From the NCBI RefSeq assembly GCF_003259375.1, contig NZ_QLLN01000001.1:287360-351359 (forward strand): a DNA stretch of 64,000 nucleotides, given 5' to 3'. Position 1 is the stretch's first letter. Every line of letters begins with the position of its first letter. Origin of the DNA: Arenibacter echinorum. Its GTDB lineage: Bacteria > Bacteroidota > Bacteroidia > Flavobacteriales > Flavobacteriaceae. A program made the position numbers and the translations under genes. Below are positions 1 to 64,000 of this stretch, piece by piece. Under the pieces are notes generated by a model. That model was not told the origin of the DNA and searched no databases. It saw nothing but the letters and a program-made list of their open reading frames with translations.

Positions 1-789
1 ATTTTTTTGTATTTGTGCAATATCTACTGGTTTGTAGAAATTAGCCATGGTCACCACTAAGGCATCAATTTGTGCTTTTACCTCATTCGTCAGCTTGTTG
101 CTATTTTTAGACTTAAAGTCTTTTACTTTGTTTATATCCCCAGCATCGGGCTGACTATGGATTTTAACCCTTAAGTCCATAAATTCTGGGATTATGTCCG
201 AAATTACCTTTGAATCACTCCTTATTTTTTGGGCTAGATTATCGTCACCATTATGGGGTATGTCTTTTAAGGACTGGCGAATGAGATAAAAATTTTGGGC
301 TAAATTTTGAGTGTCGGATAATAGCCATTTATAAAAGTCAACGCCCCATGCTTCTTCGTCCTCGGCCTGAATGGCCCCGCGATAGAACTGCCCCTTTTCC
401 AGGATCCAGCCATTATCAACAGTTTTTAAATACTTGTCCAATTGATATTGTTTAAGACGGGAATGGTTGTTTTCGGCGTCCCAAAATTCCTCCTTGGAGG
501 TATAGGATAAAATTTGACCCAAATAGAGGTGGTTGCTCTTACCTAAATCGATAATTGAGCTTTTATAGGTGGCGTGCTGTACTCCAGGACCAATGTTATC
601 GGGACAGGGGTCTTTGGGTTGGCGTATACTTCCATCCGTACAGAACCAGCGAATTTCTTTGTAAGGTCCGCGGATATCCTTTTTGTATGAGTTGATAAGA
701 TCCTTTATTTCCTGATTGCCCAATTTTTGGCCTGGGCTTAATAATGGAAAGCAAAAGAGTAGGATATATATGAATATATGTTTTTTCAT
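1..789 (-). CDS. Large secreted PEP/pyruvate-binding-type protein, N-terminal part (cut by window edge)
   Basis: This reading frame opens with ATG at 789-787 and stays open for 263 codons to the left edge, so only the N-terminus is present. It starts with a cleavable-looking signal peptide (MKKHIFIYILLFCFPLLSPGQ). A segment with DIRGPYKEIRWFCTDGSIR and a Cys-Pro pair follows at about residues 38-62. As far as I recall, this resembles the N-terminal extension of the large flavobacterial proteins annotated as PEP/pyruvate-binding-domain (PEP-synthase-like) proteins. The nucleotide-binding domain itself would lie outside the window, so the name rests on similarity from memory. A TATATTTGC -7 element lies about 50 bases upstream. 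Confidence 0.5.
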   Translation of the reverse strand, partial: MKKHIFIYILLFCFPLLSPGQKLGNQEIKDLINSYKKDIRGPYKEIRWFCTDGSIRQPKDPCPDNIGPGVQHATYKSSIIDLGKSNHLYLGQILSYTSKEEFWDAENNHSRLKQYQLDKYLKTVDNGWILEKGQFYRGAIQAEDEEAWGVDFYKWLLSDTQNLAQNFYLIRQSLKDIPHNGDDNLAQKIRSDSKVISDIIPEFMDLRVKIHSQPDAGDINKVKDFKSKNSNKLTNEVKAQIDALVVTMANFYKPVDIAQIQKN

Positions 790-840
790 AGTCTTGTAAT
801 GGCAGTTCAAAGTGTAATCAAATGTAATACCAATTTTAAT

Positions 841-849
841 GCAAATATA
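841..849 (-). promoter_or_regulatory. Bacteroidota -7 promoter element upstream of the left-edge gene
   Basis: On the minus strand the sequence is TATATTTGC, an exact match to the flavobacterial TAnnTTTG -7 consensus. It lies 52 bases before the ATG of the left-edge gene. I do not see a TTG at the usual 19-21 base spacing upstream, so this is half a promoter by sequence. The rest of the 790-1012 spacer shows nothing else convincing. Confidence 0.45.
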
Positions 850-1012
850 CTTTTTAAGCCTAGTTTCGATGGCCTGACCAAATAAACCATGCCATATAGC
901 AGGGAAATTGTTTTAGGAGTGGAAATTAGCCTATATTCCTTTAGAATGTAAGCAATTGAAGGAAGATTTACAAATTGATTTTTTATTGGCGTTACCAAGA
1001 CCAAGTATCAGT

Positions 1013-2302
1013 TTAGAGTCGGTGGTCTATCACAATAACGGGTTTTCTACTCATTTTTGGAAATCGCAACTCCTGAAGGGTTTTAAAATCGTGGAATTCG
1101 ATTTTGGGGAGTACCCTTAGTTTTGCCCTAAAGTGATCCTTTATAGTCTGCAATAAATCATTTGTAGGGTTGGAAGTAGCTATTTTAATACAAATTTCAT
1201 CCGTACCTATGTCGTTATGGTCTATCTCTATTACAAAGGCGTCTATTTCATTAAAATAGTTAAGTACGTTGTACATGGCCGGAGGGTATAGCGTGGTCCC
1301 CTTGTATTTTATCATTTGTTTCTTCCTGCCAATAACAGGGCCTAAGCGCTGTGTATTTCTTCCACAGGAACATTTTGATGAGTGCGCTTGGACAATATCA
1401 CCGGTTTTAAATCTCAGCAATGGTATACCTTCAACCCCTAGGGTAGTAATGGTCAGCTCTCCCGGCATTCCTTCTTCGACTTGTTGTTCTTCCTCATCCA
1501 AAATTTCGATGATGATCAATTCTGGATGATGGTGTCCTCCCTGTCTTGCAGAACATTCGGTAAAGGCCGTACTCATCTCTGTGGAGGCATATGTGGAATA
1601 AAGGGGAATGTTCCAATCTTTCTTTATTTTGGCTGCCAGCGTGTTCAATGAAAAGTCTTCATTCCGCAGTGCTTCCCCGATACATATGGCGCCTTTAATC
1701 CCAGATTCGTTGGGGTCAATACCGTGCTGTTGGGCATATTCTATGAGTTTCAATAAAAAAGAAGGCACAACGATAAGGTAGGTTGGCTTAAACTTAAGGA
1801 TGGAGTCCCATTGAAGTTCAGGAATTCCGGCACCTACCCTAATAATTCCGGTGCCTAACTTCCGAGCGCCCAAAAAATAGGCCAATCCGGCCATAAACCG
1901 TCGGTCTATAGTTGTTGTTAATTGTAAAATATCGTCTGCCGTAACGCCGGCGCAGTCAAAGGAGATGGCCTCGTTGTAAGCCAATCGATTTAGATCATTA
2001 TCTGTAAGGGCAAAGGTCACAGGTTCGCCCAAAGTTCCGGAAGTAGTTACGTAATCTATAATCTTGCGTCTATCTACGCATAAGAAATCATCATTATATT
2101 GTTGTAGATCCTCTTTGGAAGTTGTGGGGAGCTTGGTAAGGTCTGCCAAGGTCTTGATATCGCTAGCATGTAAATTATTTTCCCTGAAAATTCTTTTGTA
2201 ATAGGCAGAGTTTTGGGTAATATATTCTATAAGCTCCCTTAAACGCTGTTCTTGTAACTTTTGAATTGCCTCTGCCGATGCTTTTTCGATTTCAGGGATC
2301 AT
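1013..2302 (-). CDS. PaaK-like AMP-forming aryl acid ligase (flexirubin starter activation)
   Basis: This 429-residue protein belongs to the phenylacetate-CoA ligase (PaaK) branch of the ANL superfamily. The phosphate-binding loop TTSGTLGEP is at residues 86-94, the YASTEM adenine motif lies mid-protein, a TGD follows, and the SCGR segment is typical of PaaK enzymes. The likely reaction is ATP-dependent activation of an aromatic acid. In this locus the natural substrate is the p-coumarate made by the ammonia-lyase at 30859, loaded onto CoA or directly onto an acyl carrier protein. That substrate is inferred from context. Its ATG shares one base with the upstream stop (TAATG), so translation is probably coupled. 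It is the last gene of the long minus-strand run. Confidence 0.82.
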   Translation of the reverse strand: MIPEIEKASAEAIQKLQEQRLRELIEYITQNSAYYKRIFRENNLHASDIKTLADLTKLPTTSKEDLQQYNDDFLCVDRRKIIDYVTTSGTLGEPVTFALTDNDLNRLAYNEAISFDCAGVTADDILQLTTTIDRRFMAGLAYFLGARKLGTGIIRVGAGIPELQWDSILKFKPTYLIVVPSFLLKLIEYAQQHGIDPNESGIKGAICIGEALRNEDFSLNTLAAKIKKDWNIPLYSTYASTEMSTAFTECSARQGGHHHPELIIIEILDEEEQQVEEGMPGELTITTLGVEGIPLLRFKTGDIVQAHSSKCSCGRNTQRLGPVIGRKKQMIKYKGTTLYPPAMYNVLNYFNEIDAFVIEIDHNDIGTDEICIKIATSNPTNDLLQTIKDHFRAKLRVLPKIEFHDFKTLQELRFPKMSRKPVIVIDHRL

Positions 2303-3972
2303 TATTTTAATTTACGTTTTAGACTTCGAATATACGAATGTACCAAAGCTTTCTTTGGAACAGTAGTAATTTCTTTTGTGCTTGCTTCCATAAAGTTGTT
2401 TAAAGCTGCCCTATAATATTGTCTATTGTAATTATAGAGGCCTACCCAATAATGTGTTTCCCAAAATTCAGGATTCAATCTTTTAAATTCTTCAAGAAAT
2501 TCAGGTGCCAAGTGTTGCTTGTCGGCAACGGCTTGTTTTATTTGATGTGCTTCTACGCGATACTTTTCATAGTTTTGATAGGCTTGGGTATATAGAAAAC
2601 TATCCTTTTCAATGTTTTTATTGGGGATGGAAAGCGTTGATCCAGTTCTGATACTTAAACTGTCCTTAAAAATTTTGTTTAGGTCATAGGCCACAAATTC
2701 ACCTAATTGATACGGATTTGAAGACACCCAAACCAATTGCTGGTCTGGCTTAAATACAATACCGTGATGCGCCAGTAATTGGTTTAGGGCCTTTTCATTC
2801 CCATAGCCGATGTCGTTATCCTCAAGTCCTTGCTTATTTCTAAGAATATCCACTGCAATTTTTGGGGTTATTTTATTTTGATCTCCCAAAAGTTCTTCCA
2901 TGCGCTCATATCTGTATTTGGAATGACTTTCGAAAATGTGTTTTTGGTTGTTTTTGTCTTCTGCATAGGCAGCACTTTGAAAGTGGTTGGAGCAGATCAA
3001 GTGATTGGAATTGGGAACTTTATATACCCCAAAATTATGTGGGGAGACTTCGATTATCATCGCCTTTTTATCCTTGGCGCTACCTACCAAAATAGATTCC
3101 GATACAAAGACCTGTCGTTTTTTTGCGATGCCTACGGCCTCCTCCAGCGTAGTTGCATATTGTAAAATCTCCCTGGTAAGGATGCTGATAGGGGTTTTGG
3201 CCACCAAGGGGATTTTGGATTTCCCCGCATTGATGGTAACCGTTAGTCCATGCTCGTTCATACCGGAGACCACTCCCGTCATGCCAGCCCAGGTCACGGA
3301 CATAAATTTGTGGCCTTCTGTAGGGTCTATGAAGGAAATTATTTTGTTTTTGGCAAAATCATCCCCAGCGTAAAAGTCAAAATTGCGACCAAGGATTAAA
3401 CTTCCGTCTTCGGATTTATCGCCCCAGACAGCAAAGGAAGAACAGCCTACAAGGGCCAGGTCTTGGAGGGCATGCCCTATGTCATGGGCGCCATGAAGGT
3501 AGAGAACCCTGGAATATGGATCAGCTATATCATTAAAGTTTTGGGATGCGTAGCGGGAAAGCCCCCAAATTTCTGTTTTGATTTCCTCCGGAATGTTCAG
3601 GTACATTTTTCTATTGTACCAGGCCAGGAATTTTTTAAGTAAGTACCTTTTTGTTTTGGAGGGTACCAATTCTTCTACCTTGGATAAAAATATAGCTTCC
3701 TGTTGTTGAAATAGGTCTTCCGTTAGGGCTCCTGTAATTAATCCCCTTTGCAAGGGGTCTCCGGAAACATAAAGTTCCCAAAGCCCTTGTTTGTTTTTGG
3801 TCAGGGAGTTATTGGAATAAATATAGGAGGTATCAGAGGTTTTTGTTATTTCAGGAATTTGAGTGTTGTAGTTACTTAAATCAGGCCTATCCTTTAGGGA
3901 TTTTGAAATTCCACAAGAGCCAAAAAGCCCAAGCAAAACAGCAACACCAATAATCCATTTAATCCTGTACAT
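2302..3972 (-). CDS. C45-family Ntn-hydrolase/acyltransferase, outer-membrane-type lipoprotein
   Basis: This 556-residue protein begins with a lipoprotein signal peptide ending LFGSC (lipid Cys20). The central domain is an N-terminal-nucleophile hydrolase of the C45/penicillin-acylase-like class. The likely nucleophile after autocleavage is Cys177 in VGCSSFAVW, followed by the GRNFDF and NEHGLTVT segments of this fold. About 120 C-terminal residues look helical, possibly repeat-like. Family members hydrolyse or transfer acyl groups through an amide or thioester. In the flexirubin locus a surface-anchored acyltransferase could join or release the polyene acyl group; that role is inference. It overlaps the ligase by one base and follows the cupin gene by 14 bases. 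Confidence 0.75.
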   Translation of the reverse strand: MYRIKWIIGVAVLLGLFGSCGISKSLKDRPDLSNYNTQIPEITKTSDTSYIYSNNSLTKNKQGLWELYVSGDPLQRGLITGALTEDLFQQQEAIFLSKVEELVPSKTKRYLLKKFLAWYNRKMYLNIPEEIKTEIWGLSRYASQNFNDIADPYSRVLYLHGAHDIGHALQDLALVGCSSFAVWGDKSEDGSLILGRNFDFYAGDDFAKNKIISFIDPTEGHKFMSVTWAGMTGVVSGMNEHGLTVTINAGKSKIPLVAKTPISILTREILQYATTLEEAVGIAKKRQVFVSESILVGSAKDKKAMIIEVSPHNFGVYKVPNSNHLICSNHFQSAAYAEDKNNQKHIFESHSKYRYERMEELLGDQNKITPKIAVDILRNKQGLEDNDIGYGNEKALNQLLAHHGIVFKPDQQLVWVSSNPYQLGEFVAYDLNKIFKDSLSIRTGSTLSIPNKNIEKDSFLYTQAYQNYEKYRVEAHQIKQAVADKQHLAPEFLEEFKRLNPEFWETHYWVGLYNYNRQYYRAALNNFMEASTKEITTVPKKALVHSYIRSLKRKLK

Positions 3973-3986
3973 CCTAATTGCTTAAA

Positions 3987-4859
3987 TTATTCTTTTCCAA
4001 ACCTATTATTGGTTTTTACCATCATCCTGTTCTCCTTAAAATCTACCCACTTCTGTCCCCATATTTTCCTCATTGTATTTTCAAACGGTCTCATAAAAAA
4101 TAGATTTCCAAACATCTTGGACAACAATACAGGATGTTTTGGCAAGGCCCTCAAGGTGATGGAAAATCCGCCATCCAGGTATTTGATATAGTGCCAGTAT
4201 CCGCTGGGCATATATAGGGCATCCCCGTGTTTCATCTCTACATATAATCCTTCTGCCTTTTTTAAGGCGGGATAGCGATCAAAATCAGGATCATCCATAT
4301 TTATGGATTCCAAATTATGTACAGCGAACGGAACCTTGTACAGGTATTTGGTCTGTTCGGGCGGAAATAAAAGCACACTTTTATGTCCGTGAAAATGAAA
4401 ATGAAGTAGGTCGGACAAGTCCATGTCATAATGGGGAAGCACTACAGAACCTTCACCACCAAAAAACATGACTGGCAGGCGCTTAAAAAATTTTAGTCCA
4501 ATATCAGGGTAACTTATATCCTTGATCAAATCCGGCATTTTATCCAGGATGTTATAGAAAAAAATACGCAGGTCCGTTGGTTTGGCTTTCAGGATTTCCA
4601 GGTAGTCGTACAGTTTCATTTCCGTAACCGGGGCAGCGGAGTTTTGTTTTCCTTTGGTAGGCTCATTATTGTAGAGGGGAACCACTTGGTCGCCGGCCTT
4701 TTTCTGTATGTAGTCTATGTTCCATTTGCTGCGGGCAGGCCAATCCGAGGTGAGGTTTTCAATTAAAACAGGGCGTTGGGTTTTGTAATATTGATTAATA
4801 AAATCCTCTTTGCTAATAGATTTGACCCTTGTAATAGGAATTGTTTTAATCTGTCCCAT
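3987..4859 (-). CDS. Cupin_8/JmjC-like Fe(II)/2-oxoglutarate oxygenase
   Basis: This 290-residue protein has the JmjC-like cupin layout. HxD metal ligands are visible as H143 and D145 (LPHYDMD), and the distal His is H223 in MPSGYWHYI. A WPA segment near residue 40 is typical of cupin_8 proteins. Enzymes of this kind use Fe(II), O2 and 2-oxoglutarate to hydroxylate a substrate. In this locus it could hydroxylate the aryl ring or alkyl chains of the pigment, but no substrate can be read from the sequence. It sits one base after the desaturase-like gene on the same strand. Confidence 0.75.
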   Translation of the reverse strand: MGQIKTIPITRVKSISKEDFINQYYKTQRPVLIENLTSDWPARSKWNIDYIQKKAGDQVVPLYNNEPTKGKQNSAAPVTEMKLYDYLEILKAKPTDLRIFFYNILDKMPDLIKDISYPDIGLKFFKRLPVMFFGGEGSVVLPHYDMDLSDLLHFHFHGHKSVLLFPPEQTKYLYKVPFAVHNLESINMDDPDFDRYPALKKAEGLYVEMKHGDALYMPSGYWHYIKYLDGGFSITLRALPKHPVLLSKMFGNLFFMRPFENTMRKIWGQKWVDFKENRMMVKTNNRFGKE

Positions 4860-4860
4860 A

Positions 4861-6396
4861 TTAAACTTCTTGAGCTTTATTGACTTCTAAAATTTTTTCC
4901 AATAAATAATCCTTTCCCACTAACTCGGAACAGGTAATAATTGCTCCAATGGTTACGCCTAAGATTCCGTGCATGTTTAAACTTTGGCCCGTAAATAGCA
5001 GGTTTGTGATTTTTGTTCTGGGAGAAACAAATGAGTGTAGTGGATTGTTTACGTCCTTAACATAGCCGTACATAGATCCATTATGGGACCCAATATAATC
5101 TCGGTAGGACAATGGGGTGGAGGCATATACGGTTTGAATACAATCTCTTAGGTTAGGGAATTTTTTTTCCAATTCTGTAATAAAAACTTCAGTTTTATAC
5201 GATTTGAACTCTTCATAGGTCTGCCCTCTATCATTTTTAGAGGCAACCGTATTAAAAGTTTTCTGCCAGTACTCCACCTCACTAAAATTCATATAGGTCA
5301 TAGCTATTAAACTATCTCCCCATCCATCGTCTTTTTTGTTAATGCCCATAGAGACCATATAGCCCTCGGGCCAACTTTTCTGAGTGTAATTCTGTGCATC
5401 CCAAACACGATCTCCATATTTAAAATGATAATAATTCTTGTTGTGATATTTAAAGGATTTAGGTTTTAGTACAATGTATACGCTGAAGGCCGAAATAACA
5501 CTTTCAATATTATTTATTCTGTTGGTGTACGATTTTCTAAAGTTTTCTACACCAACCATTTTTAAAGTAAGCTTAGGTTCTATATTGGAAATAAATTTAT
5601 CACCCTTTATTTGCTTTCCATTTTTTATATCCACCGAGGTGATTACCCCATTTTTGACATTAAATTTGGTAACTTCATGATGCTTGAAGGTATTGCCCCC
5701 AAATTTCTTTATTTGTCTAATAAGCACTTTGGTAATCTGACTTCCCCCATTTATACATCTGTATGCACTTTCTATATAGGAATTTACGGATAGGGCATGT
5801 ACATAAAAAGGAGAACGTTCCCCGTCACCGGCATATAGAAAATTAGTCCCCGCTAACACGGCCTGTAATTTCTTATTGTTTGTAAGGGAATTGATATAGG
5901 TTTTGGCATTCAGTTTAAAAACATCATCTTGCCCATAGGAAGGATTGCCCTTGTTTAAATTGTATAAGGGAAACTTGGAACAGGTTTCCCTTAATTTTTT
6001 ACTGTACGTTTTTATCGCCTTTTCTTCTTCTGGAAATTGGGACAGTAAACTTTTCTCGAAGCGCTCATAACCTTGGGCGTGTCTGTACTCTTTAGGATCT
6101 CCATCGAAGGTGACCACATCAAAACCGTCTTCATCCAATTTTTTAAGCTTCAATTGGTCCATGATACCCAAATACTTAAAATATTGGTTCAGGTTTTGGC
6201 CTTCCGAAAGCCCCCCAATATAATGCACCCCTGTATCAAAGATGGTTTTGTCCCGGACAAAGGTTTGAAGGTTGCCCCCGAATTGATTGTTTTTTTCCAA
6301 GACACAGACACTATAACCTTCTTTGGCCATTATCAAGGCAGAAACCAATCCCCCTAATCCGCTTCCAACAATTACAATGTCGTAATGTTCTTTCAT
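4861..6396 (-). CDS. CrtI/retinol-saturase-like FAD oxidoreductase
   Basis: This 511-residue flavoprotein has an N-terminal dinucleotide-binding loop GSGLGGL at residues 11-17 and the FGGNLQTF segment expected in phytoene-desaturase and all-trans-retinol-saturase relatives. Near the C-terminus, LFTGQSLNMHGILGVTIGAI is the family's second FAD contact. Members act on conjugated polyenes, which fits a pigment locus. Here it could adjust desaturation of the aryl polyene, or act in pigment transfer as related oxidoreductases do. The role is inferred. It opens a three-gene block after a 134-base spacer with no clear promoter. Confidence 0.8.
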   Translation of the reverse strand: MKEHYDIVIVGSGLGGLVSALIMAKEGYSVCVLEKNNQFGGNLQTFVRDKTIFDTGVHYIGGLSEGQNLNQYFKYLGIMDQLKLKKLDEDGFDVVTFDGDPKEYRHAQGYERFEKSLLSQFPEEEKAIKTYSKKLRETCSKFPLYNLNKGNPSYGQDDVFKLNAKTYINSLTNNKKLQAVLAGTNFLYAGDGERSPFYVHALSVNSYIESAYRCINGGSQITKVLIRQIKKFGGNTFKHHEVTKFNVKNGVITSVDIKNGKQIKGDKFISNIEPKLTLKMVGVENFRKSYTNRINNIESVISAFSVYIVLKPKSFKYHNKNYYHFKYGDRVWDAQNYTQKSWPEGYMVSMGINKKDDGWGDSLIAMTYMNFSEVEYWQKTFNTVASKNDRGQTYEEFKSYKTEVFITELEKKFPNLRDCIQTVYASTPLSYRDYIGSHNGSMYGYVKDVNNPLHSFVSPRTKITNLLFTGQSLNMHGILGVTIGAIITCSELVGKDYLLEKILEVNKAQEV

Positions 6397-6530
6397 AAAT
6401 GGTATTCTTTACAATTTCCAAAACCAAATTTTAATATCGGATTTCGGTAGGTCTTGCACCCTTATAATAATTAATATCAAACCTTGGTTCAATCCGAGGA
6501 TTTTTTTAACTCCTGCGAAACCAGATTATT

Positions 6531-9500
6531 TTAGGCCTTTGTTTTTTCTAAGATAATAAGATTATCATTTTCAAAGACATTTTTAAATCTAGTGGATAAT
6601 ATAATTCTTTCCAATAATTTTGCTCCGTCCTTTACCAATATCAGTAGCCTAATATTATTTTTGATTTTTGGTGCCAGGCTATCCAAGTCTTGTATTTCCA
6701 AATCAATGATCATTATATCCGCAGGCTGTGCCAAAGCCTCCTCAATGGATGCTGTCAAGGTTAACTTGGCTATTTGTTGGGCAATAAAACTGTTCTTTAC
6801 AATTGGCCTTATCTCCTCATCTGCCAAGTAAGCGTAAATTTTACGATCAACGGCATTTAAAGATAATAGAAAATCCAGTTGCCCGTATTCTTTTGAAAGA
6901 TGAATTATGGAATCGGAGGATCCAATGCGTTTTGAGATAAGGGCGTAAATTTTTGAGTTGTTCCTTAAATCATTTTTTACCGCACGGTAAATGGAATCTC
7001 CTTTGTATCTATAATCCTCGAGAATTGTTCTCATGAAATAGGTATCCCCTTCCACTTCATTCCTCAAGTTCTGAAATTCGGACCTGAAATGGGCGGCTAT
7101 ACCCTTGTTGCGTTCTCTGTAATTTTTGCCGTAGCCTAGATCCTTTGGGGAAATTCTATCTAAAATCTTGACCGTTATACTGCCATCTTTTATTACAAAA
7201 CTTCCTTTGGGAAGCACCTCAGAATTTCCATGAATCAAAACAGGAACAATATCCATATTAAACTTTTCCGCCAAATAAAAGGCCCCCTTATGAAATCGTC
7301 TTATTTTGTTGGTTCTAGACCTTGTTCCTTCAGGGAAAGCCATTAATGAGTATCCTTGGGCCAACTTGTTTCTTAAATGTTCAAGGCCATTATCTATCCC
7401 TTCGGACACTGGATAAAATCCGGCCAGTTGTACGGCCTTTCCAAAAATTGGGGATTTATACACCCAGTCGTTTACCAAATAAATAATCTTTGGATATAAC
7501 ATGCCAACGGCCAAAATATCTAAAAATGAAGTGTGGTTTGCTATGATAATAGCTGGTTTTTTAAAATCCTCCCCTGATAAATTGATAATTTTTTTACTTA
7601 CAAAGGGATTGGTATAAAGTACCGATTTCATGAATTTTGAAATGGTCTTATGGAACCATTTCATTTTAATTTTTTTCTTGAATGGCAGTATTTTCATAAA
7701 GGTAACGCTCCAGATGGACAATAGGAGTCCGCCGGAACCATAATAACCAAATGAAAGAACGGAATGAATAAGTAATCGAAGGCTAATGGGGCGTTTTTCC
7801 TTACTGCCAATAAAGAGTAAAAATAATAATGGTTGAATGGTGAAAGCTACAAAAACCGCCGATAGGATACCTATAAGTGATACTAGGCTAATGGAATGCA
7901 AGGCCGGGTGTTTTGCAAAAATTAGTACGCCAATTCCCAAAACTGTAGTAATTGCCGACAATAGGATAGATGTTCTGTGGGTTCTTAGGACCTTTTCTCC
8001 CTTACCGTATTCCTTGAGCAGTCCAGTTGTTATGAATATGCTGTAATCTATTCCCAATCCAAAGATAAAGGTGGAGATAATAATATTAAAAATATTGAAT
8101 TCTATATGGAACATCCCCATAATACCAATCGTGAGCCACCAAGTCAATAAGATTGGAATACTGGTGACCAAAACCAGAGAAAAACTTCTAAAGAAAAAGA
8201 ACAAGATAAGGACTACGATACCAAGGGAATAACCAATAAGCTTATTGAAATCATTTTTGAGATTGCCTAAAAACATCTCGTTCATTTCCTGCCTATCAAT
8301 TACCAATGTTTTGGGGTAAGCTCTAAAAATTTCTTTTACTTTTTCTTCATGTCCCTCCTTTAATTTAATCAAGGAGGTAACAGTGGTAAAATCATTGTCG
8401 GTAACAAAATAGTCATCAATAGGCAGGGCAGCCGCACTACTGTAGTCCACAATATTTAACAATCTAAAATCCTTGTTGAGAAACGAATAGAATTTATCAA
8501 AGGAGTTGGGTTTAAATCCTAATTCGGTACCACTTTCCACAAGATTTTTCTTAGTATTTTCAATGATATCCTCGTTCCAAAACTCCTTCCAAAGTTCAAT
8601 TTTTTCTTGCTGTTTTTCTTGGGAGAGGACTAGGTTGCCTATTGAGCTAAAACTAAGTATTTCTCCGTTATTCTTTAGGCTATCCAATTCTTGGGATATG
8701 GTATTGTTGGTTTGAAGGACCTTTTCTCTATCTTCCCCATAGACAGCCAAATAAATGGATTTGGAAGACATATTGGTAAGTGCGTCCAATCTCTCCCTAG
8801 CTTGTGCCAAGGCTGTAGGTTCATAGTTGAGTTTGGCAATGTCCTTATTGAAAATTACCTTTTCGTGAAAAAAAATACTGGCAATCAAAAGGCCTACAAG
8901 GATGGCTATGCTCCATTTGTTTTTATGAAGATTATAGGAGGCTATCTTATCCAAGAGGGTGTACTTTACATTTAGATTATCTGTATTCCTATAAACATGG
9001 GGTATAAATAGAAGGGCGAAAATACAGGAGCCAATTACGCTAACGGCAGCAAAAATGCCGAGGTCCTGAAGGGCTTGCGAGTCTAGGAACAGAAGGCACA
9101 AAAAGGCTAGGGCAGTGGTAATACTGCTCATGATAACTGGCTGGGACACATCTGAGTATAGTGTCTTTACAGAGGGGTTATTTCTTATTTGGGTTAATAT
9201 ATGCAAGGAATAATCCAAGGTAACCCCTAGCAGTACAGAGCCTATCCCCAAGGAAATGGCAGAAATCTTCCCTCTTGTCAAATACAGAACGGCAACGGAT
9301 AGTGTTGCCCCAAAAAGGGTAGGGGCGAAAAGAATAATGGGAATGGTTAATTTTCTATAAAATAGGATTAGGATTCCCATTAAAATGGATAAGGCAATAG
9401 TTACCGTAAGGCGAATATCGGTTTTGATCTGTTGTGCGTTGGCAACGGCTATCAATGTGGCCCCGTAATATTCACTTTTTACCCTGTCCGTATACATTTG

Positions 9501-10220
9501 GTCCAATTGATCCTGGGTCTCATAAAGCTCCGTAACAAATTTGGTATTCTCCACGGTTTCACTGGAAGGGTGGGTAGGGGTAATAAATAGTAAAATGTTT
9601 TGAAGATCCTTGCTCAGGATAAAACCATCCTTAAGGGTAAACTGATCCCCTATGCCCAAACCCCTTAGTTTTTTTAGGGCAATAAAAGAAATGCCTAGGG
9701 GGTCTTTCAGAATCATTTCCTTGGCAACTATGCCAGAAGGGGAAATTAATGTTCTGTAGTTTTTTTGTATTATTTTGGCAATGCTGTCCTGGTCGAGTTT
9801 TTTTGAGATGGTATTGTAATCCTCCCTATCCAGCAGCAGAGGGGCATTTTCATAGACAAACTCCAAGGTGTTCCCCAGATCTCCGTCATCTATTTTGCCC
9901 TGGATTTTTTTTATGTGTGAAGAAGATTTTTTGGAGATACTATCCAAAAAATCAGCTGCATAGCTTGTTAGTTCTTCAATAGGTACCCCTGGATCCCGCA
10001 CAATATTCACGATAATCTTATCCGAAAAATTTACCGATTTTAATACTTTTTGAACTTCCTCGGTCTTGCTATTGCTGGGTATGAGCTTGGTTATGTCTTC
10101 CTCAAATTCAATTTTAAAAGCAAAATATATAAGGATTAAAAACAGAGCCAAGAGACCAATGCCGGAAAGCAGTCTTTTCTTGGCCACATATTTATAAATC
10201 CTATATAAATAACTACCCAT
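6531..10220 (-). CDS. MMPL/RND exporter fused to PlsC-type acyltransferase and a methyltransferase-like tail
   Basis: This 1229-residue fusion has three parts. Residues about 1-810 form an RND/MMPL exporter with two repeats, each a large soluble loop plus about five membrane spans. Residues about 870-1050 form a PlsC-like acyltransferase with HTSFLD and FPEGTRSR motifs. The last 160 residues resemble a Rossmann methyltransferase (IIHLSKEYGQLDFLLSL, then YAYLADEE) but lack the GxGxG glycines, so the domain may be inactive. MMPL plus acyltransferase genes are usual in aryl-polyene loci, where they move and attach the pigment lipid. I chose the ATG at 10220, which overlaps the glycosyltransferase stop by 8 bases. 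An in-frame ATG at 10247 would add nine residues. Confidence 0.85.
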   Translation of the reverse strand: MGSYLYRIYKYVAKKRLLSGIGLLALFLILIYFAFKIEFEEDITKLIPSNSKTEEVQKVLKSVNFSDKIIVNIVRDPGVPIEELTSYAADFLDSISKKSSSHIKKIQGKIDDGDLGNTLEFVYENAPLLLDREDYNTISKKLDQDSIAKIIQKNYRTLISPSGIVAKEMILKDPLGISFIALKKLRGLGIGDQFTLKDGFILSKDLQNILLFITPTHPSSETVENTKFVTELYETQDQLDQMYTDRVKSEYYGATLIAVANAQQIKTDIRLTVTIALSILMGILILFYRKLTIPIILFAPTLFGATLSVAVLYLTRGKISAISLGIGSVLLGVTLDYSLHILTQIRNNPSVKTLYSDVSQPVIMSSITTALAFLCLLFLDSQALQDLGIFAAVSVIGSCIFALLFIPHVYRNTDNLNVKYTLLDKIASYNLHKNKWSIAILVGLLIASIFFHEKVIFNKDIAKLNYEPTALAQARERLDALTNMSSKSIYLAVYGEDREKVLQTNNTISQELDSLKNNGEILSFSSIGNLVLSQEKQQEKIELWKEFWNEDIIENTKKNLVESGTELGFKPNSFDKFYSFLNKDFRLLNIVDYSSAAALPIDDYFVTDNDFTTVTSLIKLKEGHEEKVKEIFRAYPKTLVIDRQEMNEMFLGNLKNDFNKLIGYSLGIVVLILFFFFRSFSLVLVTSIPILLTWWLTIGIMGMFHIEFNIFNIIISTFIFGLGIDYSIFITTGLLKEYGKGEKVLRTHRTSILLSAITTVLGIGVLIFAKHPALHSISLVSLIGILSAVFVAFTIQPLLFLLFIGSKEKRPISLRLLIHSVLSFGYYGSGGLLLSIWSVTFMKILPFKKKIKMKWFHKTISKFMKSVLYTNPFVSKKIINLSGEDFKKPAIIIANHTSFLDILAVGMLYPKIIYLVNDWVYKSPIFGKAVQLAGFYPVSEGIDNGLEHLRNKLAQGYSLMAFPEGTRSRTNKIRRFHKGAFYLAEKFNMDIVPVLIHGNSEVLPKGSFVIKDGSITVKILDRISPKDLGYGKNYRERNKGIAAHFRSEFQNLRNEVEGDTYFMRTILEDYRYKGDSIYRAVKNDLRNNSKIYALISKRIGSSDSIIHLSKEYGQLDFLLSLNAVDRKIYAYLADEEIRPIVKNSFIAQQIAKLTLTASIEEALAQPADIMIIDLEIQDLDSLAPKIKNNIRLLILVKDGAKLLERIILSTRFKNVFENDNLIILEKTKA

Positions 10221-11442
10221 TTTTAAGTGCAATTTTCTTTCTATCAAAAATATTCAAAATAATATAACCGCATATTCCCGTGGCAAAAGCTCCAATAAGG
10301 GAAAGGGTTATGCTGCCAATTATATAGGATTTTAAATGCTTTATGACTTCAAAATTGGCCCCTGCCTCCTCAAAAGTAAAATTAAACTCGTTACCTAAGA
10401 CCCAGTGGCCTATTTTAAGGCTGATATACAGCACAAAAGGTATAAAAGGAGGAAAGCTTACGTTGGAAAAAGCGAAGGCAATTGTCTTGTTCAGTTTAAA
10501 CAGTACCGCCAAAAAAATTACTATCAAGGTCTGGAACCCCCATAGGGGGGATAAGCCAATAAGTACTCCCAATGCTATGGACAGCGCTTTTTTTTCATGG
10601 GAATCGTTGCTGCCCAGAAAGTCTTCATGGAAAAACCTCTTAACTCCTTTTTTTTTTATTTTTCGAATTAAATCACGTGGAAAAATATAGAGAAGGGTCA
10701 GAATTACCAAGTAGGTGTTTAACAGGCTAATTCTTGAAAAATCGGTAAAGGGTCTAAAATGGGATACCCTTTCCGTAACATCATAGGTTACTTTTATGGG
10801 AATATTCTTCACTTCTATTCCGTTCCATGCAGCCTTCACGATTGCTTCGATTTCAAACTCGAATTTTTTTGTAAAGAATTTGATATCCTTTAAAGCCAGT
10901 ATGGGATATAGTCTATATCCGGATTGGGTGTCCTGTAGTTTAATTCCAGTTTCGACCCAAAACCAGAAATTGGAAAATTTGTTGCCAAAACTACTTTTTT
11001 TAGGAACGCCTTTTTGTCCCATATTTCTTGCTCCTATATACAGTACGTCTTTGGACGTTTCCTGGCTTAGGTTGCCAATAAGTACAGGTATATCATCCGG
11101 AAAGTGTTGACCGTCGGAATCAATAGTGATGGCAAAGTGGAAACCTAGTTCCAGAGCCAATTCAAAACCTTTTCTCAGAGCATATCCTTTGCCTATGTTA
11201 TGTGGAAAGGAAATAGTACGGATATTGGAAAATTTATCCAATATATCCGAAGTGGTATCGGTTGACCCATCATTTACTACTATAACATTTTGGGTGTATA
11301 GCAGCACCCCTTCCAGGACTTTTTTTAGGGTTTTATGATTGTTGTAGGTAGGTATTATCACACAGCATTTTAGCTGATCCATAGCTTTAGTTGTGGATGT
11401 AGTATGTTGTGACACGGTTTTAACGTAATTTGGTTGTTCCAT
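10213..11442 (-). CDS. GT2 glycosyltransferase with C-terminal DUF2062 membrane domain
   Basis: This 409-residue protein has a GT-A glycosyltransferase family 2 domain at about residues 25-240 (IPTYNNHKTL, NDGSTD, DSDG with D108 and D110). About 160 residues follow with three or four hydrophobic spans typical of DUF2062. The N-terminal part resembles dolichol/polyprenyl-phosphate sugar transferases. GT2-DUF2062 proteins accompany MMPL and acyltransferase genes in aryl-polyene loci and probably help assemble the membrane-anchored form. The sugar donor cannot be read from sequence. It overlaps the following MMPL fusion by 8 bases. Confidence 0.85.
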   Translation of the reverse strand: MEQPNYVKTVSQHTTSTTKAMDQLKCCVIIPTYNNHKTLKKVLEGVLLYTQNVIVVNDGSTDTTSDILDKFSNIRTISFPHNIGKGYALRKGFELALELGFHFAITIDSDGQHFPDDIPVLIGNLSQETSKDVLYIGARNMGQKGVPKKSSFGNKFSNFWFWVETGIKLQDTQSGYRLYPILALKDIKFFTKKFEFEIEAIVKAAWNGIEVKNIPIKVTYDVTERVSHFRPFTDFSRISLLNTYLVILTLLYIFPRDLIRKIKKKGVKRFFHEDFLGSNDSHEKKALSIALGVLIGLSPLWGFQTLIVIFLAVLFKLNKTIAFAFSNVSFPPFIPFVLYISLKIGHWVLGNEFNFTFEEAGANFEVIKHLKSYIIGSITLSLIGAFATGICGYIILNIFDRKKIALKNG

Positions 11443-11491
11443 CTTGTAGAAAAATACAAGATATGGTTCGCAAAAATAGCAATTACTGAAG

Positions 11492-11980
11492 TCAAAACCG
11501 TTGCTTTTCTTCAGTATTAAATCCTGTGGATTGTAATATATACGATTTCACAAAATCCTTGACCGCTTTAGAATTGGTCTTTTCGTAGTGGTTTAAAATG
11601 AAAGTTTTGTCCTCTTCGATGTTGGATCTGTATTTCAAAAACTTTGGGGAATTTTCCTGTATACTCAATCTTAGGCACCTAATTTCTATGTTTTCCGGTT
11701 TTTGGGATACCGCAAATTCCAGTAGTAAAACCCCACTTTTAAAAAGGTCCTTCCTTTCCGCATTATCCTTTGTGTATTTTGCCGTCAATGCAGAAACTGC
11801 ACCCTTGTAAGCTACCAATACAGTGTTATCTTCCTTGGAAACAGTTTCCAGTTTATCCCTTAAGGCCAGGGCCGATTCACGGTCGTTTGTGGCCAGGCTA
11901 AAATCTTTTCGAACCTGGTCTAGATCGGGTGTGAAAGGAGAAATGGAAATCACGAATAGAAGAAAACAGATAAGTTTCAT
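11492..11980 (-). CDS. Small secreted protein of unknown function
   Basis: This 162-residue protein has a short signal peptide (hydrophobic residues 3-15, little after it) and a mostly helical mature part rich in charged residues, ending FNTEEKQRF. I do not recognise a catalytic motif or named domain. The helical, TPR-like look and the LEFAVSQKPENIEIRCLRL segment would fit a scaffold or chaperone. It begins one base after the hotdog dehydratase gene and is therefore probably in the same transcript, so a role in pigment maturation or export is a guess from position. Confidence 0.7.
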   Translation of the reverse strand: MKLICFLLFVISISPFTPDLDQVRKDFSLATNDRESALALRDKLETVSKEDNTVLVAYKGAVSALTAKYTKDNAERKDLFKSGVLLLEFAVSQKPENIEIRCLRLSIQENSPKFLKYRSNIEEDKTFILNHYEKTNSKAVKDFVKSYILQSTGFNTEEKQRF

Positions 11981-12349
11981 TTACACCGCGCTTTTAAAGG
12001 TTGCACTTAGTTTTAGGGCAACTGTTTCCCCAAAGGTGGTTGTACTTTTTACCTTGATCAGACCGTCTATTTCAGAAAGGTTGATGTCTATTAAAAGTAT
12101 CGGATCCGTTTCAGGATTTATAATGGCCATGAATTTTACATTGGTGGCGACGGATAGAAATAAATCATGCCCAAGACTTTTTTCCGTTAATTCCTTTATG
12201 ATTTGAATCATACATACCCCTGGCATAATAGGCTTTCCTGGGAAATGGCCTTTAAAAATTTCATGCTTGGGGTTCAACTTGATTAGGGCCGATATGCCTT
12301 CCTCGTTTTTATTAAAAGTTTCTGTAGTATATAGTCCTTCTATTAACAT
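11981..12349 (-). CDS. ApeI/FabZ-like hotdog dehydratase subunit (His present, acidic residue replaced by Gln)
   Basis: This 122-residue hotdog-fold protein has the FabZ core motif GHFPGKPIMPG with the catalytic-type His35. The Glu or Asp that FabZ/FabA carry in the following helix is Gln49 here (MPGVCMIQ). That matches ApeI-type subunits, which work with an ApeP-type partner in aryl-polyene synthesis to dehydrate the 3-hydroxyacyl-ACP. Candidate partners are encoded at 23321 and 23782. I chose the ATG at 12349. An in-frame GTG at 12358 overlaps the preceding stop by 4 bases and would add three residues. Confidence 0.78.
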   Translation of the reverse strand: MLIEGLYTTETFNKNEEGISALIKLNPKHEIFKGHFPGKPIMPGVCMIQIIKELTEKSLGHDLFLSVATNVKFMAIINPETDPILLIDINLSEIDGLIKVKSTTTFGETVALKLSATFKSAV

Positions 12350-12354
12350 TTTGC

Positions 12355-12948
12355 TCACATATTAAATTTGTAGGCGAGTCCAATTTGGAATACCCTGTTC
12401 AATTGATTCTCCTCAGAATTGCCTCCATATTCTCCGGAGTCATTGAAATCCAGATCTATCAATCCTTGTTTATATCTCAATTCCAATGCCAATCCAAAAT
12501 CAAACTCATATCCAATTCCTCCAAATACGGCCAGATCAATAGGAGTGATTTCTAGATTTTCACCGTTATCGTTGATTAAGTTGATAAAATTGTCATCAAA
12601 ATTAACGTCTAGACTGGGACCCAAAATAAAGTGGAAACCCTGATTTTTACTAACAAAAAATTTATTGGCAAGGGTAATGGATACATAGTTAATATTTATG
12701 TCTTCCCCATTTCTATAGCTGGCATTGCCTCCCTGGTTGGAATATACAATTTCTGGTTGCATAGTGTAATTCTCTGTAAAACGGACAGCTAAAAACAATC
12801 CAGTGTATAATCCAGGTTTGTTATCCAGTCCGGAATTCAGGATCTTGGCGTTGTTCAAGCCCAATCTTATCCCTAGTTGCGATTTGCTTTGAGCAGCCAT
12901 GGTATAGGCAATGGTGAAGAGAAGACTTGCAAGCAGTAACTTTTTCAT
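12355..12948 (-). CDS. Outer-membrane beta-barrel (PorT-like) protein
   Basis: This 197-residue protein has a signal peptide ending TMAAQS. Alternating hydrophobic strands then run to a C-terminal VFQIGLAYKFNM, the aromatic-terminated last strand of small outer-membrane barrels. GIRLGLNNAKI near the mature N-terminus is typical of the PorT/OMP_b-brl_2 group in Bacteroidota. Barrels of this size usually have eight strands and can be structural or lipid-binding. Its place among the LolA-like carrier, the lipoprotein and the dehydratase suggests a role in anchoring or displaying the pigment at the outer membrane; this is inference. Confidence 0.8.
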   Translation of the reverse strand: MKKLLLASLLFTIAYTMAAQSKSQLGIRLGLNNAKILNSGLDNKPGLYTGLFLAVRFTENYTMQPEIVYSNQGGNASYRNGEDININYVSITLANKFFVSKNQGFHFILGPSLDVNFDDNFINLINDNGENLEITPIDLAVFGGIGYEFDFGLALELRYKQGLIDLDFNDSGEYGGNSEENQLNRVFQIGLAYKFNM

Positions 12949-12950
12949 TA

Positions 12951-13559
12951 TTATATGGCTTTTAAATCTATAGTTAATTTAATGTTTTTGTGCCGTATTT
13001 TAATTTCCCTTGCATGATCGTTTTCTATTTCTGTAAAAATATAGTCCGATTTCTCTTTGCTTCCTTTTGTTTCCAGTATTTTATTTAGCCGTTCATCTGC
13101 CGTGATGTAAAAGTAAGTGTTATTCTTTATTTTGGTCTCAAAGAACATGCTATCTCCCATTTTCTGGTAATGGTTCAAAATGTTGGGATTTTCACTGGTC
13201 AAAACAAATAAATCCTTCTTAAGCAGGTTAATAAGAATCTTTTTATTCATTTCACTAAGAATAAAATTAATTTTGAATTCGTTTTTGATGAACGAAAAAT
13301 CAAATAGTTTATTTCCCATTTCGGTTGTGAATACAACCCTATAGTGTTCTTGTCCCAGCTTTTTTATAGCAAATATTCCGCCAAAGGATTTCTCGGCGAA
13401 ATTAATTTTGGCCTTGTAGATATAATCCTTGGAAAGGTCGGAAAAGTAAGGATTGATTACAGTTGGCCTATTGCCGTTTATTCTTTCTAGATTATTTTTT
13501 TTTGGAAAGGAAGCACAGGCAAACAGCAAGAGGGTCAAGCTAATTAGTAAATACCTCAT
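12951..13559 (-). CDS. Lipoprotein of unknown function next to LolA-like carrier
   Basis: This 202-residue protein starts MRYLLISLTLLLFACASF with lipid-attachment Cys15. The rest is beta-rich with many short charged strands (KIRHKNIKLTIDL at the end), compatible with a LolB-like half-barrel. I do not recognise a specific family by motif. The gene overlaps the LolA-like gene by 20 bases, and a LolA-like carrier paired with an outer-membrane lipoprotein receiver is the standard layout for moving a hydrophobic cargo across the periplasm. The LolB-like role is inferred from that pairing. Confidence 0.7.
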   Translation of the reverse strand: MRYLLISLTLLLFACASFPKKNNLERINGNRPTVINPYFSDLSKDYIYKAKINFAEKSFGGIFAIKKLGQEHYRVVFTTEMGNKLFDFSFIKNEFKINFILSEMNKKILINLLKKDLFVLTSENPNILNHYQKMGDSMFFETKIKNNTYFYITADERLNKILETKGSKEKSDYIFTEIENDHAREIKIRHKNIKLTIDLKAI

Positions 13560-14169
13560 TGTCCAATGGTTTGTTGATCAGTCGGTCGTTAAAGACAATT
13601 CTAGTGAAATCATTGGTGGGTTCCACCATTTTAACCTCCATAACATCGGCCTTTTTCTTATCGAAAAACAAAATAAAAGAGGCGATATAACTTTTTATTT
13701 TTTCGTCTTTAGGGATAAAGATGACCTTGTAATAATTTGGGCTTTTAAAGTAGCTCATAGTGAAATCCGAATCTTGGAACAAGTTGCCCTTTACACTATT
13801 GACAATTAATTGATTTAGCTTTTTAAACAGGGCACTATTTCCCAGATCCATATTGCTTTTGGTTCCGGAATCGTTAATTGTTAATTTGTCGTCCTTAAAA
13901 ATGATACTGTATTTAAAGGGTTCTGTATACTCCCATTTTACCATGTTGGGAGCCTTAAAAGCCATTCTGCCCTGTGTAGTAATATCATTGGATAAAAAGT
14001 CCAGATGCTTATACTGTGTAAAATTGCTTTGTATAGTGTTCGTGGCCTTGGACGTCTCGTTTATCATGGCCTTGAGCTCTGCAATTTCGGCATTGTTCAT
14101 ATTGCTTTCTTGGGCGAACAATAGGGTTGTACGGGCAATTAGGACAATTAAAAATAATAGGTTACGCAT
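13540..14169 (-). CDS. LolA-like periplasmic carrier protein
   Basis: This protein of about 209 residues has a signal peptide (RNLLFLIVLIARTTLLFAQ) and the LolA pattern: FTQYKHLDFLSN, then GRMAFKAPNMVKWEYTEPFKYSII, the first strands of the LolA half-barrel. LolA family members carry lipoproteins or other lipids from inner to outer membrane. Dedicated LolA homologues occur in aryl-polyene loci and probably carry the pigment lipid. I chose the ATG at 14169, which gives an 8-base overlap with the deacetylase stop. An ATG nine bases further upstream is also in frame. Confidence 0.82.
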   Translation of the reverse strand: MRNLLFLIVLIARTTLLFAQESNMNNAEIAELKAMINETSKATNTIQSNFTQYKHLDFLSNDITTQGRMAFKAPNMVKWEYTEPFKYSIIFKDDKLTINDSGTKSNMDLGNSALFKKLNQLIVNSVKGNLFQDSDFTMSYFKSPNYYKVIFIPKDEKIKSYIASFILFFDKKKADVMEVKMVEPTNDFTRIVFNDRLINKPLDNEVFTN

Positions 14170-14938
14170 AGGCTTCAATATCTAACAATTGGTCTACAGT
14201 TACAGATTGCATTTTGTGCTGCTGTAAAAATAGCAATAACTGTTCCAATACTTCAACTGTTTTTTCACTACTGTCATGTAGTAGTATAATGTCGCCTTTC
14301 TTTATTTTATTGGTGATGCGTTTCAGGATTACTTTTTTTGATCTTTTGGTAGTGTCCAAAGATCGAATGTTCCAGCCCACCGTTTTTATTTCCAATTTTT
14401 TAACTGCTCTGCTTATACTGGGATTTGTTACCCCAAAGGCCGGTCTATATAATTTAGGGTTAAGACCGGTTACTTCTTTTATGGTAGCATTTGTTTTTTG
14501 GAGTTCCAATATTACTTTTTGTGTCCCAAAGAATCCAAATTTGTTGGAATGTGTGTAGGTATGGTTCCCAATAGTATGCCCGTTATCTACTATTTTCTGT
14601 GCAATTCCACCAAATAAGTTTACTTGTTGTCCCACACAAAAAAAAGATGCTCTGGCATTATATTTTTGAAGTAGTTCCAAAACTTTGGGCGTAAAGTTGG
14701 GGTGGGGACCATCATCAAAGGTAATGGCAACCAGATTATCGGGAATTTTATTGTTGAAATGCAGGGCAGGGAGATGATAATTCCAGCGGATGTGGAAGGA
14801 GCCAATAATAGTAAAAGTAACCCAAACAGCACCCAATAGTATATAGGCCCACCACTTGATTTCCCAAAAAACATCCAATACAAGAAGGGCGGCCAAAGCA
14901 ATGCTAAAAAGGCTATTTATTATAGGATACTTCAACAT
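14162..14938 (-). CDS. NodB-type polysaccharide deacetylase family protein
   Basis: This 258-residue protein has one or two N-terminal membrane spans (residues 8-48) followed by a NodB homology domain. TFDDGP is at 73-78, the HTxxH metal site at 126-130 (HTYTH), and a late LLHD motif is present. The domain uses a divalent metal to remove acetyl groups from N-acetylated sugars, and the enzyme would be membrane-anchored. Why it sits in a pigment locus is not clear from sequence; with the GT2 gene nearby, a sugar-containing intermediate is possible. It overlaps the chain-length-factor-like gene by 7 bases. Confidence 0.85.
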   Translation of the reverse strand: MLKYPIINSLFSIALAALLVLDVFWEIKWWAYILLGAVWVTFTIIGSFHIRWNYHLPALHFNNKIPDNLVAITFDDGPHPNFTPKVLELLQKYNARASFFCVGQQVNLFGGIAQKIVDNGHTIGNHTYTHSNKFGFFGTQKVILELQKTNATIKEVTGLNPKLYRPAFGVTNPSISRAVKKLEIKTVGWNIRSLDTTKRSKKVILKRITNKIKKGDIILLHDSSEKTVEVLEQLLLFLQQHKMQSVTVDQLLDIEAYA

Positions 14939-15996
14939 CGGCGAAGAAGGGTGAAACTATGGTTTTTACCTCTGTATTGATTGTACAGTAAAACAATTTC
15001 AAAGCCCTTGGTTTTAATTGTGTTTATGGCAACGGCACTTGGTATCTGCTGGGTCTTAAGAATTTTGGCTCCCAGCCAAAATCCAAATGCCGAAGCTGTG
15101 TTAAATTCACCACTTAGATGTTTGTAAACCACTTGCTGGGTGTTTTTAAAAGGTCCATTGGTAAGCTCAGTATAATAATTGTCGTAGTCAATGTCTCCAT
15201 TATTTCCACTGATCAGCACATCAATGTCGGTCGCGGATAGATTATTTTCCTTTAAATATGCCTCAAGATTGGCCAATAGATCTGATATAGCAAGGGTATT
15301 AAAGGTCTTTACTCCCAATACCTGGGCATAACTGGAATCTTGTTTTTTGTTGGACAACACAAAGAAATTGGCACCTTCCCCAAATACGGCGCCAGCGGTT
15401 TTGGAATTGAGCAACTCGTTGGAATTTATTTTTTCCGGTTTTATATGTTGTATTAGTTTATGTATGGCGTTGGTGTGTTCCCCGGATTCATCAACTCCAC
15501 CTACAAGTATGTTTTCCGCTTCCTTTAGTTCTAATTGCATTAAGGCATCAATGAGGGCCGATTCAAAGGAAACACTGCTATGTACGTAGGTGAAATTATA
15601 TCCCTTGCACCCAATGCCCAATGCTATCTGGCCTGCAACTGTATTATGGGTAGACTGTATAAACGAGGTAGGGGTAAGGAACTGCTCATTATTGTCCAAA
15701 ATGGCGGTTACAAATTTTTCGGAATCCCTAACACACCCCATTCCCGTTCCGGTAATAATGGCGTCTATATCTGTTAGATTTGCTTCCTCCAAGGCTATTT
15801 TAGAGGCAACGACCCCCATTTTTATACCCTTTGCCATTCTTCTAGCCGCTGCCGGGGGAATAAAATCCTTATAGTTGGGTTCTATTACCGGTATGATGTT
15901 GTCTTCATAGGTAGTTATTTCCTCCAAAAAATCATTGTTGTCAAATGTTTTTTGGGCAGATATGGAACCGATACTGTTAATATAAACTTTTTCCAT
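14932..15996 (-). CDS. Ketosynthase-like chain-length factor lacking the active-site Cys
   Basis: This 354-residue thiolase-fold protein aligns with ketosynthases, but the region that should read T-A-C-S-S reads VHSSVSF, placing Ser where the nucleophilic Cys should be. The later HGTAT-type histidine motif is also absent. That is the pattern of chain-length factors such as ApeC, which pair with a catalytic ketosynthase. The catalytic partner is very likely the ketosynthase immediately upstream at 16081, 84 bases away. Together they would extend the aryl polyene on ACP. Confidence 0.82.
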   Translation of the reverse strand: MEKVYINSIGSISAQKTFDNNDFLEEITTYEDNIIPVIEPNYKDFIPPAAARRMAKGIKMGVVASKIALEEANLTDIDAIITGTGMGCVRDSEKFVTAILDNNEQFLTPTSFIQSTHNTVAGQIALGIGCKGYNFTYVHSSVSFESALIDALMQLELKEAENILVGGVDESGEHTNAIHKLIQHIKPEKINSNELLNSKTAGAVFGEGANFFVLSNKKQDSSYAQVLGVKTFNTLAISDLLANLEAYLKENNLSATDIDVLISGNNGDIDYDNYYTELTNGPFKNTQQVVYKHLSGEFNTASAFGFWLGAKILKTQQIPSAVAINTIKTKGFEIVLLYNQYRGKNHSFTLLRRC

Positions 15997-16080
15997 TAGT
16001 TGTTGGGAATTCCGATTTCTAATATAATATCTAAAAGGATCAAATGGTCCAAATGTAAATATAACAATTCCTTCTTAAGC

Positions 16081-17277
16081 CTATTTTGAAAAAATAAGTG
16101 TGGAGCAATTTCCTCCAAACCCTAGGGAATTGGACAGAACGGTGTTTAATGCTTTTTCTTTTAAGGTGGTTTGCGGGATAAGGGAAAACTCTTTCATCGG
16201 AGTTTTAAAATTCAAATTGGGATAGATAATGTTGTTTTGAAGTGATAGTATGGCATACACCGCCTCTATTGCACCTGCTGCAGCCAAGGTATGCCCGGTA
16301 TAGGCTTTTGTTGAGCTGAATTCTGGAATTTCTTTTCCAAAAACACGGATAAGGGCCCGTCCTTCGGATAAATCATTGTTGCCCGTGGCGGTTCCATGGG
16401 CATTGATATAATCAATATCCTTTGGTTCCAGTCCAGCAACGGCAAGTGCTTTCTCCATGGCCAAAGTGGCACCGTCACCATTTTCGGATGAGGCCGTTTG
16501 GTGATAAGCATCGTTGGCATTGCCATATCCGACCACATATCCCAATACTTTTTTCTTTTCCTTTTTTACCAAGAAATCTGATTCCAACACCAAATAAGCT
16601 GCAGCCTCCCCTAAATTAAGTCCTTTTCTATTTTCGTCAAAAGGTGTATTGTAGGTATCGGACAGGATCATTAAGGTTTTAAAACCATTAATAGTGAATT
16701 TGGACAAACAGTCGGCACCACCTACAATTACCCTATCCAGTTTACCTGTTTTAATTAATCTTGCCCCAAACATTATTGCATTCGCAGCAGAGGAACAGGC
16801 AGTACTGATGGTCGTGACCAAGCTTTGGTCGATGCCCAATTGTTCCGCTATTTTTTCCGTAGAGTCCCCGGCATGGTGGCCTTCAATGTACTTTCTATTA
16901 TCTTCACTTTCCAAGTAATCGTAATAAAATTTTTCGGTCATATCCATGCCTCCAACACTGGTGGATGAAATAAGGCCAGTCCTGTAGTCTTTTATGTTGG
17001 TTATTTTGGCATCTGCAATGGCCTCTTTGGCGGCAACGGCTCCCAATAGGGCTGTTCTGGAGTAATTGTTGTCGGCACTCAAACCCAATTTTGCTTCCAA
17101 TTCCGCGTTGGTGAATTCAATTTCACCTACCATAATACTGCCTTTGTGGACGGTGTCTATTTTGGAAATATGGGATATTCCTGTTCTACCCTCTAAAAGT
17201 GAACTGTAATTCTCGGACACATTGTTTCCAATAGCCGAAATTATACCCATTCCCGTTATAGCTACTCCTGTGGACAT
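16081..17277 (-). CDS. Catalytic beta-ketoacyl-ACP synthase (ApeO-like, aryl polyene)
   Basis: This 398-residue FabF-type ketosynthase has all catalytic residues visible: Cys161 in STACSSAAN, a His in NAHGTATGNND and a His in YTGHTLAAAGAIE. It condenses malonyl-ACP with the growing acyl chain. Directly downstream lies a ketosynthase-like protein without the active-site Cys, so the two probably form a ketosynthase/chain-length-factor heterodimer. The acyl carrier protein at 17375 is 97 bases upstream and is the probable carrier. Confidence 0.9.
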   Translation of the reverse strand: MSTGVAITGMGIISAIGNNVSENYSSLLEGRTGISHISKIDTVHKGSIMVGEIEFTNAELEAKLGLSADNNYSRTALLGAVAAKEAIADAKITNIKDYRTGLISSTSVGGMDMTEKFYYDYLESEDNRKYIEGHHAGDSTEKIAEQLGIDQSLVTTISTACSSAANAIMFGARLIKTGKLDRVIVGGADCLSKFTINGFKTLMILSDTYNTPFDENRKGLNLGEAAAYLVLESDFLVKKEKKKVLGYVVGYGNANDAYHQTASSENGDGATLAMEKALAVAGLEPKDIDYINAHGTATGNNDLSEGRALIRVFGKEIPEFSSTKAYTGHTLAAAGAIEAVYAILSLQNNIIYPNLNFKTPMKEFSLIPQTTLKEKALNTVLSNSLGFGGNCSTLIFSK

Positions 17278-17374
17278 GAATTTTTTATTTTAAGGTATTG
17301 ATTTCCTTGGATGTGACCAATTTCTTCATTCAATGAATAAACACCTTGATATTGTACTGTCAAATGCAACGGAA

Positions 17375-17632
17375 TTATTTTGTGCGATGTTCAGCAATAT
17401 ATTTTGCCATAACTTCAATGGACTCAAATATTTTTTTTCCCTCTTTTGGGTCGGTAAGTTTAATTCCATAATCCTTGTCCAACATTACTATGAGTTCCAA
17501 TGCGTCAATGGAGTCCAGTCCAAGACCATCACCAAACAAGGAATCGTCATCTGCAATTTCATCAATTGCAATATCTTCCAAGTTTAATTGAGTAATAATT
17601 TTTTCCTTTAGTTCTTGTTTTAAATCGCTCAT
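17375..17632 (-). CDS. Acyl carrier protein (aryl polyene)
   Basis: This 85-residue acidic helical protein has the phosphopantetheine site GLGLDSIDALEL with Ser41. The usual D of the DSL motif is kept and Leu is replaced by Ile, as is common in polyketide carriers. It holds the growing aryl polyene as a thioester. Its start codon overlaps the stop of the preceding half-ketosynthase gene by four bases, so the two are translationally coupled. A second carrier at 27341 has the classical DSL and may serve the dialkylresorcinol branch or the starter; the division of labour is unknown. Confidence 0.92.
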   Translation of the reverse strand: MSDLKQELKEKIITQLNLEDIAIDEIADDDSLFGDGLGLDSIDALELIVMLDKDYGIKLTDPKEGKKIFESIEVMAKYIAEHRTK

Positions 17633-18252
17633 TTGGTTGTGTACAATTTTATTATTTCTTCTTTATTGTGTGCAATGCTTCCTTCCGTAGAAACTAGGTA
17701 TAAAAAAGCTTCATAGTCGTCTACGTCACAGTTTATCCACCCGCACAACACTTCATCCGCTTTTTCAGTTTTAATTAAACTGCTTGCGTAGTCGTGTAGG
17801 TATTCTGCATTAAAGTGGTTAAAGATAAAAAAACTATTTTCAGAATATAGCCTATGCTTAATACTTATCTCTCCAAGGCAAATATTGGGCAAGGTATAGA
17901 CGAAAACAGCAGGACTCGGAAAATAGTTTTCTTTGTCCACAATGGACTCTTGGTGCTTTCTGTCCGTTTGCAGGCTAGAAGCACTATTGGAAAATACCAA
18001 AGCAATATTTTTGGGCATTTCGGAATCCTGGGTCACTGTCTTAAGTAAAATATCAGTGGCCAGAAATCCAAGTTTGCTGAGGTCGTCCATTTTAAAAAAC
18101 TTGGGATAATTGGTATCCATCTTTTTATAGGCCAGTTTTATAAAAGTGATGAAATCGCTCCCTAGGTCTTCCAAGAGCAACTCATCATTCAACAGTACCC
18201 TATTGTTGGATATTCTACAATATTCCTTTATTTTCAGATGTTGGGCCTTCAT
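17629..18252 (-). CDS. Half-length ketosynthase-like protein (no Cys, no C-terminal half)
   Basis: This 207-residue protein resembles the N-terminal half of a ketosynthase. LGFLATDILL sits where ketosynthases have an early helix, IALVFSNSASS matches the VGVV-type strand, and YFPSPAVFVYTLPNICLGEISI matches the dimer-interface segment of chain-length factors. The nucleophile region (FFIFNHFNAEY) has no Cys, and the C-terminal half with the two histidines is absent. It overlaps the catalytic ketosynthase gene at 18249 by four bases and the ACP by four bases. It is probably a truncated chain-length-factor-like partner. It looks intact rather than decayed, because frame and overlaps are preserved. 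Confidence 0.65.
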   Translation of the reverse strand: MKAQHLKIKEYCRISNNRVLLNDELLLEDLGSDFITFIKLAYKKMDTNYPKFFKMDDLSKLGFLATDILLKTVTQDSEMPKNIALVFSNSASSLQTDRKHQESIVDKENYFPSPAVFVYTLPNICLGEISIKHRLYSENSFFIFNHFNAEYLHDYASSLIKTEKADEVLCGWINCDVDDYEAFLYLVSTEGSIAHNKEEIIKLYTTK

Positions 18253-19397
18253 GATTGAACCTTTTTAAATACGGCGGCTGTATTGCAGCCTCCAAAACCG
18301 GAGGCAGTCTTCAAGAAACAATTTAAATCCTTGGCAGTGGGTGCCGTAATTATATTGAGGGGTTGTGAAACTCCCAACTCGGTGAACCCCTTGGAGGGGT
18401 ATAAAGTATTGTGGTAAAGGGAATGCATGCCAATAATAGTTTCCAAAAGGCCCGATGCCCCCAGGGTGTGTCCAAAATAGCCTTTAAGGCTGTTCAATGG
18501 AACAGCGTCCAGACCTAATCTGTTCAGGGCAATTGCCTCCATTTCATCATTGAAAATGGTTGCGGTGCCATGGGCGGAAATATAATCTATATCACCGGGA
18601 CCTACATGGGCTTCTTTAAAGGCCGAAAGAATACTCCGATAAAGGCCTTCCCCTGTTCTTGATGGGCCGGAAATATGATTGGCGTCATTACAGGAAGCTT
18701 CGCCCAATATTTCGACAGCTTCGGAGGGTAAATTGTCCTGGTCCTTGTTTACCAATATACTGGCGGCCACCTCCCCTATGTTAATACCGGATCTTTGCTT
18801 GCAATAGGGCTTGCAAGGTAGGGAACTCATGGCCTGGAATGAATTGAAGCCAGAAAGAATGAAATTGGAAACTATATCCCCTCCAACTATAAAAACTTTA
18901 TCGAACGTTCCCTGTGAAATGAATCTTTTGGCCGTTGAAATGGCCAATATCCCTGAAACACAGGCATTGGACAGCACAATGGGTTCTGTAGAAAATCCAA
19001 AATAGTTTTTGATTATATGCCCTAAAGTTCCTAAATAGGCCCTCTCTGCAGGCATTGGGTTCCTTGGATCCAAGGTATCTACATTTCCTTTGGTTGTGGA
19101 CAGAATTAGACCAACCCTATCCGTTAATGCTACTCCCGATGCTTGAATGATTTTGTCCAGGGACAGGACCATCATTTGCTCTAAGCGGGTATATTCACCA
19201 TTTGGTTTTAGCTTTTTAAAGGCCTTTTCTAGGTAATCTGAATCAATAACCGAGGCGTAAAAGGGGTTGGGAAATAGGTTTTCATCTTCAATTAATGATA
19301 TCCCCGATAAGCCCTCATGAATATTTTGCACCACCGTAAGACTATCAAAGCCTATAGATGATACAATATTGTTATATGAGAGATAGGTCTTATTCAT
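18249..19397 (-). CDS. Catalytic beta-ketoacyl-ACP synthase, second copy in locus
   Basis: This 382-residue ketosynthase has Cys146 (SNACVSGI), a His in SAHGTATIFND and a His in GYFGHTLGASG. It is diverged from the 16081 enzyme, and the usual STA before the Cys is replaced by LSN. It would condense malonyl-ACP with an acyl chain. It overlaps the thioesterase gene by 8 bases and the half-length ketosynthase-like gene by four, suggesting it forms a functional pair with the latter. Which branch of flexirubin assembly it serves cannot be told from sequence. Confidence 0.87.
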   Translation of the reverse strand: MNKTYLSYNNIVSSIGFDSLTVVQNIHEGLSGISLIEDENLFPNPFYASVIDSDYLEKAFKKLKPNGEYTRLEQMMVLSLDKIIQASGVALTDRVGLILSTTKGNVDTLDPRNPMPAERAYLGTLGHIIKNYFGFSTEPIVLSNACVSGILAISTAKRFISQGTFDKVFIVGGDIVSNFILSGFNSFQAMSSLPCKPYCKQRSGINIGEVAASILVNKDQDNLPSEAVEILGEASCNDANHISGPSRTGEGLYRSILSAFKEAHVGPGDIDYISAHGTATIFNDEMEAIALNRLGLDAVPLNSLKGYFGHTLGASGLLETIIGMHSLYHNTLYPSKGFTELGVSQPLNIITAPTAKDLNCFLKTASGFGGCNTAAVFKKVQS

Positions 19398-19827
19398 TCA
19401 ATAATCCAACTTTTTGTTTCCAATCCAAGAAAAATTTCGGCATGGTCAGGGATAAACCGTTTTCGTCTTCCACAAAAACCTGAATGGTTTCCCCAGTGCA
19501 TACCAATTTGTTTTGTGGATCATAAATTTCGTATTTAAATACCATTTTGGCCGCTGGTGAATCTACAAAAATTGTTTTAATAGTGGCAACATCGCCATAG
19601 CGCAAAGGAAGTTTGTGTTCACAGCTAGATTTAACTATCGGGGTGGTGTAACCAGCTGCTTTGTGGTCCAGATAGGCAATCCCATGGTATCTACCAAAGG
19701 CTTCCCTGCCATCCTCAAAATATTGGATATAATTTCCATGCCACACAATGCCCAAAGGGTCTGTTTCTGCAAAGCGAACTCTAATTTCACTGGTAAAGCT
19801 AATCTCTGTTTTATTCTTAGACGGCAT
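19390..19827 (-). CDS. 4HBT-type hotdog thioesterase
   Basis: This protein of about 145 residues has the 4-hydroxybenzoyl-CoA thioesterase signature ETDPLGIVWHGNYIQYFEDG, with the catalytic-type Asp and a downstream HGNY. It would hydrolyse an acyl thioester or proofread the carrier proteins; the substrate is unknown. The ATG at 19827 overlaps the permease stop by 11 bases. ATGs at 19839 and 19848 are in frame and would add four or seven residues. It overlaps the next ketosynthase by 8 bases. Confidence 0.83.
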   Translation of the reverse strand: MPSKNKTEISFTSEIRVRFAETDPLGIVWHGNYIQYFEDGREAFGRYHGIAYLDHKAAGYTTPIVKSSCEHKLPLRYGDVATIKTIFVDSPAAKMVFKYEIYDPQNKLVCTGETIQVFVEDENGLSLTMPKFFLDWKQKVGLLNE

Positions 19828-21085
19828 TTTTCCTTTCATTATACACAATAGAAATTGCGGTGGTTATTACAAAAAATAAAAATAATAAGGTTAGTTCAGG
19901 TATAAGATCCAAAATGCCCGCATCTCTCAAAAAAACATCATAAAAAGCATTTAAGCCCCAATTCATAGGAGATAAATTTGAAAGAGTCTGCATAAATTTA
20001 GGCATTATAAAGACAGGTACCCAAACACCTCCCAATGCCGCCAAAATAACCACAAAAGTAGCTCCAAAAGGAGCAGATTGTTCTTGGGTCCTTGCAATTG
20101 TTCCCAATAGCAATCCAAGGCCAATGGCCGCAAGTCCTGCAAATAAAGCTACAAGGAACAATAGAGGTATTTTTCCTGAGACGTCAAGGCTGGGAAGGCC
20201 TAAGACTGGGAATAGATAAACACCTATTCCTAACATTAGTCCAAATTGTATGAGACATACGGCAAGGTATATCACAGTTTTACCGCCCAATACCGTTAGA
20301 TAAGAAACGGGATTAGTCCTTAGACGGACAAAGGTGCCCTGGCTTTTTTCTTTGACCATATTGATGGACAAGGGAACAATGATAAAAAAAATGGCGAACA
20401 AGGTCCAGGCAGGAACATTGTGCTGCACCGAATTGGGAATTATTTCATTGTTGCCTATATTAGGGGTAACTTCCTTAAAGGTGATAAAACTTTCGGTGTC
20501 AAATATAGCTTCAGTTTCATCGTCTGTTATTTGGGATTGGAATGCCTTGTAAATAGTTTGGGTCTCTATTTTAAAGATCATCTTGTCTATTCCATTCTTT
20601 ATGGAGTTTTTAAAGGACATTTGTGTTGCGGGGTCGAAATAAAGTATGACCTCTTTTTTTTCCAAATCCGATTTATGGGATGGTGGAGTTTCTTCTTCCA
20701 AACCAAATTTGGATAGCAAGCCTTCCACATTTAGATTCACTTTTTTTTCCAGTTCAGAACTAAGATTGGCTGGAATTACTATGGCCAATTGGTACTTGCC
20801 TTTGAAAACTAGTTCTTTGGCTTCGCTGTCCGATTCTTTTCCAATAATATTGAAGGATTTGGACTCTGCCAGCCCATCGTATATGTTTTTGGAAACCTCA
20901 CCCTTGTCATAGTCCACCCATAGTATAGGGATTTTGTTCTCATTGATAGACCTAAAGGTGCTGTCCTGAATTAAAGTAATGGTGACCACCAATACCAGGG
21001 GCATTACAAATAAGATGGCCAATCCGCCAATATCCCTGGATAGTAGTAGTAATTCTTTATATGTTGAGGCCCAAAGTTTATGCAT
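19817..21085 (-). CDS. ABC-2 type export permease
   Basis: This 422-residue membrane protein has one N-terminal span (about residues 18-40), a soluble extracytoplasmic region to about residue 215, and then five spans. That is the layout of ABC-2 exporters of the YhhJ/DrrB group. PVSYLTVLGGKTVIYLAVCL is the typical first long helix of the second half. With the ATPase gene that overlaps it by 8 bases it forms a transporter, probably moving the pigment or an intermediate out of the cytoplasm. The cargo is inferred from the locus. Confidence 0.87.
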   Translation of the reverse strand: MHKLWASTYKELLLLSRDIGGLAILFVMPLVLVVTITLIQDSTFRSINENKIPILWVDYDKGEVSKNIYDGLAESKSFNIIGKESDSEAKELVFKGKYQLAIVIPANLSSELEKKVNLNVEGLLSKFGLEEETPPSHKSDLEKKEVILYFDPATQMSFKNSIKNGIDKMIFKIETQTIYKAFQSQITDDETEAIFDTESFITFKEVTPNIGNNEIIPNSVQHNVPAWTLFAIFFIIVPLSINMVKEKSQGTFVRLRTNPVSYLTVLGGKTVIYLAVCLIQFGLMLGIGVYLFPVLGLPSLDVSGKIPLLFLVALFAGLAAIGLGLLLGTIARTQEQSAPFGATFVVILAALGGVWVPVFIMPKFMQTLSNLSPMNWGLNAFYDVFLRDAGILDLIPELTLLFLFFVITTAISIVYNERKNAV

Positions 21086-21821
21086 GATCTCTAAGGGCTT
21101 TTCCGGTCAAGGTTAAGAAGACGTCTTCTAGGTTGTGTGATTCCGGGTATTGGGAAATAAGATTATTAGGAGCCCCTTCAATGATAATCCTACCATGATC
21201 GATAATAGCCACTTTTGTACAAAATTGTTCTGCTTCGTTCAAATGATGGGACGTATAGATAATGGTGGTTCCCTGGGTGTTCAATTTTTTTAAATTTTCA
21301 ATAATTACATTTTTGGATTGTACGTCCACACCAACCGTGGGTTCGTCCAAGAATAAAACTTTGGGGTCGTGCAGGATGCTGGCAATTAAGTTGACACGTC
21401 TCTTCATTCCCCCTGAAAAAGTGTCCAATTTTTTGTTGGAAAATTTCCCCAACCCTAAAACTTCCAAATGAAAATTAATTTTTTCCTTCAATTGCTTTCC
21501 TTTTAGACCGTACATGCTGCCCAGGTAATACAAATTTTCATATGCGGTCAGGGTAGGGTAAAGGGCATATTCCTGAGGTACGATACCAATTATTTGTTTT
21601 AGTTGGTTGGCATTCTTTTGAAAGGTTAGTCCGTTGATGGTAAAACTGCCAGAGGTAGGTTTTATCAAGGAACTTAACATAGAGATAAGGGTAGTTTTTC
21701 CTGCCCCATTGGGTCCTAAAAGCCCAAAAATTTCCCCCTCGTCTATTTTTAGATCAAGGTCCATCACCGAGTAGTCCTCGTTATTTTTATATTTTTTGGA
21801 GAGATGGGAAATTTGGATCAT
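21078..21821 (-). CDS. ABC exporter ATPase subunit
   Basis: This 247-residue nucleotide-binding protein has Walker [10 protein letters not shown] at residues 36-44, the signature TFSGGMKRRV, Walker B VLFLDEP and the H-loop YTSHH. It belongs to the CcmA/DrrA-like class that pairs with ABC-2 permeases. Its stop overlaps the permease start by 8 bases, so the two subunits are made together. It follows the BtrH-like gene by 8 bases. Confidence 0.93.
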   Translation of the reverse strand: MIQISHLSKKYKNNEDYSVMDLDLKIDEGEIFGLLGPNGAGKTTLISMLSSLIKPTSGSFTINGLTFQKNANQLKQIIGIVPQEYALYPTLTAYENLYYLGSMYGLKGKQLKEKINFHLEVLGLGKFSNKKLDTFSGGMKRRVNLIASILHDPKVLFLDEPTVGVDVQSKNVIIENLKKLNTQGTTIIYTSHHLNEAEQFCTKVAIIDHGRIIIEGAPNNLISQYPESHNLEDVFLTLTGKALRDHA

Positions 21822-21829
21822 TTGCTACC

Positions 21830-22831
21830 TTATATTGCCTTTTTCAGTTTTTTAAAAAAAACCTCTTCTTTGTTGGCTATATCTTCAAGAAGGGTGGCCA
21901 CATGATCGTATTGGTCTACGGCCACGGAATTGCTCCTGTTTTTATATATGCGCGATGCCTCCACTGCAAAATCGCGCCATTGGTCGCCGATCAGGGTCAT
22001 TTCTTTGGAAAGCTCTAAAAGTTGATTGTTGTTCAATAGTTTTCCAGCTTCTTGTAAAAATGCGGCATAAATATAACGGAACCCACCGCCTCCGGTACCT
22101 ATTTCTTCTTGCATACGTACAATTTGCCCCAAATAATGATTGGCAATTTTAACGCCCTTGGACTTTGGCCATTTACGAATAAGTTGGGCAATTTTTCTTA
22201 TTCCTTTTACCCCAACGACCGGGACGGGGGCCAACATATCCCTACAGGTGTGCTTTATGCCCCTAATAATGGCTTTTTCCAGCTGTAGCTGTTCCGGGAA
22301 AGAGGTAGGGTAATAAATATGTCCTTTTGGGGCAAAGGCGCCTTTGGCAAATCTTACTTTTTCCAGTTCTTTTTCGGTAAGTGAGGTAACGGTTTCCATT
22401 ACCGGGTCACTTATTAAATATAAACCATCTTTTTTGCCATAGACCACCATATTGTGGGCGTTAAAATGGAAGCGATATTCGTCAGGAAAGTAGGGTAGGT
22501 TGTAAACGCCTACCTGGAGTCCTACCGGATTATTTCTTTGCAGGTTTTCGTCCAATCTGGCCTTGGCGGTTTGGACATTTCGAAATTTTTCTCGCTTTAT
22601 TTTAATTCCGACACGTGTGGCGAACCGGGTAAAGATAATTCCCGGCATTGCCCTATAGGATACTACAGGTGCATGATTAACTTTTAAAAAAGGAATATAG
22701 GTAAACAAGAGCCCTGAGCCTATTCCAAAAACCATGGGCTCACTTACTGTAAACCCATTGTACGTCATTAAGTTGGCTACTACACCATTCTCGCAGTGTG
22801 CAGCTTGCTTGTGTTTAAAATCTATTTCCAT
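21830..22831 (-). CDS. BtrH-like papain-fold acyltransferase (candidate flexirubin ester-forming enzyme)
   Basis: This 333-residue protein has the BtrH N-terminal domain. Cys13 lies in HCENGVVAN, His126 in FNAHNMVVYG and Asp142 in LISDPV, which form a papain-like triad. BtrH in butirosin synthesis moves an acyl group from an acyl carrier protein to an acceptor. A flexirubin is an ester between an aryl polyene acid held on ACP and a dialkylresorcinol hydroxyl, so this enzyme is chemically the best candidate in the locus for making that ester. That assignment is inference; the family assignment is firmer. About 130 C-terminal residues are helical and of unknown role. Confidence 0.75.
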   Translation of the reverse strand: MEIDFKHKQAAHCENGVVANLMTYNGFTVSEPMVFGIGSGLLFTYIPFLKVNHAPVVSYRAMPGIIFTRFATRVGIKIKREKFRNVQTAKARLDENLQRNNPVGLQVGVYNLPYFPDEYRFHFNAHNMVVYGKKDGLYLISDPVMETVTSLTEKELEKVRFAKGAFAPKGHIYYPTSFPEQLQLEKAIIRGIKHTCRDMLAPVPVVGVKGIRKIAQLIRKWPKSKGVKIANHYLGQIVRMQEEIGTGGGGFRYIYAAFLQEAGKLLNNNQLLELSKEMTLIGDQWRDFAVEASRIYKNRSNSVAVDQYDHVATLLEDIANKEEVFFKKLKKAI

Positions 22832-22834
22832 TGT

Positions 22835-23248
22835 TTAGAGATCGGTACGTTGTAGCTCTTCGATCGTAATATCGAAGACATCTGCATATTTTTGTAATGT
22901 TTTGTTATTTAGGCTTTTAAATACGGCAGGGCGAAAATGTCTTTTAACCCTCCACTTCCAAATCCCGACGTAGCTCGCTAAGATGGGGAGGTCCATTTTG
23001 TGGAGTTCCATATAGTATTCCAAGGGACTCACCTTAAGGTCTATTACCCTTTGTTTTGAAGCTGAAATGCGTTCGTTTAAAGCCTCTATAGCATTGTTCA
23101 GGGCAATGGTCTTGGGGCTCCATCCAGTACTTAATTCGGTGGTATATTCCCCGTTTTCGTCAACGGCATAACACAGTTCTTTGAAATTGGCCGACTCAAG
23201 ATTGCTTTTGTCCTGTGGTACTTCATTCTTTTTCATGCCTAAGGTCAT
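22835..23248 (-). CDS. Conserved small protein of unknown function in pigment locus
   Basis: This 137-residue protein has an acidic N-terminal half, a central helix rich in Ala, Ser and Lys, and a basic C-terminal segment (WKWRVKRHFRP, then YADVFDITIEEL) that resembles the end of an XRE-type helix-turn-helix. The similarity is weak and I would not call it a regulator without a structure or search. It lies three bases upstream of the BtrH-like gene. An in-frame ATG at 23236 is an alternative start. Confidence 0.6.
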   Translation of the reverse strand: MTLGMKKNEVPQDKSNLESANFKELCYAVDENGEYTTELSTGWSPKTIALNNAIEALNERISASKQRVIDLKVSPLEYYMELHKMDLPILASYVGIWKWRVKRHFRPAVFKSLNNKTLQKYADVFDITIEELQRTDL

Positions 23249-23320
23249 TATAATTTATAGGCCAAGGTTACTGGCTTATAAAGTTATTAATACAATTTCA
23301 TATTCGATCCGCAGATGTAA

Positions 23321-23776
23321 CTAAACTTCCTGTATCAGAAAATTTAATATACAATCTGCCACTAATTCTTTCTCTGTATATATTTTGCATTCCATAGTGC
23401 ATATGCTAAAATTTCCCGAACTGTAATTGGATAGGAGTTTAGCCTTCGTAGTTAAGGTGTCTCCTGTTCTAGGTAATAAAAAAATGTTCGCCTTTTTAAT
23501 ACCGCTAATAAAACCAATTACGTTATTGCCCTCCCCTTCTAGATCATCCGCGGCAAAGAAATCTTGCCCAACAATTGCGGAACAGGATTGGGCAGCATTT
23601 TCTATAATCCCTGATTCGGTAAACTTATTGTCCTTTACAAAGATACAATCTTCGGTTACTTTAAATTCGGTAGTCACCGTTTCCTTGTTAAGATCAATTA
23701 TTTTTGTGACCATGAGCATTGGCTCTCTATGGGGCAAAAACTTGTGTATATTTATATGTGAACGCGCTGTATTCAA
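23321..23776 (-). CDS. ApeP-like hotdog dehydratase subunit (Glu present, no GHFP His)
   Basis: This 151-residue hotdog protein has PHREPMLMV (His16) near the N-terminus and SGIIENAAQ (Glu59) in the central helix. It lacks the GHFP histidine motif of FabZ. ApeP subunits of aryl-polyene systems look like this and pair with an ApeI-like subunit. The ApeI-like protein at 11981 has the His but not the Glu, so a mixed dimer would restore one full active site. It sits five bases after a second protein of the same type at 23782. Confidence 0.75.
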   Translation of the reverse strand: MNTARSHINIHKFLPHREPMLMVTKIIDLNKETVTTEFKVTEDCIFVKDNKFTESGIIENAAQSCSAIVGQDFFAADDLEGEGNNVIGFISGIKKANIFLLPRTGDTLTTKAKLLSNYSSGNFSICTMECKIYTEKELVADCILNFLIQEV

Positions 23777-23781
23777 TTAGT

Positions 23782-24219
23782 TTAGTTTGCCAATACGGTT
23801 TTCATTTCACTGTTTGCCATAATTTTGCCATTACAAGTTACCTGAATCTGAACCAAGGTAACACCCATGATCTCATGTAGAATTGTGACTGTTGTTATTA
23901 ATTCCTGATCTGCGGTTGGCAACTCCAGTATTTCGGCCAATTTAATGGCCCCGATATAACCTGTGGGGGCAGGCTCATTTTTTAGGAAATATTGATACCC
24001 GGTATGAAGTGCCACAGACTGTGCCATATGTTCAATTAGTCCGGCAGCCATAAATTTACTGTTGTACACAAACAGATTAGACGGCGTAGGGGTAAAACCG
24101 GTAATCACCTTTTCTTCGGAAAAGTGAATCAGCTTGTCCACCATTACAAAAGGAGCCTTTTGGGGGATTAGATTTTCAATTAGACCTTTGTCATCTATTG
24201 TTTGTTTCAATAAATTCAT
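23782..24219 (-). CDS. Second ApeP-like hotdog subunit (Glu present, N-terminal His replaced)
   Basis: This 145-residue hotdog protein is related to its neighbour at 23321. The central helix keeps Glu63 (AGLIEHMAQ), but the PHREPM motif reads PQKAPF, so the N-terminal His is Gln20, and there is no GHFP histidine. It therefore cannot hold a complete FabZ-type active site alone. It may be a structural or specificity partner, or it may serve a different chain from its neighbour. It abuts darB with no spacer. Confidence 0.72.
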   Translation of the reverse strand: MNLLKQTIDDKGLIENLIPQKAPFVMVDKLIHFSEEKVITGFTPTPSNLFVYNSKFMAAGLIEHMAQSVALHTGYQYFLKNEPAPTGYIGAIKLAEILELPTADQELITTVTILHEIMGVTLVQIQVTCNGKIMANSEMKTVLAN

Positions 24220-25350
24220 TTAACAGACCGTTAGGTATGCATATGAGTAGGAAAACCTAGCGCTTTCCGGTACGTGCAACAATACTTTATCTCCCTTTTT
24301 TAGTTGTCCTGAACTCACCAATTCTTCAAGCATTACGAAAATTGAGGCTGCGCCTACATTGCCAACCTTGCTCAAATTCATAAACCATTTCTCCCAAGGT
24401 ATTTCCACTCCCTGTCGCTTTAATTCCTCGTATAAATTTTCCTTAAAATAATAGGAAGAGATATGCGGTAAATAATAGTCAAAATCGGCGGTAGTGATAT
24501 TGTGCTTGTTCATGGCCAATTTTAGACTGTCCACTCCTTTGCCCAATATGTTTTCACCTAAGAGTTTAACGTCTTGTTTCATGGCGAAAAGGGATTTGTT
24601 GGCCCAGTCTTCGGCAGGATATTCGCTCCAAGGCTTTAAATGGCCATTTTCCAATTTATCGGCACCGGCATACATGCATGTTTCCATTTCAAAGGCATAG
24701 GAATACCCTTCCATCCATTCAATTTTTAAAGCAATGCCTTTAGGTTCGCTTTCCAGTAAAACGGCTCCTGAGCCATCGGAAAGCATCCAGCGTAAAAATT
24801 CTTTGTTAAAGGCCAATATAGGATTGTCTTCCAGCTCCTTCAGGTGTTCTACCTCATTTTCAAAAATATCGGATTTCATCCAAGTCGAGGTTCTTTCCGA
24901 ACCCGTACATACTGCATTGGACACTTGCCCCGCCTTAATTGCCAAGAAACCATATTTCAAGGCATTCATTCCTGAACAGCAGGCCCCCGATGGGGAATTA
25001 ACCTCTAAATTTCCGTTTTTTAAAAAGCCGTGTACCATAGAAGCGTGCGATGGCAATATTTGATCGGGACTACTGGTGCCACAAGAAAGAAGTTCTATAT
25101 CCTTGGTACTAAAAGTGTCGTCACATAAAAGCTCAATGGCCTCCTTGGTTAGTTGGGCATTGTTATGGGTAATGTTTCCATTGGCATCTATGGCGTAATA
25201 TCTGGTCTTAATTTGATTGTTCCGCAGGACTATACGTCTAGCCTTGGAACTCTTACCATTGATAATGCCCAATTTTTCTTCCATTTGTTCATTGTCAACA
25301 GGTTCATTAGGTAAGAACTTGGCAATCCTGGTAATATAAACGTCTTTCAT
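24220..25350 (-). CDS. darB: DarB: KASIII-like synthase for the dialkylresorcinol half
   Basis: This 376-residue protein is a FabH/KAS III-like ketosynthase. The nucleophile region GACCSGMNA contains Cys124-Cys125 (Cys125 fits the family position). YLPHISSYY supplies the active-site His, and GNVGAAS the Asn. In dialkylresorcinol pathways DarB joins two beta-keto acyl units, and DarA completes ring formation. The gene follows darA with a one-base overlap. Its product supplies the dialkylresorcinol alcohol of the flexirubin ester. The assignment rests on the residues and on the darA neighbour. Confidence 0.87.
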   Translation of the reverse strand: MKDVYITRIAKFLPNEPVDNEQMEEKLGIINGKSSKARRIVLRNNQIKTRYYAIDANGNITHNNAQLTKEAIELLCDDTFSTKDIELLSCGTSSPDQILPSHASMVHGFLKNGNLEVNSPSGACCSGMNALKYGFLAIKAGQVSNAVCTGSERTSTWMKSDIFENEVEHLKELEDNPILAFNKEFLRWMLSDGSGAVLLESEPKGIALKIEWMEGYSYAFEMETCMYAGADKLENGHLKPWSEYPAEDWANKSLFAMKQDVKLLGENILGKGVDSLKLAMNKHNITTADFDYYLPHISSYYFKENLYEELKRQGVEIPWEKWFMNLSKVGNVGAASIFVMLEELVSSGQLKKGDKVLLHVPESARFSYSYAYLTVC

Positions 25351-26276
25351 TAATTGTTCTTTAATCTAACGGATGAATAGTATGCTTTATCCCTTTTAAT
25401 TTTATTGTACCGGGGTATGTAAGTCGCCAAAAATACAATAAAAACTATTGGAGCTATAGCCCAAATTGCAAATAACAAATAATATTTGAACAAAACCAGT
25501 AATTTTTTTCGTTTCGGATTACCTGTAGGCCCTTTCTTTATAATAAGGTTGGCCCATTTCGTAAACAAAACATTACCTCTTATGTCTGTCTGTATCAACA
25601 AGGGTTTTACTTTAACGGCATCCAATTTTAATAGATCATCCTGTAAGCTGCTGTAATCATTGGACAATAGTGCTTTCCTGATGGGCGTTCCAAATTTTTC
25701 CGAGGCTTTTATATCTTCGTCTGAAACTCCCGGTTTTGGAAAAATGCCCAAGTACTTGGTTTTTTTTCCACCGAGCATCCAATGCACAATTGTTATTACG
25801 CTGATGTGATTTATGTGACGGTCAACTAAAGCTATATTACCCACTAAACTGGCATTGCAGGAAACTAGAAGGCGTTTCATTTTTTCCTGTGCCATTAACC
25901 ACATGTTTCTACAGGCAATTACTGTAACTACGGGTGTCTGATCGAGTAATTTCTTGGCAACATCAGATTTTAGGAAAGAATTAATGGGTATGGACGGGGT
26001 TAAATACCAAACTTGGTAACCTAGAATTATCAGGTCATATTTCTTTTCAAGGATATCGGCCTTTGGTGGCTTTAGCTCACATGGTATTTGCAGAAAGGAT
26101 TCAGGAAACGCATCATAGAAATCATCCTGTTTCCATGGAAATTCGTAATCATTTTTGGGGCTTATCCTATAATATGTGATGCTTACGTTCGCCCCCTCTA
26201 TGGAAGTCGCTAAATTTTGAACAATATCCAACAACTGCCCGGATTGGGAGTAATAAATTATAAGAACTTCTTTCAT
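25350..26276 (-). CDS. darA: DarA: dialkylresorcinol condensing enzyme
   Basis: This 308-residue protein begins IIYYSQSGQLLDIV, a flavodoxin-like phosphate loop, and ends with a hydrophobic span (about residues 270-290) followed by basic residues, as in DarA proteins. DarA works with DarB to form the 1,3-cyclohexanedione or resorcinol ring from two acyl chains; the chemistry of the DarA step is less well defined than that of DarB. It is the first gene of a block that runs without gaps through darB and the hotdog genes. The 165-base spacer upstream holds a TAAATTTG element on the minus strand but no matching -33 box. Confidence 0.87.
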   Translation of the reverse strand: MKEVLIIYYSQSGQLLDIVQNLATSIEGANVSITYYRISPKNDYEFPWKQDDFYDAFPESFLQIPCELKPPKADILEKKYDLIILGYQVWYLTPSIPINSFLKSDVAKKLLDQTPVVTVIACRNMWLMAQEKMKRLLVSCNASLVGNIALVDRHINHISVITIVHWMLGGKKTKYLGIFPKPGVSDEDIKASEKFGTPIRKALLSNDYSSLQDDLLKLDAVKVKPLLIQTDIRGNVLFTKWANLIIKKGPTGNPKRKKLLVLFKYYLLFAIWAIAPIVFIVFLATYIPRYNKIKRDKAYYSSVRLKNN

Positions 26277-26441
26277 TGGTAAGCTATTAATCTTCTTTAT
26301 AATACCGCCAAGATTGCCATTATATTAATACCTAAATGGTCTTTCCTATGACTTTTAATAGAGTTCAAATTTAATTTTAATTTTCAGATCAGAGCCGGAT
26401 TTGGAAAATGTAACCAAAACTTAGTGTTATCCTAACCGAAC

Positions 26442-27323
26442 TTAGTTTTTTGAACCCCAAAAATCAAAATAGTTGAACCATTGCAATGGATATTGTTCTA
26501 TTATCCATTCCATGCTTTTAATATAATTAGCCAATAATCCTTCGGCATCCCTTTTCTTAAAATCTGCTTTTCTGGCGTAAAGATGATAATGTTTATTGGT
26601 TTCCTTCATTACATATACAAATAGGACCGGTACGTTTAATCTAGATCCCATCAAAAAAGGACCTGAAGGAAATTGTGCTTTTTCACCTAAAATTGGTGAG
26701 CTCATCAACTTGGCCGTTGTAGCATATCTATCTCCCGTCATGCAAATTATCTCATTTTTTGCCAAGGCGGCGTTCATTTCAAAGATATGGGAAAGATCTT
26801 CCTGTAGGATAATAAATTTGGTCGAGGATTTCTTAATATATTGATCTAGGTATTCCTTTATGGCCTTATGCTCGGCATCAGTGGTAAGTAAATTTATAGT
26901 GGCATCCCCTTCCAATTCGTCCAGGAAAAACTCGGCTATCTCAAAGTTGCCCAAATGGGCACTGATCAAAATCCCCCCTTTTTTATTGGCCAAGGTTTCG
27001 TTTAAATGTTCTATTCCGTCGAAATGATAGGTGAACCTATTTCTAAGACCCGAAGAAATAGCTACTTTGTCCAAAATGGTCTGTCCAAATACGTAGTAGC
27101 TTTTGTAAATGGATATAATGCTTTTTAGAGTGCTGTACTTAAGCCTTTTACGGAAGTAATAATAGCTGGATTTAGTGCTTTCAGGGGCGAAAAAACAAAA
27201 ATATAGGGCTACAAAATACAGGATAAAATAGGCAGATCCCAAGCCAAGTCTTCTAATGGAAAAAACAAAAATCTTATATCCTAAAACAGAACCTCTGGAC
27301 TTTCCTTTCCATTGATTTGACAT
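26442..27323 (-). CDS. LpxL/HtrB-like membrane acyltransferase
   Basis: This 293-residue protein has an N-terminal hydrophobic segment (residues 28-48) and the HX4E catalytic motif of lipid A lauroyl/myristoyl acyltransferases, SAHLGNFE with His123 and Glu128. GDRYATT and FPSGPFLMG segments follow, typical of this family. It would transfer an acyl chain from ACP to a hydroxyl acceptor. In aryl-polyene loci LpxL-like acyltransferases attach chains to the pigment lipid. Here it is a second candidate, after the BtrH-like protein, for an ester-forming step. It lies 18 bases after an ACP. Confidence 0.8.
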   Translation of the reverse strand: MSNQWKGKSRGSVLGYKIFVFSIRRLGLGSAYFILYFVALYFCFFAPESTKSSYYYFRKRLKYSTLKSIISIYKSYYVFGQTILDKVAISSGLRNRFTYHFDGIEHLNETLANKKGGILISAHLGNFEIAEFFLDELEGDATINLLTTDAEHKAIKEYLDQYIKKSSTKFIILQEDLSHIFEMNAALAKNEIICMTGDRYATTAKLMSSPILGEKAQFPSGPFLMGSRLNVPVLFVYVMKETNKHYHLYARKADFKKRDAEGLLANYIKSMEWIIEQYPLQWFNYFDFWGSKN

Positions 27324-27340
27324 TTTTTACGAATAAAATT

Positions 27341-27583
27341 TTAGTTTAATTTCTTCTCTATAAGATCATAAAAGTCTTGTAATGTAATTACATTAATGAA
27401 ATCTTCCCCCACCAACTTAACACTAAAGTTAGATTCGATGGCCACTACTAAATCAACAAAATCCAAACTGTCCAATTCAAGTGTTTTCTTTAAATTGGCC
27501 AATGGAGAAATATCATCTGCATCAACTTCAAATTCATCTATAAGAAAGTTGTTTATTTTATCAATAATTACTTCTTTATTCAT
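27341..27583 (-). CDS. Acyl carrier protein, second copy
   Basis: This 80-residue acidic helical protein has the classical phosphopantetheine site LELDSLDFVDL with Ser39. It carries acyl thioesters. It lies two bases after the ketosynthase at 27586 and 18 bases before the LpxL-like acyltransferase, so it may present the chain to that enzyme. Confidence 0.92.
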   Translation of the reverse strand: MNKEVIIDKINNFLIDEFEVDADDISPLANLKKTLELDSLDFVDLVVAIESNFSVKLVGEDFINVITLQDFYDLIEKKLN

Positions 27584-27585
27584 CT

Positions 27586-28809
27586 TTAATCTTTCACTTT
27601 TTTTATTAGCAATGCTGAATTTGTACCTCCAAATCCAAAAGAATTCGACAAAAATACATCAATTTTTTTATCCAGTGTTTTTCTTACCAGATTTAATTTG
27701 GCCGCATCTTCGTCAGGATTTTCAAGATTTATATTGGGCGCAATAAACGAATGTTCCATCATCAGCATGGAATACACAATCTCACTGGCACCAGCCATCC
27801 AACATTCATGGCCGGTCATGGATTTTGTAGAACTAACATAGGGGCCATTTTCGCCAAAAACAGCAAATATGGCCTTGGCCTCATTGGAATCCCCCACAGG
27901 TGTAGAGGTTGCATGGGCATTTACATAGTCTATTTCGCTGGGTTTAATTTGGGCTTGGTCTATTGCTTTTTTCATGGCCAAGGTAGGGCCATCTACGTTG
28001 GGAGTGGAGATATGATCCCCATTGGAGGAAAACCCGTAGCCAATAATTTCTCCCAAAATAACAGCATTCCTTTTTTTAGCGGATTCGTAGCTTTCAACTA
28101 TAAGGGATGCAGCCCCGCCACTAGGTACCAGTCCGTCCCTACTTTTGTCGAACGGGCGCGAAGCGGTCCCAGGTTCTGCATCGTTGACCGAAAATACCCC
28201 AAGGCCATCAAAACTTCCCATGGCCAATTCATTTATTTCTTGGGTTCCTCCACATATGATACAATCTTGAAGCCCACTTTTAATTAATTGATAGGCAATA
28301 CCAATGGCATGCGACCCACTTGCACATGCGGCGCTTACTGTGAAATTGATACCCGTTAATTTGAAAATGGTGGAGAGGTTCATGGTTACCGACGAGTTCA
28401 TGGCCTTAAAAATGGCACCCGAACCAACTAAGGTAGTATCTTTCTTTTCCCTTAATTTGTCTATAGATTCTATCACGGATTTGGCGGTGCTATCATTTCC
28501 GTATAGTACGCCAACTTCATTGTTGTCTATATATTCCTGGGATATACCTGCATTTTTTAAGGCTTCCAAAGTAGCTACATATGCGTAGGCTCCTTCCTCG
28601 CCCATACTTAACCGTTGCCTTCTAGTGAGCAAGTCTTTCAGGTCGGGTTCTTCTACCATACCCGTTAAACAAGAGCGATATCCAAATTCCTTCCTTTTTT
28701 CGTCATAAACAATTCCTGAAGTTCCCTTGTAAAGTGATTCTTTGACTTCGTCCAAGTTTTTTCCTAAACAAGAGTATATTCCCATACCTGTAATTACGAC
28801 CCTCTTCAT
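27586..28809 (-). CDS. Catalytic beta-ketoacyl-ACP synthase (FabF-like, ApeR-like)
   Basis: This 407-residue ketosynthase has Cys162 (VSAACASGSH), a His in NAHATSTPVGD and a His in TGHECWMAGASE. HATST in place of HGTAT is also seen in the FabF at 42316 and is common in FabF. It extends acyl-ACP by two carbons. It is flanked by the ketoreductase 17 bases upstream and an ACP 2 bases downstream, forming a compact elongation unit. Its position relative to other loci suggests the ApeR-like initiating or extending enzyme, which is inference. Confidence 0.9.
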   Translation of the reverse strand: MKRVVITGMGIYSCLGKNLDEVKESLYKGTSGIVYDEKRKEFGYRSCLTGMVEEPDLKDLLTRRQRLSMGEEGAYAYVATLEALKNAGISQEYIDNNEVGVLYGNDSTAKSVIESIDKLREKKDTTLVGSGAIFKAMNSSVTMNLSTIFKLTGINFTVSAACASGSHAIGIAYQLIKSGLQDCIICGGTQEINELAMGSFDGLGVFSVNDAEPGTASRPFDKSRDGLVPSGGAASLIVESYESAKKRNAVILGEIIGYGFSSNGDHISTPNVDGPTLAMKKAIDQAQIKPSEIDYVNAHATSTPVGDSNEAKAIFAVFGENGPYVSSTKSMTGHECWMAGASEIVYSMLMMEHSFIAPNINLENPDEDAAKLNLVRKTLDKKIDVFLSNSFGFGGTNSALLIKKVKD

Positions 28810-28826
28810 CTTTCCTAGTGTTATTT

Positions 28827-29570
28827 TTAAGAATATATTCCTCCGTTAATATTTATGACCTCGCCTGTAATATACGATGACTTTTTGGATGCCAAAAAGG
28901 AAACCAAATGGGCAACCTCCCCTGCATCCCCAAAGCGGTTCATAGGAATCATTTTTTTAAGCTCTTTTTCGTCTAGATCACCGGTCATATCTGTCTTTAT
29001 AAAACCAGGTGCCACTGCATTAACAGTGATGTTCCTTTTTGCGATTTCCTGGGCCAAGGCCTTTGTGCCGGCTATTATACCTCCTTTTGCCGCAGAGTAA
29101 TTGACTTGCCCCGGTGTTCCTTTAAGGCCGGATACGGAAACCATATTTATGATCCTGCCATATTTGTGGACCAATAATTTTTGGATCAAATGATTGGTTA
29201 CGTTGAAAAAACCGTTTAAACTGGTGTTGATCACATTGTTCCAATCCTCAGGTTTCATCCACATGAAAAGGCCGTCCTTTGTAATTCCGGCATTGTTTAC
29301 AATTACCTCAATAATAGCGTCCTTGTTGGTCTCATGCCACTGGTCCAATTTATTTTGTACATCCTTGTTGTCACCGACATTAAATTGAATAATCTCCGCA
29401 CTCCCACCAATTTTCTCTATTTCATTTAAGGTCTCCTGTGCAGCGGATGCGTTTTCTTTATAATTTATTAGAATCTTATACTCGGTATCCATTGCGAGCT
29501 GCAGGCATATAGCTTTTCCGATTCCTCTTGACCCTCCGGTTACCAGTGCAAATTTCTTTTTTTCGCTCAT
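28827..29570 (-). CDS. FabG-like 3-ketoacyl-ACP reductase (ApeQ-like)
   Basis: This 247-residue short-chain dehydrogenase has the NADPH loop TGGSRGIG at residues 11-18, NNAG, the catalytic Ser in SVSGLKG, the YxxxK pair in NYSAAKGG, and PGFIKTDM. It reduces the 3-keto group after each condensation. It is the only ketoreductase in the locus, so it probably serves every elongation cycle of the polyene. The 18-base spacer upstream separates it from the WG-repeat gene, whose function is unrelated by sequence. Confidence 0.92.
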   Translation of the reverse strand: MSEKKKFALVTGGSRGIGKAICLQLAMDTEYKILINYKENASAAQETLNEIEKIGGSAEIIQFNVGDNKDVQNKLDQWHETNKDAIIEVIVNNAGITKDGLFMWMKPEDWNNVINTSLNGFFNVTNHLIQKLLVHKYGRIINMVSVSGLKGTPGQVNYSAAKGGIIAGTKALAQEIAKRNITVNAVAPGFIKTDMTGDLDEKELKKMIPMNRFGDAGEVAHLVSFLASKKSSYITGEVININGGIYS

Positions 29571-29588
29571 TTAGTTAGTTAGTGTGAT

Positions 29589-30725
29589 TTAATTTTTTAC
29601 GTCGTCGAATATCTCCGCATTTTCGTACCATTTATTGCCCAAAACTTCTCCCTTGGCATTTAAAAATCCCCATTCTTTGTTATATTTTACCCGGGCAAGC
29701 CCATTTATGAAACCTTTTTCCAAATTCTTTTGAAAGATAGAAAACGATAATCCTGCCGTGATATCATATTCGGGTTGTATTGCCCATTTTCCAGTTTTAT
29801 CTATAAATCCCCATTTCTTTTCTTTTACAGGAGCAAGACCGTTTGCGGAAAATACTTCGGCATCCTTAAAGTTGAAATCTATGACCTTTTCTCCCTTTTC
29901 ATTAATATACCCCCAGTTTTTGTTCATGAAAACTGGAGCCAATCCTTGGCTGAAATCCCTTGCCTTTTCATAGGTGGGAGCTATGACCCACTCTCCTTTA
30001 TTATTGATAAAACCCATCAATTTATTGCTGCGGGCATATGTTAAATCGGATTTATCCGTGAATTCCCAAATCTTGTCTGCATTCTTTACCGGGTTAAAGT
30101 TACCGTCGGCTACTATACCAAAAGATTCCTGTTTTTTTACCCAGACCCCCTTACTGTTATAATCCCCTATTTCTTGGTTCTCAATAGGGATATAGATTTC
30201 TCCCTTTTTGTTGATCATTCCCCATAGTTCACCTTTTCTGGCCTTGGCATAACCATTTATAAAGGGTTTTATTTCATCAAAATCAGGTTCGGCTATTAAT
30301 TTTCCGTCGGTCCCTAAAAGACCAATTTTTTCACCACTTTTAAAAAAGGCCACACCATTGTCAAAATCATAATATTTTTCCGAAACCGGGGTTTCCAAAG
30401 TTTCGCCCGAAACATTGATATAGTGCCATTGGTCACCTTTGTTTACAAGGGCAAGACCGGAATTAAACTCCTTTACATGTTCGTATTCTGGTTGAATTGC
30501 CCATTCTCCAGCAGTATTTATGTAGCCCCATTTGTCGCCCATAGAGGCAGCTGCGCGCTCGTTCGTAAAATTGTCCGCTTTCTTGAATTGCGGCTTAATC
30601 GCATATTCCCCGGAGGTATTAATATACCCGAATAGGCCATTTTCCCTTACCAGGGCATATTCCTGGGAATAAAAATTACCAAAAACTAAAAAAAGTACAA
30701 CTGACAATCCAATCTTTGTTTTCAT
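29589..30725 (-). CDS. Secreted WG-repeat protein (about ten repeats)
   Basis: This 378-residue protein has a signal peptide (MKTKIGLSVVLFLVFGNFYSQ). The rest is a row of about ten WG/KWG-type repeats, each with a core like WGYIN-x-x-GEW and a trailing aromatic, spaced about 33-36 residues. Repeats 1, 2 and 7-9 are clear; 3-6 are more diverged. WG repeats form beta-propeller-like or solenoid folds, usually in surface or periplasmic proteins. I chose the internal ATG at 30725 because it begins the signal peptide; an ATG 15 codons upstream is weaker. It lies between the ammonia-lyase and the ketoreductase on the same strand. A link to pigment synthesis is not evident. Confidence 0.87.
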   Translation of the reverse strand: MKTKIGLSVVLFLVFGNFYSQEYALVRENGLFGYINTSGEYAIKPQFKKADNFTNERAAASMGDKWGYINTAGEWAIQPEYEHVKEFNSGLALVNKGDQWHYINVSGETLETPVSEKYYDFDNGVAFFKSGEKIGLLGTDGKLIAEPDFDEIKPFINGYAKARKGELWGMINKKGEIYIPIENQEIGDYNSKGVWVKKQESFGIVADGNFNPVKNADKIWEFTDKSDLTYARSNKLMGFINNKGEWVIAPTYEKARDFSQGLAPVFMNKNWGYINEKGEKVIDFNFKDAEVFSANGLAPVKEKKWGFIDKTGKWAIQPEYDITAGLSFSIFQKNLEKGFINGLARVKYNKEWGFLNAKGEVLGNKWYENAEIFDDVKN

Positions 30726-30858
30726 CTGTGATTTTTTTAAATTAAAACGTTCATATTCAATAATTACCAAGTTAGGACTCGGTGTATGTTTAGGATTAAA
30801 CTAAGCCACTATTAAATTATGGATTATTTTATTTAAATAACTTTTCTAACTCAATTTT

Positions 30859-32415
30859 TTAATTAAGCTCCTTACAAGCGTAAGTTTCTTCCTCAAAATT
30901 TAGAATAAAGCTCTTAACCTTATTTACATAAGGATACATGGGAACATCTTTGTCGGAGATAGGGGGAACCAAATTTCTAATATCATCATACATTTTTCTT
31001 GTTTTGGATGATACTTTATCTTGTACTTTCAGATATTCAATTGCCTGAACAATAGTTATCGTTTCTATGGCAAGCACTTCGAAAGTATTTTCGATGACTT
31101 TTTTGGTAATATTGGCTGCGTTGGTTCCCATGCTGACAATATCCTGATTATCGTTGTTGTTAGGAATACTGTGCACGTACATGGGATTGGACAACATTTG
31201 GTTCTCAGCAGTGGTAGAGGTGGCAGTAAACTGTACACCTTGCATTCCAAAATTCAAACCAAGTTTGCCAAGATTGACAAATGGGGGAAGTATATTATTT
31301 AGATTGGGATTTAATAGGTAATTTAATTGTCTTTCGGCGAGCATGCTCATTTTGGTGACAATTAATTTTAGTTTGTCCATTTCAAGGGAAACATAATCGC
31401 CATGGAAATTTCCACCGTGGTAAACATGCTCTTTTTCAACATCCACAATAGGGTTGTCGTTGGCTGAATTAACCTCTTCAATAAGAATTTTTTCCACATT
31501 GTTCAAAGTGTCAAGGACCGGGCCTAAAATTTGGGGCACGCATCTCAAGGAATAGTATTCCTGAACTTTTTCCTCAAAAATTGACACTTCATTATTGCCG
31601 TTGTACAAATGGTGTTCCCTTTTTCGGGTAAGTGTACTGTCCTTTAAATGATTTCTCATTGATTTGGCTATCTGCTGCTGCCCCTTGTGTTTTTTGGACT
31701 GATTTAACTCTAAGGACAAATGGTCATCATACGCCTGTACTATTTCATTTATGGCAGAAGAACAGCATATCATCCAATCCAATAACTTTCGGGTATTGAT
31801 AGTGTTGATCAGACCTATACCGGTCATCACGGAAGTACCGTTAATAAGTGCCAAGCCCTCTCGTAGGGTAATGGTGATAGGCTTTAGGTTTTCAATTTTA
31901 AAAACTTCTTCTGTGGGTCTTCTTTCGTCCTTGTAAAAAACTTCACCTTCCCCAATAAGTACTAAGGCAATGTGCGCCAATTGGACTAAATCTCCACTGG
32001 CTCCCACACCACCGTGCTCAAAAATTATAGGGGTAATGTTTTTATTGATGAGAGTAGTCATTAATTCGATTACCGAAATATGTACTCCTGAATGTCCAAG
32101 GCTTAAAGTGTTCAATCTAGCCAACATGGCGGCCTTTACATATTGCTCTGGGATTAAATTGCCAGTTCCGGAAGCGTGACTCCTAATTAGATTGTATTGT
32201 AATTGAATTCGGTCGGAGTCATTTATTTTATATTGCGCCATTGGGCCAAAACCTGTATTTACACCGTAAATAATTTTGTTTTGGGAGAATTGGCTTAAAA
32301 AATTAAAACTATTTTCGACGGTTGCTAATACGTCTTTATTTATTAGAATAGATTCTTCTTTAAAAATTATACGATAGAAATCCTCTATTCCTAACTTTCC
32401 TTTAATAGTCAACAT
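30859..32415 (-). CDS. tal: Tyrosine ammonia-lyase (flexirubin starter supply)
   Basis: This 518-residue protein belongs to the HAL/PAL/TAL family. The MIO cofactor forms from Ala139-Ser140-Gly141 (GGVGASGDL), and the catalytic Tyr50 lies in IIYGVNTGFGPM. The selectivity region reads LIRSHASGTG. To my recollection this closely matches the tyrosine ammonia-lyase of Flavobacterium johnsoniae, which releases p-coumarate from tyrosine, even though the SH at the selectivity position looks HAL-like. p-Coumarate is the aromatic starter of the aryl polyene. I chose ATG 32415 because the ORF upstream of it has no homology-like sequence and a promoter element lies at 32481-32489. Confidence 0.9.
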   Translation of the reverse strand: MLTIKGKLGIEDFYRIIFKEESILINKDVLATVENSFNFLSQFSQNKIIYGVNTGFGPMAQYKINDSDRIQLQYNLIRSHASGTGNLIPEQYVKAAMLARLNTLSLGHSGVHISVIELMTTLINKNITPIIFEHGGVGASGDLVQLAHIALVLIGEGEVFYKDERRPTEEVFKIENLKPITITLREGLALINGTSVMTGIGLINTINTRKLLDWMICCSSAINEIVQAYDDHLSLELNQSKKHKGQQQIAKSMRNHLKDSTLTRKREHHLYNGNNEVSIFEEKVQEYYSLRCVPQILGPVLDTLNNVEKILIEEVNSANDNPIVDVEKEHVYHGGNFHGDYVSLEMDKLKLIVTKMSMLAERQLNYLLNPNLNNILPPFVNLGKLGLNFGMQGVQFTATSTTAENQMLSNPMYVHSIPNNNDNQDIVSMGTNAANITKKVIENTFEVLAIETITIVQAIEYLKVQDKVSSKTRKMYDDIRNLVPPISDKDVPMYPYVNKVKSFILNFEEETYACKELN

Positions 32416-32480
32416 GTATATAAATTCAATATTTAAAAAGTAAATTGAATAACAATTAATAAAAATAGTTATTTTGGATT

Positions 32481-32489
32481 GCAAATGTA
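32481..32489 (-). promoter_or_regulatory. -7 promoter element for the ammonia-lyase gene
   Basis: On the minus strand the sequence is TACATTTGC, matching TAnnTTTG, about 66 bases before the ammonia-lyase ATG. Two TTG triplets lie upstream but at shorter spacing than the usual 19, so the -33 box is uncertain. The 105-base spacer 32416-32520 is shared with the divergent FAD gene at 32521. Confidence 0.5.
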
Positions 32490-32520
32490 TGATATTTAAC
32501 CAATCAATATTTTAAAAATA

Positions 32521-33765
32521 ATGAATCAACGTTTAGTGGAAGTCTTGGTAATTGGCGCAGGGCCTTCTGGTTGCGTCTCTGCAGCCTATTTGCAAGGTCA
32601 AGGAATTAAAGTTCAAGTGGTAGAAAAAAGTGTTTTTCCCAGGTTTGTTATTGGGGAGAGTCTTTTGCCCAGATGTATGGATCATTTTGAGGAAGTAGGT
32701 CTGTTAGACGGTTTGAATGCCTTTGGTTTTGAAAAGAAATTTGGTGCCCGATTTATAAAAGGGGATAAAATCTGTGAATTTGATTTTAGTAAGAAACACA
32801 CCAAAGGTTGGGATTGGACCTGGCAGGTTCCAAGAGCGGATTTTGATAAGGTATTGGCAGACGAATTGGTCAAGAAGGGAGTGGAGGTATCTTTTGGACA
32901 TGAAGTTGTGGATGTTGTTATAGACGAAAATGGGGGTTCCATGACCACCATAAAGGATGAAAATGGAGTGCCGTACCAGGTTAATGCCAAATATATCATA
33001 GATTCCAGTGGTTATGGGAGAGTTTTGCCCAGATTGTTGGATTTGGATAAACCTTCTGCACTGCCCAATCATTCTTCCATTTTCACACATGTAGTAGACG
33101 TAAATCGACCTGAGGGCAGGGAGGGCACCCTGATTACTTTTGATGTAATAGAGACCGAAGTGTGGTTATGGGTAATTCCATTTTCCAATGGAAGAACAAG
33201 TATTGGTTATGTAGGCCCTACAGAATTTTTAGAGTCTTTTGAGGGAAGTAAGAGCGAAAAATTGAGCCAGTTATTGCGGTTGTCCGATTATTATTATGAA
33301 CGCTTTAAGGGTGTTGATTTTTTATTTGAACCGGTGATGATTAAAAATTATTCGAAATCGGTAAAACAACTATTTGGAAAGGGATTTGTCTTAACGGGCA
33401 ATAGTGCCGAATTTTTGGACCCTGTTTTTTCCTCTGGGGTTACTTTTGCTACGGAATCGGCCTTGTTGGGGGCAAAACTTATTACCAAAGTTCTTAATGG
33501 ACAGGCAGTAGACTGGGAGACGGAATACTCTGATTATATTAGGGAAGGAGTAAGTGTATTTTCATCCTATGTTAATGAGTGGTACAGTGGTAATCTACAG
33601 ACCCTGTTTTTCCACGAACCGGAAAACCCTGAGGTAAAAAGACAAATTTGTTCAGTTTTGGCGGGATATGTATGGGATAAGACCAACCCTTTTGTAACTA
33701 AGCACAATAGACTTATAAGGACTGTAGCACATATAATTGAACTTGAAAAGCAAAAAAGTGAATGA
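32521..33765 (+). CDS. Flavin-dependent halogenase-like FAD monooxygenase
   Basis: This 414-residue flavoprotein has the dinucleotide loop GAGPSG at residues 12-17, the GESLLPR segment of the halogenase/hydroxylase group, and GWDWTWQVPR at 96-105, close to the WxWxIP motif of flavin-dependent halogenases. Lys72/Lys73 in EKKFGARF sit near where halogenases keep a catalytic Lys. Some flexirubins carry ring chlorine or extra hydroxyls, so a tailoring role on the aryl or resorcinol ring is plausible. Halogenase versus hydroxylase cannot be settled here. It is divergent from the ammonia-lyase and ends in a strong bidirectional terminator. Confidence 0.75.
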   Translation: MNQRLVEVLVIGAGPSGCVSAAYLQGQGIKVQVVEKSVFPRFVIGESLLPRCMDHFEEVGLLDGLNAFGFEKKFGARFIKGDKICEFDFSKKHTKGWDWTWQVPRADFDKVLADELVKKGVEVSFGHEVVDVVIDENGGSMTTIKDENGVPYQVNAKYIIDSSGYGRVLPRLLDLDKPSALPNHSSIFTHVVDVNRPEGREGTLITFDVIETEVWLWVIPFSNGRTSIGYVGPTEFLESFEGSKSEKLSQLLRLSDYYYERFKGVDFLFEPVMIKNYSKSVKQLFGKGFVLTGNSAEFLDPVFSSGVTFATESALLGAKLITKVLNGQAVDWETEYSDYIREGVSVFSSYVNEWYSGNLQTLFFHEPENPEVKRQICSVLAGYVWDKTNPFVTKHNRLIRTVAHIIELEKQKSE

Positions 33766-33783
33766 TAATATCATTCACTTTTT
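33753..33783. terminator. Bidirectional hairpin terminator
   Basis: A perfect 14-base-pair inverted repeat has arms AAAAAGTGAATGAT and ATCATTCACTTTTT around the loop AAT. It overlaps the stop of the flavoprotein gene and precedes the convergent gene at 33814. A-rich and T-rich flanks allow termination in both directions. Confidence 0.88.
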
Positions 33784-33813
33784 GTATTGTAATCGATTAA
33801 AAGAATACTTGGT

Positions 33814-34422
33814 CTAAAAGCCTTTTTTTAAAATTAACTTGGCGAAGGATTTTCCAGTTTTGGCATAACCTTCCCCTAATCTGTCTTCATTGCTGAAAGA
33901 GCTTCCCCACTGGTCTCCAGGTGCGTTTTCACTGGAAACTTCCAAAAGTATATTGTCCTTGTTATCGGTCTCTACAAATTTTAACAAGGTGCTAACCTTT
34001 GCAGGCTGTTTCATGACCCCGGCATCCCAGCCAGGATATACCCATACTGTGTCCACGATAAGTGTATACTTGGCATCTGTTAAATTCTCGGCAAAAAACA
34101 CTTTATGGTCCTCGTATAGATATCTATTCATTAACTCTAAAAACTTTGGGGCATAGATCAGCTCTCTACTGGCATACCAGCTTTTTTCCCAAGAGGTGCC
34201 TTTTCCGCGAGTTTTTTCTTCCAATTCTGCGGAATGTTCCTTCACATAATCTTCATTGGATAGGTTCTTTTTAAGGAGTTTCATATTGTCATAAACAAAT
34301 TCGACGTTTATTTCCTTCTGACCCTTGATAAAATTAAAATCTCCTTGTACTATTTTTAGCTTTTGGCCGTAACTAAATAAGCTTGATAAAAATACTAGAG
34401 CAATGATAAAATTGATTTTCAT
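33814..34422 (-). CDS. Secreted protein of unknown function
   Basis: This 202-residue protein has a signal peptide (FIIALVFLSSLFSYGQ) followed by a mostly beta-rich mature chain with several Trp residues (TSWEKSWYASRE, DTVWVYPGWDAG, GDQWGSS). There is no recognised catalytic motif. It converges on the flavoprotein gene across the shared terminator. A TACATTTG -7 element lies at 34448-34455 on the minus strand. No functional tie to its neighbours is visible. Confidence 0.75.
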   Translation of the reverse strand: MKINFIIALVFLSSLFSYGQKLKIVQGDFNFIKGQKEINVEFVYDNMKLLKKNLSNEDYVKEHSAELEEKTRGKGTSWEKSWYASRELIYAPKFLELMNRYLYEDHKVFFAENLTDAKYTLIVDTVWVYPGWDAGVMKQPAKVSTLLKFVETDNKDNILLEVSSENAPGDQWGSSFSNEDRLGEGYAKTGKSFAKLILKKGF

Positions 34423-34447
34423 AATAAATAATTAGTGTTTATAACTT

Positions 34448-34455
34448 CAAATGTA
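34448..34455 (-). promoter_or_regulatory. -7 promoter element for the secreted-protein gene
   Basis: The minus-strand sequence is TACATTTG, an exact TAnnTTTG match, 26 bases before the ATG at 34422. I see no TTG at the expected -33 distance. Confidence 0.4.
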
Positions 34456-34658
34456 TGGGAATTATATTTTAAGGTGGCTTTTCTGAAATTAATTTTTTGT
34501 TAGCTGTTCATAAAGTGGCCTATACGGTTCTTGCAATAAACAGCTGCCTATATAATCCTCAAAAAGCCAGCGCTTTGCAGATTTTCTATAAATGTTATCG
34601 TTTTGTTATTTCCCCTAATATATAGGTGAATCTTATTCCATATGTTTAATTTTGCCGG

Positions 34659-35867
34659 ATGCAAAAAAGTCAGCAGCGACCACAATTCGAATTTGTTGCC
34701 ATTATGGCTTCCTTAATGTCTATTGTGGCACTGGCAATTGATGCCCTCCTGCCGGCCATGTCCACTATTGGCATAGATATCAACAGCTTGGACCCTACAG
34801 AAAATCAAAAGTTTATAACCATGATTTTTTTGGGCTTGGGCGTGGGACAATTGATTTTTGGGCCTTTATCGGATAGTTTTGGAAGGAAACCCATTGTTTA
34901 TATTGGCTTTATTGTCTTTTGTTTGGCCAGTGTTATCTGCGTTTTGGCCCCCAATCTGGAATGGATGATATTAGGTAGAATTCTTCAGGGGATTGGACTT
35001 TCTGCCCCGAGAACAATAAGCATATCCATGATAAGGGATTCCTATAAGGGAGATTATATGGCCAAGATCATGTCTTTCGTTACGGCATTTTTTATTTTGG
35101 TACCTATTGTTGCTCCAGCTATGGGAAAGTTTTTCTTAGATCATTATGGTTGGGAGGCTATTTTTTATATGCAATTGGTGGCCACTTTAGTGGTGGGTGT
35201 CTGGTTTTGGAGAAGGCAACCGGAAACTTTAAAACCGGAATATAAGATTAAATTTTCCAATCATGTGTTTGTGGACGGATTTAGGGAGTTGCTCCAACAC
35301 CGGGAAACAATGGCTTTTACTATTGTTTCTGGCCTCATCACCGGAGCCTTTATGGTCTATTTGAGTTCGGCGCAAGAGGTGTTTGAAGTGCAATATGGCT
35401 TGACCGATAATTTTCCCTATGTTTTTGCCGGATTGGCGATTTCCGTGGGCCTATCTACCTTGTTGAACGGTACCATGGTGGTTAAATTGGGGATGAGAAG
35501 ATTGGCATTGATTGCCCTAACCCTATTTTGTACTGTTTCCGTGGTTTATGTGGGCTTGTTCTGGAATTCCCCAAATCCTGATTTGTGGATATTGATTACC
35601 TTTTTGGCTATGCAATTTTTTACCCTCGGCTTTTTGTTCGGTAACCTTAGGGCTATTGCCATGGAGCCCATAGGACATATTGCAGGTATAGGGGCTGCCA
35701 TCACCGGATTTATATCTACTATGATCGCTATTCCCATTGCAACCTATGTTGGTAGTTATATACAGGATACTATTCTTCCTCTTTTCATGGGATTTTTGGT
35801 TTGTGGATCCATTTCCTTGGGGATTTTTATGTTGATGCGTAGACGTAGCATTTTGGCTGCTGCTTAG
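34659..35867 (+). CDS. Bcr/CflA-family MFS drug efflux pump
   Basis: This 402-residue protein has 12 predicted spans. The MFS A-motif region GPLSDSFGRKP follows span 2, and LGRILQGIG is typical of the DHA1 (Bcr/CflA) group. Family members expel bicyclomycin, chloramphenicol or sulfonamides by proton exchange, but substrates differ. A TAATTTTG lies at 34647-34654, five bases before the ATG, so either transcription is nearly leaderless or that match is chance. The gene stands alone on the plus strand. Confidence 0.88.
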   Translation: MQKSQQRPQFEFVAIMASLMSIVALAIDALLPAMSTIGIDINSLDPTENQKFITMIFLGLGVGQLIFGPLSDSFGRKPIVYIGFIVFCLASVICVLAPNLEWMILGRILQGIGLSAPRTISISMIRDSYKGDYMAKIMSFVTAFFILVPIVAPAMGKFFLDHYGWEAIFYMQLVATLVVGVWFWRRQPETLKPEYKIKFSNHVFVDGFRELLQHRETMAFTIVSGLITGAFMVYLSSAQEVFEVQYGLTDNFPYVFAGLAISVGLSTLLNGTMVVKLGMRRLALIALTLFCTVSVVYVGLFWNSPNPDLWILITFLAMQFFTLGFLFGNLRAIAMEPIGHIAGIGAAITGFISTMIAIPIATYVGSYIQDTILPLFMGFLVCGSISLGIFMLMRRRSILAAA

Positions 35868-35941
35868 TACTACGAAAGTATGGTACACATTTGGGAATAA
35901 ATTCCCAGTTATTCAACTTCTTATAGTTTTAGGGGAATTTT

Positions 35942-36694
35942 CTACTTAGCGTTTCTGCCTAAACGCATGAAAATGGGGAAGGTGATTTTTTGCCGAAAGG
36001 AATTCCATTTTAAGGAAATGTCCTTTATAAGTTGATCTACAGGATTGTGGCCATTATTTGTTTTGATAAAATTTTGTACACTGGACCAGGAATTAAAGTA
36101 CCCCTCCAATTGCAATAGGGTCCATGATGTTTCTATTTTGAAGGTTTCCTTAAGATCGATTTCATCAAAATTGAATGGAATAGAAGAATATTTTAAATCG
36201 ATATAATCCCTTTCCTTATCCCAGTATGCCCCGATAATATTATTGTAAAAATGAATTATTATAGGATCAATTTCAGAATTGATTCGCATAAGGCCATATC
36301 CCCAAATGGCAATGATACCATTGGGTTTTAGTACCCTTTTTGCTTCATGGTTGAAGGCGCGCAGGTCAAACCAATGAACTGCTTGTGCAACTGTGATCAA
36401 ATCAAAACTATCGTTGACGAAAGAGGTTTGCTCTGCCCTTTGTACGCTATACTCTATATTATCCATGTGGACAGCGTGCTGTATTTGTTGCTTACTAATA
36501 TCGCTGGCAGATACTTGCGCAAAGGATTTTGAAAGAACTACTGCCACTTGTCCGTTTCCGGTTCCACAGTCCCAACATGCATTTTTTGCTTCGCAAAAGG
36601 AATAGATATATTGGTATAAGCGTGCCGGATAGGTAGGACGGTATTGGCTGTATATTTTTGATTGTTTGGAAAAGCGGTCCAGTTTTCTTTTCAT
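35942..36694 (-). CDS. Class I SAM-dependent methyltransferase
   Basis: This 250-residue protein has a Rossmann methyltransferase core. WDCGTGNGQVAVVL is motif I and FDLITVAQAVHWFD is the post-I/II region typical of Methyltransf_11 and yeast Crg1-like enzymes. The substrate is unknown. It lies 48 bases from the VOC gene on the same strand and may share its transcript. Confidence 0.82.
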   Translation of the reverse strand: MKRKLDRFSKQSKIYSQYRPTYPARLYQYIYSFCEAKNACWDCGTGNGQVAVVLSKSFAQVSASDISKQQIQHAVHMDNIEYSVQRAEQTSFVNDSFDLITVAQAVHWFDLRAFNHEAKRVLKPNGIIAIWGYGLMRINSEIDPIIIHFYNNIIGAYWDKERDYIDLKYSSIPFNFDEIDLKETFKIETSWTLLQLEGYFNSWSSVQNFIKTNNGHNPVDQLIKDISLKWNSFRQKITFPIFMRLGRNAK

Positions 36695-36742
36695 GGTAAA
36701 CTGATTTATAAAAGGCTTTGGTCAATGGACATGATTTTGGAT

Positions 36743-37126
36743 CTATTTGCTATTGTTGGAGCAGATAGACAAATAATAACCATTGGGATCTTGAAGAGAA
36801 AATTCCCTACGTCCGGAATTAGTGTTCAAATGTGGCATGTCAAAAATGATAGCGTTTAATTCTGTGGCATTTTTCCATATGAGATCTATATCATCAACAA
36901 CAAAATATAAAATTAGGCCATTTCCAACCTTTATTTTAGGGTTGGATAAAGTAGGGTGATCGTGAGCTCCCCATTTATGCAGAGATAAAATCTGTTCCCC
37001 TAATTCATTTAACAAAATCTCGAAAGTGGATCCACCATGACCACTTGAACAGTTTAAAAGAGTATGGTACCATTTTGAACTTTTTTCAACATCTTCCACG
37101 GCTATAATAGGTTCTGTTTTTATCAT
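36743..37126 (-). CDS. VOC-superfamily (glyoxalase-like) protein
   Basis: This 127-residue protein has a single vicinal-oxygen-chelate domain: EPIIAVEDVEKSSKWYHTLL, then LYFVVDDID, then FSLQDPNGYYLSI at the C-terminus. VOC proteins include glyoxalases, antibiotic-binding proteins and dioxygenases. The conserved second Glu ligand of glyoxalase I is not clear here. It precedes the methyltransferase gene. Confidence 0.82.
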   Translation of the reverse strand: MIKTEPIIAVEDVEKSSKWYHTLLNCSSGHGGSTFEILLNELGEQILSLHKWGAHDHPTLSNPKIKVGNGLILYFVVDDIDLIWKNATELNAIIFDMPHLNTNSGRREFSLQDPNGYYLSICSNNSK

Positions 37127-37556
37127 TTTTAATATAGTAAATGTATTTTAATCATCATTTTCATTATTAATTCCTTTTAGGTCGGCGCTAATTTGTTCCA
37201 AGTTTCGAAGGTTTTCTTAAAATGGCCCAATTTTGAAATTCTGCTTAAAATTACCTAATATTCTATATAAAAGTCCTAATTATTCTTCTGCCAGATGTTA
37301 GGGTATTTCTTGAATTTGCGATAAAAGTAGGGGAAAACAAAAATTAATGATGCTTTAAAACGTAAGTATTTACTTACACTCATCGTTGAAACGCAAAAAA
37401 TTATCGTTAAAAGGATTTTTGGCACCCGTACGTTAATCGATAATATTTTGCACTTCATCCGAAATTTTTCCGCTCAACGAGAAACAGTGCTTTTAAACGA
37501 ATCGAAACCTGGATAAATACACTTGCCCGAGTTATATATATAACAAAACGCAAGTC
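37127..37556 (+). promoter_or_regulatory. Upstream region and conserved 127-nt leader of secreted peptide gene 1
   Basis: The proximal part, 37430-37556, is a leader shared without indels with copies at 41331-41457 and 46062-46188. I count 12 differences between this leader and the one at 41331. It ends in GTTATATATATAAC (37531-37544), a perfect 14-base palindrome 12 bases before the ATG. TTTTTG at about 37415-37421 and ATATTTTGC near 37443-37451, 21 bases apart, could be the -33 and -7 boxes, giving a leader of roughly 100 nt. Upstream, ATCGTT boxes at 37382 and 37403 and a TAAGTATTTACTTA inverted repeat are partly shared with copy 2. I see nothing in 37127-37350. A 60-residue minus-strand ORF in this region is a chance frame. 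Confidence 0.7.
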
Positions 37557-37796
37557 ATGAAAACCATATTAACTTTAATCTTTGTTCTTTTTATCGGAAT
37601 GGCCGCCCAAGCTCAAAATGGTGCTGCTGAGGTTAAAGTTGAAACTGTTACCATGAGTATTGTTGCTGCTACTGCCAAACAAGACGTAGCCGTTAAAAAT
37701 GAAAATTCTGTTGCCCGTTTGTACATGTTCAAAAATTCCAAGGTAACTAAAGAATTGTCTTTCTCTACTAAATTGAACAAAGCTAAATTGGCTTAA
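37557..37796 (+). CDS. Small secreted peptide, copy 1 of 3
   Basis: This 79-residue peptide has a signal peptide (MKTILTLIFVLFIGMAAQAQ, cleavage after AQA or AQ) and a mature chain of about 60 residues that ends in a basic region (KNSKVTKELSFSTKLNKAKLA). I recognise no family or motif. Residues 20-30 and 50-79 are nearly the same in copies 41458 and 46189. I count 9 and 10 differences over 79 residues, most of them conservative. The mature part has no Cys, so no disulfide can form. Unlike copies 2 and 3, it has no small ORF after it and converges directly on acr3. Confidence 0.8.
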   Translation: MKTILTLIFVLFIGMAAQAQNGAAEVKVETVTMSIVAATAKQDVAVKNENSVARLYMFKNSKVTKELSFSTKLNKAKLA

Positions 37797-37818
37797 GACC
37801 CATTTAAATCTTTAAGGC

Positions 37819-37866
37819 GTTACAACTTCTTGATTACAACTAATTTTACAAGAACTAGGTTGTGAC
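37819..37866. terminator. Long imperfect hairpin between peptide 1 and acr3
   Basis: GTTACAAC pairs with GTTGTGAC (one G-T), and inside it TTCTTG pairs with CAAGAA with a four-base bulge. The hairpin lies between convergent genes and its right arm overlaps the last codons of acr3. There is no clean T-tract, so its role as a terminator is uncertain. Confidence 0.4.
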
Positions 37867-38904
37867 TTTGGGATAATACTTTTTTCGTAATCCAAAGGAT
37901 ACGCGGACCAATAAAATTAAGGCAGGAACTTCCACCAAGGGACCAATAACTCCTGCGAATGCCTGTCCCGAATTTAATCCGAAGACAGCTATTGCCACGG
38001 CTATGGCCAATTCAAAATTGTTCCCGGCCGCTGTGAAAGCTACCGAGGCCGTTTTATCATAATCTGCACCCATGGCCTTGGTAAAGAAAAAACCAATGAT
38101 AAACATCAGGGTAAAATAGATCAGTAAAGGAACGGCTATGATAAGAACGTCCATGGGTATCTCAACAATCATTTCACCTTTTAAGGAAAACATGACCACT
38201 ATGGTAAACAGTAGGGCTATCAAAGTCATTGGGGATATAGTTGGAATAAATGTTTTGGAGTACCACTCCTCACCTTTCAATTTAACCAAAATCAATCTAC
38301 TTAAAAAACCCAGTGCAAACGGAATTCCTAAATAAATTGCTACGCTTTCGGCTATGGTTGCTATAGAAATATCTACTATTGCTCCTTCAAATCCAAAATA
38401 GGGCGGAAGTACGGTAATAAAGATCCAGGCATAAAAACTGTAGGCAAATACTTGAAAAATACTATTTAGGGCAACCAAACCGGCACCATATTCGCTACTT
38501 CCTTCGGCCAGATCGTTCCAAACGAGTACCATGGCAATGCAACGCGCCAAGCCAATAAGTATGAGTCCAACCATATATTCGGGATAATCCCTTAAGAAAG
38601 TAATGGCTAGCGCAAACATCAAAATTGGTCCAACGATCCAATTGAGGATTAAGGAAATGGATAAAATCCTGGTATTTTTAAAAACCTTGGGCAAAAGGGA
38701 GTAATCTACCTTGGCCAAGGGTGGATACATCATTAGGATAAGTCCAATGGCAATAGGGATATTGGTTGCTCCGCTACTAAAACTATTAATGATTTTAGGA
38801 AAGCTAGGTACAAAATAGCCCATGCCTACTCCCAAAGCCATTGCCAAAAAAATCCATAAGGTAAGATAGCTGTCCAGAAAGCTCAATTTTTTGTTCGAGG
38901 CCAT
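37855..38904 (-). CDS. acr3: ACR3-type arsenite efflux permease
   Basis: This 349-residue protein has ten predicted spans, and the conserved Acr3 segment [15 protein letters not shown] carries the essential Cys in span 4. It exports arsenite using the proton gradient. It is the last gene of the minus-strand order arsR (40092), DUF6428 (39571), phosphatase-like arsC (38908), acr3, with three bases between it and the arsC-like gene. Arsenate would be reduced and then expelled. Confidence 0.93.
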
Positions 38905-38907
38905 TAA

Positions 38908-39540
38908 TTATGATTTTATTTGGGCAAATATGTATAGTAACTCTGTTGCAATTTGAAGGCTTCTTTCCTGATACTTTTCTGCCTGTTGTGGGGTATTGTC
39001 AAACGCCTTTGGGTCCTCAAAAGTTATAGGAATACGCTTTTCGGCGCCGGCGATAAACGGACAACCCCCATCGGCCTGCGAACAGGTCATAACTGCCGCA
39101 AATTCCGATTTGGGATTAAAGTCATCATCCAACTTCTTTGAAAAACCGATTACAGGTGGTTCATTCTCGGCATATTTTATGCTGTAAATTGGATTTTTCC
39201 CTTCCGAAATGGTTTCTATTTGGAATCCAGTGTTTTTGAAGGTTTGTGCCACCATTGGGAATAAGGCCGTAGATTTCGTTCCACCCGAATAGCACTGTAC
39301 ATTCTGCACATTAAAATAGAAGGCCATTGTTTGCGCCCAGACTTGTGATAAGAGACTCCTTCTGGAGTTATGGGTACAAATAAAATTAATTCTTATGGGT
39401 TCCTGGGTATTTGTTTTGGACTGTATAAACTCAGCAAGGGGCTGTAAAATTTCTTTGCGCTCCTCACTTATTTTGTCAGTACTTAATGTGGAGATAACCT
39501 GCTCAATTTGGTCGAAGATCTTAGTTTTAACCGGCGTCAT
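38908..39540 (-). CDS. arsC: Low-molecular-weight phosphatase-type arsenate reductase
   Basis: This 210-residue protein has the phosphate-loop motif CTHNSRRS with Cys55 and a later MTCSQADGGCPF with further Cys residues that can relay electrons. This fits the protein-tyrosine-phosphatase-fold (thioredoxin-coupled) arsenate reductase group. An N-terminal extension of about 45 residues precedes the catalytic domain. It reduces arsenate to arsenite for export by Acr3. Confidence 0.85.
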   Translation of the reverse strand: MTPVKTKIFDQIEQVISTLSTDKISEERKEILQPLAEFIQSKTNTQEPIRINFICTHNSRRSLLSQVWAQTMAFYFNVQNVQCYSGGTKSTALFPMVAQTFKNTGFQIETISEGKNPIYSIKYAENEPPVIGFSKKLDDDFNPKSEFAAVMTCSQADGGCPFIAGAEKRIPITFEDPKAFDNTPQQAEKYQERSLQIATELLYIFAQIKS

Positions 39541-39570
39541 TGAATATAATTTATAGGATGGATAAAAGGT

Positions 39571-40044
39571 TTAACAGCATCCGGAATTAGGAGTACAACA
39601 GTTTGCCGAAGTCTCTTGCAATTGGGATAATTTTACTCTCGGTTTTTCAGCCGGAATCCCACAGTTCTCCTTCGCCAAACAATCGGTGTGTTTGGTGGCC
39701 AAAAGAAAGTTGGTACCGTCAAAGTCCAATCCAAATTTTTGAATGGTCTCTCCTTGGTATTCCACTTCAATTTCCAAATCCCCAATTTCCAATACCTTTT
39801 CCGATAGTTCAATGATGTGGACCAATTTCTCCGGATGAAGTCGGTGATCATAGTCGTTGGAATCCCATAGCTGAAAATTCACGACTTCCTCTTTCCTAAC
39901 CGTTCCGCCGCAGTCTATAAAGTTCTTGGTGATTTTACCCACTTCAGTTACGTGAAAATGACTTGGCACTAGTTTACCATTTGGCAATTGAAATGCAATG
40001 GTATCCAAATTTCCTAAAATTGTTTTTACCTCTGATAGTTTCAT
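39571..40044 (-). CDS. DUF6428-family ars-operon protein with Cys-rich tail
   Basis: This 157-residue protein is of the DUF6428 type found in Bacteroidota arsenic operons. The beta-rich body includes PSHFHVTEVGK and the tail has ANCCTPNSGCC, giving vicinal Cys pairs that could bind arsenite or copper. It has no known enzymatic activity. Its place between arsR and arsC supports a metalloid-binding role. The 47-base gap to arsR holds ATTGCGATGATGCGAT, which resembles the operator upstream of arsR. Confidence 0.75.
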   Translation of the reverse strand: MKLSEVKTILGNLDTIAFQLPNGKLVPSHFHVTEVGKITKNFIDCGGTVRKEEVVNFQLWDSNDYDHRLHPEKLVHIIELSEKVLEIGDLEIEVEYQGETIQKFGLDFDGTNFLLATKHTDCLAKENCGIPAEKPRVKLSQLQETSANCCTPNSGCC

Positions 40045-40058
40045 TTTGTTATTTGTTT

Positions 40059-40074
40059 ATTGCGATGATGCGAT
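40059..40074. promoter_or_regulatory. Possible second ArsR half-site pair inside the operon
   Basis: ATTGCGATGATGCGAT contains two direct GCGAT units like the half-sites of the operator upstream of arsR. It lies between arsR and the DUF6428 gene. Occupancy there would allow internal control of the operon, but no promoter is clear at this spot. Confidence 0.3.
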
Positions 40075-40091
40075 TAATAAATTTAAATTTT

Positions 40092-40424
40092 TTAGCAGCA
40101 ATCTCCCTGTGTGGAGATATCCTGATTTAAAAATTGCTTTAAGATTTCCTTCATTTCCAGCCATTTTTCGGTATTGATACAATAGCATACACTGGTCCCT
40201 TCCACACTACCTTTAATGAGTCCTAGGAGTTTCAATTCTTTTAGGTGCTGTGAAATGGTTGGTTGTGCCAATCCAATTTCGCTTACCAAATCACCACAAA
40301 CACAGGTGTTTATTTTAAATAGATGTTGTAAGATGGCCACCCTGGCCGGGTGACCAAAGACCTTGGCAAAACTGGCAATTTCATTTTGTTGATCCGAAAA
40401 TATTTCTGTTTTGGCTAAACCCAT
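40092..40424 (-). CDS. arsR: ArsR-family metalloid-sensing repressor
   Basis: This 110-residue winged helix-turn-helix repressor has the recognition helix region AQPTISQHLKELKLLG and a metalloid-binding pair Cys41-x-Cys43 (NTCVCGDL). It ends in DCC. It represses the operon until arsenite binds. Its promoter and operator are visible just upstream (40441-40475), so autoregulation is expected. Confidence 0.92.
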   Translation of the reverse strand: MGLAKTEIFSDQQNEIASFAKVFGHPARVAILQHLFKINTCVCGDLVSEIGLAQPTISQHLKELKLLGLIKGSVEGTSVCYCINTEKWLEMKEILKQFLNQDISTQGDCC

Positions 40425-40440
40425 TTTACTTTATTTGTAT

Positions 40441-40475
40441 ATCGCAATATTACGATGAATATTTGATTTGACAAA
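40441..40475 (-). promoter_or_regulatory. ars promoter with overlapping palindromic operator
   Basis: On the minus strand TTTG (40472-40475) is followed after exactly 19 bases by TAATATTG (40445-40452), a good fit to the flavobacterial promoter with one change. The palindrome ATCGCAATATTACGAT (40441-40456) covers the -7 box; its arms match except for one inner pair. A repressor bound there would block transcription, the usual ArsR arrangement. Confidence 0.72.
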
Positions 40476-40496
40476 CATTTTTGCATTTTTTCTATC

Positions 40497-41132
40497 TCAT
40501 TCTTTTTTTCGGCATATTAGGATGGTGTGCTTTTCTGATAGAGACCCGGTTTTTGGGTAATGTACATAGTACAGCTCTGGGTCTTCAAATTTATGGCTCG
40601 ACAGAATTTTTTTTATGGAGTCCAAATTGTGGTAATGGAAATATACTCTGTTTCCATTGGGGCCTACTTTGAAACCGGATTTGTTAATGTCTCCCTCCAC
40701 AAAACTTAAATAGAGAAATCCATTGTTTGAAAGCAACTTGTGGGAATCGGCAATTAATTGAACACAATTGGGGTAGGAGAGGTAGGGCATACAAAAACCA
40801 CCAACGATGCCATCGAATAAGGTGTTGAGTTCGCCGATCTGCCTACAATCCATTACCTTGAATTTAGCGGTCGGATTGTTCTTTTGGGCAAGTGCTATCA
40901 TGTTGGGCGCAATGTCGATTCCTAAAATGTTGAAATCGGGTCTTTGCGATAAAAGATATCTCGTGATGTTTCCCGGGCCACAGCCAATTTCTAATAATGA
41001 GGCATTTTTTTTTGTTATCGATCTACAAATAAGGTCATAGCTGTCATTGTACAAGTCCAGATCCATAAACCTGGCTTGATATAGGGCAGCCATTTTATTC
41101 CATGTTTCGAATGTTTCTTTATAACGATCCAA
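40497..41132 (-). CDS. Class I SAM-dependent methyltransferase
   Basis: This 211-residue methyltransferase has motif I LLEIGCGPGNITRYLL, the acidic LGIDIA after strand 2, and the DCRQIG region. It is not an ArsM by sequence, because the Cys residues expected of arsenite methyltransferases are not visible in the right places, even though it lies next to the ars operon. The substrate is unknown. It is on the same strand as arsR, which lies 72 bases downstream with its own promoter. Confidence 0.85.
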   Translation of the reverse strand: MDRYKETFETWNKMAALYQARFMDLDLYNDSYDLICRSITKKNASLLEIGCGPGNITRYLLSQRPDFNILGIDIAPNMIALAQKNNPTAKFKVMDCRQIGELNTLFDGIVGGFCMPYLSYPNCVQLIADSHKLLSNNGFLYLSFVEGDINKSGFKVGPNGNRVYFHYHNLDSIKKILSSHKFEDPELYYVHYPKTGSLSEKHTILICRKKE

Positions 41133-41457
41133 AGGTTTGTGTTATTACAAATTGATTGGTTAACAGAGATAAAGTTCGGCATAATCCATAAACTAAAACT
41201 TAAATATTTTGCTATTTTTTTGATTTCAGAATAGAAAATTAGAATTCATAGAGGCTATAAACGTCAGTAATTACTTAGGACAACCGATGAAATACAAATT
41301 TTAATCGTTGAAGTGTTTTTGAAACTAGTTACGTTTATCGACATTTTTTTGCACTTAATCCGTGATTTTTCCGCTCAACGAGAAACAGTGCTTTTCAGCG
41401 AATTGGAACCTGGATAAGTACACTTGCCCGAGTTATATATATAACAAAACGCAAGTC
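41133..41457 (+). promoter_or_regulatory. Upstream region and conserved 127-nt leader of secreted peptide gene 2
   Basis: The leader 41331-41457 matches copy 1 at 115 of 127 positions and copy 3 at 112 of 127 by my count, with no indels. The 14-base palindrome is at 41432-41445. GCACT near 41351 and AGTGC near 41397 could pair in RNA. A-C-C-G and ATCG boxes at 41283 and 41304 stand at the same 21-base spacing as in copy 1, and AAACGTCAGTAATTACTTA just upstream resembles copy 1. TTTTTG near 41316-41321 and TTTTTTTGC near 41344-41352 are possible -33 and -7 boxes. Confidence 0.7.
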
Positions 41458-41697
41458 ATGAAAGCCATTATAACTTTAATCTTTGTTCTTTTTATCGGAG
41501 TAGCTGCACAAGCTCAAAACGGTGCTGCAGAAGTTAAGGTTGAAACTGTTGCCATGAGTGTTGTTACTGCTACTGTAAAACAAGAGGTTGCCGTAAAAAA
41601 CGAAAACTCTGTTGCACGTTTGTACATGTTCAAAAATTCTAAGATAACCAAAGAATTGTCTTTCTCTACCAAATTGAACAAGGCTAAACTGGCTTAG
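41458..41697 (+). CDS. Small secreted peptide, copy 2 of 3
   Basis: This 79-residue peptide is a paralogue of the ones at 37557 and 46189, with the same signal peptide, no Cys in the mature chain and the same basic C-terminus ending KLNKAKLA. It differs from copy 1 at 9 positions and from copy 3 at 9. I start it at ATG 41458. A GTG-started extension would read through the conserved leader, which is non-coding in the other copies. A tiny membrane ORF follows 53 bases downstream. Confidence 0.8.
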   Translation: MKAIITLIFVLFIGVAAQAQNGAAEVKVETVAMSVVTATVKQEVAVKNENSVARLYMFKNSKITKELSFSTKLNKAKLA

Positions 41698-41750
41698 TAC
41701 TTGGATAAAATTAATAAGGTTGGCATCCCACCTTTAATCAAAAATAAATC

Positions 41751-41867
41751 ATGATAATAATTGCCCTTCTATCCTTCTTCTGTATCTGCCTCAATTATTT
41801 GGTTGTTTTTCCTAAAACCGAGAGGAAGATAGAACCTTTAAGGAGTAGGGTGGAAGAGGATAAATAG
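41751..41867 (+). CDS. Tiny single-span membrane ORF following peptide 2
   Basis: This is a 38-codon ORF from ATG 41751 to TAG 41867. It encodes a hydrophobic N-terminal span of about 20 residues (MIIIALLSFFCICLNYLVVF), then PKT and a charged tail. A similar ORF stands in the same place behind peptide 3 (46481-46600). Shared positions include the initial MI, ALL, the V-x-FPKT junction and the later PL. The matching position and pattern behind two paralogous genes are the evidence that it is real. Confidence 0.55.
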   Translation: MIIIALLSFFCICLNYLVVFPKTERKIEPLRSRVEEDK

Positions 41868-41912
41868 TCCGGGTATCTAGCTTTGGTTACCTTTAATTGT
41901 TCTTTATCCTAT

Positions 41913-42152
41913 CTAGTTATTATTTGGAAGGGCTTCAAATTCCTTTCTTTTGTTTTCAAACCAATTGGCCATTGCCCCCGGAGATTTCATAAGTTCCTGC
42001 ATTTTGGTCATGGCCTCTAGATGTTCTGCTTCGCCGGCTTGAAACATAGCCATACCATGCTTTTTGCTTTTTTCTGCCATTTCTTCAAAGGTTTCGGCCT
42101 TAAATTCCATATCACAGGCTCCTCCCAATTGCTTGCATGTCATTGTTTTCAT
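41913..42152 (-). CDS. DUF1059-family small protein
   Basis: This 79-residue protein begins MKTMTCKQLGGACDMEF, the Cys-containing start of DUF1059 proteins, followed by TFEEMAEKSKKHGMAMF. The family is common in bacteria and archaea. Function is not established, though the Cys pair suggests metal or redox chemistry. It converges on the tiny ORF at 41751. Confidence 0.88.
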   Translation of the reverse strand: MKTMTCKQLGGACDMEFKAETFEEMAEKSKKHGMAMFQAGEAEHLEAMTKMQELMKSPGAMANWFENKRKEFEALPNNN

Positions 42153-42315
42153 ATCGGAATATATTAGCTTTTTAATGTTGGTTTATCTTTTACACCGCAA
42201 AATCGGAAATTGATTTTAATAACCTTTAGGAATGATAATTATTTTGGGAGGAGCTTACAAGGTAATAAAATGGCCGCGAATTGCAGTGGGAAATACCGCC
42301 AAGTTATTCATGGTA

Positions 42316-43557
42316 TTAGACCGTTTTAAAAATTACCGTTCCGTTATGTCCACCAAAACCAAAGGTGTTGCTCATGGCTACATTTATTTTACCATCAATT
42401 GCATCCCCTAGAACAATAGGAAGTGAACTGGGAATCTCTGGATCAATATTGATTGTGTTGATGGTTGGGGGAATAATGTTGTTCTGAATTGCCTTAATGG
42501 CTAAAATAGCCTCAATAGCCCCAGCGGCTCCCATAAGATGCCCTGTCATAGATTTGGTGGCGCTAATTTTCAGGTTGTTAAATTTGTTGTTGAAAGTTTT
42601 TACCACAGCCTTCATCTCGCTGATATCGCCAACAGGAGTAGAAGTAGCGTGGGCGTTTAGATAGTTAATTTGATCTGGATTTAGATGGGCTTCTTCCATA
42701 GCCAATTGCATCGCTTTTATAGCACCTATGCCTTCAGGATGGGTGGCGGAAATATGGTAGGCATCATCCGTCATGGCGGCGCCCACTATCTCGGCATAAA
42801 TCTTTGCACCTCGCTTCTTGGCGTGTTCATATTCTTCTAGAATTAGGGCCCCGGCACCTTCTCCCATAACGAATCCATCCCTCTCAACATCGAATGGCCT
42901 GGATGCGTGTTGTGGATCATCATTTTGTTTAGATAAGGCTTTCATGGAGCCAAATCCGCCAATGGAGGCTTCAGTAATGGGAGCTTCGGACCCTCCGGTA
43001 ACCATAACTTTGGCCTTGTCTAACCGTATGTAATTGAAAGCATCCATTATAGCGGAATTGGAAGAGGCACATGCGGAAACTGCCGTATAATTTATTCCCA
43101 TCAATCCAAACTTCATGGCAATCATGCCTGAAGCCATATTCACCAACATCTTTGGAATAAAAAATGGATTGAAGCGCGGATTCATTCCCCCTTTGGTGAA
43201 ATTCTTTACCTCGTCCTCGAAGGTTTGCATGCCTCCCTGACCGCATCCCCAAATGACACCTATGTCAAAAGGGGATAAGGATTCCATGTCTATTCCACTA
43301 TCGGTAAAGGCTTCAGTAACCGAATAAAGGGCGTATTGTGTAAAGGGATCGCTTCTTTTAATTTCATTGCGATCCAAGTAACTTTCCGGAGTGAAATTCT
43401 TTATCTCGCTGGCGAAGGTTGTCTTGAAAAGGGATGGGTTGAATTTTGTGATTTTTGATGCCCCTGTTTTGCCTTTTATGGCACTTTCCCAAAATTCGTT
43501 TACCGAATTTCCAATGGGAGTCAAGGCTCCCAAGCCTGTTATGACGACTCTTTTCAT
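42316..43557 (-). CDS. fabF: FabF-like beta-ketoacyl-ACP synthase II, outside the pigment locus
   Basis: This 413-residue ketosynthase has Cys163 (VSACASSNS), a His in NAHATSTPVGD and a His in TGHLMGAAGAIE. All catalytic residues are present. It stands alone without ACP, ketoreductase or malonyl transferase neighbours, unlike the ketosynthases of the pigment cluster. It may be a second FabF for fatty-acid synthesis or a stress-induced paralogue. Confidence 0.9.
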   Translation of the reverse strand: MKRVVITGLGALTPIGNSVNEFWESAIKGKTGASKITKFNPSLFKTTFASEIKNFTPESYLDRNEIKRSDPFTQYALYSVTEAFTDSGIDMESLSPFDIGVIWGCGQGGMQTFEDEVKNFTKGGMNPRFNPFFIPKMLVNMASGMIAMKFGLMGINYTAVSACASSNSAIMDAFNYIRLDKAKVMVTGGSEAPITEASIGGFGSMKALSKQNDDPQHASRPFDVERDGFVMGEGAGALILEEYEHAKKRGAKIYAEIVGAAMTDDAYHISATHPEGIGAIKAMQLAMEEAHLNPDQINYLNAHATSTPVGDISEMKAVVKTFNNKFNNLKISATKSMTGHLMGAAGAIEAILAIKAIQNNIIPPTINTINIDPEIPSSLPIVLGDAIDGKINVAMSNTFGFGGHNGTVIFKTV

Positions 43558-43601
43558 ATTTTTAGTTTTATCACTTTGCCTATAATCGGAATTTACGATT
43601 C

Positions 43602-44246
43602 TTATTTTTCTAGTAGCTCCGTTAGTACTTCTTTAAAGACTTCAACTGGCTGGGCCCCGGTCAATGCACTTTTGTTATTGAACACCACAGTAGGTACCGA
43701 GGAAACACCAAGACTTTGCCAATATTTCTCCTTAGCTTGAACCTGGTAACGTACATCATCACTATCCAATCTAGCCATGGCCTCATCTACATTCAGGCCA
43801 ACGGCTTTTAATTCTTCAATTAAAATAGATCTGTCTGAAACATCTTTTCGCTCGCCAAAAAACGCGGTCATCAATCTCATATTCAGTTCGGTCTGTTTTC
43901 CGTATTCTTTGGCATAGTCCAATAATATATGTGCATCCTTGGTGTTGACCATCTTCATCTCGTCAAAGTAGTCAAATTTGAATCCGAGTTCTGCTCCAAA
44001 ATCGGCCATACGTTCCTGGGAAAGTTGTTGTTGTTCCAGGCTGGAACCATATTTTTCTGTAATATGTTCCTGTACATTTTGACCTTCCTTTGGCATATGT
44101 GGATTTAGTTGAAAGGGTTGCCATTCAATGTCTACCCTATCCTGTAATCCCAATTCAGAAATGGCTTGTTCCAAACGTTTGTAACCTATGGCGCACCATG
44201 GGCAAACCACATCTGAAATAATATCCAATTTAATTTTATCTGCCAT
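43602..44246 (-). CDS. DsbA-family oxidoreductase (FrnE-like)
   Basis: This 214-residue protein has a thioredoxin fold with an inserted helical domain and the CPWC active site at Cys15-Cys18 (VVCPWCAIGYKRLE). No signal peptide is present, so it is cytoplasmic, as FrnE-like enzymes are. It would catalyse disulfide exchange or bind a thiol substrate. It follows fabF by 44 bases on the same strand, but a 13-base palindrome in its upstream region suggests its own control. Confidence 0.88.
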   Translation of the reverse strand: MADKIKLDIISDVVCPWCAIGYKRLEQAISELGLQDRVDIEWQPFQLNPHMPKEGQNVQEHITEKYGSSLEQQQLSQERMADFGAELGFKFDYFDEMKMVNTKDAHILLDYAKEYGKQTELNMRLMTAFFGERKDVSDRSILIEELKAVGLNVDEAMARLDSDDVRYQVQAKEKYWQSLGVSSVPTVVFNNKSALTGAQPVEVFKEVLTELLEK

Positions 44247-44568
44247 AATAATGATCGTTTAATAATATACTCACTAAGTGAGATTTTAATGCTCTCAGCT
44301 TAATTTATACAGGTTTTGGACTTAAATTGCCTCGCTAATTTGAACAAGGGGCTGTACCTTGGTAAAATTTGGAAGATCTGCCAAGATCTTTGCTGCATTT
44401 GTCCCGAACGATTGTTCAAATGATTCCAAGATTCAAAAGATCAAAGTTAATGAATATGGGACGGGTTGTATAGAACCTTTTTCAAAATTGGTAGCGATTG
44501 GAACCAGACGGACGGTTAGAGATTGAACTCCCTAACTGTCCGATTCCATTCTTAGTACTTTTCCTTGA
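44247..44568. other. 322-base spacer with a palindrome and a hairpin
   Basis: CTCACTAAGTGAG at 44270-44282 is a perfect 13-base palindrome upstream of the DsbA-family gene and a candidate operator. CGGACGGTTAG and CTAACTGTCCG at 44509-44519 and 44532-44542 form an 11-base stem with one G-T pair, just past the end of the AhpD-like gene; there is no T-tract, so a terminator role is uncertain. Between them I see no ORF or RNA gene. Confidence 0.5.
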
Positions 44569-45132
44569 TTAAGATACTATTGTTTCGGGTTTCCAGGCAA
44601 ATTTTTGAAATGGCGCATCAACCGGAGTGTTGGCAATATGGTTGGAATAATTACTTATTACCTTTTGTGAAAGACCAAGGATGATTTCCAAAACTTGTCT
44701 TTGCCCGTAACCCACAGCATAGAATCTGTTCAATTCTTCTTCCGAAATATTTCCACGATTCCGAACAATGGATAGAGTGGTCTCGTGCAATACCTGTAGT
44801 TTTTCCGTGGGCATTGGGGTCCTATTCCTCAATGCTTCACTTAATTCTGGATCTACCTTCATCATATGGGCTATACCTGTATGTGCCGGAATACAATAGT
44901 GACATTCGTGCTCCACGTTTATAGTTTGCCACACTACGGTTAGTTCTTCGTTGTTAAAGGAAGAGTCTACAAATAATTGATGCAATGTCTGATACGCCTC
45001 TAGGATGCCGGGAGAACTGGCCAAAACCCCATGTAAACCGGGTATCATTCCAAATCCCTTAAGCGATTTTTGCAAAAAGGGCTTGCTTTCTTCAGGTGCG
45101 GATTCAATGTCGTGTACTTTTAATGTAGTCAT
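44569..45132 (-). CDS. Carboxymuconolactone-decarboxylase/AhpD-like protein
   Basis: This 187-residue helical protein has the AhpD-type redox motif HECHYCIPAHTGIAHM (CxxC followed by His). Such proteins act as peroxidase partners or alkylhydroperoxidase-like enzymes. It lies 78 bases downstream of the TetR gene on the same strand, with a palindromic operator between them (45174-45193), so it is probably the regulated target. Confidence 0.88.
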   Translation of the reverse strand: MTTLKVHDIESAPEESKPFLQKSLKGFGMIPGLHGVLASSPGILEAYQTLHQLFVDSSFNNEELTVVWQTINVEHECHYCIPAHTGIAHMMKVDPELSEALRNRTPMPTEKLQVLHETTLSIVRNRGNISEEELNRFYAVGYGQRQVLEIILGLSQKVISNYSNHIANTPVDAPFQKFAWKPETIVS

Positions 45133-45173
45133 AATTCAATTTTTAATTTATTGTTAATTCGATTTTGATTTAT

Positions 45174-45193
45174 TTCTAAGCATTTGCTTAGAA
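45174..45193. promoter_or_regulatory. TetR-type operator upstream of the AhpD-like gene
   Basis: TTCTAAGCA and TGCTTAGAA form a perfect 9-base inverted repeat around TT. A related sequence, CTAAGCAGTTGCTTTG, lies at 45795-45810 upstream of the tetR gene. Two similar sites flanking a TetR gene are typical of autoregulation plus control of a neighbour. Confidence 0.68.
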
Positions 45194-45210
45194 TTGGGAT
45201 AAAAAAAATG

Positions 45211-45774
45211 TTAAAGGTTGATAAATGCTGTTTCTATAAAATCTTCCAATTGTTCCCCACTTAAGATTTTGGAGGCCAGGGAAAGTCCCAACATAGATGT
45301 TGCCAAGTAATTTGCTTGTTTTTCAATAGTTTCTTGGGTTTTATTTTTGTCTTGTTTTAAGCTATTTGCAAACAGGGTTTTAATTTCATTAAAAAAACTC
45401 TTTAGTTCCGTCATTATAATTGGATCTCCGTGCTCTCCCAATTCATTTACGGTATTGGTAACCAAACATCCCTTTTTGCCATTATCATCCTTGGAGAATT
45501 CCAGGAAATCGTAAAAGTATTGTTTAATTCCAGCTACCCCGTTGTTGGATTTTTCTAAAATTTCCGTGATACGGTGTATCTTCTTTTTATAGGACTTAAT
45601 GCATTCCAAAAAAACCCCATTCTTACTTCCGAAACTTGAGTAAATAGAGAATTGGTTTATTCCCATTTCCTTTTCCAACATACGAACTGAGGTATTCTCA
45701 TACCCGTTGCGCCAGAACAGGCCCATGGCCTTTTCTATTACTTCCTCTTCGTTATATTGTTTGCTTCGCGCCAT
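45211..45774 (-). CDS. TetR-family transcriptional repressor
   Basis: This 187-residue protein has a TetR helix-turn-helix at about residues 8-55 (RNGYENTSVRMLEKEMGINQFSIYSSFGSK) and a ligand-binding C-terminal domain resembling AcrR/YxaF regulators. Its start has a site related to the 45174 operator about 20 bases upstream, overlapping TAGTTTTG, a -7 match. It probably represses itself and the AhpD-like gene. The ligand is unknown. Confidence 0.9.
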   Translation of the reverse strand: MARSKQYNEEEVIEKAMGLFWRNGYENTSVRMLEKEMGINQFSIYSSFGSKNGVFLECIKSYKKKIHRITEILEKSNNGVAGIKQYFYDFLEFSKDDNGKKGCLVTNTVNELGEHGDPIIMTELKSFFNEIKTLFANSLKQDKNKTQETIEKQANYLATSMLGLSLASKILSGEQLEDFIETAFINL

Positions 45775-46188
45775 AATTTAAATAAGGGACAAAACTAAGC
45801 AGTTGCTTTGAAATAAAAAAACATTTAACATTTTGTTTGATATTCCTTATGGATATAGTTGTTGGTAAAATCCGGGTTTTATTGATTTCAATTAAGAAAA
45901 TTACCATTTAACCAAGAATGATGGTTTTTTATCTTTCCTGTGTCTTTTTAATTTCTGGGGATATTAGTATTAAATACATGAAATGACAATTGCCCCCTAT
46001 TTGAGCTATTTAACATCGGTCAAATGCTTCATTTATCGCTAAAGTGAACTTAGTCCACTGGACGTTTATCGACAATATTCTGCACATTATCAGACTTTTT
46101 TCCACTGAACGAGTAACAGTGCTTTTCAGCGAATCGGAACCTGCATAAGTACACTTGCTCGAGTTATATATATAACAAAACGCAAGTC
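45775..46188 (+). promoter_or_regulatory. tetR operator, then upstream region and 127-nt leader of secreted peptide gene 3
   Basis: The operator-like AACTAAGCAGTTGCTTTGAA is at 45793-45812 (for tetR, minus strand). The leader 46062-46188 is the third copy, indel-free against the others, with the palindrome at 46163-46176. ATCG boxes at 46015 and 46035 lie 20 bases apart, against 21 in copies 1 and 2. The -33-like TTTTTG of copies 1 and 2 is absent here. I see nothing in 45840-46000. Confidence 0.65.
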
Positions 46189-46428
46189 ATGAAAGCCATT
46201 TTAACTTTAATCTTTGTTTTTTTTATCGGAGTAGCTGCACAGGCTCAAAACGGTGCTGCTGAGGTTAAGGTTGAAACTGTTACTATGAGTGTTGTTGCTG
46301 CCACAGCAAAACAAGAGGTTTCTGTAAAAAATGAAAACTCAGTTACACGTTTGTACATGAACAAAAATTCCAAGATTACGAAAGCATTGTCTTTTTCAAC
46401 TAAATTAAACAAAGCCAAATTGGCCTAA
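46189..46428 (+). CDS. Small secreted peptide, copy 3 of 3
   Basis: This 79-residue paralogue has the same signal peptide and C-terminus as copies 1 and 2. It differs from copy 1 at 10 positions, including Asn for Phe at 58 and Ala for Glu at 66 in the otherwise constant C-terminal region. That pattern, with an unchanged leader, suggests the leader is under stronger constraint than the mature peptide. The tiny membrane ORF follows 52 bases downstream. Confidence 0.8.
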   Translation: MKAILTLIFVFFIGVAAQAQNGAAEVKVETVTMSVVAATAKQEVSVKNENSVTRLYMNKNSKITKALSFSTKLNKAKLA

Positions 46429-46480
46429 TACGATACACTAACCTGCTGCCCCAAAACGGACAGTCCCAAAATAGACTATT

Positions 46481-46600
46481 ATGATATTATTTGCGCTTTT
46501 AGTCCTCATATTTCTTGGCCTTAGTCATATTGTTATTTTTCCTAAAACAAAGGGTATTCTGAGACCTTTGAAAGTGTCGGTAAAACAAGAAAAGGAATAA
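46481..46600 (+). CDS. Tiny single-span membrane ORF following peptide 3
   Basis: This is a 39-codon ORF from ATG 46481 to TAA 46600. A hydrophobic span of about 20 residues (MILFALLVLIFLGLSHIVIF) is followed by PKT, a short loop and a charged tail ending KQEKE. It resembles the ORF at 41751 in length, in the span-FPKT junction and in position relative to the peptide gene. No function is known. Confidence 0.55.
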   Translation: MILFALLVLIFLGLSHIVIFPKTKGILRPLKVSVKQEKE

Positions 46601-46706
46601 GGTATTTTTCGGGATCCGATTTTACGACCATATAAGACTCATCCTCAGTTTGTTTTCATAAACATCAAGGAAAAATTGCGAAGTAGTGTAGATACTATTT
46701 ATGTCC

Positions 46707-47915
46707 TTAGGTCTTAAAGGGATGTTGAATATCGGAAAATTTGACAATGTAGTTGGTGCCTTTTTTAGAGGAGTCCCTGTTTATGGATCCCTTTAATTGG
46801 CGGGACAGATTATGGATGAGTTTTAGTCCAAGCGATTTTGTGTTCTTGTGGCTGATTCCTTCGGGAAAGCCTTCGCCGTCATCACCAATATAGAGTATAT
46901 AATCTTTGCCATTCGATTTCACAAGTTCTATATGTATTTCCCCTTGGTCATTATCCTTAATACCGTATTTAAGGGCATTGGTAATTACTTCGTTGATCAA
47001 TAATCCTAGTGGGATGGCCGTGTCTATCCCGAGTTTAATATCCGGGATTATGATGTTCAGCTTAATATTGTTTTCGGTGCCTTTAAAGGAACGTATGAGA
47101 TAGTCACTTAATTCCTCCACATAGGACTTGTATTCAATTTTGGACAAATCGTGGCGCATATACAACATCTCATGTACCATGGCCATAGAAATTACCCGAT
47201 TTTGACTGCTTTTTATTAAAGTTTTTATTCTAGGCTCTTCAATGCTTCTGGATTGAAGACTAAGCAAGCTGGATACGGTTTGTAGATTATTCTTTACCCT
47301 ATGGTGAATTTCTTTTAGTAGCGTGTCTTTTTCCCTGATACGGGCCTCGTTTTCGTTTCTGATTTTATGTAATTCGTTATGTGCCTTAAGAAGGTTTTTT
47401 CCTATGACACCCCCCAAGAGATATACAGAGAAAAGAATACTAAAAAGGGCAAAAATATTTTTACTTTCTTCGGGGACCAAATTTTCCGTAAAATTAAATT
47501 CCGCTATACTCTGGGAGTAGATCAGAATAATAATCAGCAAGTTTAGGTTTAAATAAATACGGCCATATTCTTTGGTACTGATGTATCCCGCAAAAACCAC
47601 TAGGGCCAACACAAAAATAAAGGGACTGTTAATGCCACCACTGTATATGGTAACAATAACAGAGGATGCCAAGGCCATTATCGAGGTAATATTGTAAGTT
47701 AATCCCAGTAGTTGGTGCTTATGGAACAATAGGGTGTTGGCCAAATTTAAAGTGCCAAAAAGGATAAAAGTAGTGGGAATTATTTCAGTGATCTTTAGGA
47801 AAAATATACAGATAATACCAAAAAGAATGGAAAGGACAGAGGAAATATAGTTAACCCTTAACGTTAAACGGACTTTGTCCTTTAGTCGGTACTGATCCAG
47901 AGTGGGTATTTGCAT
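46707..47915 (-). CDS. HisKA_2-type sensor histidine kinase
   Basis: This 402-residue protein has about six N-terminal spans (residues 20-170), a short coiled coil, then the HisKA_2 phosphorylation site KEIHHRVKNNLQ (His204 or His205) and an HATPase domain with NEVITNALKYG and GDDGEGFPEG. No response regulator lies beside it, so its partner is elsewhere or it acts in a phosphorelay. The integral sensor part has no recognisable ligand domain. Confidence 0.9.
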   Translation of the reverse strand: MQIPTLDQYRLKDKVRLTLRVNYISSVLSILFGIICIFFLKITEIIPTTFILFGTLNLANTLLFHKHQLLGLTYNITSIMALASSVIVTIYSGGINSPFIFVLALVVFAGYISTKEYGRIYLNLNLLIIILIYSQSIAEFNFTENLVPEESKNIFALFSILFSVYLLGGVIGKNLLKAHNELHKIRNENEARIREKDTLLKEIHHRVKNNLQTVSSLLSLQSRSIEEPRIKTLIKSSQNRVISMAMVHEMLYMRHDLSKIEYKSYVEELSDYLIRSFKGTENNIKLNIIIPDIKLGIDTAIPLGLLINEVITNALKYGIKDNDQGEIHIELVKSNGKDYILYIGDDGEGFPEGISHKNTKSLGLKLIHNLSRQLKGSINRDSSKKGTNYIVKFSDIQHPFKT

Positions 47916-48224
47916 TAAAAATTGGTTAATGGTTGTATTCTGAAGGTAAAGATAATCGTTTGAATTAAAGCGGGATGAATTTTAAGGTTAAAACAATATT
48001 TTTATGGAAATCCCCTTTGGCTATTAGGTTGGATTTTGGATCTATTGATTTTTGGCCCCAATTTTTCACCTTTTTTATTCGATTTTAATTCTACTTTTCC
48101 GTCAGAAAAAACCTTAGTGTTGTTATAAATATATTAAAATTTGGACAATAAAAAAGCGACGCCTTTGAGGGGCGTCGCTTTTTTTGATGTACTACTTCAA
48201 TTATAAAGGTGTTCGGTATTTTTG
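47916..48224. other. 309-base spacer between kinase start and secA end
   Basis: The spacer contains the secA terminator at 48151-48185. Closer to the kinase, a TATCTTTA on the minus strand is a weak -7 element with no -33 partner. I see no ORF or RNA gene in the remaining part. Confidence 0.5.
48151..48185 (-). terminator. Strong intrinsic terminator of secA
   Basis: GCGACGCC and GGCGTCGC form a perfect 8-base stem around a 7-base loop. It is extended by A5 and T7 flanks that pair and also provide U-tracts in either direction. It lies 40 bases after the secA stop. Confidence 0.92.
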
Positions 48225-51200
48225 CTAATCTTCTATAATTACCCATTCGCCTTTGTCCAAAAGCGGTTCTGCTTGTTTGTATTTCACCGTCTTACTTTCA
48301 CCAGACATTACATTCTTAATGGTAACCCTTTCGTTTCTTCCAATTTTGGCCTTTTCCCGCACAATGGTTTCGGTTACCTGTGGCCTTCCACCTTGATTCT
48401 GGCCAACAGCCCTACTTTGTGCCGACATTTCATCACTGTTTGGAATTTCTTCCTTGGAGGTCTTTAAGTTTTCCTTTGGTTTGCGAATATTTCTGGCCTC
48501 TTGGATTTCCGGACTCTGTGTTGGAAGTTCTCCCTTGAACAAGAAAGAGACGATTTCTTTGTTCACCTTTTCTATCATTCCTTTGAAAAGTTCAAAGGCC
48601 TCAAACTTGTAGATCAACAAGGGATCCTTTTGTTCGTGTACGGCCAATTGAACGGATTGTTTTAATTCATCCATTTTTCGTAGATGTGTTTTCCAGGAAT
48701 CGTCAATTATGGCGAGGGAAATGTTCTTTTCAAAATCCGTAACCAATTGGTTGCCATTGCTTTCGTAGGCCTCCTGAAGATTGGTAACCACATTCAAAGA
48801 TTTTATGCCATCCGTAAATGGTACCACGATTCTTTCAAACTTATTGGCATTGTCCTCATAAACCTTTTTTATTACTGGGAAGGCCGTGGCAGCATTGCGC
48901 TCCATTTTGTTTTTGTAATGGGTATATGCCGTTTTATAAATAACGTTCGCCATTTCTTGTACACCCATTTTTGAAAAGTCGTTTTCACTAATAGGAGAGG
49001 TAATGGAGAAATACTTTATAAGTTCAAATTCAAAGTTTTTAAAATCGTTGGCCGCCTTATTGGTGTCTACAATTACCTCACAGGTATCGTAGATCATATT
49101 GGCAATATCTACTTTAAGTCGCTCCCCTTGTAGGGCGTGACGTCTTCTTTTGTAGACTACTTCCCTTTGGGCGTTCATAACATCATCGTATTCCAACAAT
49201 CGCTTACGGACACCAAAATTGTTTTCCTCCACTTTCTTCTGGGCACGCTCAATAGATTTTGTCATCATGGAATGTTGGATTACTTCTCCTTCTTCCAAGC
49301 CCATTTTATCCATCATTTTAGCTACCCTGTCCGATCCGAACAATCTCATAAGGTTATCTTCCAAGGAAACATAGAATTGAGAGCTTCCTGGATCTCCCTG
49401 TCGGCCAGAACGACCTCTTAGCTGTCTGTCTACCCTTCTTGAATCATGGCGTTCAGTTCCTACAATGGCCAAACCCCCGGCTTTCTTCACTTCTGTACTC
49501 AATTTAATATCGGTACCACGACCTGCCATGTTGGTAGCTATAGTTACCACACCTGCATTTCCGGCCTCGGCTACAATATCCGCTTCCTTTTTATGCAATT
49601 TGGCATTAAGTACGTTGTGGGGTACTTTCCTGATCGTTAACATACGGGAAAGAAGTTCCGAGATTTCTACTGAGGTGGTACCAATAAGTACCGGTCTACC
49701 GGATTGTGAAATTTTGGTGACCTCATCTATAATGGCATTGTACTTTTCGCGTTTGGTCTTGTAGATCAAATCTTGTCTGTCGTCTCTTGCAATAGGTCTG
49801 TTGGTAGGGATTTCCATCACATCCAACTTGTAAATTTCCCAAAATTCCCCAGCTTCGGTAACAGCTGTACCGGTCATCCCTGCCAGTTTACTGTACATCC
49901 TAAAGTAGTTCTGTAAGGTTACGGTGGCAAAGGTTTGGGTCATCGCCTCGATTTTTACATTTTCCTTGGCTTCAATGGCTTGGTGCAATCCGTCAGAATA
50001 ACGCCTACCATCCATGATACGGCCTGTTTGCTCGTCAACGATCATAACCTTGTTTTCCATTACCACATACTCTACATCCTTTTCAAAAAGTGTGTATGCC
50101 TTTAAAAGCTGGTTCATGGTATGGATACGTTCGCTTTTTATGGCGAAATCCTTGAACAATTCCTCCTTTAATTCGGCTTCCTTATTGATTTCAAGATCCT
50201 GATTCTCAATTTTTGCTATTTCGTTGCCAATATCCGGCATTACAAAAAAGTCCTTTTCTCCATCCCCGGATAGATATTCAACTCCCTTTTCGGTAAGCTC
50301 TATCTGATTGTTTTTTTCATCGATAACAAACCAAAGTTCTTCATCTACCTTTGGCATTTCACGGTTGTTGTCCTGCATATAAAAGTTCTCGGTTTTTTGA
50401 AGTAACTGTTTTACCCCTTCTTCACTCAAGAACTTTATCAAGGCCTTATTTTTTGGAAGACCTCTATGTACACGCAATAAAAGGAAACCACCTTCTTTGG
50501 AGTCTCCCTCGGTAATCAACTTTTTGGCCTCGGCCAAAACTCCGGTTAAATAGGCACGCTGCTTGTTTACAATGTCACCTACTTTGGGCTTCAGTTCATT
50601 AAATTCATGTCGATCGCCCTCCGGTACCGGACCTGAAATGATCAAGGGGGTACGGGCATCATCTACAAGAACAGAATCCACCTCATCCACTATGGCGTAA
50701 TTATGTGGTCTTTGAACCAGGTCACTGGGAGTATGGGCCATGTTATCCCTAAGATAATCAAAACCGAACTCATTGTTGGTGCCATAGGTAATATCCGCGT
50801 TATAGGCAGCCCTACGTCCGTCAGAATTGGGTTGGTGTTTGTCTATACAGTCCACTGAAAGTCCGTGGAATTCAAATATGGGCGCCATCCAAGCGCTATC
50901 CCTTTTGGCCAGATAATCGTTTACTGTAACCAAATGTGCTCCGTTTCCAGTTAGGGCGTTTAAATAGAGTGGAAGGGTAGCCACCAAGGTCTTACCTTCC
51001 CCAGTATGCATTTCTGCAATCTTTCCTTGGTGAAGGGCAATGCCTCCAATTAATTGCACATCATAATGTATCATGTCCCAGGTAACTTCTTTACCGGCGG
51101 CGTCCCAAGAATTTTTCCAAATGGCATTGTCGCCATCTAGGGTAACATAATCCTTTGAACCGGAAAGTAGCCTATCGTATTCCGAAGCTTTAACGGTAAT

Positions 51201-51584
51201 GGTTTCATTATTGGCAAAGCGTTTTGCAGTTTCCTTTACAACGGCAAAGGCTTCGGGCAACATATCTGTCAAGGCCTTTTCGGAAATGGTATATATCTCC
51301 TCCTTTAGTTTGTCTATATCTGCATAAATGTCTTCGTTCTTGTCTATGTCTGCAGACTCCTTTACCTCTTTTAGCAACTTGTCTATTTGCTCATTGATCT
51401 CTTTACAGTCTTCCTTTATTTTACTTTTAAAATAAGCAGTCTTTTCCCGAAGTTCATCGTGGCTTAATTTTTCCAACGCCGCTTCGAACGATTTTATTTG
51501 ATTGACCAAAGGTTGTAGGTCCTTGACATCTTTCTTTGATTTATCCCCTACAAATACCTTTAATACTGAATTTAAAAAACTCAT
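48225..51584 (-). CDS. secA: SecA preprotein translocase ATPase
   Basis: This protein of about 1119 residues has Walker [11 protein letters not shown], Walker [16 protein letters not shown], the nucleotide-binding fold 2 motif [13 protein letters not shown], and the helical scaffold and wing domains. It drives Sec-dependent export. Bacteroidota SecA proteins carry an inserted segment after the first nucleotide domain, as here. The C-terminus ends GEWVIIED and has no zinc-binding Cys cluster, unlike many SecA proteins. I start at ATG 51584 ([11 protein letters not shown]); the ORF extends 19 codons further upstream without homology. Confidence 0.95.
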
Positions 51585-51711
51585 AATGATTTCTGTTATT
51601 AATGAAAGACTTGGTAAAAGTCTTTTACAATGTATATGCACAAAATATTTTAGTAGGCACGTGTAGTGCCCTCTTTTGGATTTAAGATTTCCAACATCAA
51701 AATTACGTAAA

Positions 51712-51737
51712 AAAAAAGCCTCATATGAGACTTTTTT
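51712..51737 (-). terminator. Terminator of the DUF2795 gene
   Basis: AAAAAAG pairs with CTTTTTT around a shorter CTC/GAG stem with one C-A mismatch and the loop ATAT. It lies just downstream of the stop at 51758. Confidence 0.65.
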
Positions 51738-51757
51738 GTTGTAATTCCGTTAATATT

Positions 51758-51982
51758 TTAATACTCGTCCTCGTTCCAAAGATAGTCTTCTTCCGTGGGG
51801 TAGTCTGGCCAAATCTCTTCGATTGATTCATAAATCTCCCCTCCTTCTTCCTCCATGGACTGTAGGTTTTCTACAACCTCCAAAGGTGCACCGGTTCTAA
51901 TTGAGTAATCTATCAATTCGTCTTTTGTTGCGGGCCAGGGCGCATCACTTAGGTAGGATGCTAATTCTAATGTCCAATACAT
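51758..51982 (-). CDS. DUF2795-family small acidic protein
   Basis: This 74-residue acidic protein begins YWTLELASYLSDAPWPATKDELIDYSIR, the DUF2795 core, and has an acidic tail (EEDYLWNEDEY). Function is unknown. An exact promoter lies upstream at 52009-52039. Confidence 0.85.
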   Translation of the reverse strand: MYWTLELASYLSDAPWPATKDELIDYSIRTGAPLEVVENLQSMEEEGGEIYESIEEIWPDYPTEEDYLWNEDEY

Positions 51983-52008
51983 CGTAATTGTTTATTTTTT
52001 AATATTTT

Positions 52009-52039
52009 GCAAAAGTAATTTTTAAACTGAAACGGCCAA
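52009..52039 (-). promoter_or_regulatory. Consensus flavobacterial promoter for the DUF2795 gene
   Basis: On the minus strand TTG (52037-52039) is followed by exactly 19 bases and then TACTTTTGC (52009-52017), a full match to TTG-N19-TAnnTTTGC. The ATG at 51982 lies 27 bases beyond the -7 box. This is the cleanest promoter I see in the window. Confidence 0.8.
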
Positions 52040-52119
52040 GTTTTTTTGCATAAAATTCATCTAATTATATTCTAATTTTATCGCTTTAATAATTTGATAA
52101 CGAAGAATTAACGAATTTA

Positions 52120-52695
52120 TTAGTCCCGCTTCTCCGGAATCCACTTAATTTCCTCGGCTTGTACATCAAAGGACAATTTTCGTGCCAATACAAAGAGAAA
52201 ATCGGAAAGTCGGTTTATATAGGATAATAAAATAGGGTCTACAGGCTCAAAATCGTTCAATTGGGAGACCAGACGCTCGGCCCTACGGCAAATAGTCCTT
52301 GTAATATGACAATATGACACTGTTGTATGCCCTCCCGGCAATATAAAATGGGTCATGGGGGGCAGGTGCTGTTCCATTAGATCTATTTCCGTCTCTAAAA
52401 AGTTTAGATCCCCGGTACCAATTTTAGGAATATTTAATCGGTCTTTTCCACTTTTTAGTCTTTCTTTCTCCGGGTCAATGGCCAACAAGGCTCCTACGGT
52501 AAATAATTTCTCTTGAATTCTTATCAACACTTGCTTGGTGGAATCCTCCATTGGCTGATCCCGTATCAATCCGATCCAGGAATTGAGTTCGTCCAAAGTA
52601 CCATAACTTTCTATACGGATGTGATGCTTGGGTACCCGGGTACCGCCAAAAAGACCTGTTGTGCCATCATCGCCTGTCTTGGTATATATTTTCAT
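52120..52695 (-). CDS. PduO-type corrinoid adenosyltransferase
   Basis: This 191-residue protein has TKTGDDGTTGLFGG near the N-terminus and RTICRRAERLVSQL, the ATP-binding signatures of PduO-type cob(I)alamin adenosyltransferases. It adenosylates cobalamin to coenzyme B12 for B12-dependent enzymes. It stands alone here. Confidence 0.92.
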   Translation of the reverse strand: MKIYTKTGDDGTTGLFGGTRVPKHHIRIESYGTLDELNSWIGLIRDQPMEDSTKQVLIRIQEKLFTVGALLAIDPEKERLKSGKDRLNIPKIGTGDLNFLETEIDLMEQHLPPMTHFILPGGHTTVSYCHITRTICRRAERLVSQLNDFEPVDPILLSYINRLSDFLFVLARKLSFDVQAEEIKWIPEKRD

Positions 52696-52801
52696 TCCGG
52701 TAAATGTATATTTATTTAGGTACTAATTAGTTTTTTGGATAATAGGGGAGTGTAGGAGTAGTGTATAGCAGGGTTTGTCCAATAACAATTCTTATGTTGT
52801 T

Positions 52802-52957
52802 CTATACTTGGTCTTTAGACTTGTTTCTATCCTCCCTCTTGTAATCTTCCATGAATTTTCTGGATTTTCTGTCTCTAGATTTTCTTTTGGTAAACCCTTG
52901 GGCAACAAAGAAAATAACTCCTAGAACGGCAAGCACTATGTAAATGATGTAGTCCAT
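52802..52957 (-). CDS. Small membrane protein with basic tail
   Basis: This is a 51-codon ORF from ATG 52957 to TAG 52802. It encodes a short hydrophobic span (MDYIIYIVLAVLGVIFFVAQGF) followed by a strongly charged tail (TKRKSRDRKSRKFMEDY). It fills the gap between the corrinoid gene and the gene at 53003. I infer it is real because of its codon pattern and its place in an otherwise empty gap. Function is unknown. Confidence 0.55.
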   Translation of the reverse strand: MDYIIYIVLAVLGVIFFVAQGFTKRKSRDRKSRKFMEDYKREDRNKSKDQV

Positions 52958-53002
52958 CGGTCATATTTTTTCAATTTCCTTATCTCCATTAAAAATACGG
53001 GT

Positions 53003-53509
53003 TTATATCCGAATCTTAAAATGCTCCTTGACTTGTTCCTTTCTGAAAAATACCAGTCCGCAGTAAAATAGGTCCAAGGTTACCTTTATCTGATTCAATT
53101 CTTTTATGCTTTCCCATAATTTATGAGTGTCCTTAGTTTGGTATATTTCATTTACGAAAACAATGGCATCGTTGGAAATGCTATCATTGTTAATAATAAA
53201 TTCATTAATGGTTTCTGTATCCAACTTGTCAATAAAAATTAATTCGTTGGAGGTATTGGTGAAGGATACCCCTTTTAGGTATTTTAATATTTCTTTTTCC
53301 AAAGCAATATTGGCGGGGACCAATTGTATCTGGTCAAGTTCAAAATAGGCTATTGTTTTTAATAGGATATTGTGGGACTTCGATGTTGTAAAATGAGGGG
53401 CAGCATAAAGACATTTGGTTATAAATCCGTAAACAAACGGGGAGTGTACCCCGTGCTGATTGTTGGATGACAGCCGGAACTTTATAAATGCGAATAGCCT
53501 ATTTAACAT
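53003..53509 (-). CDS. Shortened methyltransferase-like protein of the NQHGVHSPFVY family
   Basis: This 168-residue protein begins with the SNNQHGVHSPFVYGFITKCLY signature of a flavobacterial methyltransferase-like family and ends with DLFYCGLVFFRKEQVKEHFKIRI, also as in that family. The middle, which should carry the glycine-rich SAM loop of a roughly 240-residue protein, is replaced by a short unrelated-looking segment. It is therefore either an internally deleted, inactive member or a non-catalytic subtype. The frame is intact. Confidence 0.6.
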   Translation of the reverse strand: MLNRLFAFIKFRLSSNNQHGVHSPFVYGFITKCLYAAPHFTTSKSHNILLKTIAYFELDQIQLVPANIALEKEILKYLKGVSFTNTSNELIFIDKLDTETINEFIINNDSISNDAIVFVNEIYQTKDTHKLWESIKELNQIKVTLDLFYCGLVFFRKEQVKEHFKIRI

Positions 53510-53530
53510 GTCAACTATATTGTACAGGAT

Positions 53531-55411
53531 TTATTCGTCCATGGACATGGAAAGTTCGAACCAGCGCTCCGTTTTTTCTTCAATTGCATCTGTAATCACC
53601 TTGAGCTCAATGGATAATTTGGAAATATCTTCACCGGTAAGCGTACTGTCCGTGAATTTATTCTGGATTTCCACTTTTTGGGATTCCAGTTTTTTGATTT
53701 CCTTTTCCAATTGTTGGTACTCCTTTTGTTCCGAAAACGAAAGCTTTTTTCCCGTTTCTTCCTCTTTCCAAGTGTTCTTGGTATTTTTTACTTCGTTGGC
53801 TTTTTCTTTAGAAGCCTTGTTTTCCTGTATGTTACTGTCCTCATAAGTTCTGAAATCAGAATAGTTGCCCGGGAAGTCCTCAATTTCTGCATTTCCCCTA
53901 AAAACAAAGAGGTGGTCCACAATCTTGTCCATAAAATAACGGTCGTGGGAAACTACCAAAAGACAGCCCGGGAAGTCGAGTAGAAAACTTTCCAATACGT
54001 TTAGCGTAACAATGTCCAGATCGTTGGTAGGTTCATCCAGGATCAAAAAGTTCGGATTTTGTATTAATACGGTGCACAGGTATAGGCGTTTGCGTTCCCC
54101 TCCACTTAATTTTTCTACAAAATCATATTGCTTTTTACGGTCGAACAGAAAACGTTCCAACAATTGTTGGGCAGAAATTTGTTTTCCCTTCATTAACGGA
54201 ATATAATCCCCGAAATCGCGGATAACGTCGATTACTTTCTGACCTTCCTTTATCGTAATCCCCTTTTGGGTATAATAGCCAAACTTAATGGTTTCGCCTA
54301 TGATTACCTTGCCACTGTCCGGTTGTACGGTGCCACTTAGTATATTTAAAAAGGTAGATTTTCCTGTACCATTTTTTCCTATTATCCCGATACGTTCTCC
54401 CTTCAGGAAATTATATTCAAATTTATCCAAAATGGGCTTGTTGGGGAAGGATTTGGATATTTTATGGAGTTCCACAATTTTACTGCCCATACGTTCCATA
54501 TTAATTTCCAGCTGCACCTCGTGCTCCTTTCTGCGTTGGCTTGCCTTTTCCTTTATGGTATGAAAATCGTCGATCCTGGATTTCGATTTAGTGGTTCGGG
54601 CTTTGGGCTGCCTGCGCATCCAATCCAATTCTTTCTTGAACAGAATTTTTGATTTGTGCTGTTCCACTACCTCCTGTTCTATACGGGCTTCTTTCTTTTC
54701 CAAATAATAGGAATAATTGCCCCTGTAGGAATACAGCTGCCCATTGTCCAGTTCAATAATTTCGTTGCATACCCTTTCCAGAAAGTAACGATCATGGGTA
54801 ACCATAAAGAGGGTCATGTTTTCTTTGGCGAAATACTGTTCCAGCCACTCGATCATTTCCAGGTCCAAATGGTTGGTAGGTTCATCCAATATAAGTAAGT
54901 CCGGCCTGTTAATAAGGGCGTTGGCCAAGGCCAAACGTTTCTTTTGTCCTCCGGAAAGTAGATCTACCTTTACATCCAGATCTTCCAGTTTTAATTTGAA
55001 CAGGATTTGCTTGTATTGGGTTTCAAAATCCCAGGCATCATAGCGTTCCATTGCTTCAAAGGCCTTTTGATAGGCATCTGCATCTTCTGGATCCAGAAGT
55101 GCATGTTCGTAATTTTGAATAACTTTTAAAACCTCATTGTCCGACGCAAAGATGGTTTCCTCCACCGTTAATTTGGGATCAAGTTCCGGTTCTTGTTCCA
55201 AAAAGGAAATTCGAATGCCCTTACGGCTGTTTATCTGGCCGCTGTCCGAGGCATCCTTGCCGGATAGTATGTTTAAGATGGAAGTCTTTCCACTACCGTT
55301 TTTGGCAATCAACGCAATCTTTTGGTCCTTGTTAATACCAAAGGAAATGTTTGAAAAAAGTGATAACTCGCCAAATGATTTGGATATGTTTTCTACAGTA
55401 AGTAGGTTCAT
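53531..55411 (-). CDS. ABC-F ATPase (Uup/EttA-like)
   Basis: This 626-residue soluble protein has two ABC domains: Walker A AKNGSGKTS and GKNGTGKST, signatures LSGGQKKR and LSGGERKR, Walker B LLILDEP and FLILDEP, a linker between them, and a C-terminal coiled coil. ABC-F proteins act on ribosomes in translation or antibiotic resistance; the coiled coil points to the Uup subgroup. It is 21 bases upstream of the methyltransferase-like gene and 8 bases downstream of the DUF4105 gene. Confidence 0.92.
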   Translation of the reverse strand: MNLLTVENISKSFGELSLFSNISFGINKDQKIALIAKNGSGKTSILNILSGKDASDSGQINSRKGIRISFLEQEPELDPKLTVEETIFASDNEVLKVIQNYEHALLDPEDADAYQKAFEAMERYDAWDFETQYKQILFKLKLEDLDVKVDLLSGGQKKRLALANALINRPDLLILDEPTNHLDLEMIEWLEQYFAKENMTLFMVTHDRYFLERVCNEIIELDNGQLYSYRGNYSYYLEKKEARIEQEVVEQHKSKILFKKELDWMRRQPKARTTKSKSRIDDFHTIKEKASQRRKEHEVQLEINMERMGSKIVELHKISKSFPNKPILDKFEYNFLKGERIGIIGKNGTGKSTFLNILSGTVQPDSGKVIIGETIKFGYYTQKGITIKEGQKVIDVIRDFGDYIPLMKGKQISAQQLLERFLFDRKKQYDFVEKLSGGERKRLYLCTVLIQNPNFLILDEPTNDLDIVTLNVLESFLLDFPGCLLVVSHDRYFMDKIVDHLFVFRGNAEIEDFPGNYSDFRTYEDSNIQENKASKEKANEVKNTKNTWKEEETGKKLSFSEQKEYQQLEKEIKKLESQKVEIQNKFTDSTLTGEDISKLSIELKVITDAIEEKTERWFELSMSMDE

Positions 55412-55419
55412 CTAAGATG

Positions 55420-56604
55420 TTATTTTAAACTGATGTGTTGTTGGAAAAACTTCCATAAAAAAAGATATCTAACGCCAAGCATAATCCAAAGGGGTATGGC
55501 CAAGGGAGAGAAAACCTGTACTTTAAATATTGCCAATACCACGGTTAAACTTAATAGTCCCAGCAGAAACAATAAATATTTGGGCAGCCAATTGGGGGCA
55601 TCCTTCTTTTTAACGATGACAAAGCCAACAATTAAATTCAACGGAAATACCCAAAGGATATTAAAGTTATTGGCGGTAGCCGTATGGTCGGTAAAAAACC
55701 AAAGGAAAATCAGTAGCACCCCGGCCAGCCCTGTAGTAAAAAACAGTACGGAATCTATGACCCTGCTCCTGACATGATTCTTAAAGTCGATATAGGTGAT
55801 GGTCAAAACAAACAATGACATTGCCAATATCCAAAATAGGGGGGAGGCCAGAAAGTATCCCTTTTCGTCCTTTTTTACGGTTGTTAAAATTGATCTGTCC
55901 CTAATTACTAAATCGTGTTCGGACAAGGTGGTATTGTCCAATTGTTCCATAACATATATGGGCAAGAACATATGCTCCTTAACCGTTGCTGTTCTGTCTA
56001 TTACTGACCCCAGGGCCAAATCTATTCCGAAGCTGGACCAAGAATTGGTAATTAGGTTTTGGTGTATAAGCTGCCTGAAGGTGTAGTTTTTTTCCAAATG
56101 TCCTTCGTTAAAATGAAGATTTTCACCAAGGGCCTCTTGAAGCACATCCCCAATTTTAGTAGCGCAATTGTTAAAAAAGAAATCGTATTTATAATCCCTG
56201 TTTTCTGGGCGATAATTATTTTCCAAAAATTGGAACAATTTATTCTTTTCTGTAGGGGTAAGCTTCAGGAGTTGTTCTTTTACCCATCTATTTTCCATTT
56301 CATAGGCATACAGGAAATTGGGCATATTTTGCTTGCTCAAGGAATAGAATAATTTGCCCATGGCAAACTCCACATAGAACATGGGCGGGTCAAAATTAAA
56401 AGTCCCGTAGTTATATACCCAGTCTATTCCCTGGGTGGGATCTTGGATTCTAAAAGCGCTATGTCCAAATGTGGTATACAGGTCGCTGCCTGAGCCGCAG
56501 GTTAAAACGCTTATTTGGGATTCGGGAGATAATTCCCTTACCTGTGCGGTGCCGTTGAACATCAGGCCCAAAAAAAATGTTATAAAAAGAATCCTTATGC
56601 TCAT
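55420..56604 (-). CDS. DUF4105 (Lnb-type) membrane protein
   Basis: This 394-residue protein has a signal or first span, the DUF4105 domain with GHSAFRI and FFFNNCATK (a conserved Cys likely catalytic), and about four C-terminal spans from residue 255 on. The family resembles the lacto-N-biosidase N-terminal protease-like domain and is common in Bacteroidota. Function is not settled. Confidence 0.85.
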   Translation of the reverse strand: MSIRILFITFFLGLMFNGTAQVRELSPESQISVLTCGSGSDLYTTFGHSAFRIQDPTQGIDWVYNYGTFNFDPPMFYVEFAMGKLFYSLSKQNMPNFLYAYEMENRWVKEQLLKLTPTEKNKLFQFLENNYRPENRDYKYDFFFNNCATKIGDVLQEALGENLHFNEGHLEKNYTFRQLIHQNLITNSWSSFGIDLALGSVIDRTATVKEHMFLPIYVMEQLDNTTLSEHDLVIRDRSILTTVKKDEKGYFLASPLFWILAMSLFVLTITYIDFKNHVRSRVIDSVLFFTTGLAGVLLIFLWFFTDHTATANNFNILWVFPLNLIVGFVIVKKKDAPNWLPKYLLFLLGLLSLTVVLAIFKVQVFSPLAIPLWIMLGVRYLFLWKFFQQHISLK

Positions 56605-56802
56605 ATACTATTGGGAGCCACTATTTTTTGAAATTACCAACGCAAATATCGAATAATTTATAGGATTTAAGATGGATAGTCCAAGCTATTATAAAAAACA
56701 GGATATATTTTAACAGCATTTTTTAATAAATGGTATTTTTACATCATGGTACCTAAGTTGCAATGTGCAAATGTAGGTGACCAACCAAATAAAACAAGAC
56801 CT

Positions 56803-57564
56803 ATGAAGCGCCATATTCCCAATATTATAACTTTGTTAAATGTTTTTTGTGGTTGTGTAGCCACCGTTTTTGCAGTTTTGAACAAGTTGGAGGTAGCTGC
56901 TTTTTTTGTCTTTTTGGGTATTTTTTTCGATTTTTTTGACGGATTGGCCGCTAGGGCCTTGAACGTGAAAAGTGAGTTGGGGCTGCAATTGGATTCCCTC
57001 GCCGATGTAATTACAAGTGGTTTGGTACCTGGTATAGTAATGTTTCAACTATTGAATATGTCCTATAGCGGTGGATGGAACATAGGTCTTCAACCAGAAA
57101 CGCCGGATACTATGCATTGGGCAGCCTTCGACATTCCGTTGATTCCTTTTTTTGGATTTTTAATTACTCTGGCCTCAGCATATCGATTGGCAAAATTTAA
57201 TCTTGATGAAAATCAGGTATCCTCCTTTATAGGACTCCCAACCCCTGCCAATGCTTTGCTGATACTTTCTTTTCCCTTAATATTACTATATCACAACAAT
57301 GATTTTTTAAATACCATAATCTTGAATAAATGGTTCTTGATTGGGACAACGCTATTGAGTTCGTATCTGTTAAATGCCCGTATTGGTCTATTTGCCCTGA
57401 AGTTTAAAAATTGGAGTTTTCGGGATAATGCCCTACGCTATATTTTTATAACGGTAAGTTTTGTATTGATCCTCACCATGAAATTTATGGCTATTCCGGG
57501 AATCATAGCTTTTTATATTATAAGTTCTCTGGTGAATAACTTAAAAGTTGCAAAATCAGATTGA
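56803..57564 (+). CDS. pssA: Phosphatidylserine synthase (CDP-diacylglycerol type)
   Basis: This 253-residue membrane protein has the exact CDP-alcohol phosphotransferase motif DGLAAR(x8)G(x3)D(x3)D in DFFDGLAARAL... and about seven spans. It makes phosphatidylserine from CDP-diacylglycerol and serine. I start at the internal ATG 56803 because that begins the homologous sequence (MKRHIPNIITLLN); the ORF extends 19 codons upstream. It is on the plus strand between two minus-strand genes. Confidence 0.92.
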   Translation: MKRHIPNIITLLNVFCGCVATVFAVLNKLEVAAFFVFLGIFFDFFDGLAARALNVKSELGLQLDSLADVITSGLVPGIVMFQLLNMSYSGGWNIGLQPETPDTMHWAAFDIPLIPFFGFLITLASAYRLAKFNLDENQVSSFIGLPTPANALLILSFPLILLYHNNDFLNTIILNKWFLIGTTLLSSYLLNARIGLFALKFKNWSFRDNALRYIFITVSFVLILTMKFMAIPGIIAFYIISSLVNNLKVAKSD

Positions 57565-57688
57565 TTACTTATAAAAATTGACTTCGTACAGGTTGGGCCC
57601 ATTGAATAAATAATGGACTATAAAAATGTATTGACTTTGGAAGGGTGAATGCTTTGAACAATTATCGATTGGGAGGGAGTGGATATAA

Positions 57689-58429
57689 TTAAAAATCCAA
57701 TTTTTTTCTACGAAGTTCAAAATTCTGTCCCAAATACACCTTGCGGACCATTTCATCGGCTGCCAAGTCTTCAGGAATCCCAGATTTAAGGATACCACCC
57801 TCGAACATAAGATAGGAACGCTCTGTAATTGCCAAAGTTTCCTGTACGTTGTGGTCTGTAATTAGAATGCCAATATTCTTATTTTTTAGTTGGGCCACAA
57901 TTCTCTGAATGTCCTCAACGGCCACTGGGTCTACTCCAGCGAAGGGTTCGTCCAATAAGATAAATTTTGGGTCCGTTGCCAAGGCCCTTGCAATCTCGGT
58001 CCGTCTTCTTTCCCCACCTGATAAAAGATCTCCACGGTTTTTACGTATGTGTCCCAGGCCAAATTCTTCTATGAGCGATTCCATTTTCATCAGTTGCTCC
58101 TTCTTGCTCAATTTGGTCAATTGAAGAACGCTCAGAATATTTTTTTCAATGCTCAATTTTCTAAATACAGAGGCTTCCTGAGCCAAATATCCAATACCAT
58201 TTTGCGCTCTTTTGTACATGGGAAACTGCGTAATTTCCATTTTATCAAGATAAATATTACCTCCATTGGGTTTTATCAACCCTACTATCATATAGAACGA
58301 TGTTGTTTTTCCGGCACCATTGGGACCCAATAAACCAACAATCTCGCCTTGGTTGACCTCCAACGAAATTCCTTTAACTACTTGTCGTCCCCTGTAGGAC
58401 TTCATAATGTTATCTGCTCTTAGCTTCAT
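57689..58429 (-). CDS. lptB: LptB lipopolysaccharide export ATPase
   Basis: This 246-residue ABC ATPase has Walker [10 protein letters not shown], the signature LLSGGERRR, Walker [14 protein letters not shown] and the LptB-type [12 protein letters not shown] segment. It drives LPS extraction with LptF/LptG, which are encoded elsewhere. It converges with pssA across a 124-base spacer with only a weak hairpin. Confidence 0.93.
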
Positions 58430-58493
58430 AGTGCCTTTCTATTCCTCCAAAACTAAGCCTTATATTAGTTTAGGAAAAGATATTGTAGTTTTT

Positions 58494-58844
58494 TTAACCT
58501 TCTTGTTTTTCCAATTCCTCCCAATATTCATAAGCCCTTCTCAAGTGGGGGACTACTATGGTGCCGCCGACAAGGGTGGCTATGCCTAAAGTTTCCATAA
58601 CTTCTTCCTTGCTGACGCCTTCATTATAGGAGCTTTCCAGATGGTATTTTACGCAATCGTCGCAACGCAGTACAGCCGAAGCAACCAATCCCAATAACTC
58701 TTTGGTCTTTACGTCCAGAGCACCGGCGGCGTAAGCATTGGTGTCCAAGTTGAAGATTCTTTTTATGATCTTGTTGTTGTCCGCTAAGAGCTTTTCGTTC
58801 ATTTTGGAACGATAGGCGTTGAACTCCTTAACTTGATTTGACAT
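58494..58844 (-). CDS. Carboxymuconolactone-decarboxylase/AhpD-like protein, short form
   Basis: This 116-residue helical protein has the CxxC...H redox motif in RCDDCVKYHLES. It resembles single-domain alkylhydroperoxidase-like proteins. It overlaps tatC by 17 bases and is followed by lptB after 64 bases, so co-transcription with tatC is likely. Confidence 0.9.
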   Translation of the reverse strand: MSNQVKEFNAYRSKMNEKLLADNNKIIKRIFNLDTNAYAAGALDVKTKELLGLVASAVLRCDDCVKYHLESSYNEGVSKEEVMETLGIATLVGGTIVVPHLRRAYEYWEELEKQEG

Positions 58845-59670
58845 TTTTCTTCTGATTTTTTTTGGCTTCTCTTTTAAGAACCACTTTGGAAATGTAAATA
58901 CTTATTTGGTACAGGATTAAAATGGGGACCGCCACAATTATCTGACTGGCTACATCCGGAGGAGTAATTACTGCGGATATAATAAGTACCACAACCAGTG
59001 CTATTTTTCTGTATTTACGGAGTATTTCCGGGGTAACCAATCCTATTTTGGTCAAGAAATAAATGATAATGGGTAATTCGAATATTAAACCACAGGCTAT
59101 TACAGCCGCCCTTACCGTAGAGATATAGGAAATCAAATCTATTTCCCTTACCACGGAATCACTTATGGAGTAGCCTCCCAAAAAGTTAATGGAAAGAGGA
59201 GCTACAACGTAGTATCCGAACAATACCCCCATAAAGAAAAGGGAGGAAGCAATAAAGATAAATCCCCTTGCGTTCTGACGCTCGTTGTCGTATAGGCCGG
59301 GAGCAATAAATTTCCACATTTCATAAAGCACATAGGGGAATCCGATAATAAAACCTGCCCAAATGGAAGTCCAGATATGTGCAGAGAATTGTTCCGACAT
59401 TTGCCTACTCTGCACCGTAAATTCCGGTTCCGTATTGCAAAATGCTTCACTAAAACCCAATAACTTGGAGAAGTCGCAAAAAACACCGTAGGTTGGGAAA
59501 TCTGGCATCATCGGCCCAAAAATGACCGTATCAAAAATAAACCCCTTCATTAAAAAAGCTACTCCTCCTATAATAACTACGGCTAAGGTTGATCTTATTA
59601 AATGCCATCTTAGTTCTTCCAAATGGTCCAGAAAGGACATTTCATTTGGGGTTTTAATCGTTTTTGCCAT
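58828..59670 (-). CDS. tatC: TatC, twin-arginine translocase core
   Basis: This 280-residue protein begins MSFLDHLEELRWHLIRS, the TatC signature, and has six spans. It recognises twin-arginine signal peptides. It shares one base with the upstream kdsD stop (TAATG) and overlaps the AhpD-like gene. Confidence 0.95.
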   Translation of the reverse strand: MAKTIKTPNEMSFLDHLEELRWHLIRSTLAVVIIGGVAFLMKGFIFDTVIFGPMMPDFPTYGVFCDFSKLLGFSEAFCNTEPEFTVQSRQMSEQFSAHIWTSIWAGFIIGFPYVLYEMWKFIAPGLYDNERQNARGFIFIASSLFFMGVLFGYYVVAPLSINFLGGYSISDSVVREIDLISYISTVRAAVIACGLIFELPIIIYFLTKIGLVTPEILRKYRKIALVVVLIISAVITPPDVASQIIVAVPILILYQISIYISKVVLKREAKKNQKKNVKSS

Positions 59671-60635
59671 TACAGTATGCCTTCTTTAATTAAATTGTGT
59701 AAATGTACTATTCCTTTGTAATTCTCTCCATCAACAACCAATATTTGTGATATTTTATTGGCTTGCATTATTTCCAATGCCTTTACGGCAAGGACATCGG
59801 AAGCTATTGTCTTAGGTGTAACGCTCATGATATCTTTGGCGGTTAAACCATAAATATTGTCATATTTGTTGAGCATCCGCCTTATGTCGCCATCTGTTAT
59901 TATCCCAACAATTTTTTGGTCTTCCAATACGGCCGCGGCCCCCAACATTTTTTCGGAGATCTCTATGATCACAGATTTTACGTCACTATTGGTGCGGACC
60001 TGGGGGATCTGATTATTACTGGCAATATCGCCTACCCTTAAATATAATTTCTTTCCAAGCGCACCTCCTGGGTGGTACTTTGCAAAATCCTTACTGCTGA
60101 ATCCTTTGAGTTCCAATAGACAAATGGCTAGGGCATCCCCTATGACCAATTGAGCAGTTGTACTGGTTGTGGGTGCAAGATTGTTGGGGCAGGCCTCTTT
60201 TTCAACATAGGTATTTAAAATAAAGTCTGCCTGTGCCGCCAAAAAGGAATCGAGGTTCCCTGTCATTCCTATTAATTTGTTCTTGCCCCGTTTTATTAAG
60301 GGCACCAGCATCTTAATTTCGGCAGTATTTCCGCTTTTGGATATGCAGATAACCACATCATCTTTCTGTACGGTTCCTAGGTCACCGTGTATGGCGTCGG
60401 CAGCGTGCATAAATATGGAAGGGGTACCTGTGGAATTTAAGGTGGCAACAATTTTGGAAGCGATTAGGGCACTTTTCCCAATTCCGGAAATTATGACCCT
60501 CCCCTTGGAATGTCTGATGCATTCCACGGCATTGGAAAAATCTTCGTTCAAGAGAGTCGCTAAAAAGGATATTGCCTCGGCCTCATTGTCAATGGTTTTC
60601 TTTGCTATGGCCAATATAGCTTTGGTGTCGCTCAA
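59670..60635 (-). CDS. kdsD: KdsD/KpsF-type arabinose-5-phosphate isomerase
   Basis: This 321-residue protein has an SIS domain (ISGIGKSALIASKIVATLNSTG and VICISKSGNTAEI) and two CBS domains. It converts ribulose 5-phosphate to arabinose 5-phosphate for Kdo synthesis and hence LPS. It begins the minus-strand group kdsD, tatC, AhpD-like. Its upstream spacer holds three evenly spaced palindromes and a TAATTTTG -7 element. Confidence 0.92.
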   Translation of the reverse strand: MSDTKAILAIAKKTIDNEAEAISFLATLLNEDFSNAVECIRHSKGRVIISGIGKSALIASKIVATLNSTGTPSIFMHAADAIHGDLGTVQKDDVVICISKSGNTAEIKMLVPLIKRGKNKLIGMTGNLDSFLAAQADFILNTYVEKEACPNNLAPTTSTTAQLVIGDALAICLLELKGFSSKDFAKYHPGGALGKKLYLRVGDIASNNQIPQVRTNSDVKSVIIEISEKMLGAAAVLEDQKIVGIITDGDIRRMLNKYDNIYGLTAKDIMSVTPKTIASDVLAVKALEIMQANKISQILVVDGENYKGIVHLHNLIKEGIL

Positions 60636-60847
60636 AGTAAATTAAAATTATGTGATGATTTTCCTAAAAGAAAGTCTTATCTTTATTCTACAAAATTACA
60701 TAAACTTAAGTTTATAGAATATTTTAAATTAGAACAAATTTATTTCAAATAAATACCTCTTTAAGACACAAAAATTCCTTAACTTAAGGAATTTCATTTT
60801 TGGCGTTGGCGTCAATATATAATATTAATAATGGTGAAGTATACGGT
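60636..60847. promoter_or_regulatory. kdsD-recQ divergent spacer with three evenly spaced palindromes
   Basis: Perfect palindromes stand at 60700-60715 (ATAAACTTAAGTTTAT), 60738-60754 (ATTTATTT-C-AAATAAAT) and 60772-60794 (AAATTCCTTAA-C-TTAAGGAATTT), with centres about 38 and 37 bases apart. The first lies immediately upstream of TAATTTTG, a -7 box for kdsD on the minus strand. They could be operator sites or hairpins in a long transcript. Confidence 0.6.
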
Positions 60848-63049
60848 ATGGGTATAAATGAGATTGATTTACATGCCTCTCTAAAAAAGTATTTTGGATT
60901 CTCCCAATTCAAAGGTTTACAGGAAAATGTTGTTAAGAATATTGTACAAGGTAAAAATACCTTTGTAATAATGCCCACGGGAGGTGGAAAATCCCTTTGT
61001 TATCAATTGCCAGCATTGATGCAGGAAGGTACGGCAATTGTGGTATCACCATTGATCGCCCTAATGAAAAATCAAGTAGATGCAATAAGGGACGTGTCCA
61101 GTGAGATAGGGGTGGCCCATGTGTTGAACTCTTCATTGACAAAAACAGAGATCAAGCAGGTAAAAAGTGATGTAAGCAGTGGGGTAACCAAACTTTTGTA
61201 TGTTGCTCCGGAATCTTTGACCAAGGAGGAATATGTTGATTTTTTGCAAGGGGAAACCATATCCTTTGTGGCGGTGGATGAGGCCCACTGTATTTCGGAA
61301 TGGGGACACGATTTTAGGCCGGAATACCGCAATCTTAAATCTATTGTTGGTAGGTTGGGGGATAACATTCCGTTAATTGCCCTAACTGCTACGGCGACCC
61401 CCAAGGTACAGGAAGATATTATTAAAAATTTAGGAATAACTGATGCCAAGGTGTTCAAGGCAAGTTTTAATAGACCAAATCTTTATTACGAAGTAAGGCC
61501 TAAAACTCAAAATGTTGATAGTGATATCATTCGTTTTATAAAACAAAATTTGGGCAAGTCGGGCATTATTTATTGCCTTAGCAGGAAACGAGTAGAGGAG
61601 CTTGCCCAGGTATTGCAGGTAAACGGAGTTAGTGCGGTACCTTACCATGCGGGATTGGATGGTAAAACTAGGTCCAGGCACCAGGATATGTTCCTTATGG
61701 AGGATGTAGATGTTGTAGTTGCTACCATTGCATTTGGGATGGGAATCGACAAACCGGACGTCCGTTTTGTAATTCATCACGATATTCCCAAGAGCATAGA
61801 AAGCTATTATCAAGAGACTGGTAGGGCTGGTAGGGACGGGGGAGAGGGACATTGCCTTGCTTTCTACTCTTATAAGGATGTGGAAAAACTGGAAAAATTC
61901 ATGTCCGGCAAACCCGTTGCTGAACAGGAGATTGGAAACGCCTTGCTACAGGAAATTGTGGGTTATGCCGAAACTTCAATGTCCCGAAGAAAATTTATAC
62001 TTCATTATTTTGGAGAGGAATTCGACGAAATAAACGGCGACGGTGCCGATATGGATGACAATACCCGTAACCCCAAGGAAAAGCAAGAGGCCAAGGACGA
62101 TGTGGTTAAGCTGATCAATGTAGTAATTGGGACTAGCGAGAAATTTAAGTCCAAAGAGGTTGTAAGGGCACTGACGGGAAAGGTCAACGCCTTGATATCT
62201 TCCCACAAAACTGACGAAAAGGATTTTTTTGGTATTGGAAAAGATAAAGATAAAGGCTATTGGATGGCCTTGATACGTCAAACCCTGGTAGCCGGACTGC
62301 TGAAAAAGGAGATTGAGCAGTATGGTATACTACATGTAACTCCTTCAGGAAAGGAATTTGTAAAGAATCCAACATCATTTATGATGACCATGGATCACGT
62401 CTACAATAAGGCGGCAGATGATGCTATTGTAAGTGCTGCCAAATCTGCTGGTGGAGTTGCCGATGGTAATCTTTTGAGAATTTTAAAGGATTTAAGAAAA
62501 AAAGAGGCCCATAAATTGGGTGTTCCGCCTTTTGTTGTGTTTCAAGATCCTTCTCTGGAGGATATGGCCCTTAAATATCCGATATCCTTGGATGAATTGG
62601 TCAATATCTATGGAGTTGGGGAAGGTAAGGCCAAAAAATACGGGAAGCCCTTTGTAGATCAGATTGCTGCCTATGTGGAGGATAACAACATTTTAAGGCC
62701 CGATGATCTGATCGTAAAAAGTACTGGTGCCAATTCTTCCCTTAAGCTTTATATCATTCAAAACGTAGATAGAAAATTGCCCTTGGATGATATCGCTTCT
62801 GCCAAGGGATTGGAACTTAACGAATTGATCAAGGAGATGGAACAAATTGTCTTTAGTGGTACCAAATTGAATATCGCCTATTGGATCGATGAGATTTTGG
62901 ATGAAGAACAGCAGGAGGAAATCCATGATTACTTCTTGGAAGCCAATACGGACGATCTTGAAGTGGCCTTAAAGGAATTTGATGGAGAATATGAGGATGA
63001 AGAGCTTAGGTTATATAGATTGAAGTTTATAAGTGAGGTGGCCAACTAA
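60848..63049 (+). CDS. recQ: RecQ-family DNA helicase
   Basis: This 733-residue helicase has Walker A MPTGGGKSLCYQLPA, the DEAH box in VDEAHCISEWGHDFRPEY, motif VI QETGRAGRDG and a C-terminal HRDC-type region (LEDMALKYPISLDELVNIYGVGEGKAKKYG). It unwinds DNA in recombination and repair. I start at ATG 60848, where the homology begins. A GCAGCCAT/ATGGCTGC hairpin follows the stop. Confidence 0.95.
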   Translation: MGINEIDLHASLKKYFGFSQFKGLQENVVKNIVQGKNTFVIMPTGGGKSLCYQLPALMQEGTAIVVSPLIALMKNQVDAIRDVSSEIGVAHVLNSSLTKTEIKQVKSDVSSGVTKLLYVAPESLTKEEYVDFLQGETISFVAVDEAHCISEWGHDFRPEYRNLKSIVGRLGDNIPLIALTATATPKVQEDIIKNLGITDAKVFKASFNRPNLYYEVRPKTQNVDSDIIRFIKQNLGKSGIIYCLSRKRVEELAQVLQVNGVSAVPYHAGLDGKTRSRHQDMFLMEDVDVVVATIAFGMGIDKPDVRFVIHHDIPKSIESYYQETGRAGRDGGEGHCLAFYSYKDVEKLEKFMSGKPVAEQEIGNALLQEIVGYAETSMSRRKFILHYFGEEFDEINGDGADMDDNTRNPKEKQEAKDDVVKLINVVIGTSEKFKSKEVVRALTGKVNALISSHKTDEKDFFGIGKDKDKGYWMALIRQTLVAGLLKKEIEQYGILHVTPSGKEFVKNPTSFMMTMDHVYNKAADDAIVSAAKSAGGVADGNLLRILKDLRKKEAHKLGVPPFVVFQDPSLEDMALKYPISLDELVNIYGVGEGKAKKYGKPFVDQIAAYVEDNNILRPDDLIVKSTGANSSLKLYIIQNVDRKLPLDDIASAKGLELNELIKEMEQIVFSGTKLNIAYWIDEILDEEQQEEIHDYFLEANTDDLEVALKEFDGEYEDEELRLYRLKFISEVAN

Positions 63050-63077
63050 CCGATTAGTGCTTGGTTTCAACCAAAAA

Positions 63078-63100
63078 GCAGCCATACTTATGATGGCTGC
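63078..63100. terminator. Hairpin between convergent recQ and LD-carboxypeptidase
   Basis: GCAGCCAT and ATGGCTGC form an 8-base stem with a 7-base loop between convergent genes. The flanking A-tract on the left gives a U-tract for the minus-strand direction. Confidence 0.72.
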
Positions 63101-63162
63101 ATTATGATTTGAGGTATTTCTTTAAATAATATTTTCTAGTTTATAGGTTGTGCGGGGTTTAT

Positions 63163-64000
63163 TTATCGGACCGCCTTTTCCAATATTTGCAGTGTCATTT
63201 TCTTGGTATCCAATTGGGCATTAATTCCTAAAGGGAGCGTAAAGTTGTTTTCTATATGGCCAAATGTCATACCGTAAACAGCGGGTATTCCCAAGGGTTT
63301 TATTCTGTCCAGTATCACTTCCTTAAGAGTAAACGATTTAGGGTCCGGAACACTGTCGCACCCTTTAAAAACCCCTAAAGCAATTCCTGCCGCTTTATTA
63401 AAAGTTGGGCCCTGCATCAATTGGGTCAGCATCCTGTCTATACGATAGGGGGCTTCTTCAATATCTTCAAGAAAGACTATGGCATCCGTAAAATCAATTT
63501 CATGGGGAGTTCCTATTAGGGCATTTACCAAAGTTAAACTACCTCCTACCAACTTTCCTGTTACAACTCCTGGGTTAATGCAATATCGATCATATTCAGG
63601 CTTGCTATATTCCTCTAGATCTGTTATTTCAACATTTTTTATAACAGGCGGTAATCCTGTGGATTTCATTACCACATTTTGCAGTTGCTCAATACTATAA
63701 GGGTCATTGATGGTGCTTCCTACGGGCCCGTGAAACGTGATTAGGCCAGTTTCCTGGTATATGCCATTTAATAGAGCCGTAATGTCACTAAAACCAATTA
63801 AAGCTTTTGGGTTTTTTCTAATAAGCTCATAATCTATCAAATGCATAATCCTGGTACATCCGTATCCACCACGTGCGCAAAGAATACCATCTACTTTTTT
63901 ATTGGCAAACATTTCGTTCAGATCAGCAACCCTTTCCGAATCCGTATTGCTAAAATAGCCATGGTTACCGTGTATGCGATCTGTATGGTAGGGTATAAAT
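63163..64000 (-). CDS. LD-carboxypeptidase (MccF-like), C-terminal part, cut by window edge
   Basis: The frame stays open to the right edge (no stop up to 64000), so the N-terminus is missing. The visible part has the catalytic Ser in LIGFSDITALL and FHGPVGST, typical of peptidase family S66, and the later FLEDIEEAPYRIDRML. It would trim muropeptides in peptidoglycan recycling or act as an MccF-like peptidase. Its stop at 63163 converges on recQ. Confidence 0.9.
   Translation of the reverse strand, partial: FIPYHTDRIHGNHGYFSNTDSERVADLNEMFANKKVDGILCARGGYGCTRIMHLIDYELIRKNPKALIGFSDITALLNGIYQETGLITFHGPVGSTINDPYSIEQLQNVVMKSTGLPPVIKNVEITDLEEYSKPEYDRYCINPGVVTGKLVGGSLTLVNALIGTPHEIDFTDAIVFLEDIEEAPYRIDRMLTQLMQGPTFNKAAGIALGVFKGCDSVPDPKSFTLKEVILDRIKPLGIPAVYGMTFGHIENNFTLPLGINAQLDTKKMTLQILEKAVR

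Follow-up and report, generated by a model that had tools for sequence, protein, structure and literature searches.

The window considered here is the whole 64,000-nt stretch from contig NZ_QLLN01000001.1 of Arenibacter echinorum. It contains three copies of a gene for a small predicted exported peptide, each preceded by a predicted operator and by a palindrome over a presumed promoter box (Table 1). A sequence-only reading had placed three 79-codon genes here, and all three ORFs are open and lie at the positions it gave. Its description of the family as triplicated holds for the window, but a search of the bacterium's own genome revealed one more, a fourth, at C6:252950-253183 on contig 6. 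Each leader measures exactly 127 nt from the ACGTT to the ATG, and the three can be aligned with no gap. They differ, as had been claimed, at 12 positions between copies 1 and 2 and at 15 between copies 2 and 3, with 17 differences between copies 1 and 3; the final 29 nt ahead of the ATG are identical throughout.

Table 1. Features of the peptide loci in window coordinates.
Feature	Position	Strand	Remarks
Six-half-site operator (predicted), copy 1	37380..37507	+	R2 80.8 bits, E 2.5e-24 in window
Palindrome GTTATATATATAAC over presumed -7 box, copy 1	37531..37544	+	
79-aa predicted exported peptide, copy 1	37557..37796	+	ORF open; no Pfam family
Six-half-site operator (predicted), copy 2	41283..41408	+	R2 86.7 bits, E 3.6e-26
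Palindrome over presumed -7 box, copy 2	41432..41445	+	
79-aa predicted exported peptide, copy 2	41458..41697	+	ORF open
Tiny single-TM ORF, 38 aa, after copy 2	41751..41867	+	TM by hydrophobicity only
Six-half-site operator (predicted), copy 3	46012..46139	+	R2 75.7 bits, E 9.3e-23
Palindrome over presumed -7 box, copy 3	46163..46176	+	
79-aa predicted exported peptide, copy 3	46189..46428	+	ORF open
Tiny single-TM ORF, 39 aa, with FPKTKGILRPLKV, after copy 3	46481..46600	+	
Membrane HisKA_2 histidine kinase, putative	46707..47915	-	Pfam PF07568 E 1e-27

The peptides consist of a Sec-type signal (judged by eye), a variable middle and a conserved basic stretch, which makes up the last 28 residues and mostly has KLA or KMA at its end. 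The mature chain lacks Cys. In copy 1, the charge is -1 over residues 21-51 and +6 over the last 28. The family had not been recognised from the sequence, and Pfam likewise gave no match above the gathering score for the window peptides; ExbD reached 16.6 bits with copy 3, below the cut-off of 25.4. In NCBIfam, the three peptides had no match above cut-off, and no T9SS C-terminal sorting domain was found. A text search of the literature with four peptide motifs returned 0 papers, and no paper on the family or its operator was found in the accessible text of the matches listed. To judge by sequence comparison, these small exported peptides of marine flavobacteria are a new, uncharacterised family.

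The family is present in 32 of 199 sampled Flavobacteriaceae genera, often as arrays. A total of 64 genera matched the peptide at E<=1e-3; the 32 with a best E of 2e-5 or worse were left out, nearly all of their matches being confined to the peptide N-terminal part. The frames proved intact in relatives: they are open at 26 Arenibacter loci, except two cut by the locus end, and stops occur in just 2 of the 100 matches counted across the 199 genera (those down to E 5e-6, weaker ones being left out). A leader match lies just upstream of 86 of these 100, which bears out the proposal that leader and gene were duplicated together as a module and that the leader is a functional unit.

The leader had also been held to be conserved more strictly than the mature peptide. 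This is true only against raw nucleotide differences, which amount to 11.8-14.8% in the coding sequences and 9.4-13.4% in the leaders of the three window copies. Per amino-acid-changing site, the peptide is the more conserved of the two (dN 0.054-0.065 versus a leader divergence of 0.094-0.134), its dN/dS being 0.10-0.11. The leader does behave as an ungapped conserved unit over its 127 nt, but the conserved block extends about 50 nt further upstream, starting near -180 in 28 Arenibacter-type copies. The adjoining 100 nt from -280 to -181, aligned without gaps, differ at 52-70 positions between the window copies; thus, leader conservation is far above background.

Tiny ORFs had been said to follow the peptide genes. 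They do so after copies 2 and 3, but none of that kind was found after copy 1. Of 121 peptide copies, 47 have a TM ORF at most 100 nt away, compared with 5.8 in shuffles, which supports the suggested association of the peptides with tiny membrane ORFs; the FPKTKGILRPLKV motif of the 39-aa ORF recurs in other genera. A cationic exported peptide followed at these 47 copies by a small membrane protein could be a bacteriocin with its immunity protein. This explanation is improbable: no ORF passing the TM test was found after the other 74 copies, the double-glycine leader of class II bacteriocins was not seen by eye in the peptides, whose leader looks Sec-type, and the low dN/dS and conservation between genera lack arms-race variation.

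The leader itself has a regular architecture. In the information profile of 120 leaders (four without an anchor being left out), two reversed and four forward half-sites with a core of about (G/C)nTTTAYCGA, spaced at about 20-21 nt within pairs, lie upstream of a presumed TAnnTTTA-like -7 box; boxes C and D look better than they are because the rows were anchored on CG there. The forward core occurs exactly 21 nt apart in 17 of 35 leaders from about 33 genera, where 0.5 would be expected, and the maximum at any distance in 200 shuffles was 4. Distances of 12 and 33 also peak, with 9 and 10 leaders, which we attribute to a TTTGTC that box C contains in its left part. The reversed core is found 20 nt apart in 4 of 35 leaders (0.3 expected). 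When the profile was compared with itself, each of the 25 best segment pairs linked one of the upstream boxes, inverted, to one of the downstream boxes, a pairing that the near-palindromic TCGA favours in such a comparison. The presumed -7 box reads TAnnTTTA or TATATATA and is placed fittingly for a Bacteroidota sigma-A promoter.

Strong conservation beside the ATG could also arise from a transcribed regulatory RNA leader, and in many copies the positions from about -28 to -13 contain an inverted repeat (mean best arm 5.6 versus 4.3 shuffled, 109 leaders). That repeat overlaps the presumed -7 box, however, the boxes keep the DNA helical pitch and comprise an inverted pair, and at E<=0.1 Rfam matched nothing in eight loci, L001-L003 among them, so that an RNA leader appears very improbable. 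The region reads best as an operator plus promoter, an assignment that its architecture makes fairly likely.

The distribution of operator matches also bears on the function. Among the best matches of the leader profile R1 in 198 genera (97 down to 6e-5, weaker ones being left out), 86 lie within 60 nt ahead of a peptide ORF, and 5 of the 11 remaining are at contig ends. In the own genome, the four peptide leaders match at E<=7.6e-21 and the next match is at 4.5e-6; of the five places at E<1e-5, four belong to the peptides and the fifth to a 29-aa membrane ORF. Further matches were sought with profile R2, built from 53 sequences including the window leaders. Among those listed, 20 places without a peptide gene were examined, and 15 of them head a long exported ORF. 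Independent cases are few, because 12 of the 15 belong to one orthologous locus. The operators there are weaker (R2 E 5e-8 to 6e-5), mostly with only the first four boxes matched. Both kinds of operator, peptide and surface, occur in four genera (G102, G086, G135 and G152). A T9SS type B tail scored above cut-off in four of the five long surface proteins scanned whole (L240, L241, L243 and L249), and all five PorP/SprF-like ORFs scanned match TIGR03519. The other five places are not surface cases, and two of them have no clear gene. Further matches away from peptides also lack a surface gene: that at G102:C1:2230572 (R2 E 1.5e-8) has no clear gene, that on G037:C102 accompanies a 147-aa non-exported ORF and that on G135:C1 a TetR-like ORF.

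The boxes thus also occur away from peptide genes, as would a generic or mobile repeat, but the few places in the own genome and the position of most examined matches elsewhere, at promoters of surface-protein operons, make such a repeat scarcely credible and point to an apparent shared operator. A version of the operator is, as far as the predicted sites go, common to the peptide genes and to surface-protein operons of other genera. Operators frequently lie at a LytTR regulator's own gene, which is not a defining property. In the own genome, no operator match was found at the loci of the 19 LytTR genes or at the 11 PorP/SprF loci (flanks of about 1.5 kb), so the surface link is not seen there.

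The leader would accordingly be a transcription control region in which two reversed and four forward half-sites precede a sigma-A-like -7 box; because this box is close to the ATG, the transcript would have only about 12-15 nt before the ORF begins. A regulator binding tandem repeats two helical turns apart would sit on the boxes. The LytTR kind is the most likely candidate, with slightly better than even chances; AraC-type regulators are also able to bind 21-nt direct repeats. The regulator would switch on the exported peptide together with the one-helix membrane micropeptide that follows many of the copies. A version of the operator also heads operons of other genera that encode long exported surface proteins, several of which have a T9SS type B tail with PorP/SprF and OmpA partners. 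For this reason the peptide family, often with its tiny membrane partner, probably forms part of the output of a surface/adhesion regulon, and co-expression of peptides and surface operons is rather likely. This arrangement points to a place for the peptides in the surface-attachment programme of the cells. The exported chain may act in or on the cell envelope via its cationic end, a role that is proposed tentatively. A wider scheme, in which peptide and micropeptide control a LytTR-type regulator of their own arrays and of T9SS adhesin operons, a conserved peptide thereby coordinating the attachment or gliding of cells, is doubtful.

Small exported peptides, arrayed and under a LytTR-like operator, could alternatively be pheromones whose sensor is a membrane kinase, perhaps the HisKA_2 protein next to the locus, with feedback via the operator on the model of LytTR quorum systems in Gram-positives. 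The window kinase is 58% identical to that at locus L043, and kinases of this family lie near the peptide locus in 18 of 27 loci compared. The synteny, however, takes in a housekeeping gene as well (SecA, by eye), the window protein being 94% identical to that of L021. Unlike strain-specific pheromones, the peptides have a basic C-terminus that is much alike between genera; LytTR regulators are usually paired with LytS-type rather than HisKA_2 kinases, and a Sec signal delivers to the periplasm only. A pheromone role is therefore unlikely, and membership of a surface/adhesion regulon is preferred. With this reading, a defined cis-element of about 130 bp and its sequence model would connect this family of exported peptides with the giant surface proteins of marine flavobacteria.

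Gram-positive bacteria possess LytTR-controlled bacteriocin and pheromone peptides, which are small, exported and preceded by tandem-repeat operators. The present genes share this organisation but differ in their Sec-type signal, in conservation across genera and in that no linked LytTR regulator was found in the own genome. A version of the leader operator is also present at some Flavobacteriaceae operons of the T9SS type B adhesin – PorP/SprF – OmpA kind; unlike their products, the peptide is small, and NCBIfam shows no T9SS sorting domain in it. At the loci seen, it lies outside such operons.

In the available text on Flavobacterium psychrophilum, the sigma-A -7 box is TAnnTTTG at -12 to -5 of the start, close to the TAnnTTTA of the leaders (PMC9723704). 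The remFG-sprCDBF adhesin operon is assigned sigma-54 and SM5 promoters there, and an operator of the leader kind was not found described in that text (PMC9723704). LytTR sites, as given in the accessible part of their description, consist of a pair of 9-11-nt repeats, direct or inverse, with a gap of 11-13 nt, the E. coli YpdB site at yhjX being GGCATTTCAT twice (PMC4847170). The peptide leaders agree with this in both repeat length and spacing, having repeats of about 10 nt at a 21-nt pitch, and the reverse strand of their box P1 is often TGCATTTCAT, as in the YpdB core (PMC4847170). Unlike the operators described in that text, the leaders comprise six half-sites, a reversed pair and four forward ones, and are found in Bacteroidota.

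The reading best supported by the analysis is that the peptide module is driven by a LytTR-type operator within a surface/adhesion regulon. Alignment of the three peptide genes of the window (copies 1-3) reproduced what the sequence-only reading had described: open frames of 79 codons each, behind leaders (the DNA ahead of the ATG) of 127 nt apiece that align gap-free with 12, 15 and 17 pairwise differences, the first two of which had already been counted, and share their final 29 nt. Over a 100-nt stretch farther upstream, 52-70 positions differ between copies. The accompanying claim that the leader is kept more strictly than the mature peptide is wrong as worded: leader sites differ by 9.4-13.4% and the coding sequence by 11.8-14.8%, but dN is only 0.054-0.065. 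The dN/dS of 0.10-0.11 places the window peptides under purifying selection. Contig 6 carries a fourth member of 78 aa. An arsenic-type cluster separates copy 1 from copy 2, with an SBF-family transporter (Pfam) and ORFs that by eye are arsenate-reductase-like and ArsR-like, so that the modules have unrelated genes between them.

The closest named relatives are from Arenibacter. One protein search returned 505 clusters and another, started from a Maribacter-like member, 716, two sets that may overlap; names among the best 120 of each are mostly hypothetical protein, with a few mutually discordant automatic ones. Named sources include Arenibacter, Maribacter, Ulvibacterium, Muriicola, Eudoraea and Kriegella. 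A Pfam scan of the three window peptides gave no family above cut-off, and literature searches, judged from their listings, found no publication on the family or its operator. A member was present at E<=1e-9 in 32 of 199 Flavobacteriaceae genomes (one per genus). An order-wide draw of 296 genomes, for which the number outside Flavobacteriaceae is not given, yielded 10 matches at E<=1e-7, all 10 within that family. The genes commonly form arrays; one genome (G050) has eight open copies, seven of them in two arrays with start-to-start distances of 690-740 nt, and one copy with two stops. Every frame in 26 fetched Arenibacter loci was open, except two cut by the locus end, and stops occurred within 2 of 100 counted peptide matches.

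The layout is a Sec-type signal (by eye), a variable middle and a conserved basic end, VARLYMFKNSRxKKxLSFxTKxNKxKLA. Among 119 distinct proteins, 85 have a crude AxA-like pattern in the signal, the median charge is -2 in the middle and +7 in the basic end, the last residues are KLA in 87 and KMA in 18, and the mature part of only 2 contains Cys. A bacteriocin or a strain-specific pheromone is less favoured for such a peptide, since the cationic end is constant and selection is purifying; for the same reasons an envelope role is favoured. The peptide may have a signalling role.

Within 100 nt downstream of 47 of 121 distinct peptide copies begins an ORF of 28-60 aa with one strongly hydrophobic stretch, vs 5.8 expected from base-shuffled downstream DNA. 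It starts 1-2 nt past the peptide stop in most Flagellimonas and Croceitalea cases and 21-57 nt past it in Arenibacter; 18 of the 47 carry an LRPLKV-like tail. Such an ORF follows window copies 2 and 3, and none was found downstream of copy 1. In Flagellimonas, Croceitalea, Cellulophaga and others, one flank of the peptides holds an M23 peptidase and an ECF-type sigma gene. The other flank holds a HisKA_2 kinase, plus SecA where the stretch reaches that far; Pfam identified the sigma gene, the peptidase and the kinase, and the other neighbours were named by eye. Copy 3 probably retains the ancestral spot, because SecA and a kinase 58% identical to that of fetched locus L043 adjoin it. Copies of the contig-6 type in A. 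palladensis and Arenibacter sp. P308M17 (L023, L034) lie near a methionine sulfoxide reductase-like gene, which is the opposite end of the sigma/M23/kinase/SecA block.

Information in 120 leaders, which include many related copies, is concentrated in six boxes at about -173, -152, -119, -98, -79 and -59 from the ATG, the last two being overstated because rows were anchored on the CG at those boxes. The two upstream boxes are in reverse orientation to the other four. The forward core recurs at exactly 21 nt in 17 of 35 leaders (~33 genera) vs 0.5 in shuffles, with further peaks at 12 nt (9/35) and 33 nt (10/35); the reversed core recurs at 20 nt in 4/35. In 28 copies of the Arenibacter type, identity stays near 0.3-0.45 upstream of -170 and climbs from that point on.

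Two sequence-only models were built, R1 (boxes A-D and promoter) from 39 leaders and R2 (all six boxes) from 53, the window leaders being among the building sequences of both. In the window's own genome, R2 picked up all four peptide leaders, with E<=7.6e-21, and a fifth place on contig 3 (E 4.5e-6) ahead of a 29-aa membrane ORF; everything else scored E>=0.0086 once the peptide leaders' own reverse-strand matches were set aside. Of the 97 R1 matches that rank best across 198 genera, 86 sit at most 60 nt ahead of a peptide ORF; a leader match of this kind stands upstream of 86 out of 100 peptide matches. Contig ends account for 5 of the 11 R1 matches without a peptide. The table gives the downstream gene for each of the other six and for those weaker R1 matches that were inspected.

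Locations of peptide genes, operator matches and related features (G, genome, one per genus, G000 being the window's own; C, contig; L, fetched locus)
Feature	Location	Gene or remark
Peptide copy 1	window 37557	
Peptide copy 2	window 41458	
Peptide copy 3	window 46189	
Arsenic-type cluster	window 37855-40424	
29-aa membrane ORF	G000:C3:438221-438384	L109, L165, L170
33-aa membrane ORF	L222 (G080)	
Unpaired R1 match	G102:C9	PorP/SprF-OmpA operon
Unpaired R1 match	G138:C13	OmpA-like gene
Unpaired R1 match	G117:C20	Gly-rich surface protein; T9SS type C tail 36.3 bits, below cut-off 40
Unpaired R1 match	G164:C15	329-aa lipoprotein-like ORF
Unpaired R1 match	G037:C102	147-aa ORF without signal
Unpaired R1 match	G102:C1:2230634	no clear gene
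Weaker R1 match	G086:C19	PorP/SprF-OmpA
Weaker R1 match	G080:C1	divergent peptide
Weaker R1 match	G182:C11	peptide read from GTG
Weaker R1 match	G011:C25	34-aa membrane ORF
Weaker R1 match	G135:C1	TetR-like ORF
Adhesin loci with 5' UTR block	L220, L221, L223, L224, L225, L227, L228, L231, L233, L234, L236, L237	

Away from peptide genes, 20 R2 places, a subset of such matches, were inspected. In 15 the operator is followed by a long exported ORF, which in 3 of them is the second ORF; lengths run from 766 aa to >3000 aa, several of these ORFs being truncated where the stretch ends. PorP/SprF-like and OmpA-like ORFs follow the long ORF in 8 of the 15; of the other seven, six are cut by the contig end and one (L241) is followed by an unrelated gene. 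When five long proteins were scanned whole, a type B T9SS tail scored above cut-off in L240, L241, L243 and L249 and none did in L246; all five PorP/SprF ORFs scanned matched TIGR03519. Of the 15 surface places, 12 are one orthologous locus adjoining a divergent gene that by eye is phosphatase-like. In four genomes (G102, G086, G135, G152) the operator stands ahead of peptides and of surface operons alike. The flanks (~1.5 kb) of the 11 PorP/SprF loci in the window's own genome gave no operator (0/11), so the surface link is shown in relatives and not in the A. echinorum genome. Of the remaining five places, two have no clear gene; the others stand ahead of a 33-aa membrane ORF, a 65-aa lipoprotein-like ORF and a CAP-like lipoprotein. 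The 33-aa ORF and the 29-aa one of contig 3, alike by eye, have the common pattern xxNTxxxxxLxYxxCAxCFxWAxYVL and stand each behind a weaker operator copy.

The 12 orthologous adhesin loci have a common 5' UTR block past the operator, AATGACCCCAAATC...ATATTAAT..TCCATT, then a hairpin, after which CTTCCCTC stands in most of them. Stem letters vary between genera with pairing retained; the hairpin has P<0.05 against base shuffles in 10 of 12 (mean stem 6.3 vs 3.2). An Rfam scan of five of the loci gave no match at E<=0.1. Block and hairpin are possibly a new RNA element.

Directly ahead of the peptide ATG stands TAnnTTTA or TATATATA, often within an inverted repeat. The former is close to the Bacteroidota -7 box, TAnnTTTG at -12 to -5 (PMC9723704). 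By this analogy, transcription is predicted to start 12-15 nt before the ATG, in which case the boxes would be DNA sites. The inverted repeat covers the presumed -7 box (about -28 to -13), and its arms vary between genera (GTTATATATATAAC, GCGTTTTATnnATAAAACGC, TTTACnATGTAAA); its mean best arm is 5.6 vs 4.3 shuffled (109 leaders). It is perhaps the site of a second regulator. The window's own genome has 19 LytTR genes, and the operator was found in the flanks (~1.5 kb) of 0/19. As for the sites of such regulators, passages of PMC5552118 gave no repeat definition. In PMC4847170, LytTR sites are described as a pair of repeats, each 9-11 nt long, with a spacer of 11-13 nt, YpdB binding GGCATTTCAT twice; the layout of the peptide leaders fits this description.
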